From Brucella rhizosphaerae (GTDB lineage Bacteria; Pseudomonadota; Alphaproteobacteria; Rhizobiales; Rhizobiaceae), in contig NZ_NNRK01000029.1 of assembly GCF_002252475.1 (NCBI RefSeq), positions 186,001 through 250,000 on the forward strand: a DNA stretch of 64,000 nt, read 5' to 3'. Every line of letters starts with the position of its first letter. The first letter of the stretch is position 1. Shown in pieces: positions 1 to 64,000 of this stretch. The position numbers and the translations under genes are program-made. The notes under the pieces were generated by a model. It saw nothing but the letters and a program-made list of their open reading frames with translations. It was not told where the DNA came from and ran no database searches.

Positions 1-326
1 GTCGCAAGAATTTCGCCGTTCCGGTCAAGGATGTCCGGGCGCGAAGCCAGCTGATGTACGGCTGGGCCGTTAGAATCGTCGTTCTCGCCGCCGATCATAC
101 CGAAATAGACGAGTTTTCCGCCAATCACGCCATAAATGCCGACAAAACACGCAATTGCCATCCAAAGACGATTGCGTGCACGATTGCCATGCTTCTTACG
201 AGAGCCAACAAACGCCATATTGCCGGCCAGCTTTTCATTGCCGACCGGCGCATTGCCGTTATTCAGATTTTGGCCCTCATCGAGGTTCTGCTTGTTCTTT
301 TTGGAAAATCCGAGCTTCAGCCGCAT
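1..326 (-). CDS. ftsI: FtsI / PBP3, N-terminal part (cut by window edge)
   Basis: This is the beginning of the septal peptidoglycan transpeptidase (class B penicillin-binding protein) of the divisome; only about 108 codons are in the window. The visible part has a basic, Asn/Lys-rich cytoplasmic tail of about 55 residues and one membrane segment (around LWMAIACFVGIYGVIGGKLV), then SRPDILDRNGEILA, which is the family's conserved entry to the pedestal domain (RGxIxDRNG-like). The ATG at 326 lies 2 bases past the ftsL stop, so the genes are translationally close. The rsmH-ftsL-ftsI order is the normal dcw cluster order. The catalytic serine lies outside the window. Confidence 0.9.
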   Translation of the reverse strand, partial: MRLKLGFSKKNKQNLDEGQNLNNGNAPVGNEKLAGNMAFVGSRKKHGNRARNRLWMAIACFVGIYGVIGGKLVYFGMIGGENDDSNGPAVHQLASRPDILDRNGEILA

Positions 327-328
327 GA

Positions 329-730
329 TCAGTGCCTCGCTCCATTCTTCTTGATGCTACCAGTGGTCGTTGCATCGGGTACGAGAACACCGCTTGCCAC
401 CAGTTCGTCACTGCCTGAAATAAGTTTCTGAATATCGTCCAGCTGGCGTTCCGGAATGTCTGCCACGCCCATTGCAAGCTGTTCTGCTTCAATCGGCTGA
501 AGCTTCAGTTCTTCAGAGTAAACGCCCACGAGGCTCTGCAAACGACCCGGCTGAGTCATCAAGGCCCAATCGGCACGCAAAAGCGTAATCGTGTCTTTTT
601 CGGAATCGATCTGGCGCTTAAGCTTGGAAATAACAGCGATCTGCCTCTCCGCATCATATTTGATGGTATAGGTGATCGTTGCTGCAACCAGCATCGCCGC
701 TATCATGATGAGTTCAAAAGTACGCAGCAC
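329..730 (-). CDS. ftsL: Cell division protein FtsL
   Basis: Small bitopic divisome protein that with FtsB and FtsQ links early and late division proteins. The 133-residue product has a short N-terminus, one membrane helix (about residues 5-25, FELIMIAAMLVAATITYTIK) and a periplasmic coiled-coil region (AERQIAVISKLKRQIDSEKD and on). I choose the GTG at 730 (product starts with VLRTFELIM read as Met) because the open frame running further upstream to 802 would overlap the end of rsmH by 68 bases, and this GTG begins 4 bases after the rsmH stop. Identity rests on position, length and topology, since FtsL sequences are poorly conserved. The Pro/Thr-rich C-terminus is unremarkable. Confidence 0.85.
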   Translation of the reverse strand: MLRTFELIMIAAMLVAATITYTIKYDAERQIAVISKLKRQIDSEKDTITLLRADWALMTQPGRLQSLVGVYSEELKLQPIEAEQLAMGVADIPERQLDDIQKLISGSDELVASGVLVPDATTTGSIKKNGARH

Positions 731-734
731 TCGT

Positions 735-1778
735 TCAACTCCGGGCCAGTTCGTGCGTTTCAGGCAATTTAGGCAGCCCGAAAAGCGTGAGATCATCTTC
801 AAGAGGCGGATTTTCGGTCCTCAGACCAGCACGCAATTTTGCGGAACGGGCACGTGGATTGCGCTCTTCTTCTGCTGCGGTTGGGCCAACGGCACCTTTC
901 ACCGCAGGTGTAAAACTCGGGTGACGCACATGTGTCTCTGGCAGGTGCCGTGAACCGGCACTTCCACCTGCACGGTCAGCAAAGAAGCGCTTGACCATAC
1001 GGTCTTCCAGAGAATGGAACGTCACAACAACCAGTCGTCCGCCCGGCTTGAGAACCCGTTCGGCTGCAAGCAATGCTCGCGCCAACTCACCCAGCTCGTC
1101 ATTCACATAGATACGCAGTGCCTGAAACACCCGCGTAGCAGGATGAATGGGCACTTTCGGATTACGACCGACCAGCGATTCAATGGCATTCGCCAGATCA
1201 AGCGTACGCGTGAAAGGCTGTACTTCGCGGCGCTTTTCGATCATGCGGGCAATACGGCCTGCGTTGCGTTCTTCGCCGAGAAAATTGAAGATGCGAGCGA
1301 GATCACCCATCTTCAGGCGATTCACCACATCCGCAGCTGTCGGTCCGCTATTGGACATGCGCATGTCGAGTGGCCCGTCCTTCTGGAAGGAAAAGCCACG
1401 CTCGGCTTCATCGATCTGCATCGACGAGACACCGATATCGAGCACGACGCCGTCCACTTTGCGGTCTTCGCCCAATACCTTTTCTACAGCCTGATCCAAT
1501 GCCGAAAACCGGTTCTCGACCAGATTGAGCCTGCCCGAGAAATGCTTTTCCATCGTCTGCCCGGCCGCAATCGCGGTCGGATCGCGATCAATAGCAATGA
1601 CGTCTGCACCCTGCTCCAGAATACGACGCGTATAACCGCCTGCACCAAACGTGCCATCAACGATTACCTTGCCGGCTTCGGGCTTCAAGGCTTCAATTAC
1701 TTCGGAAATAAGCACCGGAACGTGACGGTCCTTAGCCCCTTCAGCTTGAGATGTGTCTCCGCCGAGGCTAGCCATCAT
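735..1778 (-). CDS. rsmH: 16S rRNA (cytosine(1402)-N(4))-methyltransferase RsmH (MraW)
   Basis: SAM-dependent methylation of N4 of C1402 in the ribosomal P site. The N-terminal [15 protein letters not shown], the SAM-binding [14 protein letters not shown] (around residues 41-54) and AIDRDP are RsmH hallmarks; a conserved [14 protein letters not shown] block follows, and [15 protein letters not shown] lies near the C-terminus. At 347 residues it is slightly longer than the 310-residue norm because of an extra N-terminal stretch and C-terminal tail. The start is one of two adjacent ATG codons at 1778, preceded by AAAGGA. It is the first gene of the visible dcw operon; no mraZ precedes it in this window, although mraZ usually does. 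Confidence 0.97.
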
Positions 1779-2075
1779 TCCGATCCTTTCTCGGGGTCAC
1801 ATCCCGCTAAACTGTCTTTGTCTGCATGAATTCCGGCCAATTGTAGACAAGCCCCAGCTTGGCGGATTCGTTCAAACAGTTATCGGATATTAAGCTTAAT
1901 GAACCGTTATCCTTTGCTCCCCCCAATTACAAAACACGCTGTTATACAAAAGTTTTTCCAGCACATTTTTGCGGAACAAGACGGCGGTAAACAGAGCACC
2001 TGAACGACAGCCAGGTCCTCCGATATCCCTATAAAGCGATCACATAATTATGAGAAAAGCCCCCAATTGCTGCCG

Positions 2076-2104
2076 TTGACGGCAAGCCGTCATGAAGTTA
2101 TTAA
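2076..2104 (+). promoter_or_regulatory. Sigma-70-type promoter of mntH
   Basis: TTGACG (2076-2081) and TATTAA (2099-2104) are separated by exactly 17 bases, a near-consensus housekeeping promoter. Initiation would fall near 2111, inside the adjoining palindrome, giving a leader of about 33 bases to the ATG at 2144. This also argues against any mntH start upstream of 2111. Confidence 0.7.
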
Positions 2105-2122
2105 TTGCAAATAATTCGCAAT
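2104..2122. promoter_or_regulatory. Palindromic operator at mntH, probable Mur (Fur-family) box
   Basis: ATTGCAAATAATTCGCAAT is a 19-base near-perfect inverted repeat (ATTGC-AAT-x-ATT-GCAAT apart from two mismatched pairs). It overlaps the end of the -10 box and the predicted transcription start of mntH. Alphaproteobacterial Mur, the manganese-responsive Fur homologue, represses mntH or sitABCD through AT-rich TGCAAAT-type palindromes, which fits both sequence and position. The assignment to Mur is inferred. Confidence 0.65.
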
Positions 2123-2143
2123 TGCATTTTGAAAGTACGCATA

Positions 2144-3526
2144 ATGGCATTTAAGATGGCCCCCAGGGGAAGTACGCCCCCTGCACAGCATGATGTCACA
2201 TTTGAAGGCTGGCGTCGTGATCGCGGCGAAGCGTCCATGTCTGACGTCCACCGCTCGATCAGAGTCAACCGATCCGGCTCAAAGTTTCGTCGCGCGATGG
2301 CGTTCTTTGGCCCCGGTTATCTCGTTGCGGTAGGTTACATGGACCCCGGCAACTGGGCGACATCTCTGGCTGGCGGCTCACGCTTCGGCTATATGTTGCT
2401 GTCGGTTGTGCTCATTTCCAATCTCATGGCTGTCCTTTTACAGGCACTTTGCACCCGCCTTGCAGTCGCCACAGGCCGCGATCTAGCACAGGCCTGCCGC
2501 GATGCCTATCCCCGTTTCCTGGCCTGGCCTTTGTGGCTGCTGGCAGAACTCGCCATTTGCGCAACAGACCTGGCAGAAGTCATCGGCACGGCTATTGGCC
2601 TCAATCTTCTGTTCGGAATTCCACTGGAAATCGGTGTTATTCTGACAGCTGCCGATGTGCTTCTTGTTCTTTATTTGCAGAATAAAGGCTTTCGACGCGT
2701 CGAAGCGCTTATCATCACGCTGTTGGCGGTGATTGCACTCTGCTTTCTCATCCAGATTTTGATGGCCGAACCCAAATGGGGCGAAGTGATCCGTGGTTTT
2801 GCACCGACCACCGAGATCATCCGAAATCCGGACATGCTCTATATAGCGCTCGGTATTATCGGCGCGACGGTGATGCCGCATAATCTCTACCTGCATTCAG
2901 GCATCATCCAAACTCGCGATTATGGTCACACCTTACCGGAGAAGCGTGAAGCGATCCGCTTTGCGACGCTCGATTCCACGATCGCCCTCACTTTCGCGCT
3001 GCTGGTTAATGCCTCAATTCTGATCCTTGCCGCAGCAAGTTTTCACGCAACTGGCAATACCGGTGTCGAAGATCTCGACAAAGCTCATGCTTTGCTCAAT
3101 CCCCTGCTTGGCTCGGCATTGGCGCCTACTCTCTTTGCAATCGCGCTTCTGTGCTGCGGTCTCAATTCGACGATCACCGCGACGATGGCCGGTCAGATTG
3201 TGATGGAAGGCTTTATCGATATTAAGTTGAAGCCCTGGCTTCGCCGCGCCATTACGCGTTTCGTAGCGATTGTGCCTGCTGCTATCGTCACGATTATGTA
3301 TGGCTCGCAGGGGACCACAGAACTTTTGATCCTGTCACAGGTCGTCCTCAGCCTGCAGCTTCCTTTTGCAATCATACCATTGGTGATGTTCACTGCAGAA
3401 AAAAAGAAGATGGGCGCTCTGGTTGCGCCGCGCTGGGTGACAATTCTCGCAGCAGTTACCGCCGCAATCATCGTCGTTTTGAACATGAAACTCATCTACG
3501 ACTTCTTCATGGGCATGCCGATGTAG
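2144..3526 (+). CDS. mntH: NRAMP-family manganese transporter MntH
   Basis: Proton-coupled divalent metal importer of the inner membrane, usually Mn2+ in this group. Counting from the ATG at 2144 the product is 460 residues with about 11 membrane segments. The two metal-site signatures are present: DPGN in the first helix (about residues 67-70) and MPHN in helix 6 (about 244-247). The N-terminus is about 45 residues longer than in enteric MntH, so ATG 2156 or the Met of [10 protein letters not shown] further in remain possible starts; ATG 2144 lies downstream of the predicted transcription start. Regulation by manganese is suggested by the palindrome over the promoter. It sits alone, divergent from the cell-division operon. 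Confidence 0.93.
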
Positions 3527-3564
3527 ACGTGCCCATGTAGAAGTGCACATGTAGAAAAAGAAGT

Positions 3565-3988
3565 GTCAGTCGGTCTGTAAGCCGGGTTCTGTATGGCCGG
3601 ACTTGCGTCCAACGTGGCAGCCATTCATCTGGGACGGATGTCGCCACCCGCCTCTTGCAACCCACCCGGACGGCTGATCCGGAAACTGATTACCAGTCCT
3701 TACGGACTGATGCGCCGTCCCTATTCGGTTTTGCTCCCAGTGGGGTTTACCGTGCCGCCTGTGTTGCCACCGGCGCGGTGGGCTCTTACCCCACCCTTTC
3801 ACCCTTACCCCGTCATCCCTGCCGCCTCAAAAAAGCGGTACGGAAGACGGGGCGGTCTACTTTCTGTGGCACTATCCCTGGGGTCACCCCCGCCGGGCGT
3901 TACCCGGCACCGTATTTCCATGGAGCCCGGACTTTCCTCACCTGCCGCCTTTCGGCATATGACAAGCGCGGCTGCCCGACCGACTGAC
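3565..3988 (-). ncRNA. rnpB: RNase P RNA (bacterial type A)
   Basis: Catalytic RNA of ribonuclease P, which matures tRNA 5' ends. On the minus strand the 5' part contains GAGGAAAGTCCGGGCTCCAT (complement of about 3920-3939) and the 3' part contains ACAGAACCCGGCTTACAG, the two universally conserved blocks of the P4 core. The ends GTCAGTCGGTC and GACCGACTGAC pair to form helix P1, which sets the limits at 3988 and 3565, about 424 nt. A -10 box TATACA (complement of 3995-4000) is placed correctly for a start at 3988. Open frames crossing this interval on either strand are not genes. The neighbours are mntH and a lytic transglycosylase gene. Confidence 0.96.
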
Positions 3989-4052
3989 GGCGCGTGTATA
4001 GCATGATCGTGGAAAGTGGGAACCGGGTTTTGAAAAAAACTATACACAACAG

Positions 4053-4084
4053 AAAAGCCGGCAGCGAAACCGCTACCGGCTTTT
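4053..4084. terminator. Bidirectional hairpin downstream of the lytic transglycosylase gene
   Basis: AAAAGCCGG and CCGGCTTTT close a stem that continues AGCG/CGCT around an AAAC loop. It follows the lytic transglycosylase stop by about 110 bases on the minus strand and separates it from the rnpB promoter. Confidence 0.75.
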
Positions 4085-4135
4085 CGTTCACATCATCGGC
4101 TTGGAACTCTACGCAACCGACAACGTAAATCTGGA

Positions 4136-4178
4136 GCACATTCCGAAACCAGGAACCGGGTTTCGGAACAGGATGTGC
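4136..4178. repeat. Dispersed palindrome, family B
   Basis: GCACATTCCGAAACC ... GGTTTCGGAACAGGATGTGC is an imperfect inverted repeat with a GGAACCGG centre. It shares the GGGAACCGGTTT-type core and the GCAT/GCAC ends with copies at 12307-12351, 40027-40064 and 53643-53687. It lies in the 3' flank of the lytic transglycosylase gene. No coding content. Confidence 0.6.
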
Positions 4179-4192
4179 ATTAGAACCGATAT

Positions 4193-4864
4193 TTAAAGTC
4201 CGGCCATATAGGACTTAACCGAGCTGCAATACTTCGCAGAGGTCGGGTTCATGCGCTTGGCACCGTGGCCGGCATTGTACTTGAGGATCGTGCCGCAGGT
4301 GCTGCCGCCGCCAAGCTTCTGTGCCATGGCAAGATACTTCATGCCGAACTGGATGTTTGTCGAAGGTTCATAGAGGCCTTTGGCCGAACCGGTGTAACCC
4401 AGACCGCGAGCAGTCGAGAGCTTGATCTGCATCAAGCCAATTTCACCGGCCTTGCCGCGAACGTTTGGCTGGAAATTGCTTTCGTGACGAACAACCGCAT
4501 GGGCCAGCGAAGAAGATACGCCGTAAGTTGCCGCATAACGATTGATGATTGGGGAATAACCTTTGCCACCCTGAGCGGACTTTGAAGTCTCGCCTTGAGC
4601 CTTGGAACGCTTTGCACTTTTAGCGGTTGGTGCAGCACGACTGGTGATGACCGAAACCTTCCTGGGTGTCTGCCTCTGTTCTGCCTGTGCTGCGCGAGAT
4701 GCCTTATCAGACTTGTTGGTTTCAGCAGCCTTACTCTGTGCCCGTGCTTTGAAAAGAGCTGCGAGATTGGTTGGCTCATTAACTGGAGCACTCATCGCAG
4801 AATTCAGGCCAAAAGAACTCATTGCGCCAATGAGGGCGCATACAACAACAAATTTTACTTTCAT
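4193..4864 (-). CDS. Secreted lytic transglycosylase (SLT domain)
   Basis: Cleaves the MurNAc-GlcNAc bond of peptidoglycan with formation of an anhydro product. A signal peptide (residues 1-26, cleavage near AMSA-PV) is followed by a low-complexity Lys/Ala/Ser linker to about residue 100 and an SLT domain (about 103-205). The catalytic Glu is E128 in VRHESNF; GLMQI (143-147) and KYNAGH (195-200) are the other family motifs. The 223-residue protein is a small single-domain member. It is transcribed towards rnpB and lies near an amidase gene, so this stretch is a peptidoglycan-remodelling neighbourhood beside the dcw cluster. Confidence 0.9.
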   Translation of the reverse strand: MKVKFVVVCALIGAMSSFGLNSAMSAPVNEPTNLAALFKARAQSKAAETNKSDKASRAAQAEQRQTPRKVSVITSRAAPTAKSAKRSKAQGETSKSAQGGKGYSPIINRYAATYGVSSSLAHAVVRHESNFQPNVRGKAGEIGLMQIKLSTARGLGYTGSAKGLYEPSTNIQFGMKYLAMAQKLGGGSTCGTILKYNAGHGAKRMNPTSAKYCSSVKSYMAGL

Positions 4865-5184
4865 AACCTACCGTCTTGGATCGTTTTTATGGGGCTTTGC
4901 TGGTCTTGGGGGCAGCATCGCCGTTTATTTATGATCCCGCTCGACAAGCATTTTGCCCGCCCGTCACCGCTGGGAATGGCAGATCATTTGCTGGGGAAAT
5001 GCAGCCGAAGATTGGTTAGGGAAGTAAAATAGTCTTACAGGTTGTAATAAAGGCTGTCACATTCCGTGATGCGAGCCACGGTGGAAGAGCGCTACCATCT
5101 AAAGCTGCGATTGCTTTAATTTAATGAAATTACTACAGAAATATGAATGCGCAGATATGCTTATGTGCCAACCACCATGCGCAC
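4865..5184. other. Intergenic region upstream of the lytic transglycosylase gene
   Basis: 320 bases without a gene. It contains a 25-base element at 5027-5051 (AAATAGTCTTAC-N5-GTAATAAA) that recurs at 7738-7762; see the findings. The remainder shows nothing I can name. Confidence 0.5.
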
Positions 5185-5991
5185 TCAAGCGGTAACGTTT
5201 TGCAATGAAAAAATCAGCCTGTAGAGGGTATCTATAGTAGACACATCCGCTACACCGTCCACATTGTGTGGCCGAAAATGTCGCTGAAACGCCTTAATCA
5301 CGGTTTGTGTGGCCTCATCGAACACGCCATTGATCTCGATTTTATAGCCGTAAAGGGCGAGCATGGACTGCAAAGCCTCTACTGGCTGGCCCTGTTCACC
5401 ACGTGCAAGAAAGCGGCCACCCCGGATCGGCGTCGGTTCGATGTAATGGCCAATGCCTGCTTCATGCAATCTTTTCCATGGGAAGTTGTGCCCCGGATCG
5501 GTCTTGCGCTCTGGCGCAATGTCGGAATGCGCAAGAACGTTCTCCGGCCGGATTTCATAACGTCCGCATATGCTGCGGCACAGCTCGATCACGGATTTGA
5601 TCTGCTCGTCTGCGAAAAGCGGATAATTTCCGAGATCACCCGGGTTTACAATCTCGATGCCGATCGAAGCCGAATTGATATCGGTCTCGCCCTTCCAGTA
5701 GCTTTGGCCCGCATGCCATGCCCGTGCCTTTTCAGACACCATCTGAACGACACGGCCATCTTCGTGAACGAGATAGTGCGCAGACACTTCCCGCTCTGGA
5801 GACTTGAGCACGTCCAAAGCTTCTTCAGCTGTTGCCAGCCCGGTATAATGCAAAATCAGGAAGGTCGGCGTCTTGCCATCACGGCGCGGACCAAAATTCG
5901 GTGACGCATCAAGCGACGCAGTCGGATAGTCAGGCGTTTCCAGCGACAATTCCACTATGAGCTTTTCCTGCATTGAGTCTGCGTTGCTCAT
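5185..5991 (-). CDS. N-acetylmuramoyl-L-alanine amidase (Amidase_2) with peptidoglycan-binding domain
   Basis: Zinc amidase that removes peptide from muramic acid, AmpD/AmiD type. The 268-residue protein from ATG 5991 has the amidase fold at about residues 40-180 with zinc ligands H48 (ILHYT), H155 (AHSDIAP) and D165 (KTDPG), then a PG_binding_1 repeat at about 200-255 (QSMLALYGYKIEINGVFDE). No signal peptide is evident, so it may act on cytoplasmic anhydro-muropeptides, or be exported unconventionally. The start overlaps the stop of the upstream djlA-like gene (ATGA arrangement at 5988-5991), so the two are an operon. A longer frame to 6024 would overlap that gene more and is disfavoured. 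Confidence 0.9.
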   Translation of the reverse strand: MSNADSMQEKLIVELSLETPDYPTASLDASPNFGPRRDGKTPTFLILHYTGLATAEEALDVLKSPEREVSAHYLVHEDGRVVQMVSEKARAWHAGQSYWKGETDINSASIGIEIVNPGDLGNYPLFADEQIKSVIELCRSICGRYEIRPENVLAHSDIAPERKTDPGHNFPWKRLHEAGIGHYIEPTPIRGGRFLARGEQGQPVEALQSMLALYGYKIEINGVFDEATQTVIKAFQRHFRPHNVDGVADVSTIDTLYRLIFSLQNVTA

Positions 5992-6698
5992 GCGGTCTCC
6001 AATTGTTTTTCGACACTCGCCCATGCGGCATTGATTGCAGCAAGACGCGCGTTAGCGATATTGATAAATTCCAGCGGAAGACCTTCCGCAAAAAGCCTGT
6101 CCGGATGGTGCTCTTTCACCAATGAACGATAGCGTTTACGGGCGTCCTCAAAAGAAACGCCGCGTACCAGCCCGAGAATGGCATAAGGATCGGCCTCACC
6201 GCGATTGACGTGTCGCAACGCGATGCGTTCAAAGCTTTCCTCGTCAAATCCGAAAATCTCGGCAACGCTCGACAGAAAAGCCATTTCCTTGTCGTGCACA
6301 TAGCCGTCGGCGGTCGCGATATGAAAGAGGCCGTCCAGAATATCTTCAAGCAGATGACAGTTCTCATCACCTTCTCGGCAGAGACCTGCAAGCTGACGAG
6401 CATAGCTCTCGTAACCCGCCACATCCTGTTGAGCCAGATTATACAAGCGCACCACATGAGCGTTCTCTTCCGGCGGCACTGAGAAAATGCTCTGGAACGC
6501 CCGAAACTCATCCTGCGTAACCACACCGTCCGCTTTAGCCATCTTGGCTGAAAGTGCGATCATCGCAATCGAGAATGCAACGCGCCTGCGTGTATCCGCG
6601 TCGCCTTCAAAAACCGTTCGCACAGCCTCGATAACGCTTGAAATAGCGCTCAGCGTGACGGAGGTGACAAATTCACCAATGCGGACCCAGATCGACAT
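5988..6698 (-). CDS. djlA: DjlA-family co-chaperone (TerB-like + J domain)
   Basis: Probable DnaK co-chaperone. The first 40 residues are hydrophobic to amphipathic without a clear membrane helix. A TerB-like all-helical domain with its acidic KADGVVTQDEF and TADGYVHDKEM repeats covers about residues 40-165, and a C-terminal J domain covers about 170-236 with the HPD tripeptide at 198-200 (KEHHPDRL), which stimulates DnaK ATPase activity. The overall architecture matches alphaproteobacterial DjlA/DjiA proteins. It is translationally coupled to the downstream amidase gene. Confidence 0.88.
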   Translation of the reverse strand: MSIWVRIGEFVTSVTLSAISSVIEAVRTVFEGDADTRRRVAFSIAMIALSAKMAKADGVVTQDEFRAFQSIFSVPPEENAHVVRLYNLAQQDVAGYESYARQLAGLCREGDENCHLLEDILDGLFHIATADGYVHDKEMAFLSSVAEIFGFDEESFERIALRHVNRGEADPYAILGLVRGVSFEDARKRYRSLVKEHHPDRLFAEGLPLEFINIANARLAAINAAWASVEKQLETA

Positions 6699-6797
6699 GA
6701 ATCGTTTCTATATAATTCCGTAAAGGCTGGAAACAACAACCCGTTGCAATCGACGAAAAAACAATAATTTAGAAGAATATGCGCTTCGCAGAGATAA

Positions 6798-7232
6798 TTA
6801 TTGCGCGGCCTGGCGCGCCTCAAATGAACGCTGTGCGGCAGCTACCGCCGCTTCGCCTGCTGCCTGAACCTGTTCAGCACTTTGACCAACGGACTTTGCC
6901 GCGGCTTCTGCATTGCTGCGTGCCCGTTCGATAGCTGCTTTCTGCTCTTCAGCTGTCATAACGCCGGAATTGTCCTGCAAAGCCTTGATCAGATCGGGCC
7001 CTGCCGGCTTATCTGTGTCCGGTGCGGCAGTGGTTTGCTCTGGCTGAGCTGGCGCAGCAGCCTGCTCATCCTCTCCTCTGCCACAAGCAGCAAGGGCAAC
7101 AAGAACAATAGCGGAAATCAGAAACAGAAAATGACGGCTCATAATGAAAGACATAACTGAAGAAAGCCTGCGTTTGAACATGGAAAACGCAGTTTTGTTG
7201 TCTTTATCGACAATCACTGCATAATTATCCAT
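6798..7232 (-). CDS. Putative lipoprotein of unknown function
   Basis: The product has a hydrophobic segment ending in a lipobox (IVLVALAAC) followed by an Ala/Glu/Gln-rich helical tail with TAEEQKAAIERARSNAEAAA, which looks like a coiled coil. I recognise no catalytic motif. Two starts compete: ATG 7232 has an excellent ribosome site (AAAGGAG, 8 bases upstream) but puts about 30 residues before the signal sequence, whereas ATG 7142 (MSRHFLFLIS) gives a textbook lipoprotein signal peptide with no visible ribosome site. I keep 7232 on the strength of the ribosome site. It is followed upstream by another small lipoprotein gene in the same direction. Confidence 0.6.
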   Translation of the reverse strand: MDNYAVIVDKDNKTAFSMFKRRLSSVMSFIMSRHFLFLISAIVLVALAACGRGEDEQAAAPAQPEQTTAAPDTDKPAGPDLIKALQDNSGVMTAEEQKAAIERARSNAEAAAKSVGQSAEQVQAAGEAAVAAAQRSFEARQAAQ

Positions 7233-7329
7233 TTGCTTTGCTCCTTTCGGGGCAAATGGCGGCCCGCTGACCGGACCGCCATTCTTTAACCAGTGCGACC
7301 ACTGGCATTAAAGTCACGCTAACTGCAAT

Positions 7330-7545
7330 TTAGTTTGCAGGTGGTGTACCAGTCGTGCCCGGCGTCGCAGGGGCAGCTGGTGGCGCTGGCGTGGTTGTAT
7401 CGTTGTTAGAAGGCGCTGCTGGTGCAGCTGGCGCTTCAGGCGAGGGCGACGCCGGTGCCTTGCTGGCATCGTTTGAATTGTCGCTGCAAGCTGCAAGCCC
7501 CAAAAACGATACGGCAGCAACCGAAGTAATCAAAAACTTCTTCAT
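7330..7545 (-). CDS. Small Pro/Ala-rich lipoprotein
   Basis: A 71-residue product with a clean lipoprotein signal: MKKFLITSVAAVSFLGLAAC, lipobox LAAC with Cys20. The mature part is almost entirely Ala, Pro, Ser and Thr (SPSPEAPAAPAAP and on), so it is probably an unstructured envelope-anchored peptide. The ribosome site GGAAGGAG sits 7-10 bases upstream of the ATG. No function can be assigned. It precedes the 6798-7232 lipoprotein gene on the same strand by 97 bases. Confidence 0.7.
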   Translation of the reverse strand: MKKFLITSVAAVSFLGLAACSDNSNDASKAPASPSPEAPAAPAAPSNNDTTTPAPPAAPATPGTTGTPPAN

Positions 7546-7937
7546 GATGGCTCTCCTTCCCTAGAATTCAGCGCTGCGGGGATATAGCCAACGCTGTTTT
7601 GGTTTCCGTGCCTGACCGATTTATCCGGTCAATCACCTTACGAAGACAATCGTCACATCGCTCTTAGTCCCCGGCGATGCTTTTCGACGACGCCAACGTC
7701 ACATCAGAAAACGGCGAGGATGCGGAAAGGTTCTCTCAAATAGTCTTACGGCCCGTAACAAAACGCCATAATAACAAAGTGGTAACTATATTTTCCCGGC
7801 AATAGACCCGTCACGCCCCTGTCACCGGCGAATGCTTAACTTAGTCAAACAAGATTGGATTCGCCTTCCAAGCGTCGCGCATCTTGCTCAAAATCGTTCA
7901 GATTTTCGGATGCGCTCAAAAATACGGGGAGCAGGGA
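7546..7937. other. Divergent intergenic region, lipoprotein gene / btaA
   Basis: 392 bases. It holds the second copy of the TTAC-N5-GTAA element (7738-7762) and a PhoB box (7808-7825) in front of btaA. No coding sequence or RNA gene is visible. Confidence 0.6.
7808..7825 (+). promoter_or_regulatory. PhoB (Pho) box upstream of btaAB
   Basis: CCGTCAC-GCCC-CTGTCAC is a direct repeat of a 7-mer with 11-base periodicity. It matches the rhizobial Pho box CTGTCAT-N4-CTGTCAT at 11 of 14 repeat positions. It lies 113 bases before the btaA ATG. DGTS synthesis in Sinorhizobium is induced by phosphate limitation through PhoB, so sequence and target agree. Confidence 0.72.
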
Positions 7938-9173
7938 ATGACAGGACAAGATGCCAATGGCACGATCCTCAAGCGCGCTGTCACACAAAACCATATGCTT
8001 TCGCGCGATGGCATTTCCGAAAGACTGTTCGCGTGGCTCTTCAAGGGATTAGTCTACCCGCAAATATGGGAAGACCCCGAAGTGGATATGACCGCGCTTG
8101 CGATTAAGCCCGGTGATCGCATCGTGACTATTGCTTCAGGCGGCTGCAACGCTCTCTCTTATCTTACGGCTGACCCAGCTTCTGTTGAGGCTGTCGATCT
8201 CAACAGCGCCCACGTTGCCTTCAACCGCCTCAAACTTGGTGCTCTGAAGCATCTTCCCGATTACGCCAGCTTCTATCGCTTTTATGGCAAAGCCGACGAC
8301 AAGGCCAACCTGGCTGCTTATCAGCGCTTTATCCGTCCGCATCTTGATGGCGAAAGTCGGGCCTACTGGGAAAAGCGCAAATGGAGCGGTCGCCAGCGCA
8401 TCTCGATTTTCTCGCGTGATCTTTATCGTCACGGACTTTTAGGCGTCTTCATCGGCATGGGCCATCGCGTGGCTCGTCTCTATGGTATCGACCCGCGTGA
8501 CATCCTCAAGTCCAGGACGATGGAAGAACAGCGCACTTACTTCGACACCGCCCTCGCCCCGCTTTTCGAAAAGCGTATGGTGCGCTGGGCAACAGCGCGC
8601 AAATCATCTCTGTTTGGCCTCGGCATTCCACCTCAGCAATATGATGCGCTGGCAACCGCCGGAAACGGCGACATGGCGTTCGTCCTGCGCGCCCGGCTTG
8701 AGAAACTTGCCTGTGCATTTCCTCTCACTGAGAACTATTTTGCCTGGCAGGCTTTCGGCCGCGGTTATAGCGGCGATGAAGAGGCTGGCCCCTTGCCGCC
8801 TTACCTCTCAAGGTCAAACTTCGACACCGTTCGCGCCCGCGTTGATCGCATGACTGTGCGTAATGCCAATTACACGGAATTCCTCAGTCAGAAGCCAGCC
8901 GGGTCGGTGGACCGCTTCGTCCTGCTTGACGCACAAGACTGGATGAATGACGCACAGCTTAATGCACTCTGGAGCGAAATTAGCCGAACTGCTGCTCCGG
9001 GCGCACGTGTCATCTTCCGGACTGCTGCGGAACCGAGCCTGCTACCTGGCCGGATAGATCCATCGATCCTTGAACACTGGCACTATCGCGAGGAAGAATC
9101 CCGTCTGCTGCATGATCGCGACCGCTCTTCCATCTATGGCGGCTTTCACCTCTACGTTTTGAAAGGGGCGTGA
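7938..9173 (+). CDS. btaA: S-adenosylmethionine:diacylglycerol 3-amino-3-carboxypropyltransferase BtaA
   Basis: First step of betaine-lipid synthesis: transfers the 3-amino-3-carboxypropyl group of SAM to diacylglycerol, giving diacylglyceryl homoserine. The 411-residue protein belongs to the DUF3419 family; IVTIASGGCNALSYL (about residues 62-76) is the SAM-binding loop, followed by VEAVDLN (about 83-89), and conserved WxKRKW and LLDAQDWM blocks. I start at ATG 7938 (MTGQDANGT), preceded by GGGGAG, instead of at the frame opening at 7884. btaB follows after one base. A PhoB box precedes the operon, so phosphate starvation is the expected inducer. The product replaces phospholipid when phosphate is scarce. 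Confidence 0.9.
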   Translation: MTGQDANGTILKRAVTQNHMLSRDGISERLFAWLFKGLVYPQIWEDPEVDMTALAIKPGDRIVTIASGGCNALSYLTADPASVEAVDLNSAHVAFNRLKLGALKHLPDYASFYRFYGKADDKANLAAYQRFIRPHLDGESRAYWEKRKWSGRQRISIFSRDLYRHGLLGVFIGMGHRVARLYGIDPRDILKSRTMEEQRTYFDTALAPLFEKRMVRWATARKSSLFGLGIPPQQYDALATAGNGDMAFVLRARLEKLACAFPLTENYFAWQAFGRGYSGDEEAGPLPPYLSRSNFDTVRARVDRMTVRNANYTEFLSQKPAGSVDRFVLLDAQDWMNDAQLNALWSEISRTAAPGARVIFRTAAEPSLLPGRIDPSILEHWHYREEESRLLHDRDRSSIYGGFHLYVLKGA

Positions 9174-9174
9174 C

Positions 9175-9867
9175 ATGTCTGCCAATCCCCGACGATTCCC
9201 GGGCCAGGCTCAAGGTATCGACCACGCCAGCCTGATGGACAGGGTCTATCGGCGGCAGCGCCATTTCTACGATGCCACACGCAAGTATTATCTTTTGGGC
9301 CGCGATCCGATGATTGCGGGATTAAATGTACCGGCAGGCGGCAATGTGCTCGAAATCGGCTGTGGTACAGGGCGCAATCTCGTCAAAGCCGCAGAGAGCT
9401 ATCCGGACTCGTTACTTTTCGGCATCGATATTTCAGCCGAAATGCTGGAAACCGCGCATCAGGCAGCAAAGCGTGCTGGCATTGCAGACCGCACCAGACT
9501 TGAACGGGCCGACGCCACACATTTTGATCCTGCTGCCCTCTTTGGCCAAAGCAGCTTTGACCGTATCTTCATTTCGTATGCGGTTTCGATGATACCGCAA
9601 TGGCAGTCGGTTATTCAGGAAAGCATCCGTCATTTAAAACCCGGCGGCGAGTTGCATATAGTCGACTTTGGCGATCAGAAGAGACTGCCATACGTCTTCA
9701 AAAAAGCACTTTTCAAATGGCTTGAATGGTTTCATGTCACGCCGCGCGATGATCTCTTCAATGTCGCAGAGAGGCAGGCGTCAGAACAAAGTGCCACTGT
9801 CGAGCGAAAAACTCTGCATCGCGGCTTTGCCTGGATAGCCGTCATTCGTGCCGAAAATGCCGGGTAG
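9175..9867 (+). CDS. btaB: Diacylglyceryl homoserine N-methyltransferase BtaB
   Basis: Second and last step of DGTS formation: three SAM-dependent N-methylations of diacylglyceryl homoserine. The 230-residue class I methyltransferase has motif I VLEIGCGTGRN (about residues 58-68), the acidic GIDIS (83-87) and a post-motif LKPGGELHIVDFG. Its ATG follows the btaA stop by one base, so expression is coupled. On sequence alone it could be a generic methyltransferase, but the tight btaA linkage and the RQRHFYDATRKYYLLGRD N-terminus make BtaB the best call. Confidence 0.88.
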   Translation: MSANPRRFPGQAQGIDHASLMDRVYRRQRHFYDATRKYYLLGRDPMIAGLNVPAGGNVLEIGCGTGRNLVKAAESYPDSLLFGIDISAEMLETAHQAAKRAGIADRTRLERADATHFDPAALFGQSSFDRIFISYAVSMIPQWQSVIQESIRHLKPGGELHIVDFGDQKRLPYVFKKALFKWLEWFHVTPRDDLFNVAERQASEQSATVERKTLHRGFAWIAVIRAENAG

Positions 9868-10044
9868 ATTGAAGCTTACCTTCACGTGACCATGCGGCAA
9901 CCAAAGCCTTCGAGGCCGAAAACAACATTCAAACCGGTGCGACACAATCTATTGTCGGCAAAGTTTTGCCAGCATAACTGATGACGTTGGCATCCGGATC
10001 GCGTAACCGTTGTTAAGATTGATTCGCGACACCGGGACCACTGT

Positions 10045-10878
10045 ATGAACCGTCTGGCCAACCGCAGCATTCTTGCCCTTGGCGTTTTCCTTCTGTCTGC
10101 TTGTACGACAGTGGATTACGACTTCTCCGATGTGAAAAAGTCCGGCAACTCGATGCAGCAGATGGCGCGGCCATCCGGTGCTGTCAACGCGCCACGTTTC
10201 GGTGACCGCAAGCCGTTTGAGTGGACCGGCAGAACGCCTTGGCATTATCCAATCCACGGCACGGATGTCTCCAAATATCAGGTCGATGTAGACTGGAGCG
10301 CAGTGCGACGGAGTGGCATTTCATTCGTCTTCATCAAGGCAACCGAGGGCGGCGATCGCTTCGACGACCGCTTCACAGAACACTGGAACGGCGCGAAACA
10401 AGCCGGCATTCCACGCAGTGCCTATCACTTCTATTATTTCTGTCGTCCGGCCATTGAGCAGGCACGCTGGTACATCCAGAATGTGCCACGTGATCCGGGC
10501 GCATTGCCGCCCGTTCTCGACATGGAATGGAACGCCCAGTCGCCGAGCTGCAAGCTGAGACCAAATGCTGTCATCGTCCGCAAGGAAATGAAGATTTTCC
10601 TCGATGCGATTGAAAGACATTACGGCAAGCGTCCGATTATTTACACAACAGTCGATTTCTTCGACGAAAATGATCTGAACCAGCTGCGCGAATATCCATT
10701 CTGGTTGCGCTCGACTGCGGGGCATCCGACGGAAAAATATGGTCCGCATCCCTGGACGTTCTGGCAATATACCGGAACGGGCACCATTCCAGGTATTAAG
10801 GGTGACGCAGATATAAATGTCTTTGCCGGTAGCGCGGGCGCTTGGAAAAAGTGGCTGGAAAGCAACAAGGTCCGTTAA
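10045..10878 (+). CDS. GH25 lysozyme-like lipoprotein
   Basis: Muramidase of glycoside hydrolase family 25, hydrolysing peptidoglycan in the periplasm. A lipoprotein signal with lipobox LLSAC (Cys20) is followed by a 45-residue linker and the GH25 barrel from about residue 70. GTDVSKYQ gives the first acidic residue (D74), and LDMEW provides D159 and E161, the expected catalytic acids; FWQYTGTG near the C-terminus is also typical. It stands between btaB and a lytic transglycosylase gene in the same orientation, separated from each by more than 100 bases, so it probably has its own promoter. Confidence 0.88.
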   Translation: MNRLANRSILALGVFLLSACTTVDYDFSDVKKSGNSMQQMARPSGAVNAPRFGDRKPFEWTGRTPWHYPIHGTDVSKYQVDVDWSAVRRSGISFVFIKATEGGDRFDDRFTEHWNGAKQAGIPRSAYHFYYFCRPAIEQARWYIQNVPRDPGALPPVLDMEWNAQSPSCKLRPNAVIVRKEMKIFLDAIERHYGKRPIIYTTVDFFDENDLNQLREYPFWLRSTAGHPTEKYGPHPWTFWQYTGTGTIPGIKGDADINVFAGSAGAWKKWLESNKVR

Positions 10879-10992
10879 CTCTTCGTTAATTGGGTGCTCA
10901 CACCAAGTTTTGCTTCATTTCCGGTGCGTGATGAGGCAATAGCTAAAAAAACCCGACGGGGAGACCTCCCCCTCTGAATTGTGAGTTTTTCG

Positions 10993-12237
10993 ATGAAAAT
11001 TATAGCTTCAGTGATGGCTACTGCCTTGCTGGCATCGACTGTAATATCTGGTGCCCAATCTGACGCAAAGGCCTCCGGTTCTCCCGCACTGGCAGCCAGC
11101 GCCGACAGTACCATCAACTTGCCGAAGCCAGAATGTGAAACTGACTATGGTCAGTGGATGGACAATCTGACCAAGGAATCCCGCGAAGCAGGTGTTGGCG
11201 AAAAGGGAATTGCTGAGCTGCATAAGGCGTCGCTCGAACAGAGAGTTCTTGATCGCGACCGCAAGCAGACCGTCTTCAATCTGACCTTCACTGAGTTTTC
11301 CAGGCGCCTCATCTCGGAAGCGCGCCTGAAGAATGGTCAGAGCAATCTGGTCAAATATGCCGATGTCTTCAAGAAAGTCGAAGACACCTATGGCGTACCG
11401 GGCCCGGTACTTGCCGCTTTTTGGGGTTTAGAAACCGACTACGGCGCTATTCAGGGTGATTTTGACACGCTCAATGCACTCGTGACGCTTTCTTATGACT
11501 GTCGCCGTCCGGATCTTTTCCGTCCGCAGCTGATCGCTCTTCTCAAGCTTTTCGATACCGGTGTTGTCGATGCTGCCACAACGGGCGCATGGGCTGGCGA
11601 AATCGGCATGATGCAGCTTCTGCCCAAAGATTATCTGGAGCGCGGCGTCGACGGAGACGGCGACGGCAAGGTCGATCTGAAGAACAGTGTTCCCGATGCA
11701 ATGATGACCGCTGGCCGTATGATTTCCGAACTTGGCTGGAAGCGTGGCGAGCCGTGGCTCGAAGAAGTACGCGTCACCAAGGATTTGCCTTGGGAAGAAT
11801 CCATCCGCACCAATCGCAAGCCACATTCATGGTGGGCTGAGCAAGGTGTGGTCGGGCTTAAGGGCCCACTGGGTCCGGATGACGGCGACGCATCGCTTCT
11901 GCTGCCACTGGGTCGCAAAGGTCCTGCTTTCCTGTCCTATCCGAATTTCGATATTTTCGTGGAATGGAACAAGTCGATCGTATACGCGACGACGGCCGCC
12001 TATTTCTCCACCCGCCTTGCTGGTGCTCCAGCCTTCAATCCCGGCAATCCTGATCAGGGTTTGACGCAGGAACAGATGAAGGAACTGCAGACCAAGCTTC
12101 AGGCTCGCGGCTACGAGATGGGCAAGATCGACGGCGTATTCGGCGTGCTGACACGCGATGCCGTTCGCACCGAACAGTTGCGTCTCGGAATCCCTGCCGA
12201 TTCATGGCCAACGCCTGAACTGCTTGAAAAGCTCTAG
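10993..12237 (+). CDS. MltB-type lytic murein transglycosylase with PG-binding domain
   Basis: Periplasmic lytic transglycosylase of the SLT_2 family. From ATG 10993 the 414-residue product has a signal peptide (MKIIASVMATALLASTVISG), the catalytic domain from about residue 50 to 340 with catalytic E147 in FWGLETDYG, and a C-terminal PG_binding_1 repeat (LQARGYEMGKIDGVFGVLTR). WAGEIGMMQLLPKDY and the YPNFDIFVEWNKS block are typical. A GTG 12 bases upstream (10981) is an alternative start closer to the GGGGAG at about 10959; I prefer the ATG for its signal peptide. No lipobox is present, unlike E. coli MltB. Confidence 0.9.
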   Translation: MKIIASVMATALLASTVISGAQSDAKASGSPALAASADSTINLPKPECETDYGQWMDNLTKESREAGVGEKGIAELHKASLEQRVLDRDRKQTVFNLTFTEFSRRLISEARLKNGQSNLVKYADVFKKVEDTYGVPGPVLAAFWGLETDYGAIQGDFDTLNALVTLSYDCRRPDLFRPQLIALLKLFDTGVVDAATTGAWAGEIGMMQLLPKDYLERGVDGDGDGKVDLKNSVPDAMMTAGRMISELGWKRGEPWLEEVRVTKDLPWEESIRTNRKPHSWWAEQGVVGLKGPLGPDDGDASLLLPLGRKGPAFLSYPNFDIFVEWNKSIVYATTAAYFSTRLAGAPAFNPGNPDQGLTQEQMKELQTKLQARGYEMGKIDGVFGVLTRDAVRTEQLRLGIPADSWPTPELLEKL

Positions 12238-12306
12238 TGGATTGAATTTGACATCTGTCCCACGCCTGTGACCGAGCGATGCAAATGTCGGAATAAGACT
12301 ACCAGA

Positions 12307-12351
12307 ACATGTCTCCCAAAAACGGAAACTCGTTTTGGGATCAAGACAGGC
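12307..12351. repeat. Dispersed palindrome, family B
   Basis: ACATGTCTCCCAAAAACGG ... CGTTTTGGGATCAAGACAGG is an imperfect inverted repeat closely resembling the copy at 53643-53687. It lies between convergent-free flanks downstream of the mltB-like gene. Confidence 0.6.
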
Positions 12352-12420
12352 TTAAAAACCAATAGCTAAAGCGCATCGCATGAATACTATGAAACGCGAA
12401 CGCTTTAGATAGAATCGATC

Positions 12421-12448
12421 AAAGGCGCGGACCACCCTCCGCGCCTTT
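12421..12448 (+). terminator. Terminator of the mltB-like gene
   Basis: AAAGGCGCGG and CCGCGCCTTT form a perfect 10-bp stem around an 8-base loop. The following sequence is only moderately T-rich (CAACTTTTG). Confidence 0.6.
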
Positions 12449-12474
12449 CAACTTTTGCAAGTTATTCAAGCGCC

Positions 12475-13410
12475 ATGATCTCTACCCTCATTATCGTTCT
12501 GCCCGTCTTCGCCCTCATCTTTTCCGGTTGGGGTGCATTCAAGCTGAAGATATTAGGACCGCACGCAATCACTGAGCTTAATCGCTTCGTGGTCTATCTG
12601 GCCTTGCCGGCCCTGCTCTTCGATATCATGGCCAATACCCATGGCAGTGATTTGTGGCAGCCCGGATTTATCAGCGTCTTTCTGCTGAGCAGCGCCATAG
12701 CCTTCGCCCTGCCCTTTATCATCCGTCTGCGTGGTAAATTATCTCTGGCTGACAATGCACTTGATGGACTAAACGCTGCCTACCCCAATACGGGCTATAT
12801 GGGCATTCCGCTTTCTATGATCGCTTTTGGCTCAGGCGTTCTCGCTGCAACGACAATTTCCATCATCATTACCGTCTGCGTGACCTTTGCCTTTGCGATC
12901 ATCCTGATCGAAATCGGCATGCAGACCGAAAAGAAGCCGCTGCGTCTTGTCTGGAAAGTCGCACGATCCCTGATCCGCAATCCGCTGCTCTTTGCGCCTG
13001 CACTGGGAACACTTGTGTCATTCTCTGGCTTGACCATCCCTGCACCTGCAGAAACCTTTCTGAAAATGCTTGGTGGCGCAGCGTCGCCTTGTGCACTTGT
13101 GGCGCTTGGCCTTTTTCTCGCACAACCGCGCGAGATCGAGCGTGACAGCGTCAATGCAATCGCTTTCCTCGTATCAGTCAAACTGATCATCATGCCATTG
13201 GCAACGTGGTTGCTCGCGATCTACGTCTTTGGGCTACCGCCACATCTGGCGCAGAGCGCGACACTGCTTGCAGCACTCCCCGCAGGCACAGGTCCCTTCA
13301 TGCTTGCAGAACATTACCGTCGCGAAGCCGCCATTACGTCCAATGTCATCCTCTATTCGACAGTTCTATCGGTGTTCACCCTGTCAGGATTCCTCGCTTT
13401 AATTCGCTAA
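12475..13410 (+). CDS. AEC-family (auxin efflux carrier-like) transporter
   Basis: Inner-membrane permease of the AEC/BART group, substrate unknown; bacterial members often carry organic acids or amino acids. The 311-residue protein has about ten hydrophobic segments in two halves. LNRFVVYLALPALLFDIMA and NTGYMGIPLSMIAFG are the conserved N-terminal blocks, and the C-terminal half has the LAQSATLLAALPAGTGPFMLAEHY motif. It stands alone; no ribosome site better than weak is seen before the ATG. Neighbouring genes give no clue to the substrate. Confidence 0.88.
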   Translation: MISTLIIVLPVFALIFSGWGAFKLKILGPHAITELNRFVVYLALPALLFDIMANTHGSDLWQPGFISVFLLSSAIAFALPFIIRLRGKLSLADNALDGLNAAYPNTGYMGIPLSMIAFGSGVLAATTISIIITVCVTFAFAIILIEIGMQTEKKPLRLVWKVARSLIRNPLLFAPALGTLVSFSGLTIPAPAETFLKMLGGAASPCALVALGLFLAQPREIERDSVNAIAFLVSVKLIIMPLATWLLAIYVFGLPPHLAQSATLLAALPAGTGPFMLAEHYRREAAITSNVILYSTVLSVFTLSGFLALIR

Positions 13411-13664
13411 ACGAAGAGGCAAAAAGCCAATTCTTCGGTTCAAGCCGGGCCAAAATTGGCGCTTTCGTGGCATTTTCATGAAATGTGAACAAATTTTTAC
13501 AGTCAAAAATTTCAATGACTTAGCTGGTAAACAAAAGGTTTTTTTCCCTATCACCGCTTATTGCAGTACGAAATGTTCTTTTGTTTAGACCAATTTGCGC
13601 TTAGATTCCGGTTCTCTACCAGCGCGTACCCGGCCTCGTCGGGTGCATATAAGGAGACAGACCA

Positions 13665-13751
13665 ATGGGACTTACGCGATCTCTGAATGTCCTCATGATC
13701 TGTGCAGCATTCGCATTTGTTGCAGCGTTGATAGCAGGCGTTATTCCCTGA
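13665..13751 (+). CDS. 28-residue single-span membrane peptide
   Basis: A tiny gene with a strong ribosome site, AAGGAGA, 7 bases before the ATG. The product begins MGLTRSLN and continues with about 19 uniformly hydrophobic residues (VLMICAAFAFVAALIAGVI) to a terminal Pro, so it is a predicted one-pass inner-membrane peptide with a basic N-terminus. It is followed at 13827 by a good intrinsic terminator shared with metF on the other strand, which supports a separate short transcript. No function is known to me. Confidence 0.6.
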   Translation: MGLTRSLNVLMICAAFAFVAALIAGVIP

Positions 13752-13826
13752 ATTGGGATAGCCAAGCCATTAAGGCGGCATCGGTTCTTGAGGATAGACT
13801 GATCCGTTTTAGAAAAAATTCTAAAG

Positions 13827-13855
13827 AAAAGCCCGGTTTTCAAACCGGGCTTTTT
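13827..13855. terminator. Bidirectional terminator between the small-peptide gene and metF
   Basis: AAAAGCCCGGTTT and AAACCGGGCTTTTT form a stem with T-runs on both strands. It serves the converging 13665-13751 and metF transcripts. Confidence 0.85.
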
Positions 13856-13860
13856 ACATT

Positions 13861-14772
13861 TCAGGCGACCTGGAGAGCCGTTTCCGTATTGGGCCTTATG
13901 CCAATCATATGGCAGATAGCGAACGGCAGATCGGCACGGTTCATCGTATAGAAATGGAAATCCTGTACGCCACGCTCGATCAGGTCCATCACCTGTTCCG
14001 CAGCAATGGCAGCAGCAACAAGCTGATGGGTTTGCGGATCGTTCTCCAACCCCTCAAAGCGTTCAGCAAGCCATGCCGGAATATGCGTGGCCGACCTTGC
14101 GCAGAAGTTTTTCACCTGCTTGAAATTATGGATTGGCAAAACGCCCGGCACGATTGGAATATAAATACCAGCACGGCGCACGCGCTCGACATAACGCTCG
14201 AATAATTCATTATCGAAGAAAAACTGTGTAATGGCGCGGGTCGCACCATTATCAACCTTGCGCTTGAGCATATCGATATCGGTTGCAAAATCCGGGCTTT
14301 CCGGATGCTTTTCCGGATAGGCAGAAACGGAAATATCGAAATCATCGATCTGGCGCAGCCCTGCTACCAGTTCAGCGCTGCTCTGATAGCCGCCCGGCGT
14401 CGAGACATATTTCTCGCCGATGCCCGAGGCAGGGTCCCCACGTAACGCCACAAAGCGTTTCACGCCAAGGGCTGCAAATTCACGCACAACCTCGTCGACT
14501 TCTTCCTTCGTCGCATCCACGCATGTGAGATGCGCAGCCGCATCGACATCAGTCTCTTTCAGAATGCGTGCCACTGTGCGGGTCGTGCGTTCACGCGTGG
14601 AACCGCCCGCGCCATAGGTCACAGACACGAATTTTGGCTTCAATGGCGCAAGGCGCGTCACGGTTTCCCACAGGCGCTGTTCCATTTCTTCCGTCTTGGG
14701 CGGAAAGAACTCGAACGATACGCGGGTGGTCTGGCCGATATCCGATCGGCGGGAAAGACCGTAAAAGCCCAT
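13861..14772 (-). CDS. metF: 5,10-methylenetetrahydrofolate reductase
   Basis: Flavoprotein reducing 5,10-methylene-THF to 5-methyl-THF, the methyl donor for methionine synthesis. The 303-residue protein opens with the conserved SFEFFPPKTEEME (about residues 19-31), then KFVSVTYGAGGSTRERT; ALRGDP and QFFFDNELF follow at the expected positions. Length is usual for the bacterial single-domain enzyme. Its ATG overlaps the stop of the upstream ArsR-methyltransferase gene by one base (TAATG), so the two are translationally coupled, linking metF to a SAM-cycle sensor-like protein. Confidence 0.96.
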   Translation of the reverse strand: MGFYGLSRRSDIGQTTRVSFEFFPPKTEEMEQRLWETVTRLAPLKPKFVSVTYGAGGSTRERTTRTVARILKETDVDAAAHLTCVDATKEEVDEVVREFAALGVKRFVALRGDPASGIGEKYVSTPGGYQSSAELVAGLRQIDDFDISVSAYPEKHPESPDFATDIDMLKRKVDNGATRAITQFFFDNELFERYVERVRRAGIYIPIVPGVLPIHNFKQVKNFCARSATHIPAWLAERFEGLENDPQTHQLVAAAIAAEQVMDLIERGVQDFHFYTMNRADLPFAICHMIGIRPNTETALQVA

Positions 14773-15782
14773 TAGACTGTCTCCGTTATGCTTACACGTT
14801 GCGGCGCTGGATCGGCAATCAGCAAGCGTGGGTCATTGGCAAGCCAAAGCTTGACCGTCAGTCCATCGTCGCCATTTGCAGCCTTTGGCCCCAATTCTGT
14901 CGTCTTGGCAGGTTCAAGCCCTGCATCTTTCATCCATCCCAGCATTTGCTCATCGCTGAAGCCGAGCCTGAGATGCGCATGTTCCTCGCGTAGGAACTCA
15001 AGTTTGTGCGGCGCAAAATCAACGATCAGCAAGCGTCCACCCGGACGAAGCGCACGCGCCGCCTCACGAATTGCTGCGAGCGGATCATCAAGAAAATGCA
15101 AGACCTGATGGATCGTGACCAGATCAAAACTCTCGCGTTCGACGGGTAACGCATAGACGTCGCCCTGCCGCACCTGTGCATTGCCTACCGATGCGAGATC
15201 GAGATTGGCACGTGCCACCGAAAGCATGTCGCGATTGATATCGATGCCCAATCCGCGCACATAAAGCGGTGAGAAAAGCTCCAACAACCGACCTGTGCCC
15301 GTACCGACATCAAGCATGGCCTGAAACTGCCTGTCGCCGATGATGTTTTTAAGCGCTATTTCCACTGCATTTTCGGAAACATGCAGCTTACGAATTTCAT
15401 CCCAGCTACCAGCATTGGCACTGAAATAAGCTGCCGCCTTTTCCTGACGGCTGGATTTAACCTGCGAGAGCCGCTCCATATCGCGTTCAATCAGGGGATC
15501 AGATGCATCGAGCCGCAACAGCAAATTGCGTGCAACTTCACTGCAAAGCGCATTGTCAGACAGCCGGAAATAGGCCCAGGCGCCTTCCTGATAGCGATCA
15601 ATGAGATCAGCTTCGCCCAACAGCTTGAGATGACGCGACACACGCGGCTGCGACTGACCCAGAATTGTGGTCAGGTCCGACACCGTGAGATCACCCTTGG
15701 AAAGAAGCGCAAGGATGCGCAAGCGGCTTGGTTCTGCCACTGCTTTTAACACATCCACCATCTGATCGAGCTGCAAGCGCAA
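14772..15782 (-). CDS. ArsR-type regulator fused to a SAM-dependent methyltransferase
   Basis: An N-terminal winged-helix ArsR/SmtB domain (about residues 5-90, VLKAVAEPSRLRILALL and QSQPRVSRHLKLL recognition helix) is joined to a class I methyltransferase (motif I LDVGTGTGRLLEL, then GIDINRDML and LRPGGRLLIVDF). The start is uncertain: TTG 15782 has GGAG 8 bases upstream; ATG 15761 (MVDVLKAV) is the alternative. The absence of the usual cysteine metal-binding motif in the recognition helix argues against metal sensing. Its coupling to metF suggests that it responds to SAM or S-adenosylhomocysteine; that is an inference. A palindrome 27-46 bases upstream of the start is a plausible autoregulatory site. 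Confidence 0.85.
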   Translation of the reverse strand: MRLQLDQMVDVLKAVAEPSRLRILALLSKGDLTVSDLTTILGQSQPRVSRHLKLLGEADLIDRYQEGAWAYFRLSDNALCSEVARNLLLRLDASDPLIERDMERLSQVKSSRQEKAAAYFSANAGSWDEIRKLHVSENAVEIALKNIIGDRQFQAMLDVGTGTGRLLELFSPLYVRGLGIDINRDMLSVARANLDLASVGNAQVRQGDVYALPVERESFDLVTIHQVLHFLDDPLAAIREAARALRPGGRLLIVDFAPHKLEFLREEHAHLRLGFSDEQMLGWMKDAGLEPAKTTELGPKAANGDDGLTVKLWLANDPRLLIADPAPQRVSITETV

Positions 15783-15808
15783 TTCGCAATCTCCATACAC
15801 TTCTAAAG

Positions 15809-15828
15809 ATATAAAGATATGTTTATAT
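15809..15828. promoter_or_regulatory. Candidate operator of the ArsR-MT/metF operon
   Basis: ATATAAA-GATATG-TTTATAT: two perfect 7-base inverted arms around a 6-base spacer, directly upstream of the ArsR-type gene. Its size and dyad symmetry suit a winged-helix dimer. Which protein binds is not shown by the sequence. Confidence 0.5.
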
Positions 15829-16040
15829 GAAGTGGCGATTACGCGCAAGCGATTTTCGTACTGCGATACACAGCAAAGCTATGCCCCCGATTAAGGAAGG
15901 CGTTTGAGCTGGATAACAACAAGGTTATGATTATTGCGAATCTTGCTTCGAGCGCCCTAACGTATTGAATCTATGCATCGCCCTTTCCGGTATCGATTCT
16001 GGTTTTTGGGCAAATACTACAGCGTGAAAGGAAGACGGCT

Positions 16041-16364
16041 ATGAGTGCAGGCACTGTGCGCCAGAAGGCAATCGCAAAATCTCTCACGCTTTTGCTTCCT
16101 GCGGTCCCCTATTCAGATTCAGAACCAATTCGCGCGGCAGCGCTTGCGCCGCATATGAAAATGCTTCCGCCATCAATTGCCGTATGGCTGGCAACAGTGG
16201 CCCATGTGCGTCACATGCATACCGACTATGACGCGCTGCGCGATGATGGCTACGACAAGGATTCAGCACGTTTCTTTGTGATGGACGCCATCAATTCCAA
16301 ACTGACGGAATGGCGTGCGACACGCCTTGTCACAGCAGATGAGGATGAAGCGGCGGTAATGTAA
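16041..16364 (+). CDS. DUF2293 family protein
   Basis: A 107-residue conserved alphaproteobacterial protein of unknown function. The signature block is PPSIAVWLATVAHVRHMHTDYDALRDDGYDKDSARFF read in pieces at about residues 43-80, giving a His/Tyr/Asp-rich helical domain. The ribosome site AAGGAAG precedes the ATG. No signal peptide or membrane segment. It is divergent from the ArsR-MT operon and convergent with the permease gene that follows. Confidence 0.8.
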   Translation: MSAGTVRQKAIAKSLTLLLPAVPYSDSEPIRAAALAPHMKMLPPSIAVWLATVAHVRHMHTDYDALRDDGYDKDSARFFVMDAINSKLTEWRATRLVTADEDEAAVM

Positions 16365-16394
16365 CCGCCGCCTTCAGAACCATACATTCCGGTT

Positions 16395-17732
16395 TCAGTG
16401 GGTGTCATGCCCCTGCAGATAGCCGTGCTTGCGGGGGTCTGGCATCACAAGTCCCACGATAAAGACAATCACCATCATGATAGTCACGTACCAGAAGAAC
16501 CCGCTTTCAAAGCCGATCTTCTTGAACCACAGCGCGACATATTCGGCGGTACCGCCAAAGATCGCGTTGGCAATCGCATAAGAGAAGCCAACGCCCAGAG
16601 CGCGTACTTCAGCCGGAAACAGTTCTGATTTCACGATCCCGCCGATTGACGTGTACATGCTCACAATGGCCGAGGCGATGGCGATATACACAAACGCCAT
16701 TGTCGGACTTTGCACAGACCCAAGCAGCGTGAGCAACGGAATAGTTGTCAAAACCGATACGCCACCAAATGCGATCATCATCGGCTTGCGGCCCACCTTA
16801 TCGGAGATATACCCAAACAGTGGCTGCATAAGCATGAAGGCAAACAGGGCAACGGTCATGACCTCGCTTGCCGTTTCCTTGTTCATGCCCGCCGTGTTGA
16901 CCAGATATTTCTGCATGTAGGTCGTGAATGTGTAAAAGGTCAGCGACCCACCCGCTGTAAATCCAACGACAACCAGAAATGCCTTGCGATGGTTCTGCCA
17001 GATGTTGGCGAAACTACCCGCAGCCTTACTGGCGCGGGATTCCTCAGTCGACGTTTCGTGCAGTGTGCGGCGGAGAAAGAGGGCTACGATTGCGGCCAAA
17101 CCACCAATGGCAAACGGAATACGCCAGCCCCATTCATGCAGCTGCTCTGATGTCAGAAAAAACTGCAGGATGACCAGGACCAGCACCGCCAGAAGCTGAC
17201 CGCCAATCAAAGTCACATACTGGAACGACGAGAAGAAGCCGCGGCGGCCAGCCAGAGCGACTTCACTCATATAGGTTGCGGTCGTGCCGTATTCGCCACC
17301 GACCGACAAGCCCTGCAGCAGGCGCACCACCAACAACAAGAACGGCGCCCAAAGACCAATTGTTTCATAGGTCGGCAAAATCGCAATCGCAAAAGACCCC
17401 AGACACATCATGCTGACCGAAATCAGCATGGAGGTGCGACGGCCGAGCTTATCGGCCACACGGCCAAACACCCACCCACCGATGGGGCGCATAAGAAAAC
17501 CAGCGGCGAAAATTGCAGCTGCATTCAGCAGCTGGCTTGTCTGATCCTCTGAGGGGAAAAATTGCGAGGCGAAGTAAAGCGCCCCGAAGGAATAGACATA
17601 AAAATCGTACCATTCCACCAGATTGCCAGACGCACTGGCAACAATCGCATAAATGCGGCGGCGCGTATCGTGAGCGTCGTGTTTCTCTGCGATCTCGCCA
17701 TTGGCATCATTCTGCATTTCTGCATTGCTCAT
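16395..17732 (-). CDS. MFS transporter, metabolite:H+ symporter (MHS) family
   Basis: Twelve-span inner-membrane symporter of the group that includes KgtP and ProP, importing organic acids or osmolytes with protons; the exact substrate is not readable. From ATG 17732 (MSNAEMQND), preceded by GGGAG, it has 445 residues. [15 protein letters not shown] in the first helix and [15 protein letters not shown] between helices 2 and 3 are the MHS signatures; the equivalent loop in the second half is [12 protein letters not shown] frame extending to 17831 is probably not translated. It is transcribed alone. Confidence 0.88.
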
Positions 17733-18179
17733 TCTGAAACTCCCGAAAGCGGGAACTGCCACAAGGGGAAGCGCCCACGTGATCACTCGCTTTGCATGGG
17801 AGAGCGCAAAGCCAGCAATCGTTGACCTCATAAATAATATATTCGGCAGGCAGTCAGGCTTCAGTCGTTAAACATGAAATCGCATCAGTTCGCCCGAAAG
17901 TGGGGCTCCTGACTTAAGCTACCTCAACGTGACATCTTTGCAAAATCAGACATCAACGCTCCCAATTAAGTGATCCCTGCAATGCTCAAAAGATGCACGG
18001 AATTACCTCCGATATATCAAAATCATAGGATCAATATCGTTTGTATGCAATCTATTATGAAGAGCTATTATTCATGATGGAGATATAGAGGGTGCGACAA
18101 AAATATTGTATTTAAAGGATTATACCGGGAAGCGCCCTGAAACCTCCCGGTAAAATCTTTGTGAGACAAACACCTCAGC
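17733..18179. other. Intergenic region between the MHS permease gene and tam
   Basis: 447 bases, AT-rich in the middle (about 18000-18120). Near 18124-18152 ACCGGGA and TCCCGGT arms could form a hairpin after tam on the minus strand. I see no gene, RNA or repeat here. Confidence 0.5.
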
Positions 18180-18944
18180 CTATTTGCTGGCCACGATGAA
18201 AATTCGTGGAAACCGTAACATCACACGGCCATCCTTCAGTTTCGGATAATATTCTTCGAGCCTTGATTTATAGGCTTTCAGAAACTCGTGCTGTTCCCGA
18301 TCATCCAGCGGATCAAGAAACGGACGCAAACCTGTCGACTTCACCCACTCGATAATCGCATCCACATCTGCAAGCGGGTGATTGTAGATTGTGTGCCAGA
18401 TGTCGATCCGCGAGGCCTGCCCGACCAAGGCGTTATAATAATCGGCCACAGGTGCCAGAGGCCCCCTGCCCTTATCGCCAATCTTTGCTGCGAAAGGTTC
18501 CGTTTTAGCAACTTCGCGCATTAGCTTGTGGGTCGGCTCGCCCATATTATCCGGCATTTGCACCGCAAGACATGCGCCCGGTTTAAGGAACGACAAGAGC
18601 CTTGTCATCTGCTCCGTATGATCGGGAAGCCATTGAAAAACGGCATTTGAGAACAGCACGTCGGTTTCGGCATCCGGTTCAAATTTCGTCACATCTCCCA
18701 AATCAAAGCTGACCTGAGGCAAACGCGTCTTTGCCTTTTCGATCATATCGGGTGACGTATCAAACCCCGAAACCTGTGCATCCGGCCAGCGTTCAACCAG
18801 AAGCTCGGTGGAGTTTCCCGGGCCGCAGCCAATATCGACAACCTTGCGCGGCTTATCGATCTTTATCTGCGCCAGAAGGTCAGCCGCCGGGCGACTGCGC
18901 TCATCTTCAAACTTCAGATATTGCTTTGCAGACCAGTCTTTCAT
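18180..18944 (-). CDS. tam: Trans-aconitate 2-methyltransferase
   Basis: Methylates trans-aconitate with SAM, neutralising an inhibitor of aconitase. The 254-residue protein begins [20 protein letters not shown], the family's characteristic opening, then motif [17 protein letters not shown] (about residues 34-49), [10 protein letters not shown], and [10 protein letters not shown], all typical of Tam. The ribosome site AAGGAG is correctly spaced before the ATG. It lies downstream of ettA on the same strand but a strong terminator (18967-18989) separates them, so it is probably transcribed separately. Confidence 0.9.
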
Positions 18945-18966
18945 TGTTCACTCCTTCCAAACAAAA

Positions 18967-18989
18967 AGGCCGGTGCAATGCACCGGCCT
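18967..18989 (-). terminator. Terminator of ettA
   Basis: On the minus strand AGGCCGGTGC and GCACCGGCCT form a 10-bp stem with a tiny loop, followed by TTTTTGTTTGG, 9 bases after the ettA stop. Confidence 0.85.
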
Positions 18990-18997
18990 CATTTTCT

Positions 18998-20647
18998 TTA
19001 TCGCGTCAGCGGCTTGTAAGTGACCCGCTTCGGATTAACGCTATCTGGTCCGAGACGACGGACCTTATCCGCTTCATAATCCTCGAAGTTTCCTTCGAAC
19101 CACTCAACGTGGCTATCGCCTTCGAATGCCAGAATATGCGTCGCCAAACGGTCGAGGAACATACGATCGTGGGAGATGATAACGGCGCAGCCAGCATATT
19201 TTTCGAGCGCATCTTCGAGCGCTGCCAGCGTTTCGGTATCAAGATCGTTGGTCGGTTCGTCGAGGAGCAGAACGTTGCCGCCTGCCTGCAACATCTTGGC
19301 AAGATGCACGCGATTACGCTGACCGCCGGACAGATTACCAACCTTGGCCTGCTGATCACCGCCCTTGAAGTTGAACGCACCGCAATAAGCGCGGCTGTTC
19401 ATTTCAAACTTGCCGAGCTTGATGATGTCGTTGCCGCCGGAAATTTCTTCCCAGACATTTTTGTTCGGGTCGAGGTGATCGCGACTCTGATCGACATAAC
19501 CAAGATGAACGGTATCACCAATACGAATAGAGCCCGAATCCGGCTTTTCCTGACCAGTGATCATCTTGAACAGCGTCGACTTACCCGCGCCGTTTGGACC
19601 AATAACACCAACGATGCCACCAGGAGGCAGCTTGAACGTCAGGTTTTCGATCAGCATGCGATCGCCAAATGACTTGGTCAGACCTTCAGCTTCAATAACC
19701 ACTTGACCAAGACGCTCGCCAGCCGGGATCAGAATCTGGGCATCGCCCGGGCGTTGATTGTTGGCAGCTTCGACCAACTGGTCATAGGCCTTGATACGAG
19801 CCTTCGACTTGGACTGACGAGCCTTCGGGCTCGCCGAAATCCATTCGCGTTCGCGCTCAAGGGCTTTCTGGCGTGAATCGTCTTCACGGCCTTCCTGAAT
19901 CATACGCTTGGACTTGGCTTCGAGATAGGCCGAGTAATTGCCTTCATAAGGAATACCGCGACCACGGTCGAGCTCGAGAATCCAGCCCGTTACATTGTCG
20001 AGGAAGTAGCGATCATGCGTGATGAGCAGGACAGCGCCCTGATATTCGCGCAAATGCTTTTCGAGCCATGCAGTGGTTTCAGCGTCAAGGTGGTTGGTCG
20101 GTTCGTCGAGCAGCAGCAGATCAGGCTTCGACAGCAGCAGCTTGCAAAGTGCCACGCGGCGACGCTCACCACCCGAAAGAGTGGTGACATCGGCATCAGC
20201 AGGCGGGCAGCGCAGTGCTTCCATCGCCATTTCGACCTGGCTGTCCAGATCCCAGAGGTTCTGGCTATCGATGAGATCCTGAAGTGCCGCACCTTCGTCA
20301 GCAGTTTCATCAGAATAGTTCATCATCAGTTCGTTATAACGGTCGAGAATAGCCGTTTTCTTGGCTACACCTTCCATTACATTGCCGAGCACGTTCTTTT
20401 CAGGATCGAGATGCGGTTCCTGAGCGAGATAACCACAAGTCGCACCGTCTGCGAGCCAAGCTTCGCCGGTGAAATCCTTGTCCATTCCGGCCATGATCTT
20501 GAGAATTGTCGATTTACCGGCGCCGTTTGGTCCGAGAATACCAATCTTCGCATCAGGATAGAATGATAGATGAAGGTTTTCGATAACCTTTTTAGTACCG
20601 TAGGCCTTGTTCAGCCCGGACATATGATAGATGAATTGGCGTGCCAT
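18998..20647 (-). CDS. ettA: Energy-dependent translational throttle protein EttA (ABC-F)
   Basis: Soluble ABC-F ATPase that binds the ribosomal E site and gates elongation according to ATP level. From ATG 20647 ([12 protein letters not shown]) it has 549 residues and two complete nucleotide-binding domains, each with GPNGAGKST (near residues 39 and 330), LSGGE or LSGGQ, and DEPTNHLD or DEPTNDLD. There is no membrane domain. The linker between the domains has the basic [10 protein letters not shown] region expected of EttA. METTGFM at 20665 is a possible but less likely start. Confidence 0.95.
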
Positions 20648-20781
20648 AAAGCCCGTCGTCTCCACAAGTTAAAGAGCGCGAACGGCCAGAAAGCCGAACC
20701 GCAGGGAAATTGCTGCTGGGTATGTAGGCGAAATAGAGCGCGGAAGCAAATATCATCACGCAGGTGGCGCTGGCATTTTGA

Positions 20782-20878
20782 AGCATCTCAACCAAAAGTG
20801 CGAAGCAGTTTTGCGCTGGATAATGCGTAAAGATAAATAGTGAGATGCGGTTCCAACAATTCAGCCTTAACTGGCACC
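20782..20878. repeat. Dispersed repeat, family A
   Basis: Reads AGCATCTCAACCAAAAGTGC and continues GAAGCAGTTTTGCGC, then TAATGCGTAAAGATAAATAG and ATTCAGCCTTAACTGGCACC. It is clearly the same element as 46649-46751 over its full length and as the 5' parts of 41209-41269 and 57203-57266. Confidence 0.75.
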
Positions 20879-20936
20879 ACCCGATTATTCACGGCACCCG
20901 ATAATTGGCCTATGTCGGGTTCGAAATAAGCTCAAA

Positions 20937-21027
20937 TAAAATGAAACCGGGCGCGGATATTTCCGTCACCCGGTTTCCCCTCTGGCCACCACTCGGGAAA
21001 GTACCTCCCTTTCACCGAATGGCCTGC
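20937..21027 (-). ncRNA. Candidate small RNA with two hairpins
   Basis: On the minus strand the interval folds into a hairpin closed by GGCCA/TGGCC (complement of 20984-21024, inner arms GAAAG and CTTTC) and a second stem GAAACCGGG/CCCGGTTTC (complement of 20943-20977) followed by ATTTTATTTG, a plausible intrinsic terminator. GGGAGG is exposed in the first loop. The promoter is weak: CATAAC near 21030-21035 as -10, with no good -35. It lies in a 638-base gene-free gap and is not matched by any frame with coding features. I cannot name the family. Confidence 0.4.
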
Positions 21028-21285
21028 TAGTTATGCCTTAACGACCAAAGCGCAACGTTGTTTAACATGTCTATGCAACAAACTCTGGTCTCTGAATTCT
21101 CTTCAAAACTCCGTCCAAATCCCCTTACAGAGATAGATTTGCCTAGGATTTCGCGGTTTTCAAGCGGAATTTGCTCAAAAAATGCAAATGCCTAAAATTA
21201 ACTCATTCAACCCTCAGATGCCTTTTTTTGCGACGCTACCAAAAGAGAATTTGACTATTTGCGCGGCATAAATTCTGATGGTCTT

Positions 21286-22230
21286 ATGACGTTTGAAACC
21301 ATCCATCGCCTGCCTCTTTCGGACGGAACCGAACTGCCCTATCGGCAGTCGCTCGCTGTTGCTCCAAAAGCTGTTGTGCATATCTGTCACGGACTTGCCG
21401 AACACTCGGCACGTTATGCCCGTTTCGCTGCAGCACTGAATGGGGCTGGATACCATGCTTACGCGCACGATCATCGCGGACATGGCGCCAATATCAGTCC
21501 ACATGCACCAAAAGGGATGTTCGCACCAAAAGACGGCGATAGAGTGGCTATTGGCGATGTTCTGGCCTTAAACCGCCATATTCATGCAACGCACCCCGGC
21601 TTACCTGTGGTATTATTCGGCCATTCGATGGGCGGACTTATCGCGCTCAACTACGCGCTCGTGCATTCCGACACGGTTGATGCCGTTGCTGTCTGGAATG
21701 CCAATTTCAATGGTGGCATCGAAAACCGTGCTGCAATGGCACTTCTTTATGCCGAGCGAATGCTCAAAGGCTCAGACGTCCCAAGCGCAATCCTGCCCAA
21801 ACTCACCTTCCGTACTTGGGGGCGTTCAATTCCGGGGCATCGCACGCCTTTTGACTGGCTCTCACGTGATCCGGCAGAGGTGGAAGCTTATGTGAATGAT
21901 CCCCTCTGTGGCTTCGATGCAAGTGTTGCGCTCTGGATCGATGTTTTCCGCATGATGAAGAATGGTGCTACCGACAGCAGTTTTGCTGGTATCCGTAAGA
22001 AGCTACCTTTCAATCTTGTTGGTGGGACGGAAGATCCGGCCACCGACAAAGCAAAGGCCACCCGCAAATTGGCTGCCAGAATGCAGGCAATGGGCTTTAG
22101 CAACGTCACGTGTACCATCTATCCCGGCACACGCCACGAAAGCCTGAATGAGATCAACCGGGATGAAGTAACGCAGAATTTTCTGGATTGGCTCGCTGAG
22201 GCCCTTCCGTCTGGCCGCATCTCCGGCTAG
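21286..22230 (+). CDS. Alpha/beta hydrolase, monoacylglycerol lipase / lysophospholipase type
   Basis: Probable serine esterase acting on monoacylglycerol or lysophospholipid, Hydrolase_4 family. From ATG 21286 it has 314 residues. The nucleophile elbow is GHSMGG with S114; the oxyanion-side HGLAEHSARYARFA is typical of this family; the acid is probably the Asp of GGTEDPATD and the His that of YPGTRHESLNE. No signal peptide, so the enzyme is cytoplasmic or membrane-peripheral. No convincing ribosome site precedes the ATG, and a TTG at 21259 would add nine residues. It stands alone upstream of a glycosyltransferase gene. Confidence 0.88.
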   Translation: MTFETIHRLPLSDGTELPYRQSLAVAPKAVVHICHGLAEHSARYARFAAALNGAGYHAYAHDHRGHGANISPHAPKGMFAPKDGDRVAIGDVLALNRHIHATHPGLPVVLFGHSMGGLIALNYALVHSDTVDAVAVWNANFNGGIENRAAMALLYAERMLKGSDVPSAILPKLTFRTWGRSIPGHRTPFDWLSRDPAEVEAYVNDPLCGFDASVALWIDVFRMMKNGATDSSFAGIRKKLPFNLVGGTEDPATDKAKATRKLAARMQAMGFSNVTCTIYPGTRHESLNEINRDEVTQNFLDWLAEALPSGRISG

Positions 22231-22399
22231 AACCTGCACATATTCAAATGCTGGATCAAACTCACGATTTCTTGAAACATCTTGGTTTGCCTCGCAATCA
22301 ATGTTATGGAGCCCGCCTTGCGCGCTACAGGGCATCTGTACATAAACATTAAGCACACCGGTTTTACTGCAAATGCGCAAGGAATGAAGGAAGCTCCGC

Positions 22400-23131
22400 T
22401 TGGCAACACCAACGATTTCTGTGGTCATCCCCTGCCGCAATGAGGCCGACAATCTCGCTTTTCTGCTTGATGAAGTCGACAGCGCCATGCTTGGTCGCGC
22501 ATATGAAGTCATCGTCGTCGATGATGGTTCGACAGATTCCACAAGTGATGTTCTGGCTGGCCGCATCCATACAGGCAAACCATTGCGCCATATCCGCCAT
22601 GATCGTTCGGCAGGACAGAGTGCCGCTCTGCGTTCAGGCGTTTTTGCAGCTCGCGGACAGATCGTTGTTACGATGGATGGCGACGGTCAGAATAATCCAG
22701 CCTATTTGCCAGCGCTCGCTGACGCTCTCATCAATGCAGGACCTGACTTTGGCATAGCCGCCGGTCAGCGCCTCAAGCGTACCGATACAAAGCTAAAGCA
22801 GCTTTCCTCGCGCTTTGCAAACAACCTGCGTGGCTCAATCCTGAAAGATAAGACACGCGATTCCGGTTGCGGTTTGAAGGCGCTTCACACGGATCTTTTC
22901 CGCCAGCTGCCGTTCTTTGACGGCTGGCACCGCTACCTGCCAGCTTTGGCTCTCCGCGAAGGTTTTGATGTCGTGCATATCGATGTCACCGACCGCGAGC
23001 GCCGCCACGGCAAATCCAATTATGGCATTCTCGACCGCGGCCTACGCGGCATTCTGGACCTTTACGGCGTATGGTGGTTGCGCAAGCGTCGTAAAGTTGT
23101 TCCGCGCGTGACGGAGATTACCCATGACTGA
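22400..23131 (+). CDS. Family 2 glycosyltransferase, polyprenyl-phosphate type
   Basis: GT-A fold enzyme of the dolichol-phosphate mannosyltransferase/ArnC group, probably transferring a sugar to undecaprenyl phosphate. ISVVIPCRNEADNLAFLL opens the domain, VVDDGSTDST is the nucleotide-binding block, MDGDGQNNP supplies the DxD-like metal site and DSGCGLKAL is typical of the subfamily. No C-terminal membrane helices follow in the 243 residues. The start is a TTG at 22400 with AAGGAAG 5-6 bases upstream; there is no ATG in frame nearby. The end overlaps the next gene by 8 bases, so the LAB_N protein probably acts with it. Confidence 0.88.
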   Translation: MATPTISVVIPCRNEADNLAFLLDEVDSAMLGRAYEVIVVDDGSTDSTSDVLAGRIHTGKPLRHIRHDRSAGQSAALRSGVFAARGQIVVTMDGDGQNNPAYLPALADALINAGPDFGIAAGQRLKRTDTKLKQLSSRFANNLRGSILKDKTRDSGCGLKALHTDLFRQLPFFDGWHRYLPALALREGFDVVHIDVTDRERRHGKSNYGILDRGLRGILDLYGVWWLRKRRKVVPRVTEITHD

Positions 23132-23453
23132 CATTCTGAACAGCTTCACTCAATGGCTGCACGATGTTTTTGTAGCGCAATGGGATGGCTGGATCATTCT
23201 GGGCTTTATTGCACAGGCCTGCTTCACCATGCGCTTTGTCGTGCAATGGCTGGCATCAGAAAAAGCCAAGAAGAGCGTTATGCCGGTAGCGTTCTGGTTC
23301 TTTTCACTCTTCGGCGGTGCTCTTCTTCTGATCTATGCTATTCAGCGCAAAGATCCAGTGTTTATCGCTGGTCAGGCCTTGGGTCTGATCGTCTATGTCC
23401 GCAATCTCTGGCTCATAGCCAACGAGAAGAAGCAGGTTACTGCGGCTGACTAA
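23124..23453 (+). CDS. Lipid-A-disaccharide synthase N-terminal domain (LAB_N) protein
   Basis: A 109-residue membrane protein consisting only of a LAB_N domain, three or four hydrophobic segments with the signature QWLASEKAKKSVMPVAFWFF and ALGLIVYVRNLWLI. In other bacteria this domain is fused to LpxB or stands beside GT2 enzymes that modify lipid A or other lipids with sugars; it may bind the lipid-linked substrate. Its ATG lies inside the 3' end of the glycosyltransferase gene. A strong terminator follows at 23477, so the pair forms a two-gene operon. Confidence 0.88.
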   Translation: MTDILNSFTQWLHDVFVAQWDGWIILGFIAQACFTMRFVVQWLASEKAKKSVMPVAFWFFSLFGGALLLIYAIQRKDPVFIAGQALGLIVYVRNLWLIANEKKQVTAAD

Positions 23454-23476
23454 ATCATTCCGGCAAGTCAAAATCA

Positions 23477-23511
23477 AAACGCCGATCTGATGATTTCAGA
23501 TCGGCGTTTTT
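23477..23511. terminator. Bidirectional terminator, repeat family D
   Basis: AAAACGCCGATCTGA and TCAGATCGGCGTTTT form a 15-bp perfect stem around TGATT, with T-runs on both strands, between the LAB_N gene and the converging ugd gene. Almost the same palindrome occurs at 40081-40117. Confidence 0.9.
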
Positions 23512-23519
23512 GTTTGTAA

Positions 23520-24833
23520 TTACTGAACTATAAGTGTGCGTCCAACCGAACGATAATCGAGCCCGGTACCGGCCATATCATCGGCCTTATAGACATTGCG
23601 CAGATCAATCAGCACATTGCCATCCATCACGCCTGCAACGCGCTTGAGATCAAGTGCACGATAGGCATTCCACTCGGTGAGGAGTGCAACGACGCCTGCA
23701 CCCTTGGCTGCTTCATAGGCCGAGCTGCACCATGTCACGTCCGGCAAAACAGACTTTGCAGCTTCCATCGCCTCTGGATCATGGGCGCGAACCGAAATCC
23801 CTGCCTTCTGAATAACGGCAATTATATCAAGCGACGGAGATTCACGAATATCATCTGTGTTCGGCTTGAAAGCGACACCTAGCACGGCAACGGTTTTGGT
23901 GCCGCTCTCATGAGCCGCTGCAACGATGCGCTCTGCCATTGCTTGCTTGCGTAATTCATTGACCGAGATCACTTCCTCGATCAACGACTGCGGCGCATCG
24001 TACTTTTTGCCGGTTGCGGCGAAAGCCCGTGTATCTTTCGGGAAGCAGGAACCACCGAACCCCGGGCCAGCATGGAGGAACTTTGAACCGATGCGGTTGT
24101 CCATGCCAATTGCGCGAGCGACTTCCTGCACATTGCCGCCGGTTTTCTCACAAAGATCGGCAACCTGATTGATAAAGGTCACTTTCATCGCAAGAAATGC
24201 GTTTGCAGCATATTTGATGATTTCTGCATTTTCCAACGATGTGATCACCATTGGTGTTTCACGCAAGTAGAGCGGACGATAAAGCCGCTGCATGGCAGCC
24301 TTGCCACGCTCGTCATCAACGCCCACGACAACGCGATCGGGACGCATGAAGTCTTCAATTGCTGAACCTTCCCGCAGGAATTCAGGGTTCGAGACCATTG
24401 AAAATTCAACATCTGGACGCGCGAGAGCAATACGATCACGAATACGCGCATTGGTGCCGACAACGACGGTCGACTTGATAACAACCACTGCACCCGGCTT
24501 CATAGCCGCAGCAATTTCATCGGCAGCCGCTTCGATATATTGCAGATCCGCTTCACCATCGCCGCGTCGCGAGGGCGTGCCGACGGCAATCAGGATCACA
24601 TCGGCATCCGCAACGCTGCTCACCAGATCAGTGCTGAATTCCAGCCTTCCATCACGGATGTTTCGCGCCATAAGCTCATCAAGCCCCGGTTCGAAAATCG
24701 TGACTTTGCCCGCAGTCAGCCGTTCGATGATCGACGGGTTCTTGTCGACACATGTGACGTGAAAGCCGAATTCGGCAAAACACACGCCCGAAACCAGACC
24801 CACATAGCCCGTTCCGATCATCGCCAGTTTCAT
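23520..24833 (-). CDS. ugd: UDP-glucose 6-dehydrogenase
   Basis: Oxidises UDP-glucose to UDP-glucuronate with two NAD+, supplying precursors for surface polysaccharide or glycolipid. The 437-residue protein has the Rossmann motif MIGTGYVGLVSGVCFAEFG at the N-terminus, the conserved SNPEFLREGSA (about 148-158), and the active-site Cys263 in GPGFGGSCFPKDTRA. Length is usual for the bacterial enzyme. The ribosome site AAGGA is well spaced. It converges on the GT2/LAB_N pair and precedes nothing else in an obvious operon; the lyxose isomerase gene just upstream ends 22 bases before its start and may be co-transcribed. Confidence 0.95.
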   Translation of the reverse strand: MKLAMIGTGYVGLVSGVCFAEFGFHVTCVDKNPSIIERLTAGKVTIFEPGLDELMARNIRDGRLEFSTDLVSSVADADVILIAVGTPSRRGDGEADLQYIEAAADEIAAAMKPGAVVVIKSTVVVGTNARIRDRIALARPDVEFSMVSNPEFLREGSAIEDFMRPDRVVVGVDDERGKAAMQRLYRPLYLRETPMVITSLENAEIIKYAANAFLAMKVTFINQVADLCEKTGGNVQEVARAIGMDNRIGSKFLHAGPGFGGSCFPKDTRAFAATGKKYDAPQSLIEEVISVNELRKQAMAERIVAAAHESGTKTVAVLGVAFKPNTDDIRESPSLDIIAVIQKAGISVRAHDPEAMEAAKSVLPDVTWCSSAYEAAKGAGVVALLTEWNAYRALDLKRVAGVMDGNVLIDLRNVYKADDMAGTGLDYRSVGRTLIVQ

Positions 24834-24855
24834 ATGTTCAGTCCTTCAAATTAGC

Positions 24856-25542
24856 TTACAGCCACTTATCATAATCCGACACCAGGAGATGTACCGGCTT
24901 CTCGTTTTCTTCAATATTGGAGAAGCGCCCGATTGGCTCGCGGAAAATATTGTCCGTCAGATCGTCATTGACCGTCGACACCTCGCCGATCAGCACGTCA
25001 CCGCCCTCACCCCAGAACGCATGCCAGTTGCCTGGCAGGAGTGTTACGCTTTCACCGGGCTGCAATTTAAGATGCGCGCCAGCTTTCTGCGTAACCAGAC
25101 GGCCATCTGTCGCAACAGTCACATCAGTTTCTTCATCAACACTGCCATCAGCGCGCGAATTGAAAAGTTCCAGTACCAGCGTGCCACCACCACGATTGAT
25201 GATGTCTTCTGCCTTCACCACATGGCGATGCATGGGTGAAATCTGATTCTTGCGCGAAATCATGATTTTTTCGGCATAAAGCATGCCGCCGCCGCGCTTC
25301 AGATCTTCGGCATTGCCGTTGCGTGTGGTGAAGAGAAACAGGCCCAGATCAGCAAATTTACCCTGACCGTAATCAGTAATGTCCCAACCAAGACGACCGT
25401 CGAGAATCGCTTTGGCATCACTTGAGGTGTGCTTTTTCAGCTCTTCCGGCGACCAATAGGCAAACGGCGGCATCACATAACCAAAGGAGCGAATGAAAGC
25501 GTCGCTCTCGCGGATGATCTCGTTAATTTCGGAACGTTTCAT
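24856..25542 (-). CDS. D-lyxose ketol-isomerase (cupin type)
   Basis: Metal-dependent cupin isomerase interconverting D-lyxose/D-xylulose or D-mannose/D-fructose. From ATG 25542 the product has 228 residues, the usual length. The metal-binding cluster is HRHVVKAEDIINRGGG (His-x-His, Lys, Glu) and the second motif is PGNWHAFWG. KRSEINEII and the WDITDYG segment also fit the family. An upstream frame to 25692 is disfavoured because GGGAGG lies just before ATG 25542. Placement directly before ugd suggests sugar metabolism or sugar-nucleotide supply, but the true substrate is unknown. Confidence 0.85.
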   Translation of the reverse strand: MKRSEINEIIRESDAFIRSFGYVMPPFAYWSPEELKKHTSSDAKAILDGRLGWDITDYGQGKFADLGLFLFTTRNGNAEDLKRGGGMLYAEKIMISRKNQISPMHRHVVKAEDIINRGGGTLVLELFNSRADGSVDEETDVTVATDGRLVTQKAGAHLKLQPGESVTLLPGNWHAFWGEGGDVLIGEVSTVNDDLTDNIFREPIGRFSNIEENEKPVHLLVSDYDKWL

Positions 25543-25966
25543 GGCCTCTGAGCCTCCCATGGAATGAAACCAGCTATCTTTATTCTTGCATGCCTTTATC
25601 GGAACACCCGTTCCCGCTCTACCGCAACATGCTTTGGCTGTTTGGTAACTGCCTTTTTGACCTCTTGGCAATCCCACAAGAGAGACTCTCACACAATTGC
25701 GAAGTCCAGCATCATTCTCAGCGCGTCATTTTAGCGTGTCGTCTTTACGCGAAAATCATGTCGCATCCCAATGCGCGTTTAGAACATTTCAATGATTGAA
25801 TCATGACAACGGAAGCTGGTCTGAACATCAGCGAATGAACGGACAAGCCGTTGAGATAACGGGGAAAGCCGTGCTTCCGGAAGACAGTGGGAACAGTAGG
25901 TCGAGCAAACGTCGCTGAGAGAACAGCGCCAGCACGATCTTGATACGGACACAAAGGTTCGATTCT
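25543..25966. other. Divergent intergenic region, lyxose isomerase / gbcA
   Basis: 424 bases between divergent genes. A palindrome-like ACGGACAAGCCGTT occurs near 25837. I see no operator, RNA gene or coding sequence that I could defend. Confidence 0.45.
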
Positions 25967-27214
25967 ATGGACGTTCGCAACGAAATGCTGGGGCTTTTGA
26001 CCGGGCGCGACCCAAATTTCAGCCTGGAGCAGAAGTTTTACACTGATCCTGACTTTCACAAGCTGGATCTGGAAAACATCTTCTATCGCGACTGGCTGTT
26101 TGTCGGCCATGACTGCGAACTGCCAAAGACCGGCTCCTACATGACGGTGCAGGTTGGCGCTTACCCTGTTCTGATCGTGCGTGATGCACAGGGCGGAATC
26201 CGGGCTTTCCACAATTCCTGCCGTCATCGTGGCTCACGCATTTGCTCCGCTGAAAAAGGCACGGCTGCAAAGCTCGTTTGCCCTTATCACCAATGGACCT
26301 ATGAACTTGACGGTCGTCTTCTCTTTGCGCGTCAGGTTGGCCACGATTTCAAGCCGGCCGAATATGGACTGAAGCACGTTCATTGCGAGACCGTTGCAGG
26401 CTACATCTATGTTTGCCTTGCTGATGAAGCACCTGATTTCGACAGCTTCCGTGCGTTAGTCGAGCCTTATCTCGCTCCACACAATATCAAGGAAGCCAAG
26501 GTCGCCTTTGAGAGTTCCATCATCGAGAAGGGCAATTGGAAGCTCGTCTGGGAAAACAACCGCGAGTGCTATCATTGTGCTGCCAATCACCCGGAGCTTT
26601 GCCGCACCTATCCCGAAGCGCCCAGTGCAACAGGCGTTCAAGGTGTGATGGAAGATCCGGAAATCAACCAGCTCTGGAAGAATTGCGCCTCGATCGGTCT
26701 GCCTGCAGAATTCAATATGTCGGAAGACGGTCGTTATCGCATCACCCGCATTCCACTGCTGCGCGATGCGGTTAGCTACACCATGTCGGGAAAACCTGCC
26801 GTCAGGAAATCTCTGAGCGATCAGGTTTCAGGCAATACCAATATCGGCGCCATGCTGCTCTTCAACTATCCGTCCACATGGAACCACCTGATGGTCGATC
26901 ATGCCATCTCCTTCCGCGTGCTGCCAATCAGTGCCGAAGAAACGATGGTTACGACCAAATGGCTGGTCCACAAGGATGCCGTTGAAGGCGTCGACTATGA
27001 TCTTGATGAGCTGACACATGTCTGGATTCAGACCAACGATCAGGATCGTCAGATCGTGGAAGAGAATGCAGTCGGCATTCGATCGCCCGCTTACCAGCCC
27101 GGCCCCTATTCGGTCGAGCATGAAGGCGGCGTGATGCAGTTCCTCGAATGGTACACCAACACCATCACGCCTCGCCTGAAAGGCGAAGCCGCAAAGCTTA
27201 GCCGCGTAGCCTAG
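25967..27214 (+). CDS. gbcA: Rieske-type ring-hydroxylating/demethylating oxygenase, GbcA-like
   Basis: Catalytic subunit of a two-component Rieske oxygenase, most like glycine betaine monooxygenase GbcA, which demethylates glycine betaine to dimethylglycine. From ATG 25967 the 415-residue protein has the Rieske [2Fe-2S] ligands C85, H87 (CRHRG) and C105, H108 (CPYHQW) and a mononuclear iron site around WENNRECYHCAANHPEL. The ribosome site AAAGG is 9 bases upstream. The reductase gene gbcB follows 132 bases later, separated by a repeat. Stachydrine or carnitine oxygenases are related alternatives, so substrate confidence is moderate; oxygenase identity is high. Confidence 0.85.
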   Translation: MDVRNEMLGLLTGRDPNFSLEQKFYTDPDFHKLDLENIFYRDWLFVGHDCELPKTGSYMTVQVGAYPVLIVRDAQGGIRAFHNSCRHRGSRICSAEKGTAAKLVCPYHQWTYELDGRLLFARQVGHDFKPAEYGLKHVHCETVAGYIYVCLADEAPDFDSFRALVEPYLAPHNIKEAKVAFESSIIEKGNWKLVWENNRECYHCAANHPELCRTYPEAPSATGVQGVMEDPEINQLWKNCASIGLPAEFNMSEDGRYRITRIPLLRDAVSYTMSGKPAVRKSLSDQVSGNTNIGAMLLFNYPSTWNHLMVDHAISFRVLPISAEETMVTTKWLVHKDAVEGVDYDLDELTHVWIQTNDQDRQIVEENAVGIRSPAYQPGPYSVEHEGGVMQFLEWYTNTITPRLKGEAAKLSRVA

Positions 27215-27254
27215 AGCGCCGTGCGCCCTCTTGGGCGCACAAAGGTCGCTCTAA
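27213..27254. repeat. Dispersed palindrome, family C
   Basis: AGAGCGCCGTGCGCCC followed by TCTTGGGCGCACAAAGG and TCGCTCTAA: nested inverted repeat (AGAGCG/CGCTCT outside, GTGCGCCC/GGGCGCAC inside). An inverted copy lies at 29477-29520. Confidence 0.7.
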
Positions 27255-27268
27255 CAGATTAAATTTGC

Positions 27269-27313
27269 TGCATAATTTTACCTTAAACTGATTCAAGCTT
27301 AAGGAATTATGCA
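27269..27313. repeat. Long inverted repeat between gbcA and gbcB
   Basis: TGCATAATTTTACCTTAA and TTAAGGAATTATGCA are inverted arms around a 12-base loop. It adjoins the family C palindrome and together they fill the gbcA-gbcB gap. The form resembles short Rhizobiales intergenic palindromes. Confidence 0.6.
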
Positions 27314-27346
27314 GTAAATAAACTGCAATAGAGAAGTGAGAAGGCC

Positions 27347-28465
27347 ATGCAGCCTCTGAAATATCTGGACGAGATGCTGCCGTGGAACGACAGGTTGCAG
27401 ATGCTGCAATGCATCTCGGCCATCGAAGAAGCGCCGGACGTCATGACCTTCTCCTTCAAGACACAAGACGACAACTGGTTTCGCTATACGCCGGGACAGT
27501 TCATCACGCTCGAACTACCAATCGAACGGTCTGATGGGCTTGGGCCGGTTTTGCGCACCTATACGCTGTCATCCACACCTTCACGGCCCTACCATATCTC
27601 GATCACGGTCAAGGCGCAGAAAGACAGCATTGGCACCCGCTGGATGCTTGATAATCTGCGTCCACCGATGACGATCAAGGCCTATGGCCCGAATGGTGAC
27701 TTTTCGCTCGCCAATCATCCAAGCGAGAAGTATCTCTTCGTCTCAGCTGGCTCCGGCATCACGCCTATGGTGTCAATGACGCGCTGGCTTTTCGATTGTG
27801 CACCGGCAACGGATGTCGCTTTTATTAATTGCGCGCGCACACCCGATGACATCATCTTCCGGAAGGAACTGGAACTTCTTTCCGGCCGCATGGAAGCCAT
27901 GCATCTTGCTTTTATCGTGGAGCAATCTTCTGCACGCCATGTCTGGCTTGGACTTCATGGCCGCATCGACCGCGCACGTCTGGAACTACTGGCGCCTGAC
28001 TTTCTGCATCGCAAAGTGTTCTGCTGTGGACCGGAGCCGTTCATGAACGGTGTCCGCGGCCTGCTGGAGCAATCCGGCTTCGATATGTCCAACTATCATC
28101 AGGAGAGCTTTCAGCCTGCGACCGAAATTTCCGCAGTTCCGGTGCCATCGTCACTCGCAGCACCAACCAGCGCGCCAACCGCCCCGATTGCACCCGCGGT
28201 GGCCCCTGCAAGCGTTGTCTTCAGTCTTTCCGGTGTCGAAGTGGAATGCACCGAAAACGACACCATCCTGCTCGCAGCCCGCAATGGCGGATTGAAAATC
28301 CCCAGCGCCTGTGAATTCGGCATTTGCGGCACCTGCAAAGTCAAATGTATCGGCGGTGAGACCGAGATGACGCATAATGGTGGCATTCGCGATGACGAAA
28401 TCGCTGAAGGCTACATTCTCGCGTGTTGTAGCCGCCCGCGTGGTCGTGTCGAAATTGATGCTTAA
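27347..28465 (+). CDS. gbcB: Ferredoxin-type NAD(P)H oxidoreductase, GbcB-like
   Basis: Electron-transfer partner of the Rieske oxygenase. The 372-residue protein has an FAD-binding ferredoxin-reductase domain (YTPGQFITLELP, RTYTLSS) to about residue 135, an NAD(P)-binding domain (SAGSGITPMVSM; CCGPEPFMNGV) to about 250, an Ala/Pro-rich linker (about 262-292) and a C-terminal plant-type [2Fe-2S] ferredoxin with CEFGICGTCKVKC. This FNR-NAD-Fdx order is that of hybrid oxidoreductases pairing with GbcA. The ribosome site GAGAAGG precedes the ATG. Electrons flow from NAD(P)H through FAD and the cluster to GbcA. Confidence 0.88.
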   Translation: MQPLKYLDEMLPWNDRLQMLQCISAIEEAPDVMTFSFKTQDDNWFRYTPGQFITLELPIERSDGLGPVLRTYTLSSTPSRPYHISITVKAQKDSIGTRWMLDNLRPPMTIKAYGPNGDFSLANHPSEKYLFVSAGSGITPMVSMTRWLFDCAPATDVAFINCARTPDDIIFRKELELLSGRMEAMHLAFIVEQSSARHVWLGLHGRIDRARLELLAPDFLHRKVFCCGPEPFMNGVRGLLEQSGFDMSNYHQESFQPATEISAVPVPSSLAAPTSAPTAPIAPAVAPASVVFSLSGVEVECTENDTILLAARNGGLKIPSACEFGICGTCKVKCIGGETEMTHNGGIRDDEIAEGYILACCSRPRGRVEIDA

Positions 28466-28687
28466 TTAAGCTTTCTTGAGAAACTCTGTTCGCAGCACGA
28501 GGCCTTTGACCTGCTTGGTGCTGCAATCGACCTCATCTGGATTACCGGTCAGACGAATGCCTTTGACCAGCGTACCGCGCTTGAGTGTCGTTGAGGTGCC
28601 TTTGACCTTCAAATCCTTGATGAGCGTAACGGAATCGCCGTCGTTAAGCTCAGTTCCGTTACTGTCGCGTGTGATTTCATCAGTCAT
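28466..28687 (-). CDS. PhnA/YjdM C-terminal-domain protein
   Basis: A 73-residue protein matching the SH3-like C-terminal PhnA domain: DSNGTELNDGDSVTLIKDLKVKG, then LKRGTLVKGIRLTGNPDEVDC. The zinc-ribbon that begins full-length PhnA/YjdM (about 110 residues) is absent, and there is no room for it because AGGGAT directly precedes the ATG. The link of this family to alkylphosphonates is only historical; function is unknown. Its stop codon directly abuts that of the convergent gbcB gene. Confidence 0.85.
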   Translation of the reverse strand: MTDEITRDSNGTELNDGDSVTLIKDLKVKGTSTTLKRGTLVKGIRLTGNPDEVDCSTKQVKGLVLRTEFLKKA

Positions 28688-28818
28688 TTTTATCCCTGCC
28701 TGTAGCTAAAGAACGATGTCGGTAGCACCAAAGACAATGTAATACCAGAACGCGGATATTTGCTGGTATGGGCCTGCACTGCTAATTATAGTTACGTGAA
28801 AGCAGTCAGGAGCATTTT

Positions 28819-29451
28819 ATGATCGGTCATGCCCTTCTCGTCGTCGATATCCAGAATGATTTCTGTCCCGGTGGGGCACTTGCGGTCGATAAAGGCGATG
28901 AAATTTTGCCTGCAATCAACCGGCTGATCGACGAGAGCGAACACGTCATTCTGACACAGGACTGGCACCCGGCAGGTCATTCCAGCTTTGCAACAAGCCA
29001 TCCCGGTAAGAAGCCTTTCGACACAATCGATATGGCGTATGGCCCACAGACATTATGGCCGGAACACTGCGTACAGGGCACACATGGCGCAGAATTTCAT
29101 CCAGACCTGCAATGGACCCGTGCGCAGCTGGTTATCCGTAAAGGGTTTCGTATCGGCGTCGACAGTTATTCATCGTTTTTCGAAAACGACCACCAGACCC
29201 CCACGGGCCTCGCCGGATACCTGCGTGAGCGCAACATTGGATCGCTTACCATTGTGGGCTTGGCGACAGATTTCTGCGTGGCTTACTCCGCGCTGGACGC
29301 CGTTTCACACGGCTTTCAGGTGCGTGTTCGGCTTGATGCCTGTCGCGGCATCGATATCGGCGGCTCGATGAATGTCATGCTGGAAAAAATGCAAAAGGCG
29401 GGCGTTGAACTCATCACAGCATCGGCCCAAAAATCGGAATCGTTTTTTTGA
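28819..29451 (+). CDS. pncA: Nicotinamidase / pyrazinamidase
   Basis: Hydrolyses nicotinamide to nicotinate for NAD salvage. The 210-residue isochorismatase-fold enzyme has the catalytic triad D10 (LLVVDIQNDF), K108 (VIRKGF) and C153 (GLATDFCVAY), and metal ligands in QDWHPAGH (D48, H50, H54). The Cys is followed by the usual cis-peptide region. AGGAG precedes the ATG. It stands alone; the repeat at 29477 lies just downstream. Confidence 0.93.
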   Translation: MIGHALLVVDIQNDFCPGGALAVDKGDEILPAINRLIDESEHVILTQDWHPAGHSSFATSHPGKKPFDTIDMAYGPQTLWPEHCVQGTHGAEFHPDLQWTRAQLVIRKGFRIGVDSYSSFFENDHQTPTGLAGYLRERNIGSLTIVGLATDFCVAYSALDAVSHGFQVRVRLDACRGIDIGGSMNVMLEKMQKAGVELITASAQKSESFF

Positions 29452-29476
29452 AAGCACGATGCGTGGATTCAATAGT

Positions 29477-29520
29477 TTAGAACATCCTTCGTGCGCCCAA
29501 GCGGGCGCACGGCGCTCTAA
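29477..29520. repeat. Dispersed palindrome, family C (inverted copy)
   Basis: TTAGAACATCCTTCGTGCGC followed by CCAAGCGGGCGCACGGCGCTCTAA in two parts: the reverse complement of the element at 27213-27254 with few changes. It lies between the converging pncA and DUF2165 genes. Confidence 0.7.
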
Positions 29521-29551
29521 CGAACCCGCCCTTGCCGCTCATTTACTCTGA

Positions 29552-30052
29552 TTATTTCTGCAATTCACCATCAGGCATGACGACATAGATCAACACGGCA
29601 ATGATGGTGATGAAGAAGCGGAACGCCGATTCAATACCGTTCCATGTGGATGACATCCACATGCCGAACCATTCGCCACCAATCGACATGAAGCCAACCT
29701 GCCAGACGAGAAAGCCCAATGAAAGACCGGCAATCGCCCATTTCTTGGAGTGATTGAAACTACCTGCATCTCCACTCAGGCGACCAAGCATTGCGAAAGC
29801 GCCGATCCAGCAAAGGATCGCCGTCACAGTCTCAGCAGCGATGATCAAAATATAACCGGCATTATGCAGGACATTGCTATCAATAGCGCGATATTTGATC
29901 GTCGCATCTGGGAATATCGTATCCATGAGCAGAACATGCTGCACGAATGCAAAATTGCTGCCGTAATCGGTGATATTGCCAAAAGAAACGAGTGTCGCGA
30001 AGAAAGCGATTGCCGCAACGAATGCGGTTTTGCTCAAACGAGTAACGACCAT
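29552..30052 (-). CDS. DUF2165 family small integral membrane protein
   Basis: A 166-residue predicted inner-membrane protein with four or five hydrophobic segments, among them TAFVAAIAFFATLVSFGN, GYILIIAAETVTAILCWIG and FRFFITIIAVLIYVV. The GNITDYGSNFAFVQHVLLMDT block is the family hallmark. From ATG 30052 (MVVTRLSKTAF), with GGAGAGG upstream; a frame running back to 30145 is less likely. Function unknown. It lies downstream of the DUF475 gene on the same strand with a 176-base gap. Confidence 0.85.
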   Translation of the reverse strand: MVVTRLSKTAFVAAIAFFATLVSFGNITDYGSNFAFVQHVLLMDTIFPDATIKYRAIDSNVLHNAGYILIIAAETVTAILCWIGAFAMLGRLSGDAGSFNHSKKWAIAGLSLGFLVWQVGFMSIGGEWFGMWMSSTWNGIESAFRFFITIIAVLIYVVMPDGELQK

Positions 30053-30228
30053 GGAAGACCCCTCTCCAAAAAAGCCGCAGCCGCAACCTTCCGAGGTCGC
30101 GGCATAAACAGATACGCTCCGGCGATAGCGCCATGAGTGCATCAAAGCGCGCGAACTCTTTCGATTCCGTCAATAGCCAACAAAAAAGGCGGCTCAAAGC
30201 CGCCCTTCTTATGTTTTGACACAGAAGA

Positions 30229-31296
30229 TCAATGCAAAGCAGCCTCATCGGCCTCCTTTTGCCACTCCGGATTCTTCTTATTGTAGCGGATGGACGACAT
30301 CAGTGAGAGACCGATCAATACCGCACCGATCAAGCCGGTGATGACTTCCGGAATATGGAACAGCGTCTGAACGTACATGATCACGGCCAGCACCAGAATG
30401 GCGTAGAATGCGCCATGTTCCAGATAACGATATTGGCCAAGTGTCTTTCGTTCGACCAGCATGATGGTCAGTGATCGTACATAGAACGCACCGATACCAA
30501 GGCCGATCGCAATGACGAAGAGATTGGTCGTCAGTGCAAAGGCACCAATCACACCATCAAACGAAAAGCTGGCATCCAGCACTTCAAGATAGATGAAGGC
30601 ACCAAGACCGCCGCGATGCACCATATCTACCTGCTCCTGCGAGGCGTCCAAAACCTCACCCAGGCCTTCAACTGCCAGAAAGGTCAGCAGACCGAAAAGT
30701 GCCGCGACCAGAAAAGTGTGCGAATGCTCGGCATCCAACTGGTAGGAGAAGAACAGGATCAGCGCGATGGCAACACCGATCTCAACACCCTGAACCGATG
30801 CGAATTTCGACATGCGGCTCTCGATAATCTTGACCCAATGAATGTCTTTTTCGACATCAAAGAAATATTTCATCCCCACCATCAGCAGGAACGTGCCGCC
30901 AAATGCCGCAATACCCGTATGGGATTCAGCGATCACTCGCGCATATTCGTTCGGCTGCCATATGGCGAGTTTCAGCGCAGAAATCGGATCTGTCCACATG
31001 GCAACAGCAACGATCGCCAGTGGGAAAATGATACGCATGCCGAAAACGGCGATGATAATACCCCAGGTCAAAAACCGATGCTGCCATTCCGGCGTCATAT
31101 CGCGCAAAATGCGGGCATTAACGATTGCATTATCGAATGAGAGGGAGATTTCAAGCACGCTCAACACGGCACAAATGATGAAGACCGAAACCATGCCTCC
31201 GATCGTGCCAGTTGTCGAATATCCAAGCCAGAGAGCGCAGAGGAGTCCAATGACCGTGAAAAATGCAGGCCAAACAAAATACTTATAAGTGGTCAT
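30229..31296 (-). CDS. DUF475 / TerC-like integral membrane protein
   Basis: Polytopic inner-membrane protein of the TerC superfamily, members of which are implicated in metal-ion (Mn2+) efflux or tellurite resistance. From ATG 31296 (MTTYKYFVW) it has 355 residues and about nine hydrophobic segments. The signature acidic motifs are LSFDNAIVNARIL (first half) and DASFSFDGVIGAFALT (second half), each with the Asp expected in a metal pathway. The C-terminus is charged and cytoplasmic. Presence of mntH elsewhere in the window makes a manganese role possible, but nothing here proves it. Confidence 0.85.
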   Translation of the reverse strand: MTTYKYFVWPAFFTVIGLLCALWLGYSTTGTIGGMVSVFIICAVLSVLEISLSFDNAIVNARILRDMTPEWQHRFLTWGIIIAVFGMRIIFPLAIVAVAMWTDPISALKLAIWQPNEYARVIAESHTGIAAFGGTFLLMVGMKYFFDVEKDIHWVKIIESRMSKFASVQGVEIGVAIALILFFSYQLDAEHSHTFLVAALFGLLTFLAVEGLGEVLDASQEQVDMVHRGGLGAFIYLEVLDASFSFDGVIGAFALTTNLFVIAIGLGIGAFYVRSLTIMLVERKTLGQYRYLEHGAFYAILVLAVIMYVQTLFHIPEVITGLIGAVLIGLSLMSSIRYNKKNPEWQKEADEAALH

Positions 31297-31622
31297 CACA
31301 AACCATCTGTTTTTTATGTTTATGAGGCAGGCTGAACTACCGGCCCGGCAACTCGTCGGCCCGACGACGCCATTCCTGCGGCGCAATAGCTTATGTAAGA
31401 AGCGGGCAGAGCGGGAACAAGGAAGATCGTGGCCAAATTTTGTTCACGAAAAAAAGCACGGCTCAAGATATCGTGATCGATTGAGGGGCTATAGCCCTCA
31501 GCAAAAAGTCACATGGCAATTACCACGAGTTGTCATAGAGTTATCACAAGAGCGTTTCCGGAAAACTATGGAGCGCTTGGCGTGGAATGAAATGCTCATC
31601 TGGGATTGAGAGGTAGACTGCG
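31297..31622. other. Divergent intergenic region, DUF475 / HTH gene
   Basis: 326 bases. Contains a weak Pho-box-like repeat (TTGTCAT-AGAG-TTATCAC, 31530-31547) 76 bases before the HTH gene and a GC-rich dyad CTCGTCGGCCCGACGA near 31350. I looked for a yybP-ykoY type manganese riboswitch on the minus strand and could not recognise its conserved core. Confidence 0.45.
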
Positions 31623-31922
31623 ATGATAACAGGACCGCAATGCCGCGCTGCACGTGCACTGGTGGAATTCACACGGGAACGGCTGGCCCAGCTCTCAGGC
31701 ATCAATGCTGAAACAATCGAGCATTTTGAGCGGAAGATTGGCGCCCCGTCTGATGAACAGGTCAAGCTTTTACAAGATACGCTCGAAAAAGTCGGCGCGC
31801 AGTTCATCTGGGAGAATGGTGGCGGAATTGGCGTCCGGCTGAAATTCAACCGCTCGGAAGCAAAGCGTATCGCAAACATGGAAAATGAAGGTGGCGTCGT
31901 CGGCTACGATGACGTGCCCTGA
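31623..31922 (+). CDS. Small XRE-type helix-turn-helix protein
   Basis: A 99-residue putative DNA-binding protein. ARALVEFTRERLAQLSGINAETIEHFE (read in two parts, about residues 10-36) is a helix-turn-helix of the Cro/C1 (XRE) type; a second helical part contains LLQDTLEKVGAQFIW, a frequent pattern in short alphaproteobacterial XRE regulators that end in an INGGGIGVRL-like strand, here ENGGGIGVRLKF. The target is unknown. GAGAGG precedes the ATG. It is divergent from the DUF475 gene. Confidence 0.8.
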   Translation: MITGPQCRAARALVEFTRERLAQLSGINAETIEHFERKIGAPSDEQVKLLQDTLEKVGAQFIWENGGGIGVRLKFNRSEAKRIANMENEGGVVGYDDVP

Positions 31923-31931
31923 AACGTGCAA

Positions 31932-31954
31932 AGGGCGACCTTTCGGGTCGCCCT
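31932..31954. terminator. Hairpin between converging HTH and choloylglycine hydrolase genes
   Basis: AGGGCGACC and GGGTCGCCCT form a stem around TTTC shortly after the HTH gene stop, followed by CTGTTTCAAA. The opposite strand has a weaker T-run. Confidence 0.6.
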
Positions 31955-31975
31955 CTGTTTCAAATAATTCGCGGC

Positions 31976-33088
31976 TTATTTTTTCTCGATAAGCGAGGCA
32001 GGCTCAAGTTTCGGCTGCATCTGAATAGTGACCATGTCTTTGGCATCAAGATCAAGATCCTTGAAAGCAATACTGCGCAGAACCGGGTCATCATAAGTTT
32101 TGACGTAAAAAACGAGATTCTTCAGATCACCGATAGTGCTCCACTGAGTATATTCAAGTGGCTCGCCCGGTGCTTCGATCCAGCCTTTCGGGATATCGAA
32201 GTTGTTCAAGATATGCTCTGCGAGCCGTACACTTTCGGGGCCGCTTGCAACCGGCTTGGCTGATAAAGCCAAAGCGCTCGCCCGCACAAACCGGGAAGGA
32301 GGTGTCGTATCTCCTGGTATGCCGAGCATGCCCGAACCACCGCCCAGAGGCTTGAGTTCAACACCCAGAATTTTCACTGGCTTGGCATTGTTCGGAGAAA
32401 GCTTGACGTAGTTTCGCAGATTGGTCATGTGCCAATCAAATGAAGGCGAATTGGTCATCACGCCAAGCGTATTATCATAAACCTTCAGCTTGCCATCGAT
32501 CGGTTCAATCACAATCGAAGCGCCAGTTGCATCATGCAGCGTGTAATGCAGCGGCGGTGCAATACCCATGTTCTTCTGAACCACGGTCACGACAGAAATG
32601 TCGTTCATGGCATCTTTCACTTCCGCAACTGTCGCAAAATTCGTCAGTGCCCAGGTCAAGAAATCCCATGGCGCAAGACTTTTGTCTGCCTGTGCATCTG
32701 CCGGGTCGGTGTAAGCAGCAAAATCCGGGAAATAGAGAACGCCACCTGTCAGACCTTTTTCGTTCATTCCATCAGCAAGGGCGGTAACACCGAAAGCGTT
32801 CATGCCGACGGCTGCATACTTGGCTTTCCAGGTCTTGGCAGCCTTGCCATCTGCAGGAGTAGCCGAAATCTCAAAATTGCGTGGAAGTACGATCATTTGT
32901 GAATCGATAGGGAACGCAAACTCCATCGTGCGTCCATAGACGATGCTTCCATCCGTGGTAGGCAATACAAAGCTCGTGCAGGCCTGCGCCGCCTGAGGGA
33001 CGATGAGCGCCGAAGCAAGTGCCGCAATTGCTGCGCTGCGAGCCAGCACCCGACACGAGGACTTCCAGATAGACCAGTTCTTATGCAT
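31976..33088 (-). CDS. Secreted choloylglycine hydrolase-like Ntn amidase (paralogue 1)
   Basis: Linear amide C-N hydrolase of the Ntn superfamily (bile-salt hydrolase, penicillin V acylase, N-acyl-homoserine-lactone acylase types). A signal peptide ends at AQA, leaving C37 as the first mature residue, which is the catalytic nucleophile; it is followed by SIVYGRTMEF where classical members have R-x-MDW. MTNSPSFDW is the conserved middle block. It is 370 residues before processing. GAGG precedes the ATG. A second paralogue lies 2.8 kb away at 35925. The acylated substrate cannot be read off the sequence. Confidence 0.87.
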   Translation of the reverse strand: MHKNWSIWKSSCRVLARSAAIAALASALIVPQAAQACTSFVLPTTDGSIVYGRTMEFAFPIDSQMIVLPRNFEISATPADGKAAKTWKAKYAAVGMNAFGVTALADGMNEKGLTGGVLYFPDFAAYTDPADAQADKSLAPWDFLTWALTNFATVAEVKDAMNDISVVTVVQKNMGIAPPLHYTLHDATGASIVIEPIDGKLKVYDNTLGVMTNSPSFDWHMTNLRNYVKLSPNNAKPVKILGVELKPLGGGSGMLGIPGDTTPPSRFVRASALALSAKPVASGPESVRLAEHILNNFDIPKGWIEAPGEPLEYTQWSTIGDLKNLVFYVKTYDDPVLRSIAFKDLDLDAKDMVTIQMQPKLEPASLIEKK

Positions 33089-33354
33089 GATAACCTCATC
33101 AAAAAATCAGTTGTCTGGATTGATAAAATGCAGCCATTTAGGGAGCTTAGCCACATCTCGGAAGCCAGAAACATTTATTAATCCAATCGCAGACGAATAG
33201 AACGGTCGCCTCCAAGCAAAGTCAACACACAAAACCTCTGTATTATCTTCATTTTTCCGTTTATTTATTGCCATGATTAACATAATCGTTGATTATGCCT
33301 TTAAAGGTCCTGTCTTTTATATGTTTCTAAATTAGATTTCGAGGGAACAACGCT

Positions 33355-34215
33355 GTGATCAGAAACAATTCTCGCTCCGATAGCAAACATTTACTGAATA
33401 CTACTTTTAGAAATATTATATTAGCTACTACTTTTATAATGGCGACGGCGGGCGCAACTCACGCGGCAGACATTATCGCTCCTACTTCTGTACAGACAGA
33501 CATTCAGGATCAACAGCGCTGGCGTGTTATCTTCAGCCCTTATGTCTGGGGAGCATCCCTGACCGGCAAAGCGGGCCTTCTCGGTTTGAACACGAATGTC
33601 GATGTACCGTTCAAGGACATTCTCGAGAATCTCGACATGAGCTTTATGGGCAATATCGAAGTCACAAACGGCACTTACGGCGTTTATTTTGATGGTCAGT
33701 ATACCAAAACCAGTCAGGACGCCGATATTCGCGACGAGCAGCTCGACATGGACATCAAGTCGACGACGCTTTCGGGTGGTGTCTATTATCGCCTCTATGA
33801 GCAACAACTGGAAGGCACCACGCTTTTCGGCAGGCAACGCGTTTTCGCCATTGAGCCCACCGTCGGTGTGCGCTGGACTCAGATCAAGGCACAGGTCAAC
33901 GTTGGACCATACAGTGCGTCCCGGAAAGCGGATTGGACTGACCCATTCATTGGAACCCGCGTCTTCTACGACATCAATGATCGCTGGAACATTTTCGCGG
34001 AAGCCGACATCGGGGGCTTCGGTGCAGGCACAAAGCTCAGCGCCAATGGCCAGATCTATCTCGGCTATCGTACTTTGATCTTTGATGTTCCGACCACATG
34101 GCGCGTGGGCTATCGCGCGCTCTATCAAGACTATCGTGACAATGATAGCGTCGAGAAATTCAAATATGACGTGACACAGCACGGTCCGGTGATCGGTCTT
34201 TCCGTCCAGTTCTAA
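33355..34215 (+). CDS. Outer-membrane beta-barrel protein of unknown function
   Basis: A 286-residue protein with an N-terminal signal peptide (cleavage near THA-AD, residue 37) and a mature part of alternating short strands such as RWRVIFSPYVWGASLTG, TLSGGVYYRLYE and GQIYLGYRTLIFD, ending in Phe (GLSVQF) as outer-membrane proteins often do. The start is GTG 33355 with GAGGGAA upstream. I recognise no porin family precisely; it resembles uncharacterised Rhizobiales barrels. It lies between the two choloylglycine hydrolase-like genes, facing away from the first. Confidence 0.75.
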   Translation: MIRNNSRSDSKHLLNTTFRNIILATTFIMATAGATHAADIIAPTSVQTDIQDQQRWRVIFSPYVWGASLTGKAGLLGLNTNVDVPFKDILENLDMSFMGNIEVTNGTYGVYFDGQYTKTSQDADIRDEQLDMDIKSTTLSGGVYYRLYEQQLEGTTLFGRQRVFAIEPTVGVRWTQIKAQVNVGPYSASRKADWTDPFIGTRVFYDINDRWNIFAEADIGGFGAGTKLSANGQIYLGYRTLIFDVPTTWRVGYRALYQDYRDNDSVEKFKYDVTQHGPVIGLSVQF

Positions 34216-34253
34216 TCTTGCTCGTTACGCCTGCGATTGACAAACTGCCAATT

Positions 34254-34280
34254 AAGCCGCTGGAGTTTTCCGGCGGCTTT
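34254..34280 (+). terminator. Terminator of the outer-membrane protein gene
   Basis: AAGCCGC and GCGGCTT form a stem extended by TGGA/TTCC around GTT, followed by TTGCTTTT. Confidence 0.75.
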
Positions 34281-34489
34281 TGCTTTTACTGCTGGAATAA
34301 AATGACTGTTCACCCGGATGAAACAGTAGTTGTTTGTTTATCAAGAAATAATCTATCGCCATTTCAAGCTTGCAAGATTGCGCGTTATGGCCTCAACTCA
34401 CTGAACAGGCTTGATGATTTTGGTAAAAAGCCATTGGCGGAGATGGATTTTTTTATCATACGCTGCGGTTGGTGGGGCATTGGCGCGAG

Positions 34490-35254
34490 ATGACATATAT
34501 ATTCGAACTATCCGTCTATCTTTCTTTTGTGACTTTCGCGATCCTCGGTGCAGGCATTTATTTTGTCGGCCGTGTTGCACTTCACCTCCTGTCCCGCCAC
34601 GCCAATCATGACATTCTATCCATCCCAATTGGCGCCTTCATCGGCACTATTGCGACAGCTTGGGCACTTTCACTGGGATTTGTTGCTGCTGACATATGGA
34701 CTGCCAATTCAAAAGCCGATCAGGCGACAAGTGAAGAACGATCCTCGATCTCACGCCTTATTGGTGCAGCAAGCCCGGACATTCTGAATGCCCCCGTGCT
34801 TGTGACGTCGCTTTCCGAATATCGCACTGCCGTCGTCGAAGACGAATGGCTTAAAAACAGCAATATCTTGCCTGTACACTCCGTCGAAGTTGCATTGCAA
34901 AATATAAGGCGCGAGATTGTCAAGCTCGCAAAGACAGACATCCCGTCACCGATAATATCGCAACTCGTACACGACTTCGATGAATTGCAGGACGCCCGCA
35001 ATACGCGTCTGTCTGTGGGTTCGACATCAGTTGATATGTACAAGTGGTATCTGCTGTTTTCGCTGACAATATTAACGATCATCACCATCGCAGCCACACA
35101 TGCGGACAGAGTAAGCGCTGCTATCAAAGCCATGGTAATCTATTCGATCACAGCCGCATTCTGTTTATGGATTCTTGCAATTCATGCCAATCCTTATCAG
35201 GGGATAGAGCGTCTCGAACCGTCATTGCTTTTCACAAACCAGAAATCGAGTTGA
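34490..35254 (+). CDS. DUF4239 (bestrophin-like domain) membrane protein
   Basis: From ATG 34490 (MTYIFELSV) a 254-residue membrane protein: two hydrophobic segments at the N-terminus (SVYLSFVTFAILGAGIYFVG; IGAFIGTIATAWALSLGFVA), a soluble helical middle rich in Ser/Glu, and two segments at the C-terminus (YLLFSLTILTIITIAATHA; AMVIYSITAAFCLWILAIHA), the pattern of DUF4239. Function unknown. Its stop overlaps or nearly touches the start of the next gene, so both are probably one transcript. Confidence 0.8.
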   Translation: MTYIFELSVYLSFVTFAILGAGIYFVGRVALHLLSRHANHDILSIPIGAFIGTIATAWALSLGFVAADIWTANSKADQATSEERSSISRLIGAASPDILNAPVLVTSLSEYRTAVVEDEWLKNSNILPVHSVEVALQNIRREIVKLAKTDIPSPIISQLVHDFDELQDARNTRLSVGSTSVDMYKWYLLFSLTILTIITIAATHADRVSAAIKAMVIYSITAAFCLWILAIHANPYQGIERLEPSLLFTNQKSS

Positions 35255-35256
35255 TA

Positions 35257-35826
35257 TTGCGAATTAGACCGCTTTCGATAGCCATCACAGCACTGACGCT
35301 CTTTGCAGCGATGCCAAAGGCGGAAGCTCAAACCTTCCGTGTCTGCCACGGCTACGAGTGCTACTATCGAACGAAGGTAACGTTATCAGCTCAGGATCTG
35401 CGCCGCGTTCAAAGCCTCATGCAGCACGGCGCTCAGTCGCCAGCAGCCGAACGTAAAGCCCTGAGAGCAGCAATCGCATTGTTTGAACAACGCAGTACAG
35501 CTGCCATCGGTGTTCGTGACAAGCCGCGCATGCAGTTTGGTAAGGCACGGATCAAGGGGCAGATGGACTGTATCGATGAATCAACCAATACGGACAATTT
35601 CATCCGGTATCTGGACTCTCGCGGTTGGTTGAAACATCATTCTCCAGCGCGCAAAACCACGCGCGGCAGCTTCTTCGATGGCCGCTATCCTCACTGGACA
35701 GCGGTTATTGAGGCAAAGGATGGTGAGCGTTGGGCAGTCGATTCCTGGTATGAAGCGGGCGGCGGACCGCCCGATATCATGCCATTTGCTGAATGGAAGC
35801 GCCGTGGCTATGGCGGCGAAAGATAA
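35257..35826 (+). CDS. Secreted protein with Cys-His-Asp triad, transglutaminase/papain-like
   Basis: About 189 residues from TTG 35257 (a TTG at 35251 overlapping the previous stop is an alternative). A signal peptide (RPLSIAITALTLFAAMPKAEA) is followed by a helical region and a C-terminal domain with C105 (GQMDCIDESTNT), H146 (RYPHWTAVIE) and D162 (WAVDSWYEAGG). The order and spacing Cys...His...Asp are those of the transglutaminase-like/bacterial cysteine protease fold. No family name is known to me. It is coupled to the DUF4239 gene and precedes the second choloylglycine hydrolase-like gene. Confidence 0.7.
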   Translation: MRIRPLSIAITALTLFAAMPKAEAQTFRVCHGYECYYRTKVTLSAQDLRRVQSLMQHGAQSPAAERKALRAAIALFEQRSTAAIGVRDKPRMQFGKARIKGQMDCIDESTNTDNFIRYLDSRGWLKHHSPARKTTRGSFFDGRYPHWTAVIEAKDGERWAVDSWYEAGGGPPDIMPFAEWKRRGYGGER

Positions 35827-35924
35827 TCCGGATAAAGCGCTTCAGATGAAGTCATCTAACGAAGCGCTCCAGCATGAAGCTCATGCATGAAAATGTGTAG
35901 GCCGTTTCAACTAGGGGATTACCT

Positions 35925-36992
35925 ATGACTATTCTGAAAAAGTCCTTTGCAGCTGCATGCACCAGCGCTCTTGTCGCTGTCAGCATGCTTGCCGCGCCTG
36001 TCGCCGAAGCCTGTACACGCGTGGTCTATCTTGGCGCCAGTGATCAGGTAATTACCGCCAGGTCGATGGACTGGAAGGTCGATGTTGGCACCAATCTATG
36101 GATTTTCCCGCGCGGTATGGACCGCAGCGGAGAAGCTGGGCCAAACTCCATCAAATGGACGTCCAAATATGGCAGCGTGATCTCTTCGGGCTATGATATT
36201 TCGACGACCGACGGAATGAACGAAGCTGGCCTTGTTGCCAATGTTCTGTGGCTGGTGGAATCCGAATATCCGAAATATGACGGCACAGGCCCCGGTCTGT
36301 CTATCGCAGCCTGGGCGCAATATGTGCTCGACAATTTTGCCACTGTAGACGAAGCTGTCAAAGAACTGAGCAAAAATCCATTCACAATCGTGACTGACAA
36401 CGTGCCGGGCGAAACCAGGCTCGCAACACTGCACCTGTCCATATCGGATGCTTCGGGAGACAGTGCGATCGTCGAATATATCGATGGAAAGCAGGTCATT
36501 CATCATAGCCGCGACTATCAGGTTATGACCAATTCACCAACATTCAACGAGCAGCTTGCCCTTCACTCTTACTGGTCCCAAATCGGCGGAACCGTCATGT
36601 TGCCGGGTACAAACCGGGCATCGGACCGCTTCACACGTGCTGCATTCTATATAAACGCTATACCTAAATCCGAGGAGCCTGTGGAGGCTCTTGCGAGCGT
36701 TTTCGGCGTCATTCGTAACGCATCAGTGCCATTCGGCATCACGACACCGAATGAGCCAAACATCTCCTCCACACGCTGGCGCACAGTTTCAGACCAGAAG
36801 CGTAAACTCTATTTCTTTGAATCCGCTCTGACGCCGAATATTTTCTGGGTCGATCTGAAAGCGATAGACTTCTCGGCCGACAAGGGAAAAGTGCAGAAAC
36901 TCGACCTTGGTCCGGATCAGCGCAATATTTTTTCCGGTGTTGTGAACAAGGATTTCAAAGACGCAGCGCCCTTCAAATTCCTGGGGCTCTGA
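35925..36992 (+). CDS. cgh: Choloylglycine hydrolase-like secreted Ntn amidase (paralogue 2)
   Basis: 355-residue secreted Ntn hydrolase. The signal peptide ends at VAEA, exposing C30 as the nucleophile; SMDWKVD keeps the Arg/Met-Asp-Trp motif, and QVMTNSPTFNEQL matches the conserved middle block, so it is closer to the classical family than paralogue 1. Brucella carries a choloylglycine hydrolase of this type that cleaves conjugated bile salts and aids survival in the host; the same activity is plausible but unproved here. The ribosome site is AGGGGA. It has its own promoter region of about 100 bases. Confidence 0.87.
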   Translation: MTILKKSFAAACTSALVAVSMLAAPVAEACTRVVYLGASDQVITARSMDWKVDVGTNLWIFPRGMDRSGEAGPNSIKWTSKYGSVISSGYDISTTDGMNEAGLVANVLWLVESEYPKYDGTGPGLSIAAWAQYVLDNFATVDEAVKELSKNPFTIVTDNVPGETRLATLHLSISDASGDSAIVEYIDGKQVIHHSRDYQVMTNSPTFNEQLALHSYWSQIGGTVMLPGTNRASDRFTRAAFYINAIPKSEEPVEALASVFGVIRNASVPFGITTPNEPNISSTRWRTVSDQKRKLYFFESALTPNIFWVDLKAIDFSADKGKVQKLDLGPDQRNIFSGVVNKDFKDAAPFKFLGL

Positions 36993-37070
36993 CAATCGTT
37001 CAATAAAATCTGAAACCAATCTGCATCCGGCGCGTTAACTAATCACAACAACCAGAACGGAGGAAATCCA

Positions 37071-37280
37071 ATGGACTGGAATCGCGTAGAAGGCAATTGG
37101 AAGCAGACTAAGGGTAAGATCAAGGAACAGTGGGGCAAGCTCACTGACGACGATCTGGACCAGATCAATGGTCGCCGCGAGCAGTTGGAAGGCAAGATTC
37201 AGGAACGCTACGGCATCGAAAAGGACCGCGCAAAGTCCGACATCGATGACTGGTATAAACACCAGAAGTGGCTTTCCTAA
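37071..37280 (+). CDS. CsbD family stress protein
   Basis: A 69-residue, highly charged, Trp-containing protein: MDWNRVEGNWKQTKGKIKEQ WGKLTDDD is the CsbD hallmark (read in two parts). Such proteins are abundant under general stress control and lack a known biochemical function. The ribosome site GGAGG is perfectly spaced. It is followed at 37310 by a terminator, so it is a single-gene transcript. Confidence 0.93.
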   Translation: MDWNRVEGNWKQTKGKIKEQWGKLTDDDLDQINGRREQLEGKIQERYGIEKDRAKSDIDDWYKHQKWLS

Positions 37281-37309
37281 CGAAGCGCTGTAATTTGACA
37301 TGCCGAATG

Positions 37310-37335
37310 AAGCCCTGCTCCGTAGCAGGGCTTCA
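37310..37335. terminator. Bidirectional terminator between csbD-like and ialB-like genes
   Basis: GAAGCCCTGCT and AGCAGGGCTTC form a perfect 11-bp stem around CCGT, followed by ATTCTTTTAT. It separates two converging genes. Confidence 0.85.
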
Positions 37336-37357
37336 TTCTTTTATATGCCTCTCACGT

Positions 37358-37852
37358 TCAGCAGCGGTCAACGCGCTGAAGTGATGCAGACAATCCCATC
37401 AGCGAAAATGTGTAGCGTGTTTGCGTACCGCGCACCGATGTAGCCTGCACATTCACCGTGCGGCCTGACCGCATGGCACTTACGATACGCGCCTCGTCGC
37501 CGACATTCTGCGCCCATGCTCTGTTGCCCTCGCTGAAGAACGGAAATTGCGCGCCATCAATCATGACCTTTACGGCGCTGTCCGCTTTCAGGTTATATCC
37601 CATAACAAGCTGGGGGCTGTAGCTCGCACCAGACTTGGAGATAATAATGAAGTTATCACCATGCTGAACACCTGCCGGAAGGAAACTCGACGGCACAGTC
37701 AAAGCATAGCACTTGTTTCCGGGTAGCTGGGTGTTCTGGTAAACACCCCAATCCCTGAACTCACCAATATGACTTGTTTTAGCCGAAGCCGCGAGAGAAC
37801 TCGCCACCAACCCTGCAAGCGCCAACGCAACAGTGGTTGTCTTTTTAGTCAT
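37358..37852 (-). CDS. Invasion-associated locus B (IalB) family protein
   Basis: A 164-residue secreted protein from ATG 37852 (MTKKTTTVAL), with GGAGG upstream and a signal peptide ending at ASA-K. The mature part starts HIGEFRDWGVYQNTQLPGNKCYALT, the W-x-V-x...CY pattern of IalB family proteins, and ends in a Cys (VDRC) that may pair with the earlier Cys. IalB was named in Bartonella for a role in erythrocyte invasion; most homologues are periplasmic proteins of unknown function. Confidence 0.82.
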   Translation of the reverse strand: MTKKTTTVALALAGLVASSLAASAKTSHIGEFRDWGVYQNTQLPGNKCYALTVPSSFLPAGVQHGDNFIIISKSGASYSPQLVMGYNLKADSAVKVMIDGAQFPFFSEGNRAWAQNVGDEARIVSAMRSGRTVNVQATSVRGTQTRYTFSLMGLSASLQRVDRC

Positions 37853-37985
37853 TGCCTGAAACCTCCATAATGTCACCAATCACGTGGCATAAAAAATTGT
37901 TTCATTGCGTTACTATTTCCTTAACAGACTCCTAAAAACTTGTTGAACAGGAAAAATGGTCGCGGATACGTGAATTAAAAACATG

Positions 37986-38016
37986 AAAAACCCGCCTGGC
38001 GATTAAACCAGACGGG
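37986..38016 (-). terminator. Terminator downstream of the autotransporter remnant
   Basis: On the minus strand GCCCGTCTGG and CCAGGCGGGT form a stem followed by TTTTTCATG. It lies about 90 bases past the stop of the pseudogene at 38108, and suggests the gene was once a full transcription unit. Confidence 0.7.
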
Positions 38017-38107
38017 CTGCAACCTTGATACATCTGGGAGCGTCACTCTGGTTCAATCAGATCAAAGACGCCTGTAACCGGGGGATGCAAATGCCGGAAT
38101 GAGACCA

Positions 38108-38578
38108 CTAGAACCGGAACTGAAGACCCAGAGCGTATCCAATCTGATTTCCATCATCATGCCCAAAGCGTGCGTTGATTTCGCTGAACAAACCGACCTG
38201 TTCAGTGACGGCGAGCTGGGCACCCAACTGCGCACGACCAAAATCCTTATCGACATTGCCCAGATCAGCGATGCGTGCACCAGCAGTCCAAGTAAAGTTC
38301 TGGATAGATGTGTCATATCTAATACCGAGCCGTGCCTGCATCCAAGCGGTAGCCGCTTCAAAGTTGGCAGTTCCGCGATATCGTCCCGGATAATCATGAA
38401 TTAGTTTATCGACCGTCTGACTGGCATATTGCCCGTAATCATAAGCAACAGCATCACTGGAAAATGATACGCCAGCAATCCCCGCAGCAACGGCTAAAGC
38501 ACCTGCAACACCGGTAAATACCGAAGCTCATTTCAATTGTTTGCAATCAGACGCAATAATTCCTGCGGACTGACGCAT
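38108..38578 (-). pseudogene. Decayed gene: signal peptide, peptidase-like stub and autotransporter beta-barrel end
   Basis: One reading frame runs 157 codons from ATG 38578 to the TAG at 38108 but has an in-frame TGA at 38530-38528 (codon 17). Past the TGA it reads ASVFTGVAGALAVAAGIAGV then SFSSDAVA, the rest of a signal peptide, then YDYGQYASQTVDKLIHDYPG, reminiscent of the N-terminus of M28-type aminopeptidases, then LGIRYDTSIQNFTWTAGARI and LFSEINARFGHDDGNQIGYA, ending LGLQFRF, which is the closing part of an autotransporter barrel. No usable start lies after the TGA until ATG 38341. I read it as an internally deleted and nonsense-mutated gene. The short intact piece 38108-38341 alone would be 77 residues without a signal. 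Confidence 0.55.
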
Positions 38579-38823
38579 GCCAGACCGCTGTCCCATTTTA
38601 TAACCCACTGTGATTCCCATCTGTTTTTATAGTTCACATAGGAATTTCTAATTATGGAAATACAATGCGTCACGCCAATATAGGTGTTAATCAACACTTA
38701 AACTGGAGCCATACTCAATAATGACTGGGGAGATAGAAAACTGTTTCTCTGAAACCACCTAAAAGTGAGATGAGCTGAATTGCAGCAAACCGCTGCAAAC
38801 AGAACATCGCACTTGTAGTAAAA

Positions 38824-38900
38824 TGGTGGGCCCGGAGGGACTCGAACCCCCAACCAAGCGGTTATGAGCCGCCGGCTCTAACCAATTGAGCTACAGGCCC
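38824..38900 (-). tRNA. tRNA-Ile (CAU anticodon, Ile2)
   Basis: A 77-nt cloverleaf: acceptor GGGCCTG pairs CGGGCCC, D arm with GTAGCTCAATTGGTTAGAG, anticodon stem GGCGG/CCGCT with loop CTCATAA, T arm GGGGGTTCGAGTCCCTC, encoded CCA. The anticodon is CAU. I assign Ile2 (C34 modified to lysidine by TilS) because CGCTTGGT after the anticodon stem and the GGGCCTG acceptor resemble tRNA-Ile genes, not initiator or elongator tRNA-Met; a plain tRNA-Met label is the alternative. It stands alone between the pseudogene and bp26. Confidence 0.9.
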
Positions 38901-39174
38901 CACGCAATACAGCACCTACCCTAAAGAAAGACGGGACACAAGCTGTCAATTACACCAGTTGCCCTAATGCGCACATATTCGATTGTCATGCATGCAACTC
39001 AAGACACGATTCATCGAACTTGAAGCGTTAGGTTGCAATTTAACTGCGTTTCAAGTCAGATAGCGTGGCGTTTTGCTTTAGAGGGAACTTAAATACATTA
39101 ACGACAAAGCAGAAATGGCCTCTCTTGGAGACTGCTTTGCACAAGCTACCTCAACATTCTCTACAGGAGATTTT

Positions 39175-39927
39175 ATGAAGAACCGCGCTACTACCCTTCT
39201 TGCCACCTCATTTTCGGCAATCATGCTCGCAGGCGCACTTTCACTGCCAGCCGCAGCGCAGGAGAATCAGATGACGAAGCAGACCGCGCGTATTGCGGTG
39301 ACCGGTGAAGGCAAGATGAACTCTGCCCCGGACATGGCTATTCTCAACCTCACAGTGTTGCGCGATGCAGAAACTGCACGCGAGGCGATGACGGCCAACA
39401 ATGAAGCGATGGCCAAAGTACTGGATGCGATGAAGAAGGCTGGCGTTGAGGAGCGTGATCTCCAGACGAGCGGTGTCAACATTCAGCCGCGCTACGTCTA
39501 TCCGGACGACAAGAACGGTCTGAAAGAGCCAAAGATCAGTGGTTACAGCGTTTCAAACAGTGTGACTGTCCGCGTGCGTGATCTGGCCAAGGTTGGCAAT
39601 GTTCTTGATGAATCCGTAACGCTTGGCGTCAATCAGGGCGGCGATCTTACCTTCGTCAACGACAATCCTGCGGCCACAATCAACGAAGCGCGCAAGCGCG
39701 CCGTAGCAGACGCGATTGCCAAGGCTAAGACTCTTGCCGATGCAGCAGGCGTTGGTCTCGGTCGCGTCGTTGAAATCAACGAACAGAGCCGCCCACCTAT
39801 GCCGATGCCAATCGCACGTCAGGCCAAGATGATGGCAGCTGCTGCACCCGAGGATTCAGTTCCAGTTGCAGCCGGTGAAAACAGCTATAATATCTCGGTC
39901 AACGTCGTGTTCGAAATCAAGGAATAA
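39175..39927 (+). CDS. bp26: SIMPL-domain periplasmic protein, BP26/Omp28 homologue
   Basis: A 250-residue secreted protein of the SIMPL (DUF541) family. The signal peptide ends at PAAA-QEN; the mature N-terminus [20 protein letters not shown] and later [16 protein letters not shown] and [17 protein letters not shown] correspond closely to Brucella BP26 (Omp28), an immunodominant periplasmic antigen that assembles into channel-like oligomers. GGAGATTTT precedes the ATG at 39175. Two intrinsic terminators follow. This gene is the best single taxonomic marker in the window for the Brucella/Ochrobactrum group. Confidence 0.92.
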
Positions 39928-39937
39928 CGACATCAAA

Positions 39938-39960
39938 AAGGGGCGATCATTCGCCCCTTT
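39938..39960 (+). terminator. Terminator of bp26
   Basis: AAGGGGCGA and TCGCCCCTT stem with a short TCAT loop, followed by TCTTTTTG. Confidence 0.85.
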
Positions 39961-39982
39961 CTTTTTGCCTGTGTGGCACAAT

Positions 39983-40017
39983 AAAAAGCCAGCCTGATCA
40001 AATCAGGCTGGCTTTTT
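39983..40017. terminator. Second hairpin after bp26
   Basis: AAAAAGCCAGCCTGAT and ATCAGGCTGGCTTTTT form a long perfect stem with T-runs on both strands, probably a back-up terminator or that of the convergent 40130 gene. Confidence 0.8.
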
Positions 40018-40026
40018 GTTCATGGC

Positions 40027-40064
40027 GCATCCCGAAACGTGTAAACGGGCTTCGGATAAGATGC
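40027..40064. repeat. Dispersed palindrome, family B
   Basis: GCATCCCGAAACGTGTAAAC followed by GGGCTTCGGATAAGATGC. Same plan as the copy at 4136-4178: GCAT ends, CCGAA/TTCGG inner arms. Confidence 0.55.
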
Positions 40065-40080
40065 AGGTAAAACAAATGAT

Positions 40081-40117
40081 TAGAACGCCGACCTGATTGA
40101 ATCAGATCGGCGTTCTA
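40081..40117. repeat. Palindrome of family D
   Basis: TAGAACGCCGACCTGATT and AATCAGATCGGCGTTCTA form an 18-bp stem with one mismatch and a single-base loop. It shares AACGCCGAxCTGA/TCAGATCGGCGTT with the terminator at 23477-23511 and lies 12 bases past the stop of the 40130 gene, so it may terminate it. Confidence 0.65.
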
Positions 40118-40129
40118 ATGGTAGTGGGA

Positions 40130-40486
40130 TTAGCGGATGATCGGGCAACCGCGTACATTTGCGAAGACGACGCCGGTTGGGCGACCATTGCGGAAGCCAC
40201 GAACCTGAACCGATTTACCGCGGTATACAACGCGCGCATTGCGGATACCCATGCGATGCGCCTTCATCTTTGCACCTTCAACCGAACAGGCTGGGCCACG
40301 ACGCTGTGGACGGGCCTGATGGCGGTTTCCACGATAATCAATATTGACCACAGGCGAATGCGCTGCAGTGCTGACCGCGGGAACGGATACAGGCGATGCA
40401 GCATTTGCTGAAGCACCGACAGTGAAGACAGCAGCAAAACCAATTGCAGCAGTGACAACGAACGACTTGAGCGAAACTGCGGACAT
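40130..40486 (-). CDS. Small secreted basic protein of unknown function
   Basis: A 118-residue protein with a signal peptide (SLKSFVVTAAIGFAAVFTVG, cleavage near ANA-AS). The mature part is strongly basic and contains two Cys (GPACSVEGAKMKAHRMGIRN and VRGCPIIR) that could form a disulfide, around repeated VVYRGKSVQVRGFRNGRP. I do not recognise the family beyond its resemblance to short periplasmic Rhizobiales proteins. GAAAGGG precedes the ATG. Confidence 0.7.
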   Translation of the reverse strand: MSAVSLKSFVVTAAIGFAAVFTVGASANAASPVSVPAVSTAAHSPVVNIDYRGNRHQARPQRRGPACSVEGAKMKAHRMGIRNARVVYRGKSVQVRGFRNGRPTGVVFANVRGCPIIR

Positions 40487-40749
40487 CTTGAAACCCTTTC
40501 AAACTTTTGTCAGACGATCTGCGCCTGAGACATCCGATAATTAGTCTATCCAATATGAACACAAAGCCAAGTTCTCGTTCATATGGCATTCAGCTTGGTA
40601 AACAAAATGAGCGGGATTTTTTAATCTCTTTCAAAAAGATAAGCATTTTCAAATCACTACAAAATTGATCACATACGTCTGACCCGACACGCTCGCCACA
40701 TTAAACTTAATTAATATGAACCCAGCTGTTACCAGGCAGAAGAAGGGAC

Positions 40750-41196
40750 CTAATCCAGTGGCACCATGTGCTCAAGATATTCGTCTTCATCCGCCAGCTC
40801 GTGATCGAAAGCTGTCACCCGTCCACGTACGGACACGCCCGCTTCGTAAATGGTCTCTGTCGACCCCGAGACTAACGGATGCCACCAATACAAGTCTGAG
40901 CCTTCTGCAACCAGACGATAAGCGCAGGTGGCCGGAAGCCAATTGACCTCATAGACAATCTCCGGCGTGAGAAATACGCAATCCGGCACACTCTTGCGAC
41001 GGTTTGGATAGTCGCTGCATTTGCAGCTATCGGCATCCAGCAGCGTACAGGCAACCGTTGTCCAGTAGACCTGATCGGTATCGTCATCCAGCAACTTATG
41101 CAGGCAGCACTGACCACAGCCGTCGCACAGACTTTCCCATTCTTGTCGGTTCATCTGTTCAAGAGATTTGGTTTGCCAGAAGGGTTTCTTATCCAT
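40750..41196 (-). CDS. YcgN-family cysteine cluster protein
   Basis: UPF0260 family, 148 residues from ATG 41196 ([15 protein letters not shown]). The N-terminal [12 protein letters not shown] and the later [17 protein letters not shown] and [10 protein letters not shown] provide eight Cys, probably binding iron-sulfur or zinc. The function is not established; the protein is widespread in Proteobacteria. A longer frame begins at 41283 but would cross a dispersed repeat. It converges on nothing and lies between intergenic regions. Confidence 0.88.
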
Positions 41197-41208
41197 GACG
41201 CTGCATAT

Positions 41209-41269
41209 AGAGCATTTCCAACAAAAGTACGTAGCAGTTTTGCGCCGGGTAAGACGCAAAAGCAAAAAA
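41209..41269. repeat. Dispersed repeat, family A (short copy)
   Basis: AGAGCATTTCCAACAAAAGT then ACGTAGCAGTTTTGCGCC and GACGCAAAAGCAAAAAAG. Matches the first 60 bases of the 46649-46751 copy. It abuts the 5' end of the ycgN-like gene. Confidence 0.7.
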
Positions 41270-41472
41270 GACCGTGCAATCACATGCGTTATGGCACGGA
41301 CAAATCGCCGCTCTTACCTATTGAATGATGCACAATGCTGAGCTACACGTTTTTTCTGTCATCTTCATGACCGTAAGCGTCTTACGTTAGGCAACGCATC
41401 AAACTGGCCGGGAACGGCTTCTTAGAATTGATGTTTCGTTGCGCGTTCCCCGCAAAATATTCAGGAATACAC

Positions 41473-41733
41473 ATGTCTCAGTTTGAAGGCACCCGCCGCA
41501 GAAAACTGCCAGCGCGTTATGCATCCATCGTGATGCCTTTCATTCTCTCAATCATGATGACGTTCGTTGTCTCACTGATTGCGACTGCGAAGAACCTGGG
41601 CTTTGCACACCCGGAACTCGCATCAAACTGGATGAGCTCGTGGGCTCTTTCATGGCTTATCGCTTTTCCAGTCCTGCTAGCCATCCTCCCGGTGGTTCGC
41701 AAAATGGTCAGCCTTGTCTGCCACCCACACTGA
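41473..41733 (+). CDS. DUF2798 family small membrane protein
   Basis: An 86-residue protein from ATG 41473 (MSQFEGTRRRKLPARY). A basic N-terminus precedes two hydrophobic spans: IVMPFILSIMMTFVVSLIAT and SWALSWLIAFPVLLAILPVV. RYASIVMPFILSIMMTFVVS and the SWLIAFP motif are typical of DUF2798. Function unknown. A weak AGGA lies before the ATG. Confidence 0.82.
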   Translation: MSQFEGTRRRKLPARYASIVMPFILSIMMTFVVSLIATAKNLGFAHPELASNWMSSWALSWLIAFPVLLAILPVVRKMVSLVCHPH

Positions 41734-41746
41734 CCATTCCATTAAA

Positions 41747-41777
41747 AAAAGCCGCACATAGGTAATGCGCGGCTTTT
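41747..41777. terminator. Bidirectional terminator, DUF2798 / hlyU-like
   Basis: AAAAGCCGCAC and GCGCGGCTTTT form a stem between two converging genes with A and T runs on either side. Confidence 0.75.
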
Positions 41778-41798
41778 CAATTATATTTCTGGCAGAGT

Positions 41799-42089
41799 TT
41801 AACGGAAAATACCTTCGCCCTGCTCATCGACAATCTGTCGGCCTTTGTTCAGCGAAATGCTGGCTGCATCCTCGATACCAGGGCAACGGTCGGCGCGAAC
41901 AAAGCGATGCTCTTTCAGCTCGCCATTGATCGTCTTGGAAATCACTCCACAAACCTGATACTGACCGCCTTCGCTATAAGGCGTTGCAATTATCAGAAAT
42001 TCCTTGTGCTCAAGACGTCCAGCCTCTTTTGGCGCTGCTGGAGTTTCCTCAGCGGATCCGCCACCGAAAAGACGCTTCAAAAAAGACAT
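41799..42089 (-). CDS. HlyU family protein
   Basis: A 96-residue protein from ATG 42089 (MSFLKRLFGGGSAEE), with GAGGGAG upstream. The LEHKEFLIIATPYSEGGQYQ and VCGVISKTI segments and HRFVRADRCPGIEDA place it in the HlyU family, named for a Vibrio haemolysin activator but not an HTH protein in alphaproteobacteria. Regulatory function is unproved here. It lies just downstream of rpoD on the same strand as rpoD is read, 67 bases apart from the rpoD stop, in the order hlyU-like then rpoD from left. Confidence 0.82.
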   Translation of the reverse strand: MSFLKRLFGGGSAEETPAAPKEAGRLEHKEFLIIATPYSEGGQYQVCGVISKTINGELKEHRFVRADRCPGIEDAASISLNKGRQIVDEQGEGIFR

Positions 42090-42155
42090 AACGCTCCCTC
42101 TCTTTATATGAAAGCACATCGCCCGAAACCGTATCCGGCTCCGGGCGACGAGTTT

Positions 42156-44174
<2,019 letters not shown>

Positions 44175-44667
44175 ATTGCTCGTCTCCAGGCGACACCGGT
44201 CGCGTCTAAGATATATAGAGTGGTCAAACGGTTTTGCGAGAGCGCCGTTTAACTGTTGATTCTGCGAATAGCTGATTTCGTGTTAATGCCGAATTAACCG
44301 TGCCGTCATTAACCGATCCTGCCGTCTCCAAATTCTTGTGGGTAGATCCGAGATCAATGGTCGCCTTTAAGGCCCGCCCGGTCTTTGACTGTTGCCCATC
44401 AAGGCTAATTTCAGGAGTCCACTTAAGGAACGTTTATCAATATCAGTTCTTTAATCCTTGCTCGAACTGTCGTGATTCCGTCATTTCTGGCCCACGTCAA
44501 GAGCGAGTCACCTGATTCGGGTCTAAAAAGCGAATCATTTATTGTCGCGGCGCGTTCTCAAGCCTTTAAGCCGCTAAAGATTCGCGAAACCCACCATTTC
44601 CGGCAGTTTCGAGTCTTTGAGCGATTCAAAGTGATTCGGGCACCACGAATGCCTCACCTGAGCGCGG
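44175..44667. other. dnaG-rpoD intergenic region with a GANTC cluster
   Basis: 493 bases without a gene. Nine GANTC sites lie between 44415 and 44637 (44415, 44474, 44505, 44514, 44532, 44579, 44611, 44623, 44633) and another at 44258. GANTC is the target of the cell-cycle methyltransferase CcrM. The rpoD promoter is presumably here; I see no clear hexamer pair. Confidence 0.7.
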
Positions 44668-46623
44668 TCACGAGCCGCCGGATGCGCGTCCCGAGGAAAG
44701 TCCAAAACCGTCAATGAGGGCTTCGGTTGCTTCTGCCTGAGCAATCTGTTTTTGAATATCAATAAGCCGAGCGAAGATTTCGCCCGTTTCATCACTATCA
44801 AGAGATGCTTCAACAGCGCGCAGTTCCCTATGTAGGGTGCGCGCGCGCTGATGCAAGTGAAGCGCCTGCTTTAATGCTTCTCGGACGTCATCTTCCGCCG
44901 CTTGCGCGGTCGCAGTCCATTCCCGCGTGCGCCGGACCACGGCTTCCAGCGTTTCAATCAGTTCTCCATGCCCGGCAGCAACCAGCGCCTTGCGCATGGC
45001 AAAACCATCATCGACATGATCTGACGCCAGAACATCGAGCATCGCCAGATGCAAGACCTTCAGAGCGTCATGCTCAAGATCAAGTGCCGCCATCGTTTCA
45101 AAGTCGTCTTCGATGAGACGTGGGTGGTTAAGCAGCATCAGCACTATTGCAGTTTCGCGCAAAGGAGCATTACGACCTTTGACCATATTGGAGCGCGTCA
45201 AACTGTCCGAAAAGGCCAGACGACCGCCTACTGCATTGCCATTTCGACCACCGCTCTGCGGCCCACGGCCCTTGTCCTTACCGCGATTGAATCCACCGCC
45301 GCCGCGCTGCGCATTCTGGCGCCCCTGACCAAAGAAAGCCTGTGCGCGATCACGCATTTCCTGACTGTAATGACGACGAATATCCTCATTGGCAATGCGA
45401 CTGGTGATTTCACGCAAGCGCGCTTCCAGTTCGGCACGGCGTTCCGGCGTATCAAACACACCCGCTGCTGTTTCGCGCGTCCAGACCATATCAACCAGCG
45501 GTCTGGCATCGCGCAAAACAGAATAAAAAGCCGCCGGACCTTCAGCCTTAACCAGATCGTCCGGGTCCTGCCCTTCAGGCAGCATAGCAAAGCGCAAGGA
45601 TTTACCCGGCTGCAATGTAGGCAGCCCAAGGTCGGCAGCGCGATGCGCCGCACGAACGCCCGCTCCGTCACCGTCAAAACACAGGATCGGTTCGGGGCTG
45701 ATCCGCCAGAGTAACTCAAGCTGATCTTCGGTCAGCGCAGTTCCAAGCGGAGCCACAGCCTGATGAATGCCCGCCTGCGCCAGCGCGATAACATCCATAT
45801 ACCCTTCGACCGCGATAATCGGCTTGGCTGGCTCTCCACCCTGCGGCTGGCAGGCTTTACGTGCACGAAGACCGTTGTAAAGCACCCGGCCTTTATGAAA
45901 GAGCTCTGTTTCAGGCGAGTTCAGGTATTTCGCAGGCGCGTCGGCGGAAAGCGCACGCCCACCGAAAGCGATGATGCGTCCACGCAAATCCTCGATAGGG
46001 AACATGATACGGTCGCGGAAACGATCATAGGAAACAGCAATCCCCTCGCCGTGAACGACAAGACCACAAGCTTCGATCTGTTCTTTCGAAATACCTTTGC
46101 TCGCCAGAAACTCCTTGAGGGCGTTGCGCGATTCCGGCCCATAGCCAATGCGGAATGTCTGCTGCGTCGCGCTCGACAGACCGCGATCACGCAAATAAGC
46201 ACGCGCCTTTGCTCCCGATGCACTTTGCAGCTGGCTTTCAAAAAACTGTGCCGCAAGCTCCATCACATCATAGAGCGTCGCACGCTGTGCCTCGCGCTTT
46301 TCCATTTCTGGATCGCGTGCCGGCATTGGTACACCGGCCATATCGGCGACACGCTCGACCGCTTCAGGAAAACTAGCGCCTTCCAGATCGGTCAAAAACT
46401 TGAAATGATCGCCTGTCACACCGCAACCAAAGCAGTGATAACGGCCCTTGCGGTCCTCGCAGTGAAAGCTTGGGGTCTTCTCGCCATGGAACGGGCAGCA
46501 GCCCCAGAAATCACCTTTCGGCGGATTGCTCTTCTTTCGGTCAAACGAAACGCGCGTTCCGATCAGCGTCGAGATCGGCACGCGATCTCTGATCTCATCA
46601 AGAAAGGATGGCGGAAAACGCAT
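44668..46623 (-). CDS. dnaG: DNA primase
   Basis: Synthesises RNA primers for replication. From ATG 46623 (MRFPPSFLDEI) it has 651 residues: a CHC2 zinc-binding domain with C43-x2-H46 and C64-x2-C67 (CPFH, CFGC), the catalytic core with TOPRIM motif VEGYMDVIAL (about 275-285) and FDGDGAG, a Gly/Arg-rich linker (QNAQRGGGGFNRGKDKGRGP), and a C-terminal helicase-binding domain. GTG 46635 is a possible start four codons upstream. A family A repeat begins 26 bases upstream. rpoD follows. Confidence 0.97.
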   Translation of the reverse strand: MRFPPSFLDEIRDRVPISTLIGTRVSFDRKKSNPPKGDFWGCCPFHGEKTPSFHCEDRKGRYHCFGCGVTGDHFKFLTDLEGASFPEAVERVADMAGVPMPARDPEMEKREAQRATLYDVMELAAQFFESQLQSASGAKARAYLRDRGLSSATQQTFRIGYGPESRNALKEFLASKGISKEQIEACGLVVHGEGIAVSYDRFRDRIMFPIEDLRGRIIAFGGRALSADAPAKYLNSPETELFHKGRVLYNGLRARKACQPQGGEPAKPIIAVEGYMDVIALAQAGIHQAVAPLGTALTEDQLELLWRISPEPILCFDGDGAGVRAAHRAADLGLPTLQPGKSLRFAMLPEGQDPDDLVKAEGPAAFYSVLRDARPLVDMVWTRETAAGVFDTPERRAELEARLREITSRIANEDIRRHYSQEMRDRAQAFFGQGRQNAQRGGGGFNRGKDKGRGPQSGGRNGNAVGGRLAFSDSLTRSNMVKGRNAPLRETAIVLMLLNHPRLIEDDFETMAALDLEHDALKVLHLAMLDVLASDHVDDGFAMRKALVAAGHGELIETLEAVVRRTREWTATAQAAEDDVREALKQALHLHQRARTLHRELRAVEASLDSDETGEIFARLIDIQKQIAQAEATEALIDGFGLSSGRASGGS

Positions 46624-46648
46624 TACGATTGTCACTTTCGGGTCAGAT

Positions 46649-46751
46649 AAAGCATTTCCAGCAAAAGCGTGAAGCGGTTTTGCGTAGGAGAATGCGTAAA
46701 AACAAATAATTACAGCGGTTTCAACGATTCAGTCTTAACTGGAGCCGCTGT
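46649..46751. repeat. Dispersed repeat, family A (longest copy)
   Basis: AAAGCATTTCCAGCAAAAGC, GTGAAGCGGTTTTGCGTAGG, then AATGCGTAAAAACAAATAAT and AACGATTCAGTCTTAACTGG. The GCAAAA/TTTTGC arms make an imperfect hairpin. Full-length match to 20782-20878. Confidence 0.75.
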
Positions 46752-46887
46752 AAGCATGGTATCCAGTCAATGATATATAGGCGTGCGCAGACGGACAGTC
46801 CATCACGCACAAGCGGCCCTCCCCGCTAATCACATGTAGCAAGCCTCTTAATTACAATGATTACATACGGTCGCGACCTTCATAAAA

Positions 46888-46905
46888 CTGTCATATAGTT
46901 GTCAC
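46888..46905 (+). promoter_or_regulatory. PhoB (Pho) box upstream of the Na/Pi symporter
   Basis: CTGTCAT-ATAG-TTGTCAC: two 7-mers with 11-base periodicity matching the rhizobial consensus CTGTCAT-N4-CTGTCAT at 12 of 14 repeat positions, the first unit perfectly. It lies 149 bases upstream of a phosphate transporter gene, the expected PhoB target. Confidence 0.8.
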
Positions 46906-47053
46906 ATTAAGATTGCTACGCTTGATTTAAGAGCATTTCCGGCCCATATTTCCGACCAATATGGTTAGCCGGAACATATTTTTTCTTTATTTGTTGCGTA
47001 AGCTTAACCCAATCGAGAATCCAATTCTCCTCACAACCTGAAAGGATTTTTCC

Positions 47054-48730
47054 GTGAACGGTTCTCTGGTCCTTTTGCATCTTGCTGGTGCAGTCGCGCT
47101 CCTGCTCTGGGCGACACGCATGGTGCGAACAGGGGTGGAGCGTGCCTACGGCGATCGTCTGCGACGCCGCCTGCGCAACCAAATGCAAAACCCGCTGCTT
47201 TCGATAGCTTTTGGCCTTATTCTGGCAATTGCCTTGCAAAGCTCGACGGCGGTCACACTGCTGGTCGGCTCCTTTGTCGGGTCGGGAATTGTCAGTGGCG
47301 TTGCGGGCCTGATGGCCGTGCGCGGTGGTGAGCTGGGTTCAGCACTTGTCGTGAAAATCCTGAGCTATGATCTGACGCTGCTGGTGCCGCTCTGCCTTGT
47401 TTCAGGCACCGCAATTTTCATGACCACAGAGCGACGCGACTGGCGACAGATCGGGCGCATTCTGGTCGGCATCGGTTTGCTCATCATGTCACTGGAAATG
47501 ACAGGACAGGCGACAGAACCACTGCGTCAGAGCGAACTTCTGCCCGTCATCGTGGATTATCTCTCAAGCGATCCTGTGACCGCCTATCTGCTGGCAGCAT
47601 TGATGACGTGGCTGTTTCATTCAAGCATCGCTGGCGTAATCCTGCTGACCACTTTCGCATCGCGCGGGCTGATCACACCGGAACTTGCGGTGGTTATGGT
47701 ACTTGGCGTCAATCTTGGTTCGTCAATTATCGCGCCGATCCTGACCCGTAACGCACCGCCCGAAACCCGTGTCGTACCGCTTGGCAATCTTTTGATGCGC
47801 GGCGCCGGTTCGCTGCTTATGCTGATCCTGTTTGAGACTTTCAAGCCGTCGATTGGTTTCCTTGGTGGCGACGCGGTTTCGCAGGTGGTCAACGCCCACA
47901 TTCTTTTCAACGTCATAGTCATGGTTGCAGGCATTCCGTTGTCTGGACTGGTGCTCCGCGCAACGGAAGCGCTGGTTCATCTCAATTCGGACAAGAACGC
48001 ACCCGCCCAGCCGCTTGAAGTCGAAGAGTACAGTGCTCTTGATAATGCCGTCCTTGACCGACCTTCACAGGCGCTCGCCAATGCAACGCGCGAAGTCGTC
48101 GGCGTCTGCGATACAATTGAAGTGATGTTGCGTCGGATTATCGATCTCTACGAAAAGCCAGATCAGGCACGTATCAACGAACTCGCAAGCCTTGACGACC
48201 GGGTCGATAAGAAGCATGCGGCCATCAAGCTTTATCTCACCAGGCTCGCAGCCAAAGACCTCGATGAGTTCGAAGCTTTGCGGATGCAGGAACTGATGGG
48301 TGCATGTGTGAAGCTCGAACAGGTTGGTGATATCATCGTACGCAACATGCTCGCGCATGTTCAGAAGAAGATGGATCACAACCTCGAATTCACTGAGGAA
48401 GGCTGGAAAGAACTGAGCCACTTCCACGCGATGGTGCTGGCCAATGCGCATATGGCATTCAATGTCATCGTCTCGCGTGATGGTCGCACCGCACGTCTGC
48501 TCGTACAGGAAAAAGACAATCTGCGTGATCTCGAAAAACAGACGAGTATGCGCCACTTCTCGCGGCTTCGCGAAGGTTCAACCCGCAGTATTGAGACAAG
48601 CACCATCCATCTCGATACGATTCGCGATCTTAAACAGATTAATTCGCTGCTTGCATCCATGGCCTATCCAGTCCTTGAAGAACAAGGATTGCTCGGCTCT
48701 ACGCGCTTGAAGTCAGTGAAACAAAACTAA
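47054..48730 (+). CDS. Na+/phosphate cotransporter family protein with PhoU-like tail
   Basis: Inner-membrane phosphate symporter of the NptA/PNaS family. The 558-residue protein has about nine hydrophobic segments to residue 310, with the two signature inverted QSSTAVT-type motifs (ALQSSTAVTLLVGSFVGSG near residue 60; LFHSSIAGVILLTTFASRG near 190), then a C-terminal all-helical PhoU-like domain (about 345-540). The start is GTG 47054 with GAAAGGA upstream. A PhoB box precedes it, so induction by phosphate limitation is expected. It is divergent from dnaG. Confidence 0.9.
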   Translation: MNGSLVLLHLAGAVALLLWATRMVRTGVERAYGDRLRRRLRNQMQNPLLSIAFGLILAIALQSSTAVTLLVGSFVGSGIVSGVAGLMAVRGGELGSALVVKILSYDLTLLVPLCLVSGTAIFMTTERRDWRQIGRILVGIGLLIMSLEMTGQATEPLRQSELLPVIVDYLSSDPVTAYLLAALMTWLFHSSIAGVILLTTFASRGLITPELAVVMVLGVNLGSSIIAPILTRNAPPETRVVPLGNLLMRGAGSLLMLILFETFKPSIGFLGGDAVSQVVNAHILFNVIVMVAGIPLSGLVLRATEALVHLNSDKNAPAQPLEVEEYSALDNAVLDRPSQALANATREVVGVCDTIEVMLRRIIDLYEKPDQARINELASLDDRVDKKHAAIKLYLTRLAAKDLDEFEALRMQELMGACVKLEQVGDIIVRNMLAHVQKKMDHNLEFTEEGWKELSHFHAMVLANAHMAFNVIVSRDGRTARLLVQEKDNLRDLEKQTSMRHFSRLREGSTRSIETSTIHLDTIRDLKQINSLLASMAYPVLEEQGLLGSTRLKSVKQN

Positions 48731-48758
48731 AAAAAGCCCCGCAGATGCGGGGCTTTTT
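48731..48758. terminator. Bidirectional terminator, Na/Pi symporter / yqeY
   Basis: AAAAAGCCCCGC and GCGGGGCTTTTT form a perfect 12-bp stem around AGAT between two converging genes. Confidence 0.92.
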
Positions 48759-48778
48759 CTTTGACGACTAAGACGCTT

Positions 48779-49231
48779 TTACTGAAGAAGCGTTTTCACC
48801 AGTGCGCTGGCCTTGGAGAAGTCCATCTGTCCAGCGTAGCGCTCTTTGAGCACTGCCATCACCTTGCCCATATCGCGCAGACCCTGTGCACCGATCTCGG
48901 TGATCACATCCGCACAGGCTTTTTTGACTTCATCATCGCTCATCTGCACAGGCAGGAAATCATTGATGATAATAATTTCCGCACGCTCGCCTTCGGCCAG
49001 CTCAATGCGATTACCCTCTTCATAAATGCGCGCGGATTCTTCGCGCTGCTTGACCATCTTACCCAAAATGCCGAGCAGTTCGTCATCGCCAACCGGGTCT
49101 TTGCCAGCGCCGCGATTAGCAATGTCACGGTCCTTCACCGCAGCCATGATCAGACGCAACGTTGACAGGCGCAGCTTGTCCTGAGCCTTCATAGCCTGAG
49201 TGAGTGCCTGAGAAATCTCCTGGCGAAGCAT
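48779..49231 (-). CDS. GatB/YqeY domain protein
   Basis: A 150-residue protein of the YqeY family, homologous to the tRNA-binding tail of GatB. LSTLRLIMAAVKDRDIANRG (about 22-41) and KMVKQREESARIYEEGNRIE (about 55-75) are the family core, and IINDFLPVQMSDDEV begins the second helical domain. It may bind tRNA or assist amidotransferases; function is not settled. AGGAG precedes the ATG. It is divergent from carA, a common arrangement in alphaproteobacteria. Confidence 0.92.
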   Translation of the reverse strand: MLRQEISQALTQAMKAQDKLRLSTLRLIMAAVKDRDIANRGAGKDPVGDDELLGILGKMVKQREESARIYEEGNRIELAEGERAEIIIINDFLPVQMSDDEVKKACADVITEIGAQGLRDMGKVMAVLKERYAGQMDFSKASALVKTLLQ

Positions 49232-49442
49232 ACGTCTCTCCTGACGAGGTTAGCGCATATCGCCGAAAAGCAAAAACTCGCCTTTCCAATGACGTCATGC
49301 GTAAAATGAAAAATCAGAGCCCTTGTATCCAGAACCGGGCCCATAAAGCAATCACACGCCGATTCTGACCTGTCAGAACAGCCATCATGAATAGAATGAG
49401 ACATCACTCTCACAATTTCCTGAAAAGCTTGCGTTCCAACGA

Positions 49443-49471
49443 TTGACCCCGCGCTCAAGTTTCTCTATTGC
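49443..49471 (+). promoter_or_regulatory. Sigma-70-type promoter of carA
   Basis: TTGACC (49443-49448) and TATTGC (49466-49471) with exactly 17 bases between. Transcription would start near 49478, 17 bases before the leader ORF. Confidence 0.65.
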
Positions 49472-49494
49472 TCGGGGCTTAGCAGGACATCGGC

Positions 49495-49518
49495 ATGTGC
49501 TCGCGGCGGGAAGTTTAA
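49495..49518 (+). CDS. carA leader peptide MCSRREV (candidate)
   Basis: A seven-codon ORF (ATG TGC TCG CGG CGG GAA GTT TAA) with AGGA 7 bases upstream of its ATG. Codons 4 and 5 are both Arg and lie in the 5' arm of the following terminator stem; the stop codon is in its loop. Carbamoyl phosphate made by CarAB feeds arginine synthesis, so an arginine-responsive attenuation signal is plausible. Not proved to be translated. Confidence 0.5.
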   Translation: MCSRREV

Positions 49519-49533
49519 TCCCCGCTGCTTTTT
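49503..49533 (+). terminator. Leader terminator (attenuator) upstream of carA
   Basis: GCGGCGGG (49503-49510) pairs with CCCGCTGC (49521-49528), including one G-T pair, and is followed by TTTTT. It stands between the promoter and the gene, 138 bases before the carA ATG, so it can only work as a premature terminator. Confidence 0.6.
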
Positions 49534-49671
49534 GGCGCATATATGGCTCCATAAACTCCATTTTTCAAGCTGTCTGGCATCAGATGGCTGAAACATGGAT
49601 ACATGTCGCATGACTGATAACGTAGAACGCGCGCCAAACGGCAAGCGCGAAACCTGACAGGAGTGCACGCC

Positions 49672-50895
49672 ATGACCGAAGCCACATCGAAGACAGCACC
49701 CTGGACCACTGCAAAGCGAACCGCCGTTCTGGTGCTGGCTGATGGCACAGTGATCGAAGGCAAAGGCCTTGGCGCAACCGGAGCGATTGAAGCAGAGGTG
49801 GTCTTTAATACCGCCCTCACCGGTTATGAGGAAATTCTGACCGACCCGTCCTATGCCGGACAGATCGTTACCTTCACCTTCCCGCACATCGGCAATGTAG
49901 GCACCAATGCGGAAGACGTGGAAGACCTCACGCCTGCCAACCGTCACGGCGCTGTGGGTGCAATTTTCAAAGCCGACATCACCAACCCATCCAACTTCCG
50001 CGCTTCAGAAAATCTCGATACGTGGTTGAAGAACCGGGGGGTGATTGCGCTGGCTGATATCGATACGCGTGCCCTCACCTCGCTCATCCGCGAGCGTGGC
50101 GCGCAGAATGCAGTGATCGCCCATGACCCTGAAGGCAAGTTCGACATCGACGCACTCAAGGCACGCGCTGCAAACTGGAGCGGCCTTGAAAATCTCGACC
50201 TGGCAAAAGATGTCACCATCGGCCAGAGCCTGACATGGGACCAGACGCCATGGACCCTTGAAGAGGGCTATAGCGAACAGTCCGACACACAATATCATGT
50301 TGTCGCGCTCGACTTCGGCGTGAAGCGCAACATTCTGCGTCTGCTGTCCGGCCTCGGCGCCAAGGTCACTGTATTGCCTGCCACAGCCACGGCAGAAGAT
50401 GTTCTCGCCTATAATCCAGACGGTATCTTCCTTTCCAATGGCCCCGGCGATCCTGCCGCGACCGGCGAATACGCCGTGCCGACAATCCAGAAGCTTGTTG
50501 CCAGCGAACTGCCTGTTTTCGGCATCTGCCTCGGCCACCAGATGCTGGCATTGGCGCTCGGTGCCAAGACTGAAAAGATGCATCAGGGCCATCACGGTGC
50601 CAACCATCCGGTCAAGGACTACACCACCGGCAAGGTGGAAATCGTGTCAATGAACCATGGTTTTGCGGTCGATTCAGACAGTCTGCCAGAACATGTTGAA
50701 GAAACCCATGTTTCGCTGTTTGACGGCACCAATTGCGGCCTGCGGGTTATTGGTAAGCCGGTCTTCTCGGTACAGCACCACCCGGAAGCATCTCCCGGCC
50801 CACAGGACAGCCACTACCTCTTCCGCCGGTTCATCAATCTGATCCGTGAAAAGAAGGGCGAAGCTCTTTTGCCAGAACGCGAACAGGCAGCGTGA
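49672..50895 (+). CDS. carA: Carbamoyl-phosphate synthase small subunit
   Basis: Glutamine amidotransferase subunit that delivers ammonia to CarB for carbamoyl-phosphate synthesis (arginine and pyrimidine pathways). From ATG 49672, with AGGAG 10 bases upstream, it has 407 residues. The N-terminal CPSase_sm domain (FNTALTGYEEILTDPSYAGQ) covers about 1-155; the class I glutaminase follows with nucleophile C286 in FGICLGHQ and the HPE motif in QHHPEASPGP. carB is 2.8 kb downstream on the same strand, with three genes between, instead of adjacent. Confidence 0.97.
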   Translation: MTEATSKTAPWTTAKRTAVLVLADGTVIEGKGLGATGAIEAEVVFNTALTGYEEILTDPSYAGQIVTFTFPHIGNVGTNAEDVEDLTPANRHGAVGAIFKADITNPSNFRASENLDTWLKNRGVIALADIDTRALTSLIRERGAQNAVIAHDPEGKFDIDALKARAANWSGLENLDLAKDVTIGQSLTWDQTPWTLEEGYSEQSDTQYHVVALDFGVKRNILRLLSGLGAKVTVLPATATAEDVLAYNPDGIFLSNGPGDPAATGEYAVPTIQKLVASELPVFGICLGHQMLALALGAKTEKMHQGHHGANHPVKDYTTGKVEIVSMNHGFAVDSDSLPEHVEETHVSLFDGTNCGLRVIGKPVFSVQHHPEASPGPQDSHYLFRRFINLIREKKGEALLPEREQAA

Positions 50896-50937
50896 ATCGC
50901 AATCTGAATAAAGCGAATTAACTCTTTGTTAAAAAAG

Positions 50938-50965
50938 AAAAAGCCGGGAGAAATCCCGGCTTTTT
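50938..50965. terminator. Bidirectional terminator, carA / metallopeptidase
   Basis: AAAAGCCGGGA and TCCCGGCTTTTT form an 11-bp stem around GAAA between converging genes. Confidence 0.9.
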
Positions 50966-50989
50966 CGTTCTGCGTATTTGCTTACAAAA

Positions 50990-51928
50990 TCAGACATCCC
51001 CGCTGAATGTATCGCAGGATTCAATCTTCCCGCTTTCAAAACCACGCTGGAACCATTTGGCTCGCTGTGCCGATGTACCGTGGTTGAAACTTTCGGGTAC
51101 AACATAACCCTGGCTTTTCTTTTGCAGCGTATCATCACCAATCTGGTGCGCGGCATTAATCGCTTCTTCAAGATCTCCTGCTTCCAGAATACCCTTCTGA
51201 TCGGTGTAGTAGCCCCAGACACCGGCAAAGCAGTCGGCCTGCAACTCAACGCGCACCGACATCTGATTAGCCTCTGCCGGGCTCATCTGCTGACGCATCT
51301 GATTGAAACGTGGCAGAATACCGAGCAGGTTCTGAACATGGTGCCCCACTTCATGGGAAATCACATAGGCATTGGCGAAATCGCCAGATGCACCAAAGCG
51401 ATTGGCGAGCTCGTTGAAGAAGGTCAGGTCGAGATAAAGCTTACGGTCGCCGGGGCAATAGAACGGACCAGATGCCGAAGAAGCCATACCGCAGGCTGAA
51501 CGCACGCCATCAGAGAACAGGACCATTGTTGGCGGTGTATAAGTCTGTCCGCGTGACTGGAAAATGCCGCTCCAGACATCTTCCGTTTCCGCCAGAATAG
51601 TGCGTGCAAACTGCGTTGCCTCATCATTGGCAACTTTACCGCCTTCAGCCGCGGTACGGCCACTGCTCTGCTGAGTCTGAGTGGAGTTGATACTGCCATC
51701 ACCGAATAGAAGCGGCAGTGGATCAATACCAAACGCACGCAATACAAAGAACATCACAACGAGAATGAGAATACCGGAAATACCGCCACCACGAACGATG
51801 CGAAAACCCGGGCCGCCCATTCCGCCACCGAGGCCACCACCGCGACCCAACCCGCCACCGAGGCCACCGCTCTGTTCGCCCCGTACATCTTCAACATTAT
51901 CGCTTTGTCTACGGCCTTGCCAACGCAT
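50990..51928 (-). CDS. Neutral zinc metallopeptidase (YpfJ family)
   Basis: 312 residues from ATG 51928 (MRWQGRRQSDNVED), GGGGAG upstream. After a charged N-terminus comes an extraordinary Gly-rich stretch (GGLGGGLGRGGGLGGGMGGP), a membrane helix (GILILVVMFFVLRAFGI, about 52-68) and a peptidase domain with HEVGH at 192-196; the catalytic Glu is in it and a third ligand is probably the Glu of ELQADCFAGVW. It is membrane-anchored with the domain outside the cytoplasm. Cellular role unknown. It converges on carA. Confidence 0.9.
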   Translation of the reverse strand: MRWQGRRQSDNVEDVRGEQSGGLGGGLGRGGGLGGGMGGPGFRIVRGGGISGILILVVMFFVLRAFGIDPLPLLFGDGSINSTQTQQSSGRTAAEGGKVANDEATQFARTILAETEDVWSGIFQSRGQTYTPPTMVLFSDGVRSACGMASSASGPFYCPGDRKLYLDLTFFNELANRFGASGDFANAYVISHEVGHHVQNLLGILPRFNQMRQQMSPAEANQMSVRVELQADCFAGVWGYYTDQKGILEAGDLEEAINAAHQIGDDTLQKKSQGYVVPESFNHGTSAQRAKWFQRGFESGKIESCDTFSGDV

Positions 51929-52101
51929 TGACCAACTCCCCTTCACCGTGCCGTCTCACACAAAGACAGCAGCAATCTATTGCATGCAATTGTCGCACAA
52001 ACAGTTGGCACGGCAACATAAAAAGTAAATGGCAACACCAATCACAAACAAAGACATGGCCGCAACATATGAAACATCGCAGCCTTCCCGATCGAAAGCT
52101 A

Positions 52102-52599
52102 TCAATGTCTTTTTCGCACGATCCAGTTTCCGCACATAAGAACAATGCCAATGAAGAAGGCCGCAGCACCAAATGGAGCTATCTGAACAAGAGAACGCCA
52201 CCCTTGCGGAAACACCACTTCATTCATGATACGCCCCGGCATAAAGGCAAAAAAGCCAGCTCCGAGGATGCCGCCTATATAAATATTCTTCAAAATGAGC
52301 CGATGAGTTTCAATATTGGCTGCCCTCACCGCTGAAACCGCCCGCCAGCAGCCAAGAAGAACAAGACCCGACAGGATGTGAATGGGACTGAATCCCCAAA
52401 GAAGATTCAGCTGGTGAATGAAGAAACTTGAAATTGCAGCTATCACCATCAACACGACCCATATGCGCCCGAGAAACCTATGCAGAGGCGTGCCTTTGTG
52501 GCGCAACAAGATGAATGCTCCAATGACAGCCGCTGGTATGACAGTCAAAACATGCAGTTGGATCGCCAATGATGCGCTGAAAAGTGGGATGAAATTCAT
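52102..52599 (-). CDS. DUF2306 family membrane protein
   Basis: From ATG 52599 (MNFIPLFSASLAIQ) a 165-residue protein with four hydrophobic spans: IQLHVLTVIPAAVIGAFILL, VLMVIAAISSFFIHQLNLLW, HILSGLVLLGCWRAVSAV and FGAAAFFIGIVLMCG. KGTPLHRFLGRIWV and ETHRLILKNIYIGGI are conserved in DUF2306. GGAG lies 8 bases before this ATG, preferable to ATG codons at 52623 and 52644. It is divergent from a LytTR regulator gene across 70 bases, and is probably its target. Confidence 0.82.
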   Translation of the reverse strand: MNFIPLFSASLAIQLHVLTVIPAAVIGAFILLRHKGTPLHRFLGRIWVVLMVIAAISSFFIHQLNLLWGFSPIHILSGLVLLGCWRAVSAVRAANIETHRLILKNIYIGGILGAGFFAFMPGRIMNEVVFPQGWRSLVQIAPFGAAAFFIGIVLMCGNWIVRKRH

Positions 52600-52669
52600 G
52601 AGATAGCTCCGGTTGAATTTCATACCGCTTTGAATAACACTCACTTTCTCGCAATCGGAACGGCGTCAA

Positions 52670-53482
52670 ATGCAGGAAAAATTCGCGCGCGGTAACATCA
52701 TGCAATTTACGCTTCGTGAAATGCTCATGATTGCGCGTGCGCCACGCCTTTGGGCGACATTCATTGTCATTGTCCTGATCTTCGTGGTGGTCGACCCATC
52801 AGGCACAGCTTCCATGCCGCCAGCAATTCGCTTCTTCTATTGGCTGTCCATACAATTCGCCGGATGGTCAACAGCGATCCTCTTTGCCGTCATCGCCGAC
52901 GTGGCGCTAAAGAGATGGATTGCCAGCGCATTCATACGCATGATGATCGGATCGCTTATTGCGGCCATACCCATCGGGTTATGGGTCGGACTAATCAATT
53001 ATGGTTTTGTCGCAAGACAATTGAGCATCGAAGCATTGGGCGCAAATACTGCGACCTCACTCCCGCTCAGCGCCCTGTTTTGCGTGTTGGCCTACATGAC
53101 ACTCAAACGAGAAATCGCAAGCATATCGCAACCCTTGGCAACGATGCCCGCCCCGCTCATGCAGAGACTGAAACCCGAAAATCGTGGCCAGCTTCTGCGC
53201 CTTTCTGCTGACGATCATTACACGCAAGTGGTCACTCACAGAGGTCGCGAACTGGTTTTGTTGCGCTTTTCTGATGCCCTTAAAGAAATCGGCGACACAG
53301 CGGGGCTTCAAATCCATCGATCTCATTGGATCGCCGACGCGCATGTGGGCGCATTGCAAAAATCAAACGGCGCACTCCACCTCCTGACACGTGATGGCAC
53401 CCTATTGCCAGTCAGTCGATCCAGCCAAAAAGCTGCACGTCAAAAGTATGAGACGACCGCTACTTTGAATGAGAAGGCCTGA
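52670..53482 (+). CDS. Membrane-bound LytTR-type transcription regulator
   Basis: A 270-residue protein with four hydrophobic segments in the first 150 residues (LWATFIVIVLIFVVVD; FYWLSIQFAGWSTAILFAVI; MIGSLIAAIPIGLWVGLIN; LPLSALFCVLAYMTL) and a C-terminal LytTR DNA-binding domain (about 168-265: RLSADDHYTQVVTHRGRELV, LKEIGDTAGLQIHRSHWI, then ALHLLTRDGTLLPVSR). Membrane sensing through the N-terminal part is inferred. ATG 52700 is an alternative start. Divergent from the DUF2306 gene with which it is repeatedly associated. Confidence 0.87.
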   Translation: MQEKFARGNIMQFTLREMLMIARAPRLWATFIVIVLIFVVVDPSGTASMPPAIRFFYWLSIQFAGWSTAILFAVIADVALKRWIASAFIRMMIGSLIAAIPIGLWVGLINYGFVARQLSIEALGANTATSLPLSALFCVLAYMTLKREIASISQPLATMPAPLMQRLKPENRGQLLRLSADDHYTQVVTHRGRELVLLRFSDALKEIGDTAGLQIHRSHWIADAHVGALQKSNGALHLLTRDGTLLPVSRSSQKAARQKYETTATLNEKA

Positions 53483-53602
53483 TGAGAAGATATTTTTGGT
53501 GAATGCCCGCATTTTCTTTGAAATAAGGGCAATTGTGGGGTTCCGCTTTGCACCATCATTGCCTATAAGGCCCACTTAGCCCACAGAATATACTTCTGCC
53601 AA

Positions 53603-53630
53603 CCCGCCGGAAAACCGTGCGGGCTTTTCT
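53603..53630 (+). terminator. Hairpin upstream of carB
   Basis: CCCGC-CGG and CCG-T-GCGGG arms around AAAA, followed by CTTTTCT. It can end the LytTR transcript or act in a carB leader; flanking CTGCCA (53597-53602) and TGGCAG (53630-53635) extend the stem. Confidence 0.6.
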
Positions 53631-53642
53631 GGCAGGCTAAAA

Positions 53643-53687
53643 GCATGTCTCTCAAAAGTGGGAACCGGTTTTGAGGCCAAGACATGC
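53643..53687. repeat. Dispersed palindrome, family B
   Basis: GCATGTCTCTCAAAAGTGGG and ACCGGTTTTGAGGCCAAGAC, ending ATGC. Imperfect inverted repeat, close to the copy at 12307-12351, 29 bases upstream of carB. Confidence 0.65.
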
Positions 53688-53715
53688 GCTCACACTAATA
53701 AAGCAGGATGTGCCC

Positions 53716-56700
53716 ATGCCGAAACGTACAGATATCAAATCGATCCTGATTATCGGCGCGGGCCCCATTGTTATTGGCCAGGCTTGCGAGTTCGATTATT
53801 CGGGTACGCAGGCTTGTAAGGCGCTCAAAGAGGAAGGCTATCGCATCATCCTCGTCAACTCCAATCCGGCAACGATCATGACCGATCCGGATCTGGCAGA
53901 TGCGACTTATATCGAACCGATCACTCCGGAAGTTGTCGCCAAGATTATCGCCAAGGAACGCCCTGACGCGCTGCTGCCTACGATGGGTGGACAGACTGCA
54001 CTCAATACCGCACTTTCACTGCGCCGCATGGGTGTACTTGAACGTTATAACGTCGAGATGATCGGCGCGCATGCCGAAGCCATCGACAAGGCCGAAGACC
54101 GCGCCCTCTTCCGCGAAGCAATGGAAAAGATCGGCCTCGACACACCGAACTCCATGCTCGCCAACGCGACTGAAATCAAAGACGAAGACCGCAAGCGCCA
54201 CGAAACCAAGCGCAACGAAGTGAAGGCGCAATATTCGGGCGACGATCTCGACAAGGCACTCGACAAGCTGGAAACCGAGTGGCAGCTTGGCGAAGTAGAG
54301 CGCAAACAGCGTTACATGAGCCACGCGCTTGCCAAGGCTGCGCAGGCAATGGACGTCGTCGGCCTCCCAGCGATCATCCGCCCAAGCTTCACGCTCGGCG
54401 GCACCGGCGGTGGTATTGCCTATAACCGTCAGGAATTCTTTGAAATCATCGAGCGCGGCCTCGACGCATCGCCAACCACCGAAGTGCTGATCGAAGAATC
54501 AGTTCTCGGCTGGAAGGAATACGAAATGGAAGTCGTCCGCGACAAGGCGGACAACTGCATCATCATCTGCTCGATCGAAAACCTCGATCCAATGGGTGTG
54601 CATACCGGCGACTCGATTACCGTAGCGCCTGCGCTGACACTGACCGACAAAGAATACCAGATCATGCGTAACGCCTCGATTGCGGTACTGCGCGAGATCG
54701 GTGTTGAAACCGGCGGATCCAACGTACAATTTGCGATCAATCCGGCCAATGGCCGTATGATCGTGATTGAAATGAACCCTCGCGTATCGCGCTCCTCGGC
54801 GCTGGCTTCCAAGGCGACCGGCTTCCCGATTGCCAAGGTCGCAGCCAAGCTTGCCGTCGGATACACACTGGACGAACTCGACAACGATATCACTGGCGGC
54901 GCAACACCTGCATCGTTTGAACCGTCGATCGATTATGTCGTCACCAAGATCCCACGCTTTGCGTTTGAAAAATTCCCTGGCTCCTCACCAATCCTGACGA
55001 CCGCCATGAAGTCGGTCGGTGAAGTCATGGCCATTGGCCGTACTTTCCAGGAAAGCTTGCAGAAGGCGTTGCGCGGTCTTGAAACCGGATTAACAGGCTT
55101 CGATGAAATCACCATTCCGAACATTGAAGAAGGCGACGAAAAGAACGCGATCCGCGCTGCCATCGGCACACCAACACCGGATCGTCTGCGCATGGTCGCA
55201 CAGGCAATGCGCCTCGGACTGACCACCGAGCAAGTGCACGACGCCTCCAAGATCGATCCGTGGTTCCTCGAACAGATCGAAGGCATCGTCAACACAGAGG
55301 CCCGCATCCGCGAACATGGCCTGCCGCAGGACACCGAAAACCTGCGCATGCTTAAAGCCATGGGTTTCTCCGACGCGCGTCTTGCAAGCCTTATCGGCAA
55401 GGATGCCGAAGACGTTGCAAAGCTGCGTAATCAGCTCGACGTTCATCCGGTCTATAAGCGCATCGATACATGCGCAGCCGAGTTCGCTTCGCCGACGGCC
55501 TACATGTACTCGACCTATGAAACGCCATTTGTTGGTCAGACCCGTTCTGAAGCCGAAGTATCGGATCGCAAGAAGGTCGTCATTCTCGGCGGTGGCCCGA
55601 ACCGTATCGGCCAGGGTATCGAATTCGATTATTGCTGCTGCCATGCGGCCTTCGCACTCGGCGATGCCGACTATGAAGCCATCATGATCAACTGCAATCC
55701 GGAAACCGTTTCGACAGATTACGACACATCAGATCGTCTCTACTTCGAGCCACTGACTGCCGAAGACGTGCTGGAAATCCTTCGTGTTGAGCAGGAAAAA
55801 GGCACTCTGCATGGCGTAATCGTACAGTTCGGCGGCCAGACACCGCTCAAACTTGCGACAGCGCTTGAAAAAGCTGGCATTCCTATCCTCGGCACTTCGC
55901 CTGACGCCATCGATCTCGCAGAAGATCGTGATCGCTTCCAGAAACTGCTGATCAAGCTCGGCCTTAATCAGCCAAAGAATGGCATTGCCTACTCGGTTGA
56001 GCAGGCTCGTCTGATCGTGGCTGACCTCGGCTTCCCACTGGTTGTCCGCCCATCTTATGTTCTTGGTGGCCGCGCCATGCAGATCATTCATGACGAGCGT
56101 GGCTTGCAGACCTACCTGCTCGACACTGTTCCTGAACTGGTGCCAGAAGACATCAAGGCGAAGTATCCGAACGACAAGACCGGTCAGATCAATACGCTTC
56201 TCGGCAAGAACCCGCTTCTGTTCGATACCTATCTGACACAGGCAATCGAAGTGGATGTGGATTGCCTTTGCGATGGCAAGGAAAGCTATGTTTCCGGCAT
56301 TATGGAGCACATCGAAGAAGCCGGTATTCACTCGGGCGACAGTGCCTGCTCACTGCCCGTGCACACACTTTCGCCTGAGATCGTGGCTGAACTGGAACGT
56401 CAGACAGCATTGCTTGCCAAGGCATTGAATGTCGGCGGCCTGATGAACGTTCAGTTTGCCATCAAAGATGGCGAAATCTTCATCCTCGAAGTCAACCCTC
56501 GCGCATCGCGTACGGTGCCTTTCGTTGCCAAGACCGTTGGAACGCCAATCGCCAAGGTTGCGGCCCGTATCATGGCAGGCGAAAGCCTCGAAGATGCGCT
56601 TAATGCCTATGGCGGCAAGCCACAGCCAACCGCACGTCCGCATATCGCGGTCAAGGAAGCTGTGTTCCCATTCGCCCGCTTCCCTGGCGTTGATACACTG

Positions 56701-57204
56701 CTCGGACCTGAAATGCGCTCGACCGGCGAAGTCATGGGCCTTGACTATGATTACGCTCTCGCATTTGCCAAGGCGCAGCTTGGTGCAGGTGTTGAACTTC
56801 CACGCGAAGGCACGGTTTTCGTGTCGGTTCGTGACGAAGACAAGGAACGAGTGCTGGGTGCTGTGCGTAAACTGGTCGGCATCGGCTTCAAGGTCATGGC
56901 GACAGGCGGAACGCAGCAGTTCCTCGAAGCCAATGGCGTGGAATCGACCAAGATCAATAAGGTCATCGAAGGCCGTCCACACGTGGAAGATGCGATCCGC
57001 AATCGCCAGATCCATCTGGTCTTCAACACAACCGACAGCGCAAGCGCGGTATCCGATTCCAAGTCGATCCGCCGTGCAACGCTGATGCAGAAACTGCCTT
57101 ACTACACAACGATGGCTGGTGCCGAAGCTGCTGCTGAAGCAATTGTCGCACTCAAGGCAGGATCGCTCGAAGTTCGTCCGCTTCAGGATTACTTCCGCGA
57201 TTAA
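53716..57204 (+). CDS. carB: Carbamoyl-phosphate synthase large subunit
   Basis: Makes carbamoyl phosphate from bicarbonate, ammonia and two ATP. From ATG 53716 ([16 protein letters not shown]) it has 1162 residues, built from two homologous ATP-grasp halves. The first begins with [20 protein letters not shown], the second with [20 protein letters not shown] (about residue 618). [15 protein letters not shown] and [14 protein letters not shown] are the two nucleotide loops; [10 protein letters not shown] and [12 protein letters not shown] the metal-binding blocks. A C-terminal MGS-like regulatory domain ([16 protein letters not shown]) follows. It is about 90 residues longer than E. coli CarB because of an insertion with [20 protein letters not shown] near residue 155. 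Confidence 0.97.
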
Positions 57205-57266
57205 AGCGTTTCCAGCAAAAGTGCGGAGCGGTTTTGCGTGAGGTAAATGCGTAAAAGAAAGTAGCT
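57203..57266. repeat. Dispersed repeat, family A (short copy)
   Basis: AAAGCGTTTCCAGCAAAAGT, GCGGAGCGGTTTTGCGTGAG, AAATGCGTAAAAGAAAGTAG. It overlaps the last bases of carB (stop codon at 57202-57204). Confidence 0.7.
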
Positions 57267-57278
57267 AAGCGAGACTGA

Positions 57279-57310
57279 AAAAGGCCGCAGATTTTCATCT
57301 GCGGCCTTTT
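57279..57310. terminator. Bidirectional terminator, carB / ABC gene
   Basis: AAAAGGCCGCAGAT and ATCTGCGGCCTTTT form a 14-bp stem around TTTC between converging genes. Confidence 0.92.
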
Positions 57311-57338
57311 GTTTTGGTGCGTATAAAAATTGGTGATT

Positions 57339-59156
57339 TTACGCCGTTGCTTCCGATTGGTGGGGCAGACGAAGAGGGTCGGCCTGCAAGTCCATTTCGA
57401 GATGCAGTTGCCGCTCAAACAGGCCATTATGCCCCAAACCCTTGCCAATATGGATAATAGCAGCCGCCTTTAATGGACCTGTCAGAATGGCATAAGCGCG
57501 TCGGCGCGCCTCTTCATCCATCCCATCCAGTGTCCCATCAATTACAATCCAGCTCGGATTTTGCAGCACAAGCCGGGCCAGAGCGAGGCTCTGTTGCTCG
57601 TCATCAGTCAGCGTGCGATCCCATCGCAGGACACGATCGATCTGCGGTACAAGTCGCTCCAATCCGGCGAGCTTCAGCACATCCGCCACCTGATTTTTCG
57701 AGAAATCAGCAGCACTTAACGGATAGACAACCGCATCATGCAGGTTGCCGGGCGGAATATAAGGGGCATGAGGAATGAACACCACACGGTCTCCCGCAGG
57801 CAAGCCGATCCGCCCGCTGCCCCAAGGCCACAAGCCGCCAAGTGCGCGGAAAAACCGACTGCGTTCAGCTTCAGTTGCACCCGTCACAAACAGGCGTTCC
57901 CCGGGATTGATGCTGACATTCGTCTCAACAAGATTGAGACACCCGTCAGGCACAGCAATAGACAGAGCATCGATAGTCAGTCGCTCGTCCTCATTGGTTT
58001 CCAAAACGATCTGGCGATCAATGTGACCAATTTCATCCATGCGCAATATGGCTTGTCGAAAGCTTGCCACGCGCAGCAATGTTGCGCGCCAATCAGCAAT
58101 GGCGCCGAAATTGTCGACAAACCAGCGCAGCGAATTATGCACCTGCGTGAAAGCGCCGACTGCCATCATCAAACCACCGAATGTCAGACCACCCGAAAAA
58201 TAAACAGGCGCTGCAACTAGGATCGGGGCAACGATGGTGAACCAGCCATAGCCGGCCGTCACCCAAGTCAGATTGGTCGTGGCAATGACAATGCGCTTGA
58301 TGGCAACAAGCACTGCGTCAAGATCAAGGTCCAGTCTGCGGCGCTCGTCAGCCTCGCCGCGCGCCAGTGTGACGGCATCGATATGCTCATTCACCCGCAT
58401 CAGTGAAAACCGGAAATCGGCCTCACGTGCATAACGGTTAGCATTGTGGTTGACGAGACTGCGACCAACAAACCATGACAACAGCGACGCAGAACCTGCA
58501 TAAAACACCGCCGCCCAGACCATGTAGCCGGGAATGGAAAAGCTATAGCCCCAAATGTGGAAGACGAAGCCACTCGACAACGACCAGAGAACGCCCACGA
58601 AGCTGACAAGAATGACGGTGGATTGCAGCAGATTAATGCCCAGATCACTCGTCGTCTCGGCAAGATGACGTGCATCCTCCTGCAATCTCTGATCCGGATT
58701 GATACCAATTTCGCCAGCCTTTGCGAGACGAAACGCCCGCCCCGGCTGCAACCATTCACCCACCAGATCGCGCGCCAGTCCTTCACGCAGCTTCAGCTTG
58801 AACATCTGGTTCAGCCAGGTCTGAGAGACGTTCAGCAGAAGTACTGACCCCGCAATGGCAAAAAAGATCAGAAGCTGATGAAAGAAAGCGCTCAGATTGC
58901 GATCCGATAGCGCATTATAGAAAGGTACGTTCCAGCGATTGATTGCGACCTGCCCCACAGCGATCAGAACAATCAGAACAAAAATTCCCGTTCCCAGTGC
59001 AATCAACTGATTGCGCACGCGCGAAACCCAGAAAGCGCTCATCATCATGCGCGCTTGCGAAAGGAGGTCATTGCCGTCCTGCATGCCGCGATCAGCTTGC
59101 TGGTTAAGGATAGCGCTATCGAGCCCCTGCGGCTTTTTCTGCTTTGACTGGGACAC
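57339..59156 (-). CDS. SbmA/BacA-like ABC protein with degenerate ATPase domain
   Basis: 605 residues from GTG 59156, with AAGGA 8 bases upstream (a GTG just before is an alternative). N-terminal SbmA/BacA-type membrane domain with about six helices (NQLIALGTGIFVLIVLIAVG first) to about 390; C-terminal ABC-like domain. In homologues (YddA type) this family pairs peptide or cobalamin uptake with ATP hydrolysis. Here the nucleotide motifs are eroded: Walker A reads GATEAERS (Gly and Lys missing), the signature reads LTDDEQQ for the usual LSGGEQQ type, and Walker B reads IVIDGTLD with Gly for the catalytic Glu. It may therefore not hydrolyse ATP. Confidence 0.85.
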   Translation of the reverse strand: MSQSKQKKPQGLDSAILNQQADRGMQDGNDLLSQARMMMSAFWVSRVRNQLIALGTGIFVLIVLIAVGQVAINRWNVPFYNALSDRNLSAFFHQLLIFFAIAGSVLLLNVSQTWLNQMFKLKLREGLARDLVGEWLQPGRAFRLAKAGEIGINPDQRLQEDARHLAETTSDLGINLLQSTVILVSFVGVLWSLSSGFVFHIWGYSFSIPGYMVWAAVFYAGSASLLSWFVGRSLVNHNANRYAREADFRFSLMRVNEHIDAVTLARGEADERRRLDLDLDAVLVAIKRIVIATTNLTWVTAGYGWFTIVAPILVAAPVYFSGGLTFGGLMMAVGAFTQVHNSLRWFVDNFGAIADWRATLLRVASFRQAILRMDEIGHIDRQIVLETNEDERLTIDALSIAVPDGCLNLVETNVSINPGERLFVTGATEAERSRFFRALGGLWPWGSGRIGLPAGDRVVFIPHAPYIPPGNLHDAVVYPLSAADFSKNQVADVLKLAGLERLVPQIDRVLRWDRTLTDDEQQSLALARLVLQNPSWIVIDGTLDGMDEEARRRAYAILTGPLKAAAIIHIGKGLGHNGLFERQLHLEMDLQADPLRLPHQSEATA

Positions 59157-59348
59157 CACGTCTTTCCTTATCGAAATTGTTCCTGGCAGATGTAAAACGC
59201 TGCGGGCAAGATCTGGCTTCGGTCGCAAGATGTTATCGAGTTGTTCTTAACCAATTCCAATCTCGCCCTATAGCAATATTTTGGAACTTTTGCGTGACCC
59301 GCGATGCTGTCACGATAGTATAAAGTACAAACCGCGCGAAGGCTTCCG

Positions 59349-59789
59349 ATGACCACCTCCAACAAAGCAATCGATAAAGTTCTGATTTACGCCACGTGGA
59401 ACAGCAACCTGCTCGTCTTTTGCGAACCGGAGAACCCAGACGTACCGCTTCAGGTTCCAGGTGGAACTGTCGATGAAGGTGAAACAATGCAAGCCGCAGC
59501 CTATCGCGAGTTTCACGAAGAGACTGGCATCCTCAGGGCGATCGGTATGAACTATCTGGAAACAGTCAAATACGAGTATATTGTACCGACCCAAACAGAA
59601 ACACATATCCGTCACAGCTTTCATCTTCCACTGAACGGCAGATTTCCCAATCAATGGCACCACTATGAAATGTTTCCTTGCGACGGAAACAAACCAATTC
59701 TATTCGAATTGTTCTGGTTGCCATTGGAAGAAGCACGTGCTCGGATTGGCTTGGGAATGGGGAAAAGCATTACAAAAATAGGCCTTTAG
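59349..59789 (+). CDS. NUDIX hydrolase
   Basis: A 146-residue pyrophosphohydrolase of nucleotide-type substrates. The NUDIX box at about residues 39-61 is complete: G-x5-E (GTVDEGE), then REFHEETGI with the catalytic Glu pair. The N-terminus KVLIYATWNSNLLVFCEP and C-terminal FELFWLPLEEARARI complete the fold. Substrate unknown. It is divergent from the ABC gene and precedes cspA-type genes. Confidence 0.9.
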   Translation: MTTSNKAIDKVLIYATWNSNLLVFCEPENPDVPLQVPGGTVDEGETMQAAAYREFHEETGILRAIGMNYLETVKYEYIVPTQTETHIRHSFHLPLNGRFPNQWHHYEMFPCDGNKPILFELFWLPLEEARARIGLGMGKSITKIGL

Positions 59790-59982
59790 AGATAGCATAG
59801 CCTGTCTTGTGTTGGTCAAATTTGTCGCATATAGTCTTGTCATCGATTTTTCGGTCAAGTGACTTTGCGACCCGCCCGGCCTGCCGTGCTTCCTGACGAT
59901 CTCCTGTCCATAAATTCGATTCACGGGGACGTGTGCGAAGCATACGGACTACACTACTACTAATGTTACAAAGGAATTTCCC

Positions 59983-60192
59983 ATGGCTACGGGAACAGTT
60001 AAGTGGTTCAACACGACCAAGGGCTTCGGCTTCATTCAGCCTGATCAGGGCGGCACGGACATTTTCGTCCACATTTCCGCTGTTCAGCGCGCTGGTCTGG
60101 CCACGCTCGATGAAGGCCAGAAGGTTACGTACGAAATCGTACAGGACCGCCGTTCGGGCCGCTCGTCTGCCGACAACCTCGTCGCAGCATAA
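59983..60192 (+). CDS. cspA: CspA-family cold-shock protein
   Basis: 69-residue single cold-shock domain binding single-stranded RNA/DNA. RNP1 KGFGFIQ (13-19) and RNP2 DIFVH (27-31) are intact. AAAGGA is 7-8 bases before the ATG. The long leader after the NUDIX gene (about 190 bases) is typical for Csp genes whose 5' UTR is thermoregulated, though no specific element is recognised. Terminator at 60214 follows. Several csp paralogues usually exist, so the precise symbol is tentative. Confidence 0.94.
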
Positions 60193-60213
60193 TTTTTGCC
60201 GAATAGGCAAACG

Positions 60214-60240
60214 AAAGGCGGGGCAACACCCCGCCTTTTT
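60214..60240. terminator. Terminator of the csp gene
   Basis: AAAGGCGGGG and CCCCGCCTTTTT form a 10-bp stem around CAACA between converging genes. Confidence 0.92.
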
Positions 60241-60248
60241 CTATGGTG

Positions 60249-61073
60249 TTATGCCAACGGCTCCAGAGTGAACCCTTCGCCTTTCCTCTCTACGCGACTA
60301 AATCCACGCAGATGACTGCCGGCGATCACCCAGCCTTCATCAGCCGCTCTGCTCAATGCCCGCTTTCGGCTGCTGATCGCGTTGTCCATGTCCAGATCAT
60401 AAACGAGACTGATGTTCGGGTCCCTTGGCTGCAGTTCCGCGAGATGCAGACCATCGGCAAGAATCAACAATTGATCACCATCCCGACCGATCAAGCATCC
60501 CACATGCCCCGGCGTATGTCCGGGCAATTGGATGATCTCAATCTCATCGAGAAGCTTACCTTCCTGAAAACGCTGCAACCTGGGCCCGTAATGCGTATTC
60601 AGAAGATCGGCCATGGTAAAGCCGCCTCGGCGCTGCTCCGGTGTTGCAGCCATAATCGCCTTATCCGAAAAGTGGTTCAGATCGACATCCGGCACATAGA
60701 CCTCTGCATTCGGATAATAAAGCGTACCCGCTTCAAACAAGCCGGCAACATGATCGCCATGGACGTGGGTGACAATTACCTTTTTGACATCCTGCGGATT
60801 AACGCCTGCCGCCTTCAATGCGTCGCGCGCCTGACCAAAGCCCTCACCCCAAAATGAACCCACACCCGTATCAATGAGAATGATCTCATCCGGCCCTTCC
60901 AGCAGAAAACAGTTCACCATCATTTTCAACTCGGACGCATCGAAACCATCAAGCGCTTTCTCAAGCGCCCGCTGACCTTCAGGGTGAACGAGCACATTTG
61001 AGGGCGGCTTTAATACACCGTCGTGCAAAATGGAGACCTTGTAGATGCCAAAAGTCCTAGATGCTGTCTTCAT
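60249..61073 (-). CDS. MBL-fold metallo-hydrolase
   Basis: From ATG 61073 (MKTASRTFGIY), AGGATCAGG upstream, a 274-residue cytoplasmic metallo-beta-lactamase-fold enzyme. The metal motif is THVHGDHVAGL (H103, H105, D107, H108); LPGHTPGHVG and LADGLH supply later ligands and IAGSHLRGF the last His. The subfamily includes lactonases and other hydrolases, so the substrate is not predictable. A longer frame to 61142 lacks a ribosome site. Transcribed towards cspA. Confidence 0.88.
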   Translation of the reverse strand: MKTASRTFGIYKVSILHDGVLKPPSNVLVHPEGQRALEKALDGFDASELKMMVNCFLLEGPDEIILIDTGVGSFWGEGFGQARDALKAAGVNPQDVKKVIVTHVHGDHVAGLFEAGTLYYPNAEVYVPDVDLNHFSDKAIMAATPEQRRGGFTMADLLNTHYGPRLQRFQEGKLLDEIEIIQLPGHTPGHVGCLIGRDGDQLLILADGLHLAELQPRDPNISLVYDLDMDNAISSRKRALSRAADEGWVIAGSHLRGFSRVERKGEGFTLEPLA

Positions 61074-61171
61074 GACCTGATCCTGCTCGGTACAATCACC
61101 GTGAGGGAGACTATCAACAAAGATCAGGACGAATAGATGCACCTGTGATCAACAGTTTGAGAGCACCGATT

Positions 61172-61786
61172 TTATTCTGGCAACCAGTCCAGCAACACAT
61201 GCCCCTCATCGGCAGCTACACGGGTAAGCCACGCATTGATTGCAGGATAGCGCTCCATGTTGAAGCCACCTCGGTGCGCCTCGTGCGTATAGGCATAAAG
61301 CGCGATATCAGCGACTGTCAGGCTGTCGCCAGCCAGAAATGGCGTCTTCTTCAGCTGCTCCTCCATCACGCCCAGCGCTTTTTCGCCACCGACGAGTGTT
61401 GAAGCCAGACGTTCAGGCGTCGCGTCACGCGCACGTTCAGGATAAACCATCAGAGCACGGCGCACAGCAATATAAGGTTCATGGCTATATTGCTCGAAGA
61501 AGAGCCATTGATAAACCAGCGCTCGTTCATAGGCATCCTTCGGCAGGTAGCGTGTGTTCTCAGCCAGATAGAGAAGAATTGCATTCGATTCGGCTATGAA
61601 CCGGCCATCCTCAAGCTCCAGCAAAGGAACCTTGCCATTGGGGTTTTTCGCCAGATATTCTGGCGTTCGCGTTGAACCATCAAGGGAAGAAACAGCAACG
61701 TGCTTGAACGGCTTACCGAGTTTCGCAAGCAAAAGCCGTGGCTTATAGCAATTTCCGGAATCTGGCTGTGAATAGATCGTGAGCAT
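61172..61786 (-). CDS. Glutathione S-transferase family protein
   Basis: 204 residues from ATG 61786 (MLTIYSQPDSGNCYK), AAAGGAG upstream. The thioredoxin-like N-terminal domain carries SGNCYKPRLLLAKLG and NPNGKVPLLELEDGRFIAES (glutathione-binding NGKVP and ES motifs, about 47-66); an all-helical C-terminal domain follows (LAGDSLTVADIALYAYTHEA). Catalytic residue probably Ser or Tyr near S11. Physiological role unknown; detoxification is typical. Confidence 0.9.
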   Translation of the reverse strand: MLTIYSQPDSGNCYKPRLLLAKLGKPFKHVAVSSLDGSTRTPEYLAKNPNGKVPLLELEDGRFIAESNAILLYLAENTRYLPKDAYERALVYQWLFFEQYSHEPYIAVRRALMVYPERARDATPERLASTLVGGEKALGVMEEQLKKTPFLAGDSLTVADIALYAYTHEAHRGGFNMERYPAINAWLTRVAADEGHVLLDWLPE

Positions 61787-62011
61787 CTGCTTCTCCTTTA
61801 CGGTATAACATCTTTGCATCCGTGCCGGCTGTCCAATCAGTTTCATTGAAACAATATGTTCGTGGCGTTGATGGATCAGACCTTTTCAGCAACACATTCT
61901 CGCGAGAAACCGGAATTTCTTGCGAAACTGCAAAGCTTTTGTTGCGATTCGTGCGCCAATGCGACATAGAAAGTCCGCAAAACCGGACCGTGCCCGGTGC
62001 CGGTTATCTGA

Positions 62012-63238
<1,227 letters not shown>

Positions 63239-63260
63239 ACACTTCAGACATTGAATGACG

Positions 63261-63283
63261 AAGGGGCCGAAAGGCCCCTTTTT
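63261..63283 (+). terminator. Terminator of aatA
   Basis: AAGGGGCC and GGCCCCTT form a stem around GAAA, followed by TTTCG. Confidence 0.85.
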
Positions 63284-63327
63284 CGTATCTGCACTTCTGA
63301 GAAAAAGTGGTGGCTTGGCAAAAAGCC

Positions 63328-63441
63328 AAAAAAAAAGCCAGACAAATGTCTGGCTTTGAGTTTTGAAGGTGCCATTGAGGCAAACCTCCAGAGGGGAACA
63401 CTCAGCCTGCGCAAATGGGAGGAGGAAACGCAGCGCTGAGA
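63328..63441 (-). ncRNA. Candidate trans-acting small RNA with CCUCCUCCC segment
   Basis: On the minus strand a -10 TATAAA (complement of 63448-63453) is followed by a start near 63441, then TTTCCTCCTCCCATTTG (complement of 63412-63428), a second C-rich loop GTTCCCCTCTGGAGG (complement of about 63386-63400), and an intrinsic terminator AAAGCCAGAC/GTCTGGCTTT followed by nine Ts (complement of 63328-63356). Length about 114 nt. A free CCUCCUCC that pairs with ribosome-binding sites, and a Rho-independent end, are hallmarks of alphaproteobacterial regulatory RNAs of the AbcR/MmgR kind. The family is not certain. Confidence 0.6.
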
Positions 63442-63680
63442 TGACCTTTATATGCCTTGTGCTCATTGTTTTTGCAATGCAACTTTATAGCAATACAGCC
63501 ATGCGTTTTTTGCATAGCTAAAAAATCAGAAAAACATAAATAAATTCATACGCTTACTGATTAACCACTGAATCATTATTCGATATCAGCCCTATAAAGA
63601 CCGCCCAAACAGCAGGCAGATTCAAGCCTGCCTTGCCTGTAAAAACAGCAAATCACTTCCAGTGGCAACATTCACAGGGG

Positions 63681-63720
63681 CTGTCACGAAACTATCACCG
63701 CGCTGCATCGAACCTGTCAC
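63681..63720 (+). promoter_or_regulatory. Phased Pho boxes upstream of the metallophosphoesterase
   Basis: Four 11-base-phased units: CTGTCAC (63681), CTATCAC (63692), CTGCATC (63703, degenerate) and CTGTCAC (63714). The first pair, CTGTCAC-GAAA-CTATCAC, matches the rhizobial Pho box at 11 of 14 repeat positions. It ends 100 bases before the gene start. Confidence 0.72.
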
Positions 63721-63820
63721 AGAAGAGGCATAGAAGCCCTCGCAAGGCCGCAGCTATCCCCGATGAATGCCCAAAACGGCACGTGCTGCGCGCACCCCTT
63801 ATTCAAGAAGGAGCGCCACC

Positions 63821-64000
63821 TTGCGTATCGTTCAGATTACAGACACTCACCTCAGCCCTACCAAGTCGCACTTCAACAGCAACTGGTCTCCATTGGTCGC
63901 GTGGGTCGAACAGCAGAAGCCGGACCTTATCATTCATACAGGTGACTTGACCGTCGACGGAGCCGATGTCGAAGCTGACCTGGTTTTCTGCCGCGACCGT
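63821..64000 (+). CDS. Metallophosphoesterase, N-terminal part (cut by window edge), PlcP-like candidate
   Basis: 60 codons from TTG 63821, with AAGGAG 7 bases upstream, remain open to the window end. MRIVQITDTHLSP has the first metal motif D8-x-H10 and LIIHTGDLTVDGAD the second (G41-D42), both diagnostic of calcineurin-like phosphoesterases. Sinorhizobium PlcP, a PhoB-induced phospholipase C of this superfamily, releases diacylglycerol from PE and PC so that BtaA can make DGTS. The upstream Pho boxes and the presence of btaAB make PlcP a good guess, but substrate specificity cannot be read from 60 residues. Confidence 0.8.
   Translation, partial: MRIVQITDTHLSPTKSHFNSNWSPLVAWVEQQKPDLIIHTGDLTVDGADVEADLVFCRDR

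Follow-up and report, generated by a model that had tools for sequence, protein, structure and literature searches.

The Ugp system (UgpBAEC with UgpQ) is a PhoB-controlled importer of glycerol-3-phosphate and glycerophosphodiesters. In Phaeobacter sp. MED193, growth without phosphate upregulates 11288, a predicted phosphodiesterase, together with the SBP 11293 and the ABC ATPase 11308 (PMC10132767). The delta-phoB mutant yielded no detectable 11288 or 11308, and the SBP still rose in it, at 0.01% versus 0.47% relative abundance (PMC10132767). Another relevant gene is plcP, whose frequent neighbors are glycosyltransferase genes, agt among them, or btaAB (PMC4796936), with LpxH serving as an outgroup to PlcP (PMC9239053); in Sinorhizobium meliloti, SMc00171 is called phospholipase C (PMC3596328), and sinI and sinR are SMc00168 and SMc00170, respectively (PMC5596199).

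The window analyzed here is a 64-kb stretch (G000:C21:186001-250000) of the 4.9-Mb Brucella rhizosphaerae genome, which is assembled in 36 contigs, and ends with the 5' part of a metallophosphoesterase gene (63821..64000, + strand). The continuation of the contig (L003, C21:248000-262000; the window position is the L003 position + 61999) completes this gene (L003:1822-2673, to the window-equivalent position 64672) and reveals a five-gene order, phosphoesterase-ATPase-permease-permease-SBP, in which the ATPase gene occupies L003 positions 2670-3848, the first permease gene ends at 4773, and the second permease gene (4784-5605) and the SBP gene (5639-6904) follow, all four assigned by Pfam and NCBIfam matches. 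The phosphoesterase, 283 aa from a TTG start, matches PF00149 with 64.5 bits, so that the gene downstream of the array is indeed a calcineurin-like phosphoesterase, as originally described. The TTG codon at 63821 (L003:1822) aligns with ATG, GTG or TTG starts of the relatives (alignment A1), and an in-frame ATG 54 bp upstream would give a protein of 301 aa. Reading of the sequence identifies a Shine-Dalgarno motif AAGGAG (63808..63813, +), a similar motif being present in most of the genus loci, and a terminator-like hairpin GGGGCC-GAAA-GGCCCC-TTTTT (63263..63283, +; absent from the mechanical scan) after the aminotransferase gene, which makes a separate promoter for the operon probable.

The original prediction described four 11-bp-phased Pho units ahead of the metallophosphoesterase gene, and scoring confirms both the repeat and the degeneracy of its third unit. 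The units CTGTCAC (63681, 7/7), CTATCAC (63692, 6/7), CTGCATC (63703, 4/7) and CTGTCAC (63714, 7/7) are spaced by exactly 11 bp throughout; the first two form Pho box 1 (CTGTCAC-N4-CTATCAC, 63681..63698, +, 13/14, conserved in the genus), and the last two form Pho box 2 (63703..63720, +), with the 11-bp phase retained. When scored against the consensus CTGTCAY-N4-CTGTCAY (14 scored positions for two units, 28 for four), the array reaches 24/28, the top value of the whole window with both strands scanned, compared to maxima of 18 to 20 in 50 first-order Markov shuffles of the window and 20 in 3000 shuffles of the 580-bp intergenic stretch; at periods from 7 to 16 other than 11, the best four-unit score is 16. 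Just three positions of the window have a two-unit score of 13/14, namely 7808 (upstream of btaA), 46888 (upstream of the Na/Pi symporter gene) and 63681, against a shuffle expectation of 0.1 per window on average (30 shuffles). With one mismatch allowed, CTGTCAY-N4-CTGTCAY yields 14 sites (two of them overlapping) in the 4.9-Mb genome, compared to a single site for the reversed control pattern; the 64-kb window accounts for 3 of the 14. A cruder scan of the window with three mismatches is unremarkable (7 sites; shuffle mean 3.96; at least 7 in 16 of 100 shuffles). The other exact matches to CTRTCAY-N4-CTRTCAY in the genome are located at C27:388704, within a cytochrome-oxidase-like frame named by eye, and at C27:865325. 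Also outside the window, two overlapping one-mismatch boxes at G000:C27:289804-289832 make up a three-unit 11-bp array.

A -10-like element, CATAGA, is located 8 bp past unit 4 (63729..63734, +), where it would serve the same promoter, so that CTGTCAY-like direct repeats, the 11-bp phase and an adjoining -10 element, the features of a PhoB promoter, all come together here. The array is therefore a predicted PhoB-activated promoter, with PhoB presumably binding and regulating it in B. rhizosphaerae.

In the genus sample, 30 of the 35 genomes match the enzyme (G366 only as pieces with stops), and the 28 loci compared (L173-L200) cover all genus genomes whose best match is unbroken, apart from the genome of the window. 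The four-unit array is found at p <= 0.01 in all 28 of these intact loci, with the window's own not counted, which come from close relatives and hence are not independent. The third unit is degenerate across these loci too, often NTGCANC, and the array is followed at a constant distance by a CATAGAAG/CCTAAAAG-like sequence or its variant; the -10-like element there is CATAGA, CCTAAA or a variant, its spacing from the array unchanged. Across Rhizobiaceae, 70 of 394 genomes match the enzyme; the best 30 places, together with five plasmid loci and the locus of the window itself, provide 36 upstream regions, of which 16 reach 12/14 and 21 reach p <= 0.01, the remaining 15 missing this threshold under the strict consensus, compared to 0.5% of 800 random 300-bp control pieces from other loci that reach 12/14. 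Many of the Rhizobiaceae upstream regions contain a CTAAAGA-type -10-like element and, in many, a CTGTTAC-N4-CTGACAT-type variant precedes CTAAAGA (the upstream alignment took 12 of the 36 loci). Taken together, the shuffles, the reversed-pattern control and the conservation in the genus rule out a chance repeat.

AbcR RNAs silence ABC-transporter mRNAs. The ar15 small RNA, which we take to be of the AbcR type, is detected with 76.2 bits between the aminotransferase gene and the operon (63329-63442, -), and a second copy is located at G000:C8 (L002). Upstream of the enzyme gene, 25 of the 28 genus loci contain a blastn match to the window copy. Elsewhere, the window contains a bacterial RNase P class A RNA (3562-3987, -), a match to the Rhizobiales sRNA Atu_C9 (13642-13733, +) and a single open frame that combines an ArsR-type HTH with a SAM methyltransferase domain (14775-15848, -).

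A search of solved structures with the profile of the enzyme family identifies 2dxl/2zo9 first (3e-8), along with 3d03; these entries, titled 'Phosphohydrolase', presumably represent GpdQ. LMO2642, Rv0805, a dimetal phosphatase and Mre11 follow, with no LpxH among the 11 solved-structure matches. In alignment A1, which includes 22 of the 30 search loci L101-L130 (L113, L115, L117, L118, L119, L121, L124 and L128 were left out), L003, and five near and four distant named loci, the residues D8, H10, D42, N74, H152, H194 and H196 are invariant, and we equate them with the seven metal ligands of GpdQ. The PF00149 domain contains DxH, GD, GNHD, H and GHxH, which we take to be the ligand motif set of class III metallophosphodiesterases. 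The protein begins at the first metal motif and thus has no room for a signal peptide. The cyclic-nucleotide phosphodiesterases CpdA and SpdA were rejected as identities, given that the scores (43.7 of 225 bits for CpdA and 41.3 of 400 bits for SpdA) fall far below the NCBIfam equivalog cut-offs. These results suggest that the protein probably is a GpdQ/CpdA/Rv0805-type phosphodiesterase with a binuclear metal center, located in the cytosol, the activity being a prediction from the sequence. A search of its own genome retrieves only the enzyme itself at E <= 0.001; several genomes of the genus encode paralogues with 34-50% identity, three of which are flagged with a stop, and among viral contigs, 7 stretches fit a pattern, none of them encoding a relative of the enzyme.

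The remaining four genes of the operon encode a complete CUT1 ABC set, namely an SBP, two permeases and a MalK/UgpC-type ATPase. The best NCBIfam models for these proteins are UgpC, UgpA, UgpE and UgpB, all of them below the equivalog or subfamily cut-offs (81.9 of 411 bits for UgpB, 143.7 of 335 for UgpA, 113.5 of 297 for UgpE and 370.3 of 432 for UgpC). A canonical UgpB (495 bits) that shares 20% identity with the operon SBP is encoded elsewhere in the genome, which implies that the operon importer is an additional system; on these grounds, canonical Ugp was rejected as an equivalog. A UgpQ-type GDPD was not found in the operon, where the phosphodiesterase-type gene is that of the PF00149 protein. 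For the SBP, the strongest solved matches are sugar-binding proteins, and the E. coli UgpB structure aligns over residues 25-418.

Analysis of the genomic contexts reveals a consistent association of the two parts of the operon in Rhizobiaceae. The ATPase gene directly follows that of the enzyme in 29 of the 30 best Rhizobiaceae loci and in 24 of the 28 genus loci; the annotations of Sinorhizobium sp. B11, Phyllobacterium sp. 628 and Rhizobium rosettiformans show the identical gene order, and BLAST labels make it recognizable on unannotated plasmids of S. meliloti LMB1 and Neorhizobium. The four exceptions in the genus (L191, L197, L198 and L200), which may reflect one event, retain the promoter and the enzyme gene and lack the transporter genes at the locus; next after the enzyme gene comes a LysR-type gene resembling that located beyond the SBP gene in the window's contig. 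These four genomes have no SBP orthologue, and a relative with 41% identity is present in two only. Thus, the enzyme can serve without this importer. SBP orthologues (85-100%) were detected in 3 of the 13 genus genomes searched, all three with an intact enzyme gene. No description of the rhizobial operon was found in the literature searched, most subscription papers being outside that search.

Beyond these genomes, four of the six distant named loci (A. ampelinum, R. johnstonii, R. mucosa and Pseudosulfitobacter) have the full importer next to the enzyme, with the genes arranged differently; in Tritonibacter, only the ATPase is labelled next to the enzyme, and in Dietzia, genes for an ABC ATPase and an SBP are located about 4 kb away, beyond insertion-sequence genes. 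The Pseudosulfitobacter locus (L134) contains a matching gene set in a divergent arrangement, the order of which is consistent with the MED193 locus tags, and each strand carries a box-like site (11/14, p=0.008; 12/14, p=0.004). Among the 10 distant upstream regions scanned on both strands (20 tests), only L154 (p=0.034) and R. mucosa (p=0.036) also fall below 0.05, each with a site on one strand, with no significant box upstream in A. ampelinum, R. johnstonii, L158 or Tritonibacter. A class-wide search matches 28 of 385 genomes; of the 31 further places outside the B. rhizosphaerae genome, 20 were read, and of these, two have an SBP and permeases of the operon kind beside the enzyme, three have other ATPase pairs, and the rest have no such importer labelled. 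The link to the importer is thus strong within Rhizobiaceae, becoming patchy outside the family. In A. ampelinum and R. johnstonii, PHP-domain 'histidinol-phosphatase' genes (L135:7847-8722 and L137:7952-8827, respectively) directly follow the enzyme gene and perhaps account for the next hydrolysis step. Seven class-wide matches are located in open frames of 689-871 aa, and in L170, L171 and L172, the enzyme domain belongs to frames of about 690-760 aa in which it is possibly fused to another domain.

In the original prediction, the gene at the window end was proposed as a possible plcP that completes a lipid-remodelling circuit, PlcP being an intracellular phospholipase C that turns PE/PC into diacylglycerol for DGTS synthesis by BtaAB. 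The setting invites this assignment: the protein belongs to the metallophosphoesterase family, its gene is preceded by a Pho array, and the window also contains, about 54 kb away, btaAB with a Pho box of its own. A box at 7808..7825 (+, 13/14) precedes a btaA-type gene (7884..9170, +, PF11899, 378 bits, putative start codon) and a gene with methyltransferase domains (9175..9864, +), which by position and size would be btaB, and a three-unit array (46877..46905, +; 5, 7 and 6 of 7, with 13/14 for the two units at 46888) precedes a Na/Pi symporter gene with PhoU domains (47054..48727, +; PF02690, PF01895, NCBIfam NF037997 above the cut-off). The boxes at btaAB and the symporter are thus real, as proposed, and all three loci, including the phosphoesterase operon, likely belong to the Pho regulon. 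In addition, on a Roseomonas mucosa plasmid (L136:1091-7843), a PlcP-like gene and a methyltransferase gene are located directly upstream of the importer and metallophosphoesterase genes, the PlcP-like product showing 49% identity to a B. rhizosphaerae protein encoded on contig C18, so that a PlcP-like gene does adjoin a distant version of the operon. Nevertheless, the identification as PlcP is hardly credible. The full-length protein, completed beyond the window, belongs to another phosphoesterase subfamily than the LpxH-type one of PlcP, an outcome that the original prediction itself had named as refuting, and its neighbors are ABC-importer genes rather than the genes for non-phosphorus lipids that are common, albeit not universal, next to plcP. 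A better candidate is available in the same genome, which contains eight PF00149 matches, seven of them above the cut-off: the C18 locus (G000:C18:404025; L008:1471-3386), outside the window, consists of an LpxH-type PlcP-like gene (L008:1471-2328) followed by a gene for a GT4-family glycosyltransferase, a pair that resembles plcP-agt. All nine solved-structure matches of the C18 protein are LpxH chains, its closest named match is from Brucella pituitosa (98%), and its family profile aligns with that of the window enzyme over only 71 N-terminal columns; judging from its sequence, it is likely the PlcP-like protein of this genome.

The kinship of the C18 protein to the S. meliloti PlcP rests on synteny in the genome G257, which we class as Sinorhizobium-like on account of the 86% identity between its version of the window enzyme and the S. 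meliloti one. There, the gene for a relative of the C18 protein (67%) adjoins a malic-enzyme gene, with a sinR-like gene of the LuxR-type autoinducer-binding kind one further. That the relative of the C18 protein, not that of the window gene, is located near these genes is indirect evidence against orthology of the window gene with SMc00171. SMc locus tags are chromosomal, and the S. meliloti relative of the window enzyme (59% identical) sits on a 1.82-Mb plasmid. Upstream of the plcP-like genes, a two-unit box of 11-13/14 is present in 19 of 21 relatives (L016-L036), with 12 or more in 13 of the 21, only 10/14 in B. rhizosphaerae and two close relatives, and 11/14 in three Sinorhizobium-like genomes; overall, the box reaches 12 in 15 of 72 loci, 8 of the 80 having been left out on account of a short flank (alignment A2 contains nine chosen sequences, with L059 dropped because of a stop in the stated range). 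Lipid remodelling may still occur given the Pho boxes of btaAB and the symporter, and a PlcP-BtaAB route may exist in this organism, with a different PlcP encoded outside the window; what does not hold is the assignment of the PlcP step to the window gene.

Two further alternatives accept the phosphodiesterase and differ in its relation to the importer. The main substrate of the enzyme might be an endogenous phosphodiester, for instance a head-group diester released by membrane turnover, a cyclic nucleotide or an oligonucleotide, with the importer being a separate partner that does no more than share the promoter. The four genus loci that keep the promoter and the enzyme without the importer are compatible with this possibility, as is the fact that the best NCBIfam matches are the cyclic-nucleotide phosphodiesterases CpdA and SpdA, albeit far below the cut-offs; given the pairing with the importer ATPase in nearly all Rhizobiaceae loci and the full importer beside the enzyme in most of the distant named loci, we consider it unlikely. 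Less probable still is that the importer carries a phosphate-free sugar and is driven by the array only incidentally: the SBP is of the CUT1 sugar type and its best solved relatives bind sugars, but a dedicated, conserved Pho array with a phosphodiesterase as the first gene speaks against such a cargo, and so do UgpB as the best NCBIfam match and the alignment of the solved E. coli UgpB with nearly the whole SBP.

Thus, the genes at the end of the window probably constitute a PhoB-controlled operon for scavenging of organic phosphorus that combines a Ugp-like importer with a cytosolic, phosphodiester-cutting metallophosphoesterase. Behind this reading are the observed array, its conservation, the gene order, the protein families and the conserved metal-motif residues; the substrate, and that the enzyme cleaves the imported material, we infer. 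Upon exhaustion of phosphate, PhoB would bind the 11-bp-phased units beside the -10 element and switch the operon on; the importer would then take up an organic phosphodiester, for which a glycerophosphodiester or similar head-group diester is the most likely candidate, and its cleavage by the enzyme into an alcohol and a phosphomonoester would replenish the phosphate pool. More tentatively, it is possible that, across Rhizobiaceae, a metallophosphoesterase has replaced UgpQ, non-orthologously, next to a PhoB-driven CUT1 importer, in a dedicated uptake-and-cleavage system for a diester other than that of the canonical Ugp system of the genome, which the importer-less lineages, having retained the enzyme behind the same array, would recycle from their own membranes. 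The loci with the promoter and the enzyme only offer a natural comparison for the enzyme acting alone. If the operon is as proposed, a good part of Rhizobiaceae (70 of the 394 sampled genomes match) would possess a further, uncharacterized phosphate-starvation route for organic phosphodiesters. The analysis also corrects a plausible misreading, in which a Pho-controlled calcineurin-like gene is taken for PlcP, the likely PlcP being encoded on another contig.

Among the known systems, PlcP (S. meliloti SMc00171 and the marine proteins) shares with the window enzyme the metallophosphoesterase superfamily and the control by phosphate starvation, whereas the window gene shows no kinship with LpxH and has no agt, glycosyltransferase or btaAB neighbors. 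The similarity to GpdQ and Rv0805/CpdA includes the PF00149 domain, profile matches over about 200 residues and the positions of the metal motifs; however, the similarity to GpdQ is weak (36 bits by profile), and the CpdA and SpdA cut-offs are far off. The MED193 genes 11288-11308, which can be likened to the operon by their labels and gene order, similarly include a phosphodiesterase, an SBP and an ATPase that are induced without phosphate in a largely PhoB-dependent manner (PMC10132767), but the arrangement in the marine relative L134 is divergent, in contrast to the single-direction operon in B. rhizosphaerae. The Ugp system has in common with the operon a Pho-box promoter, a CUT1 importer for which UgpC, UgpA, UgpE and UgpB are the best models, and a phosphodiesterase-type gene; it differs in that the four subunits here are below the cut-offs, the PF00149 gene comes first with no UgpQ-type GDPD, and the canonical UgpB is encoded separately. 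Most probably, then, the operon follows the principle of Ugp and employs another enzyme.
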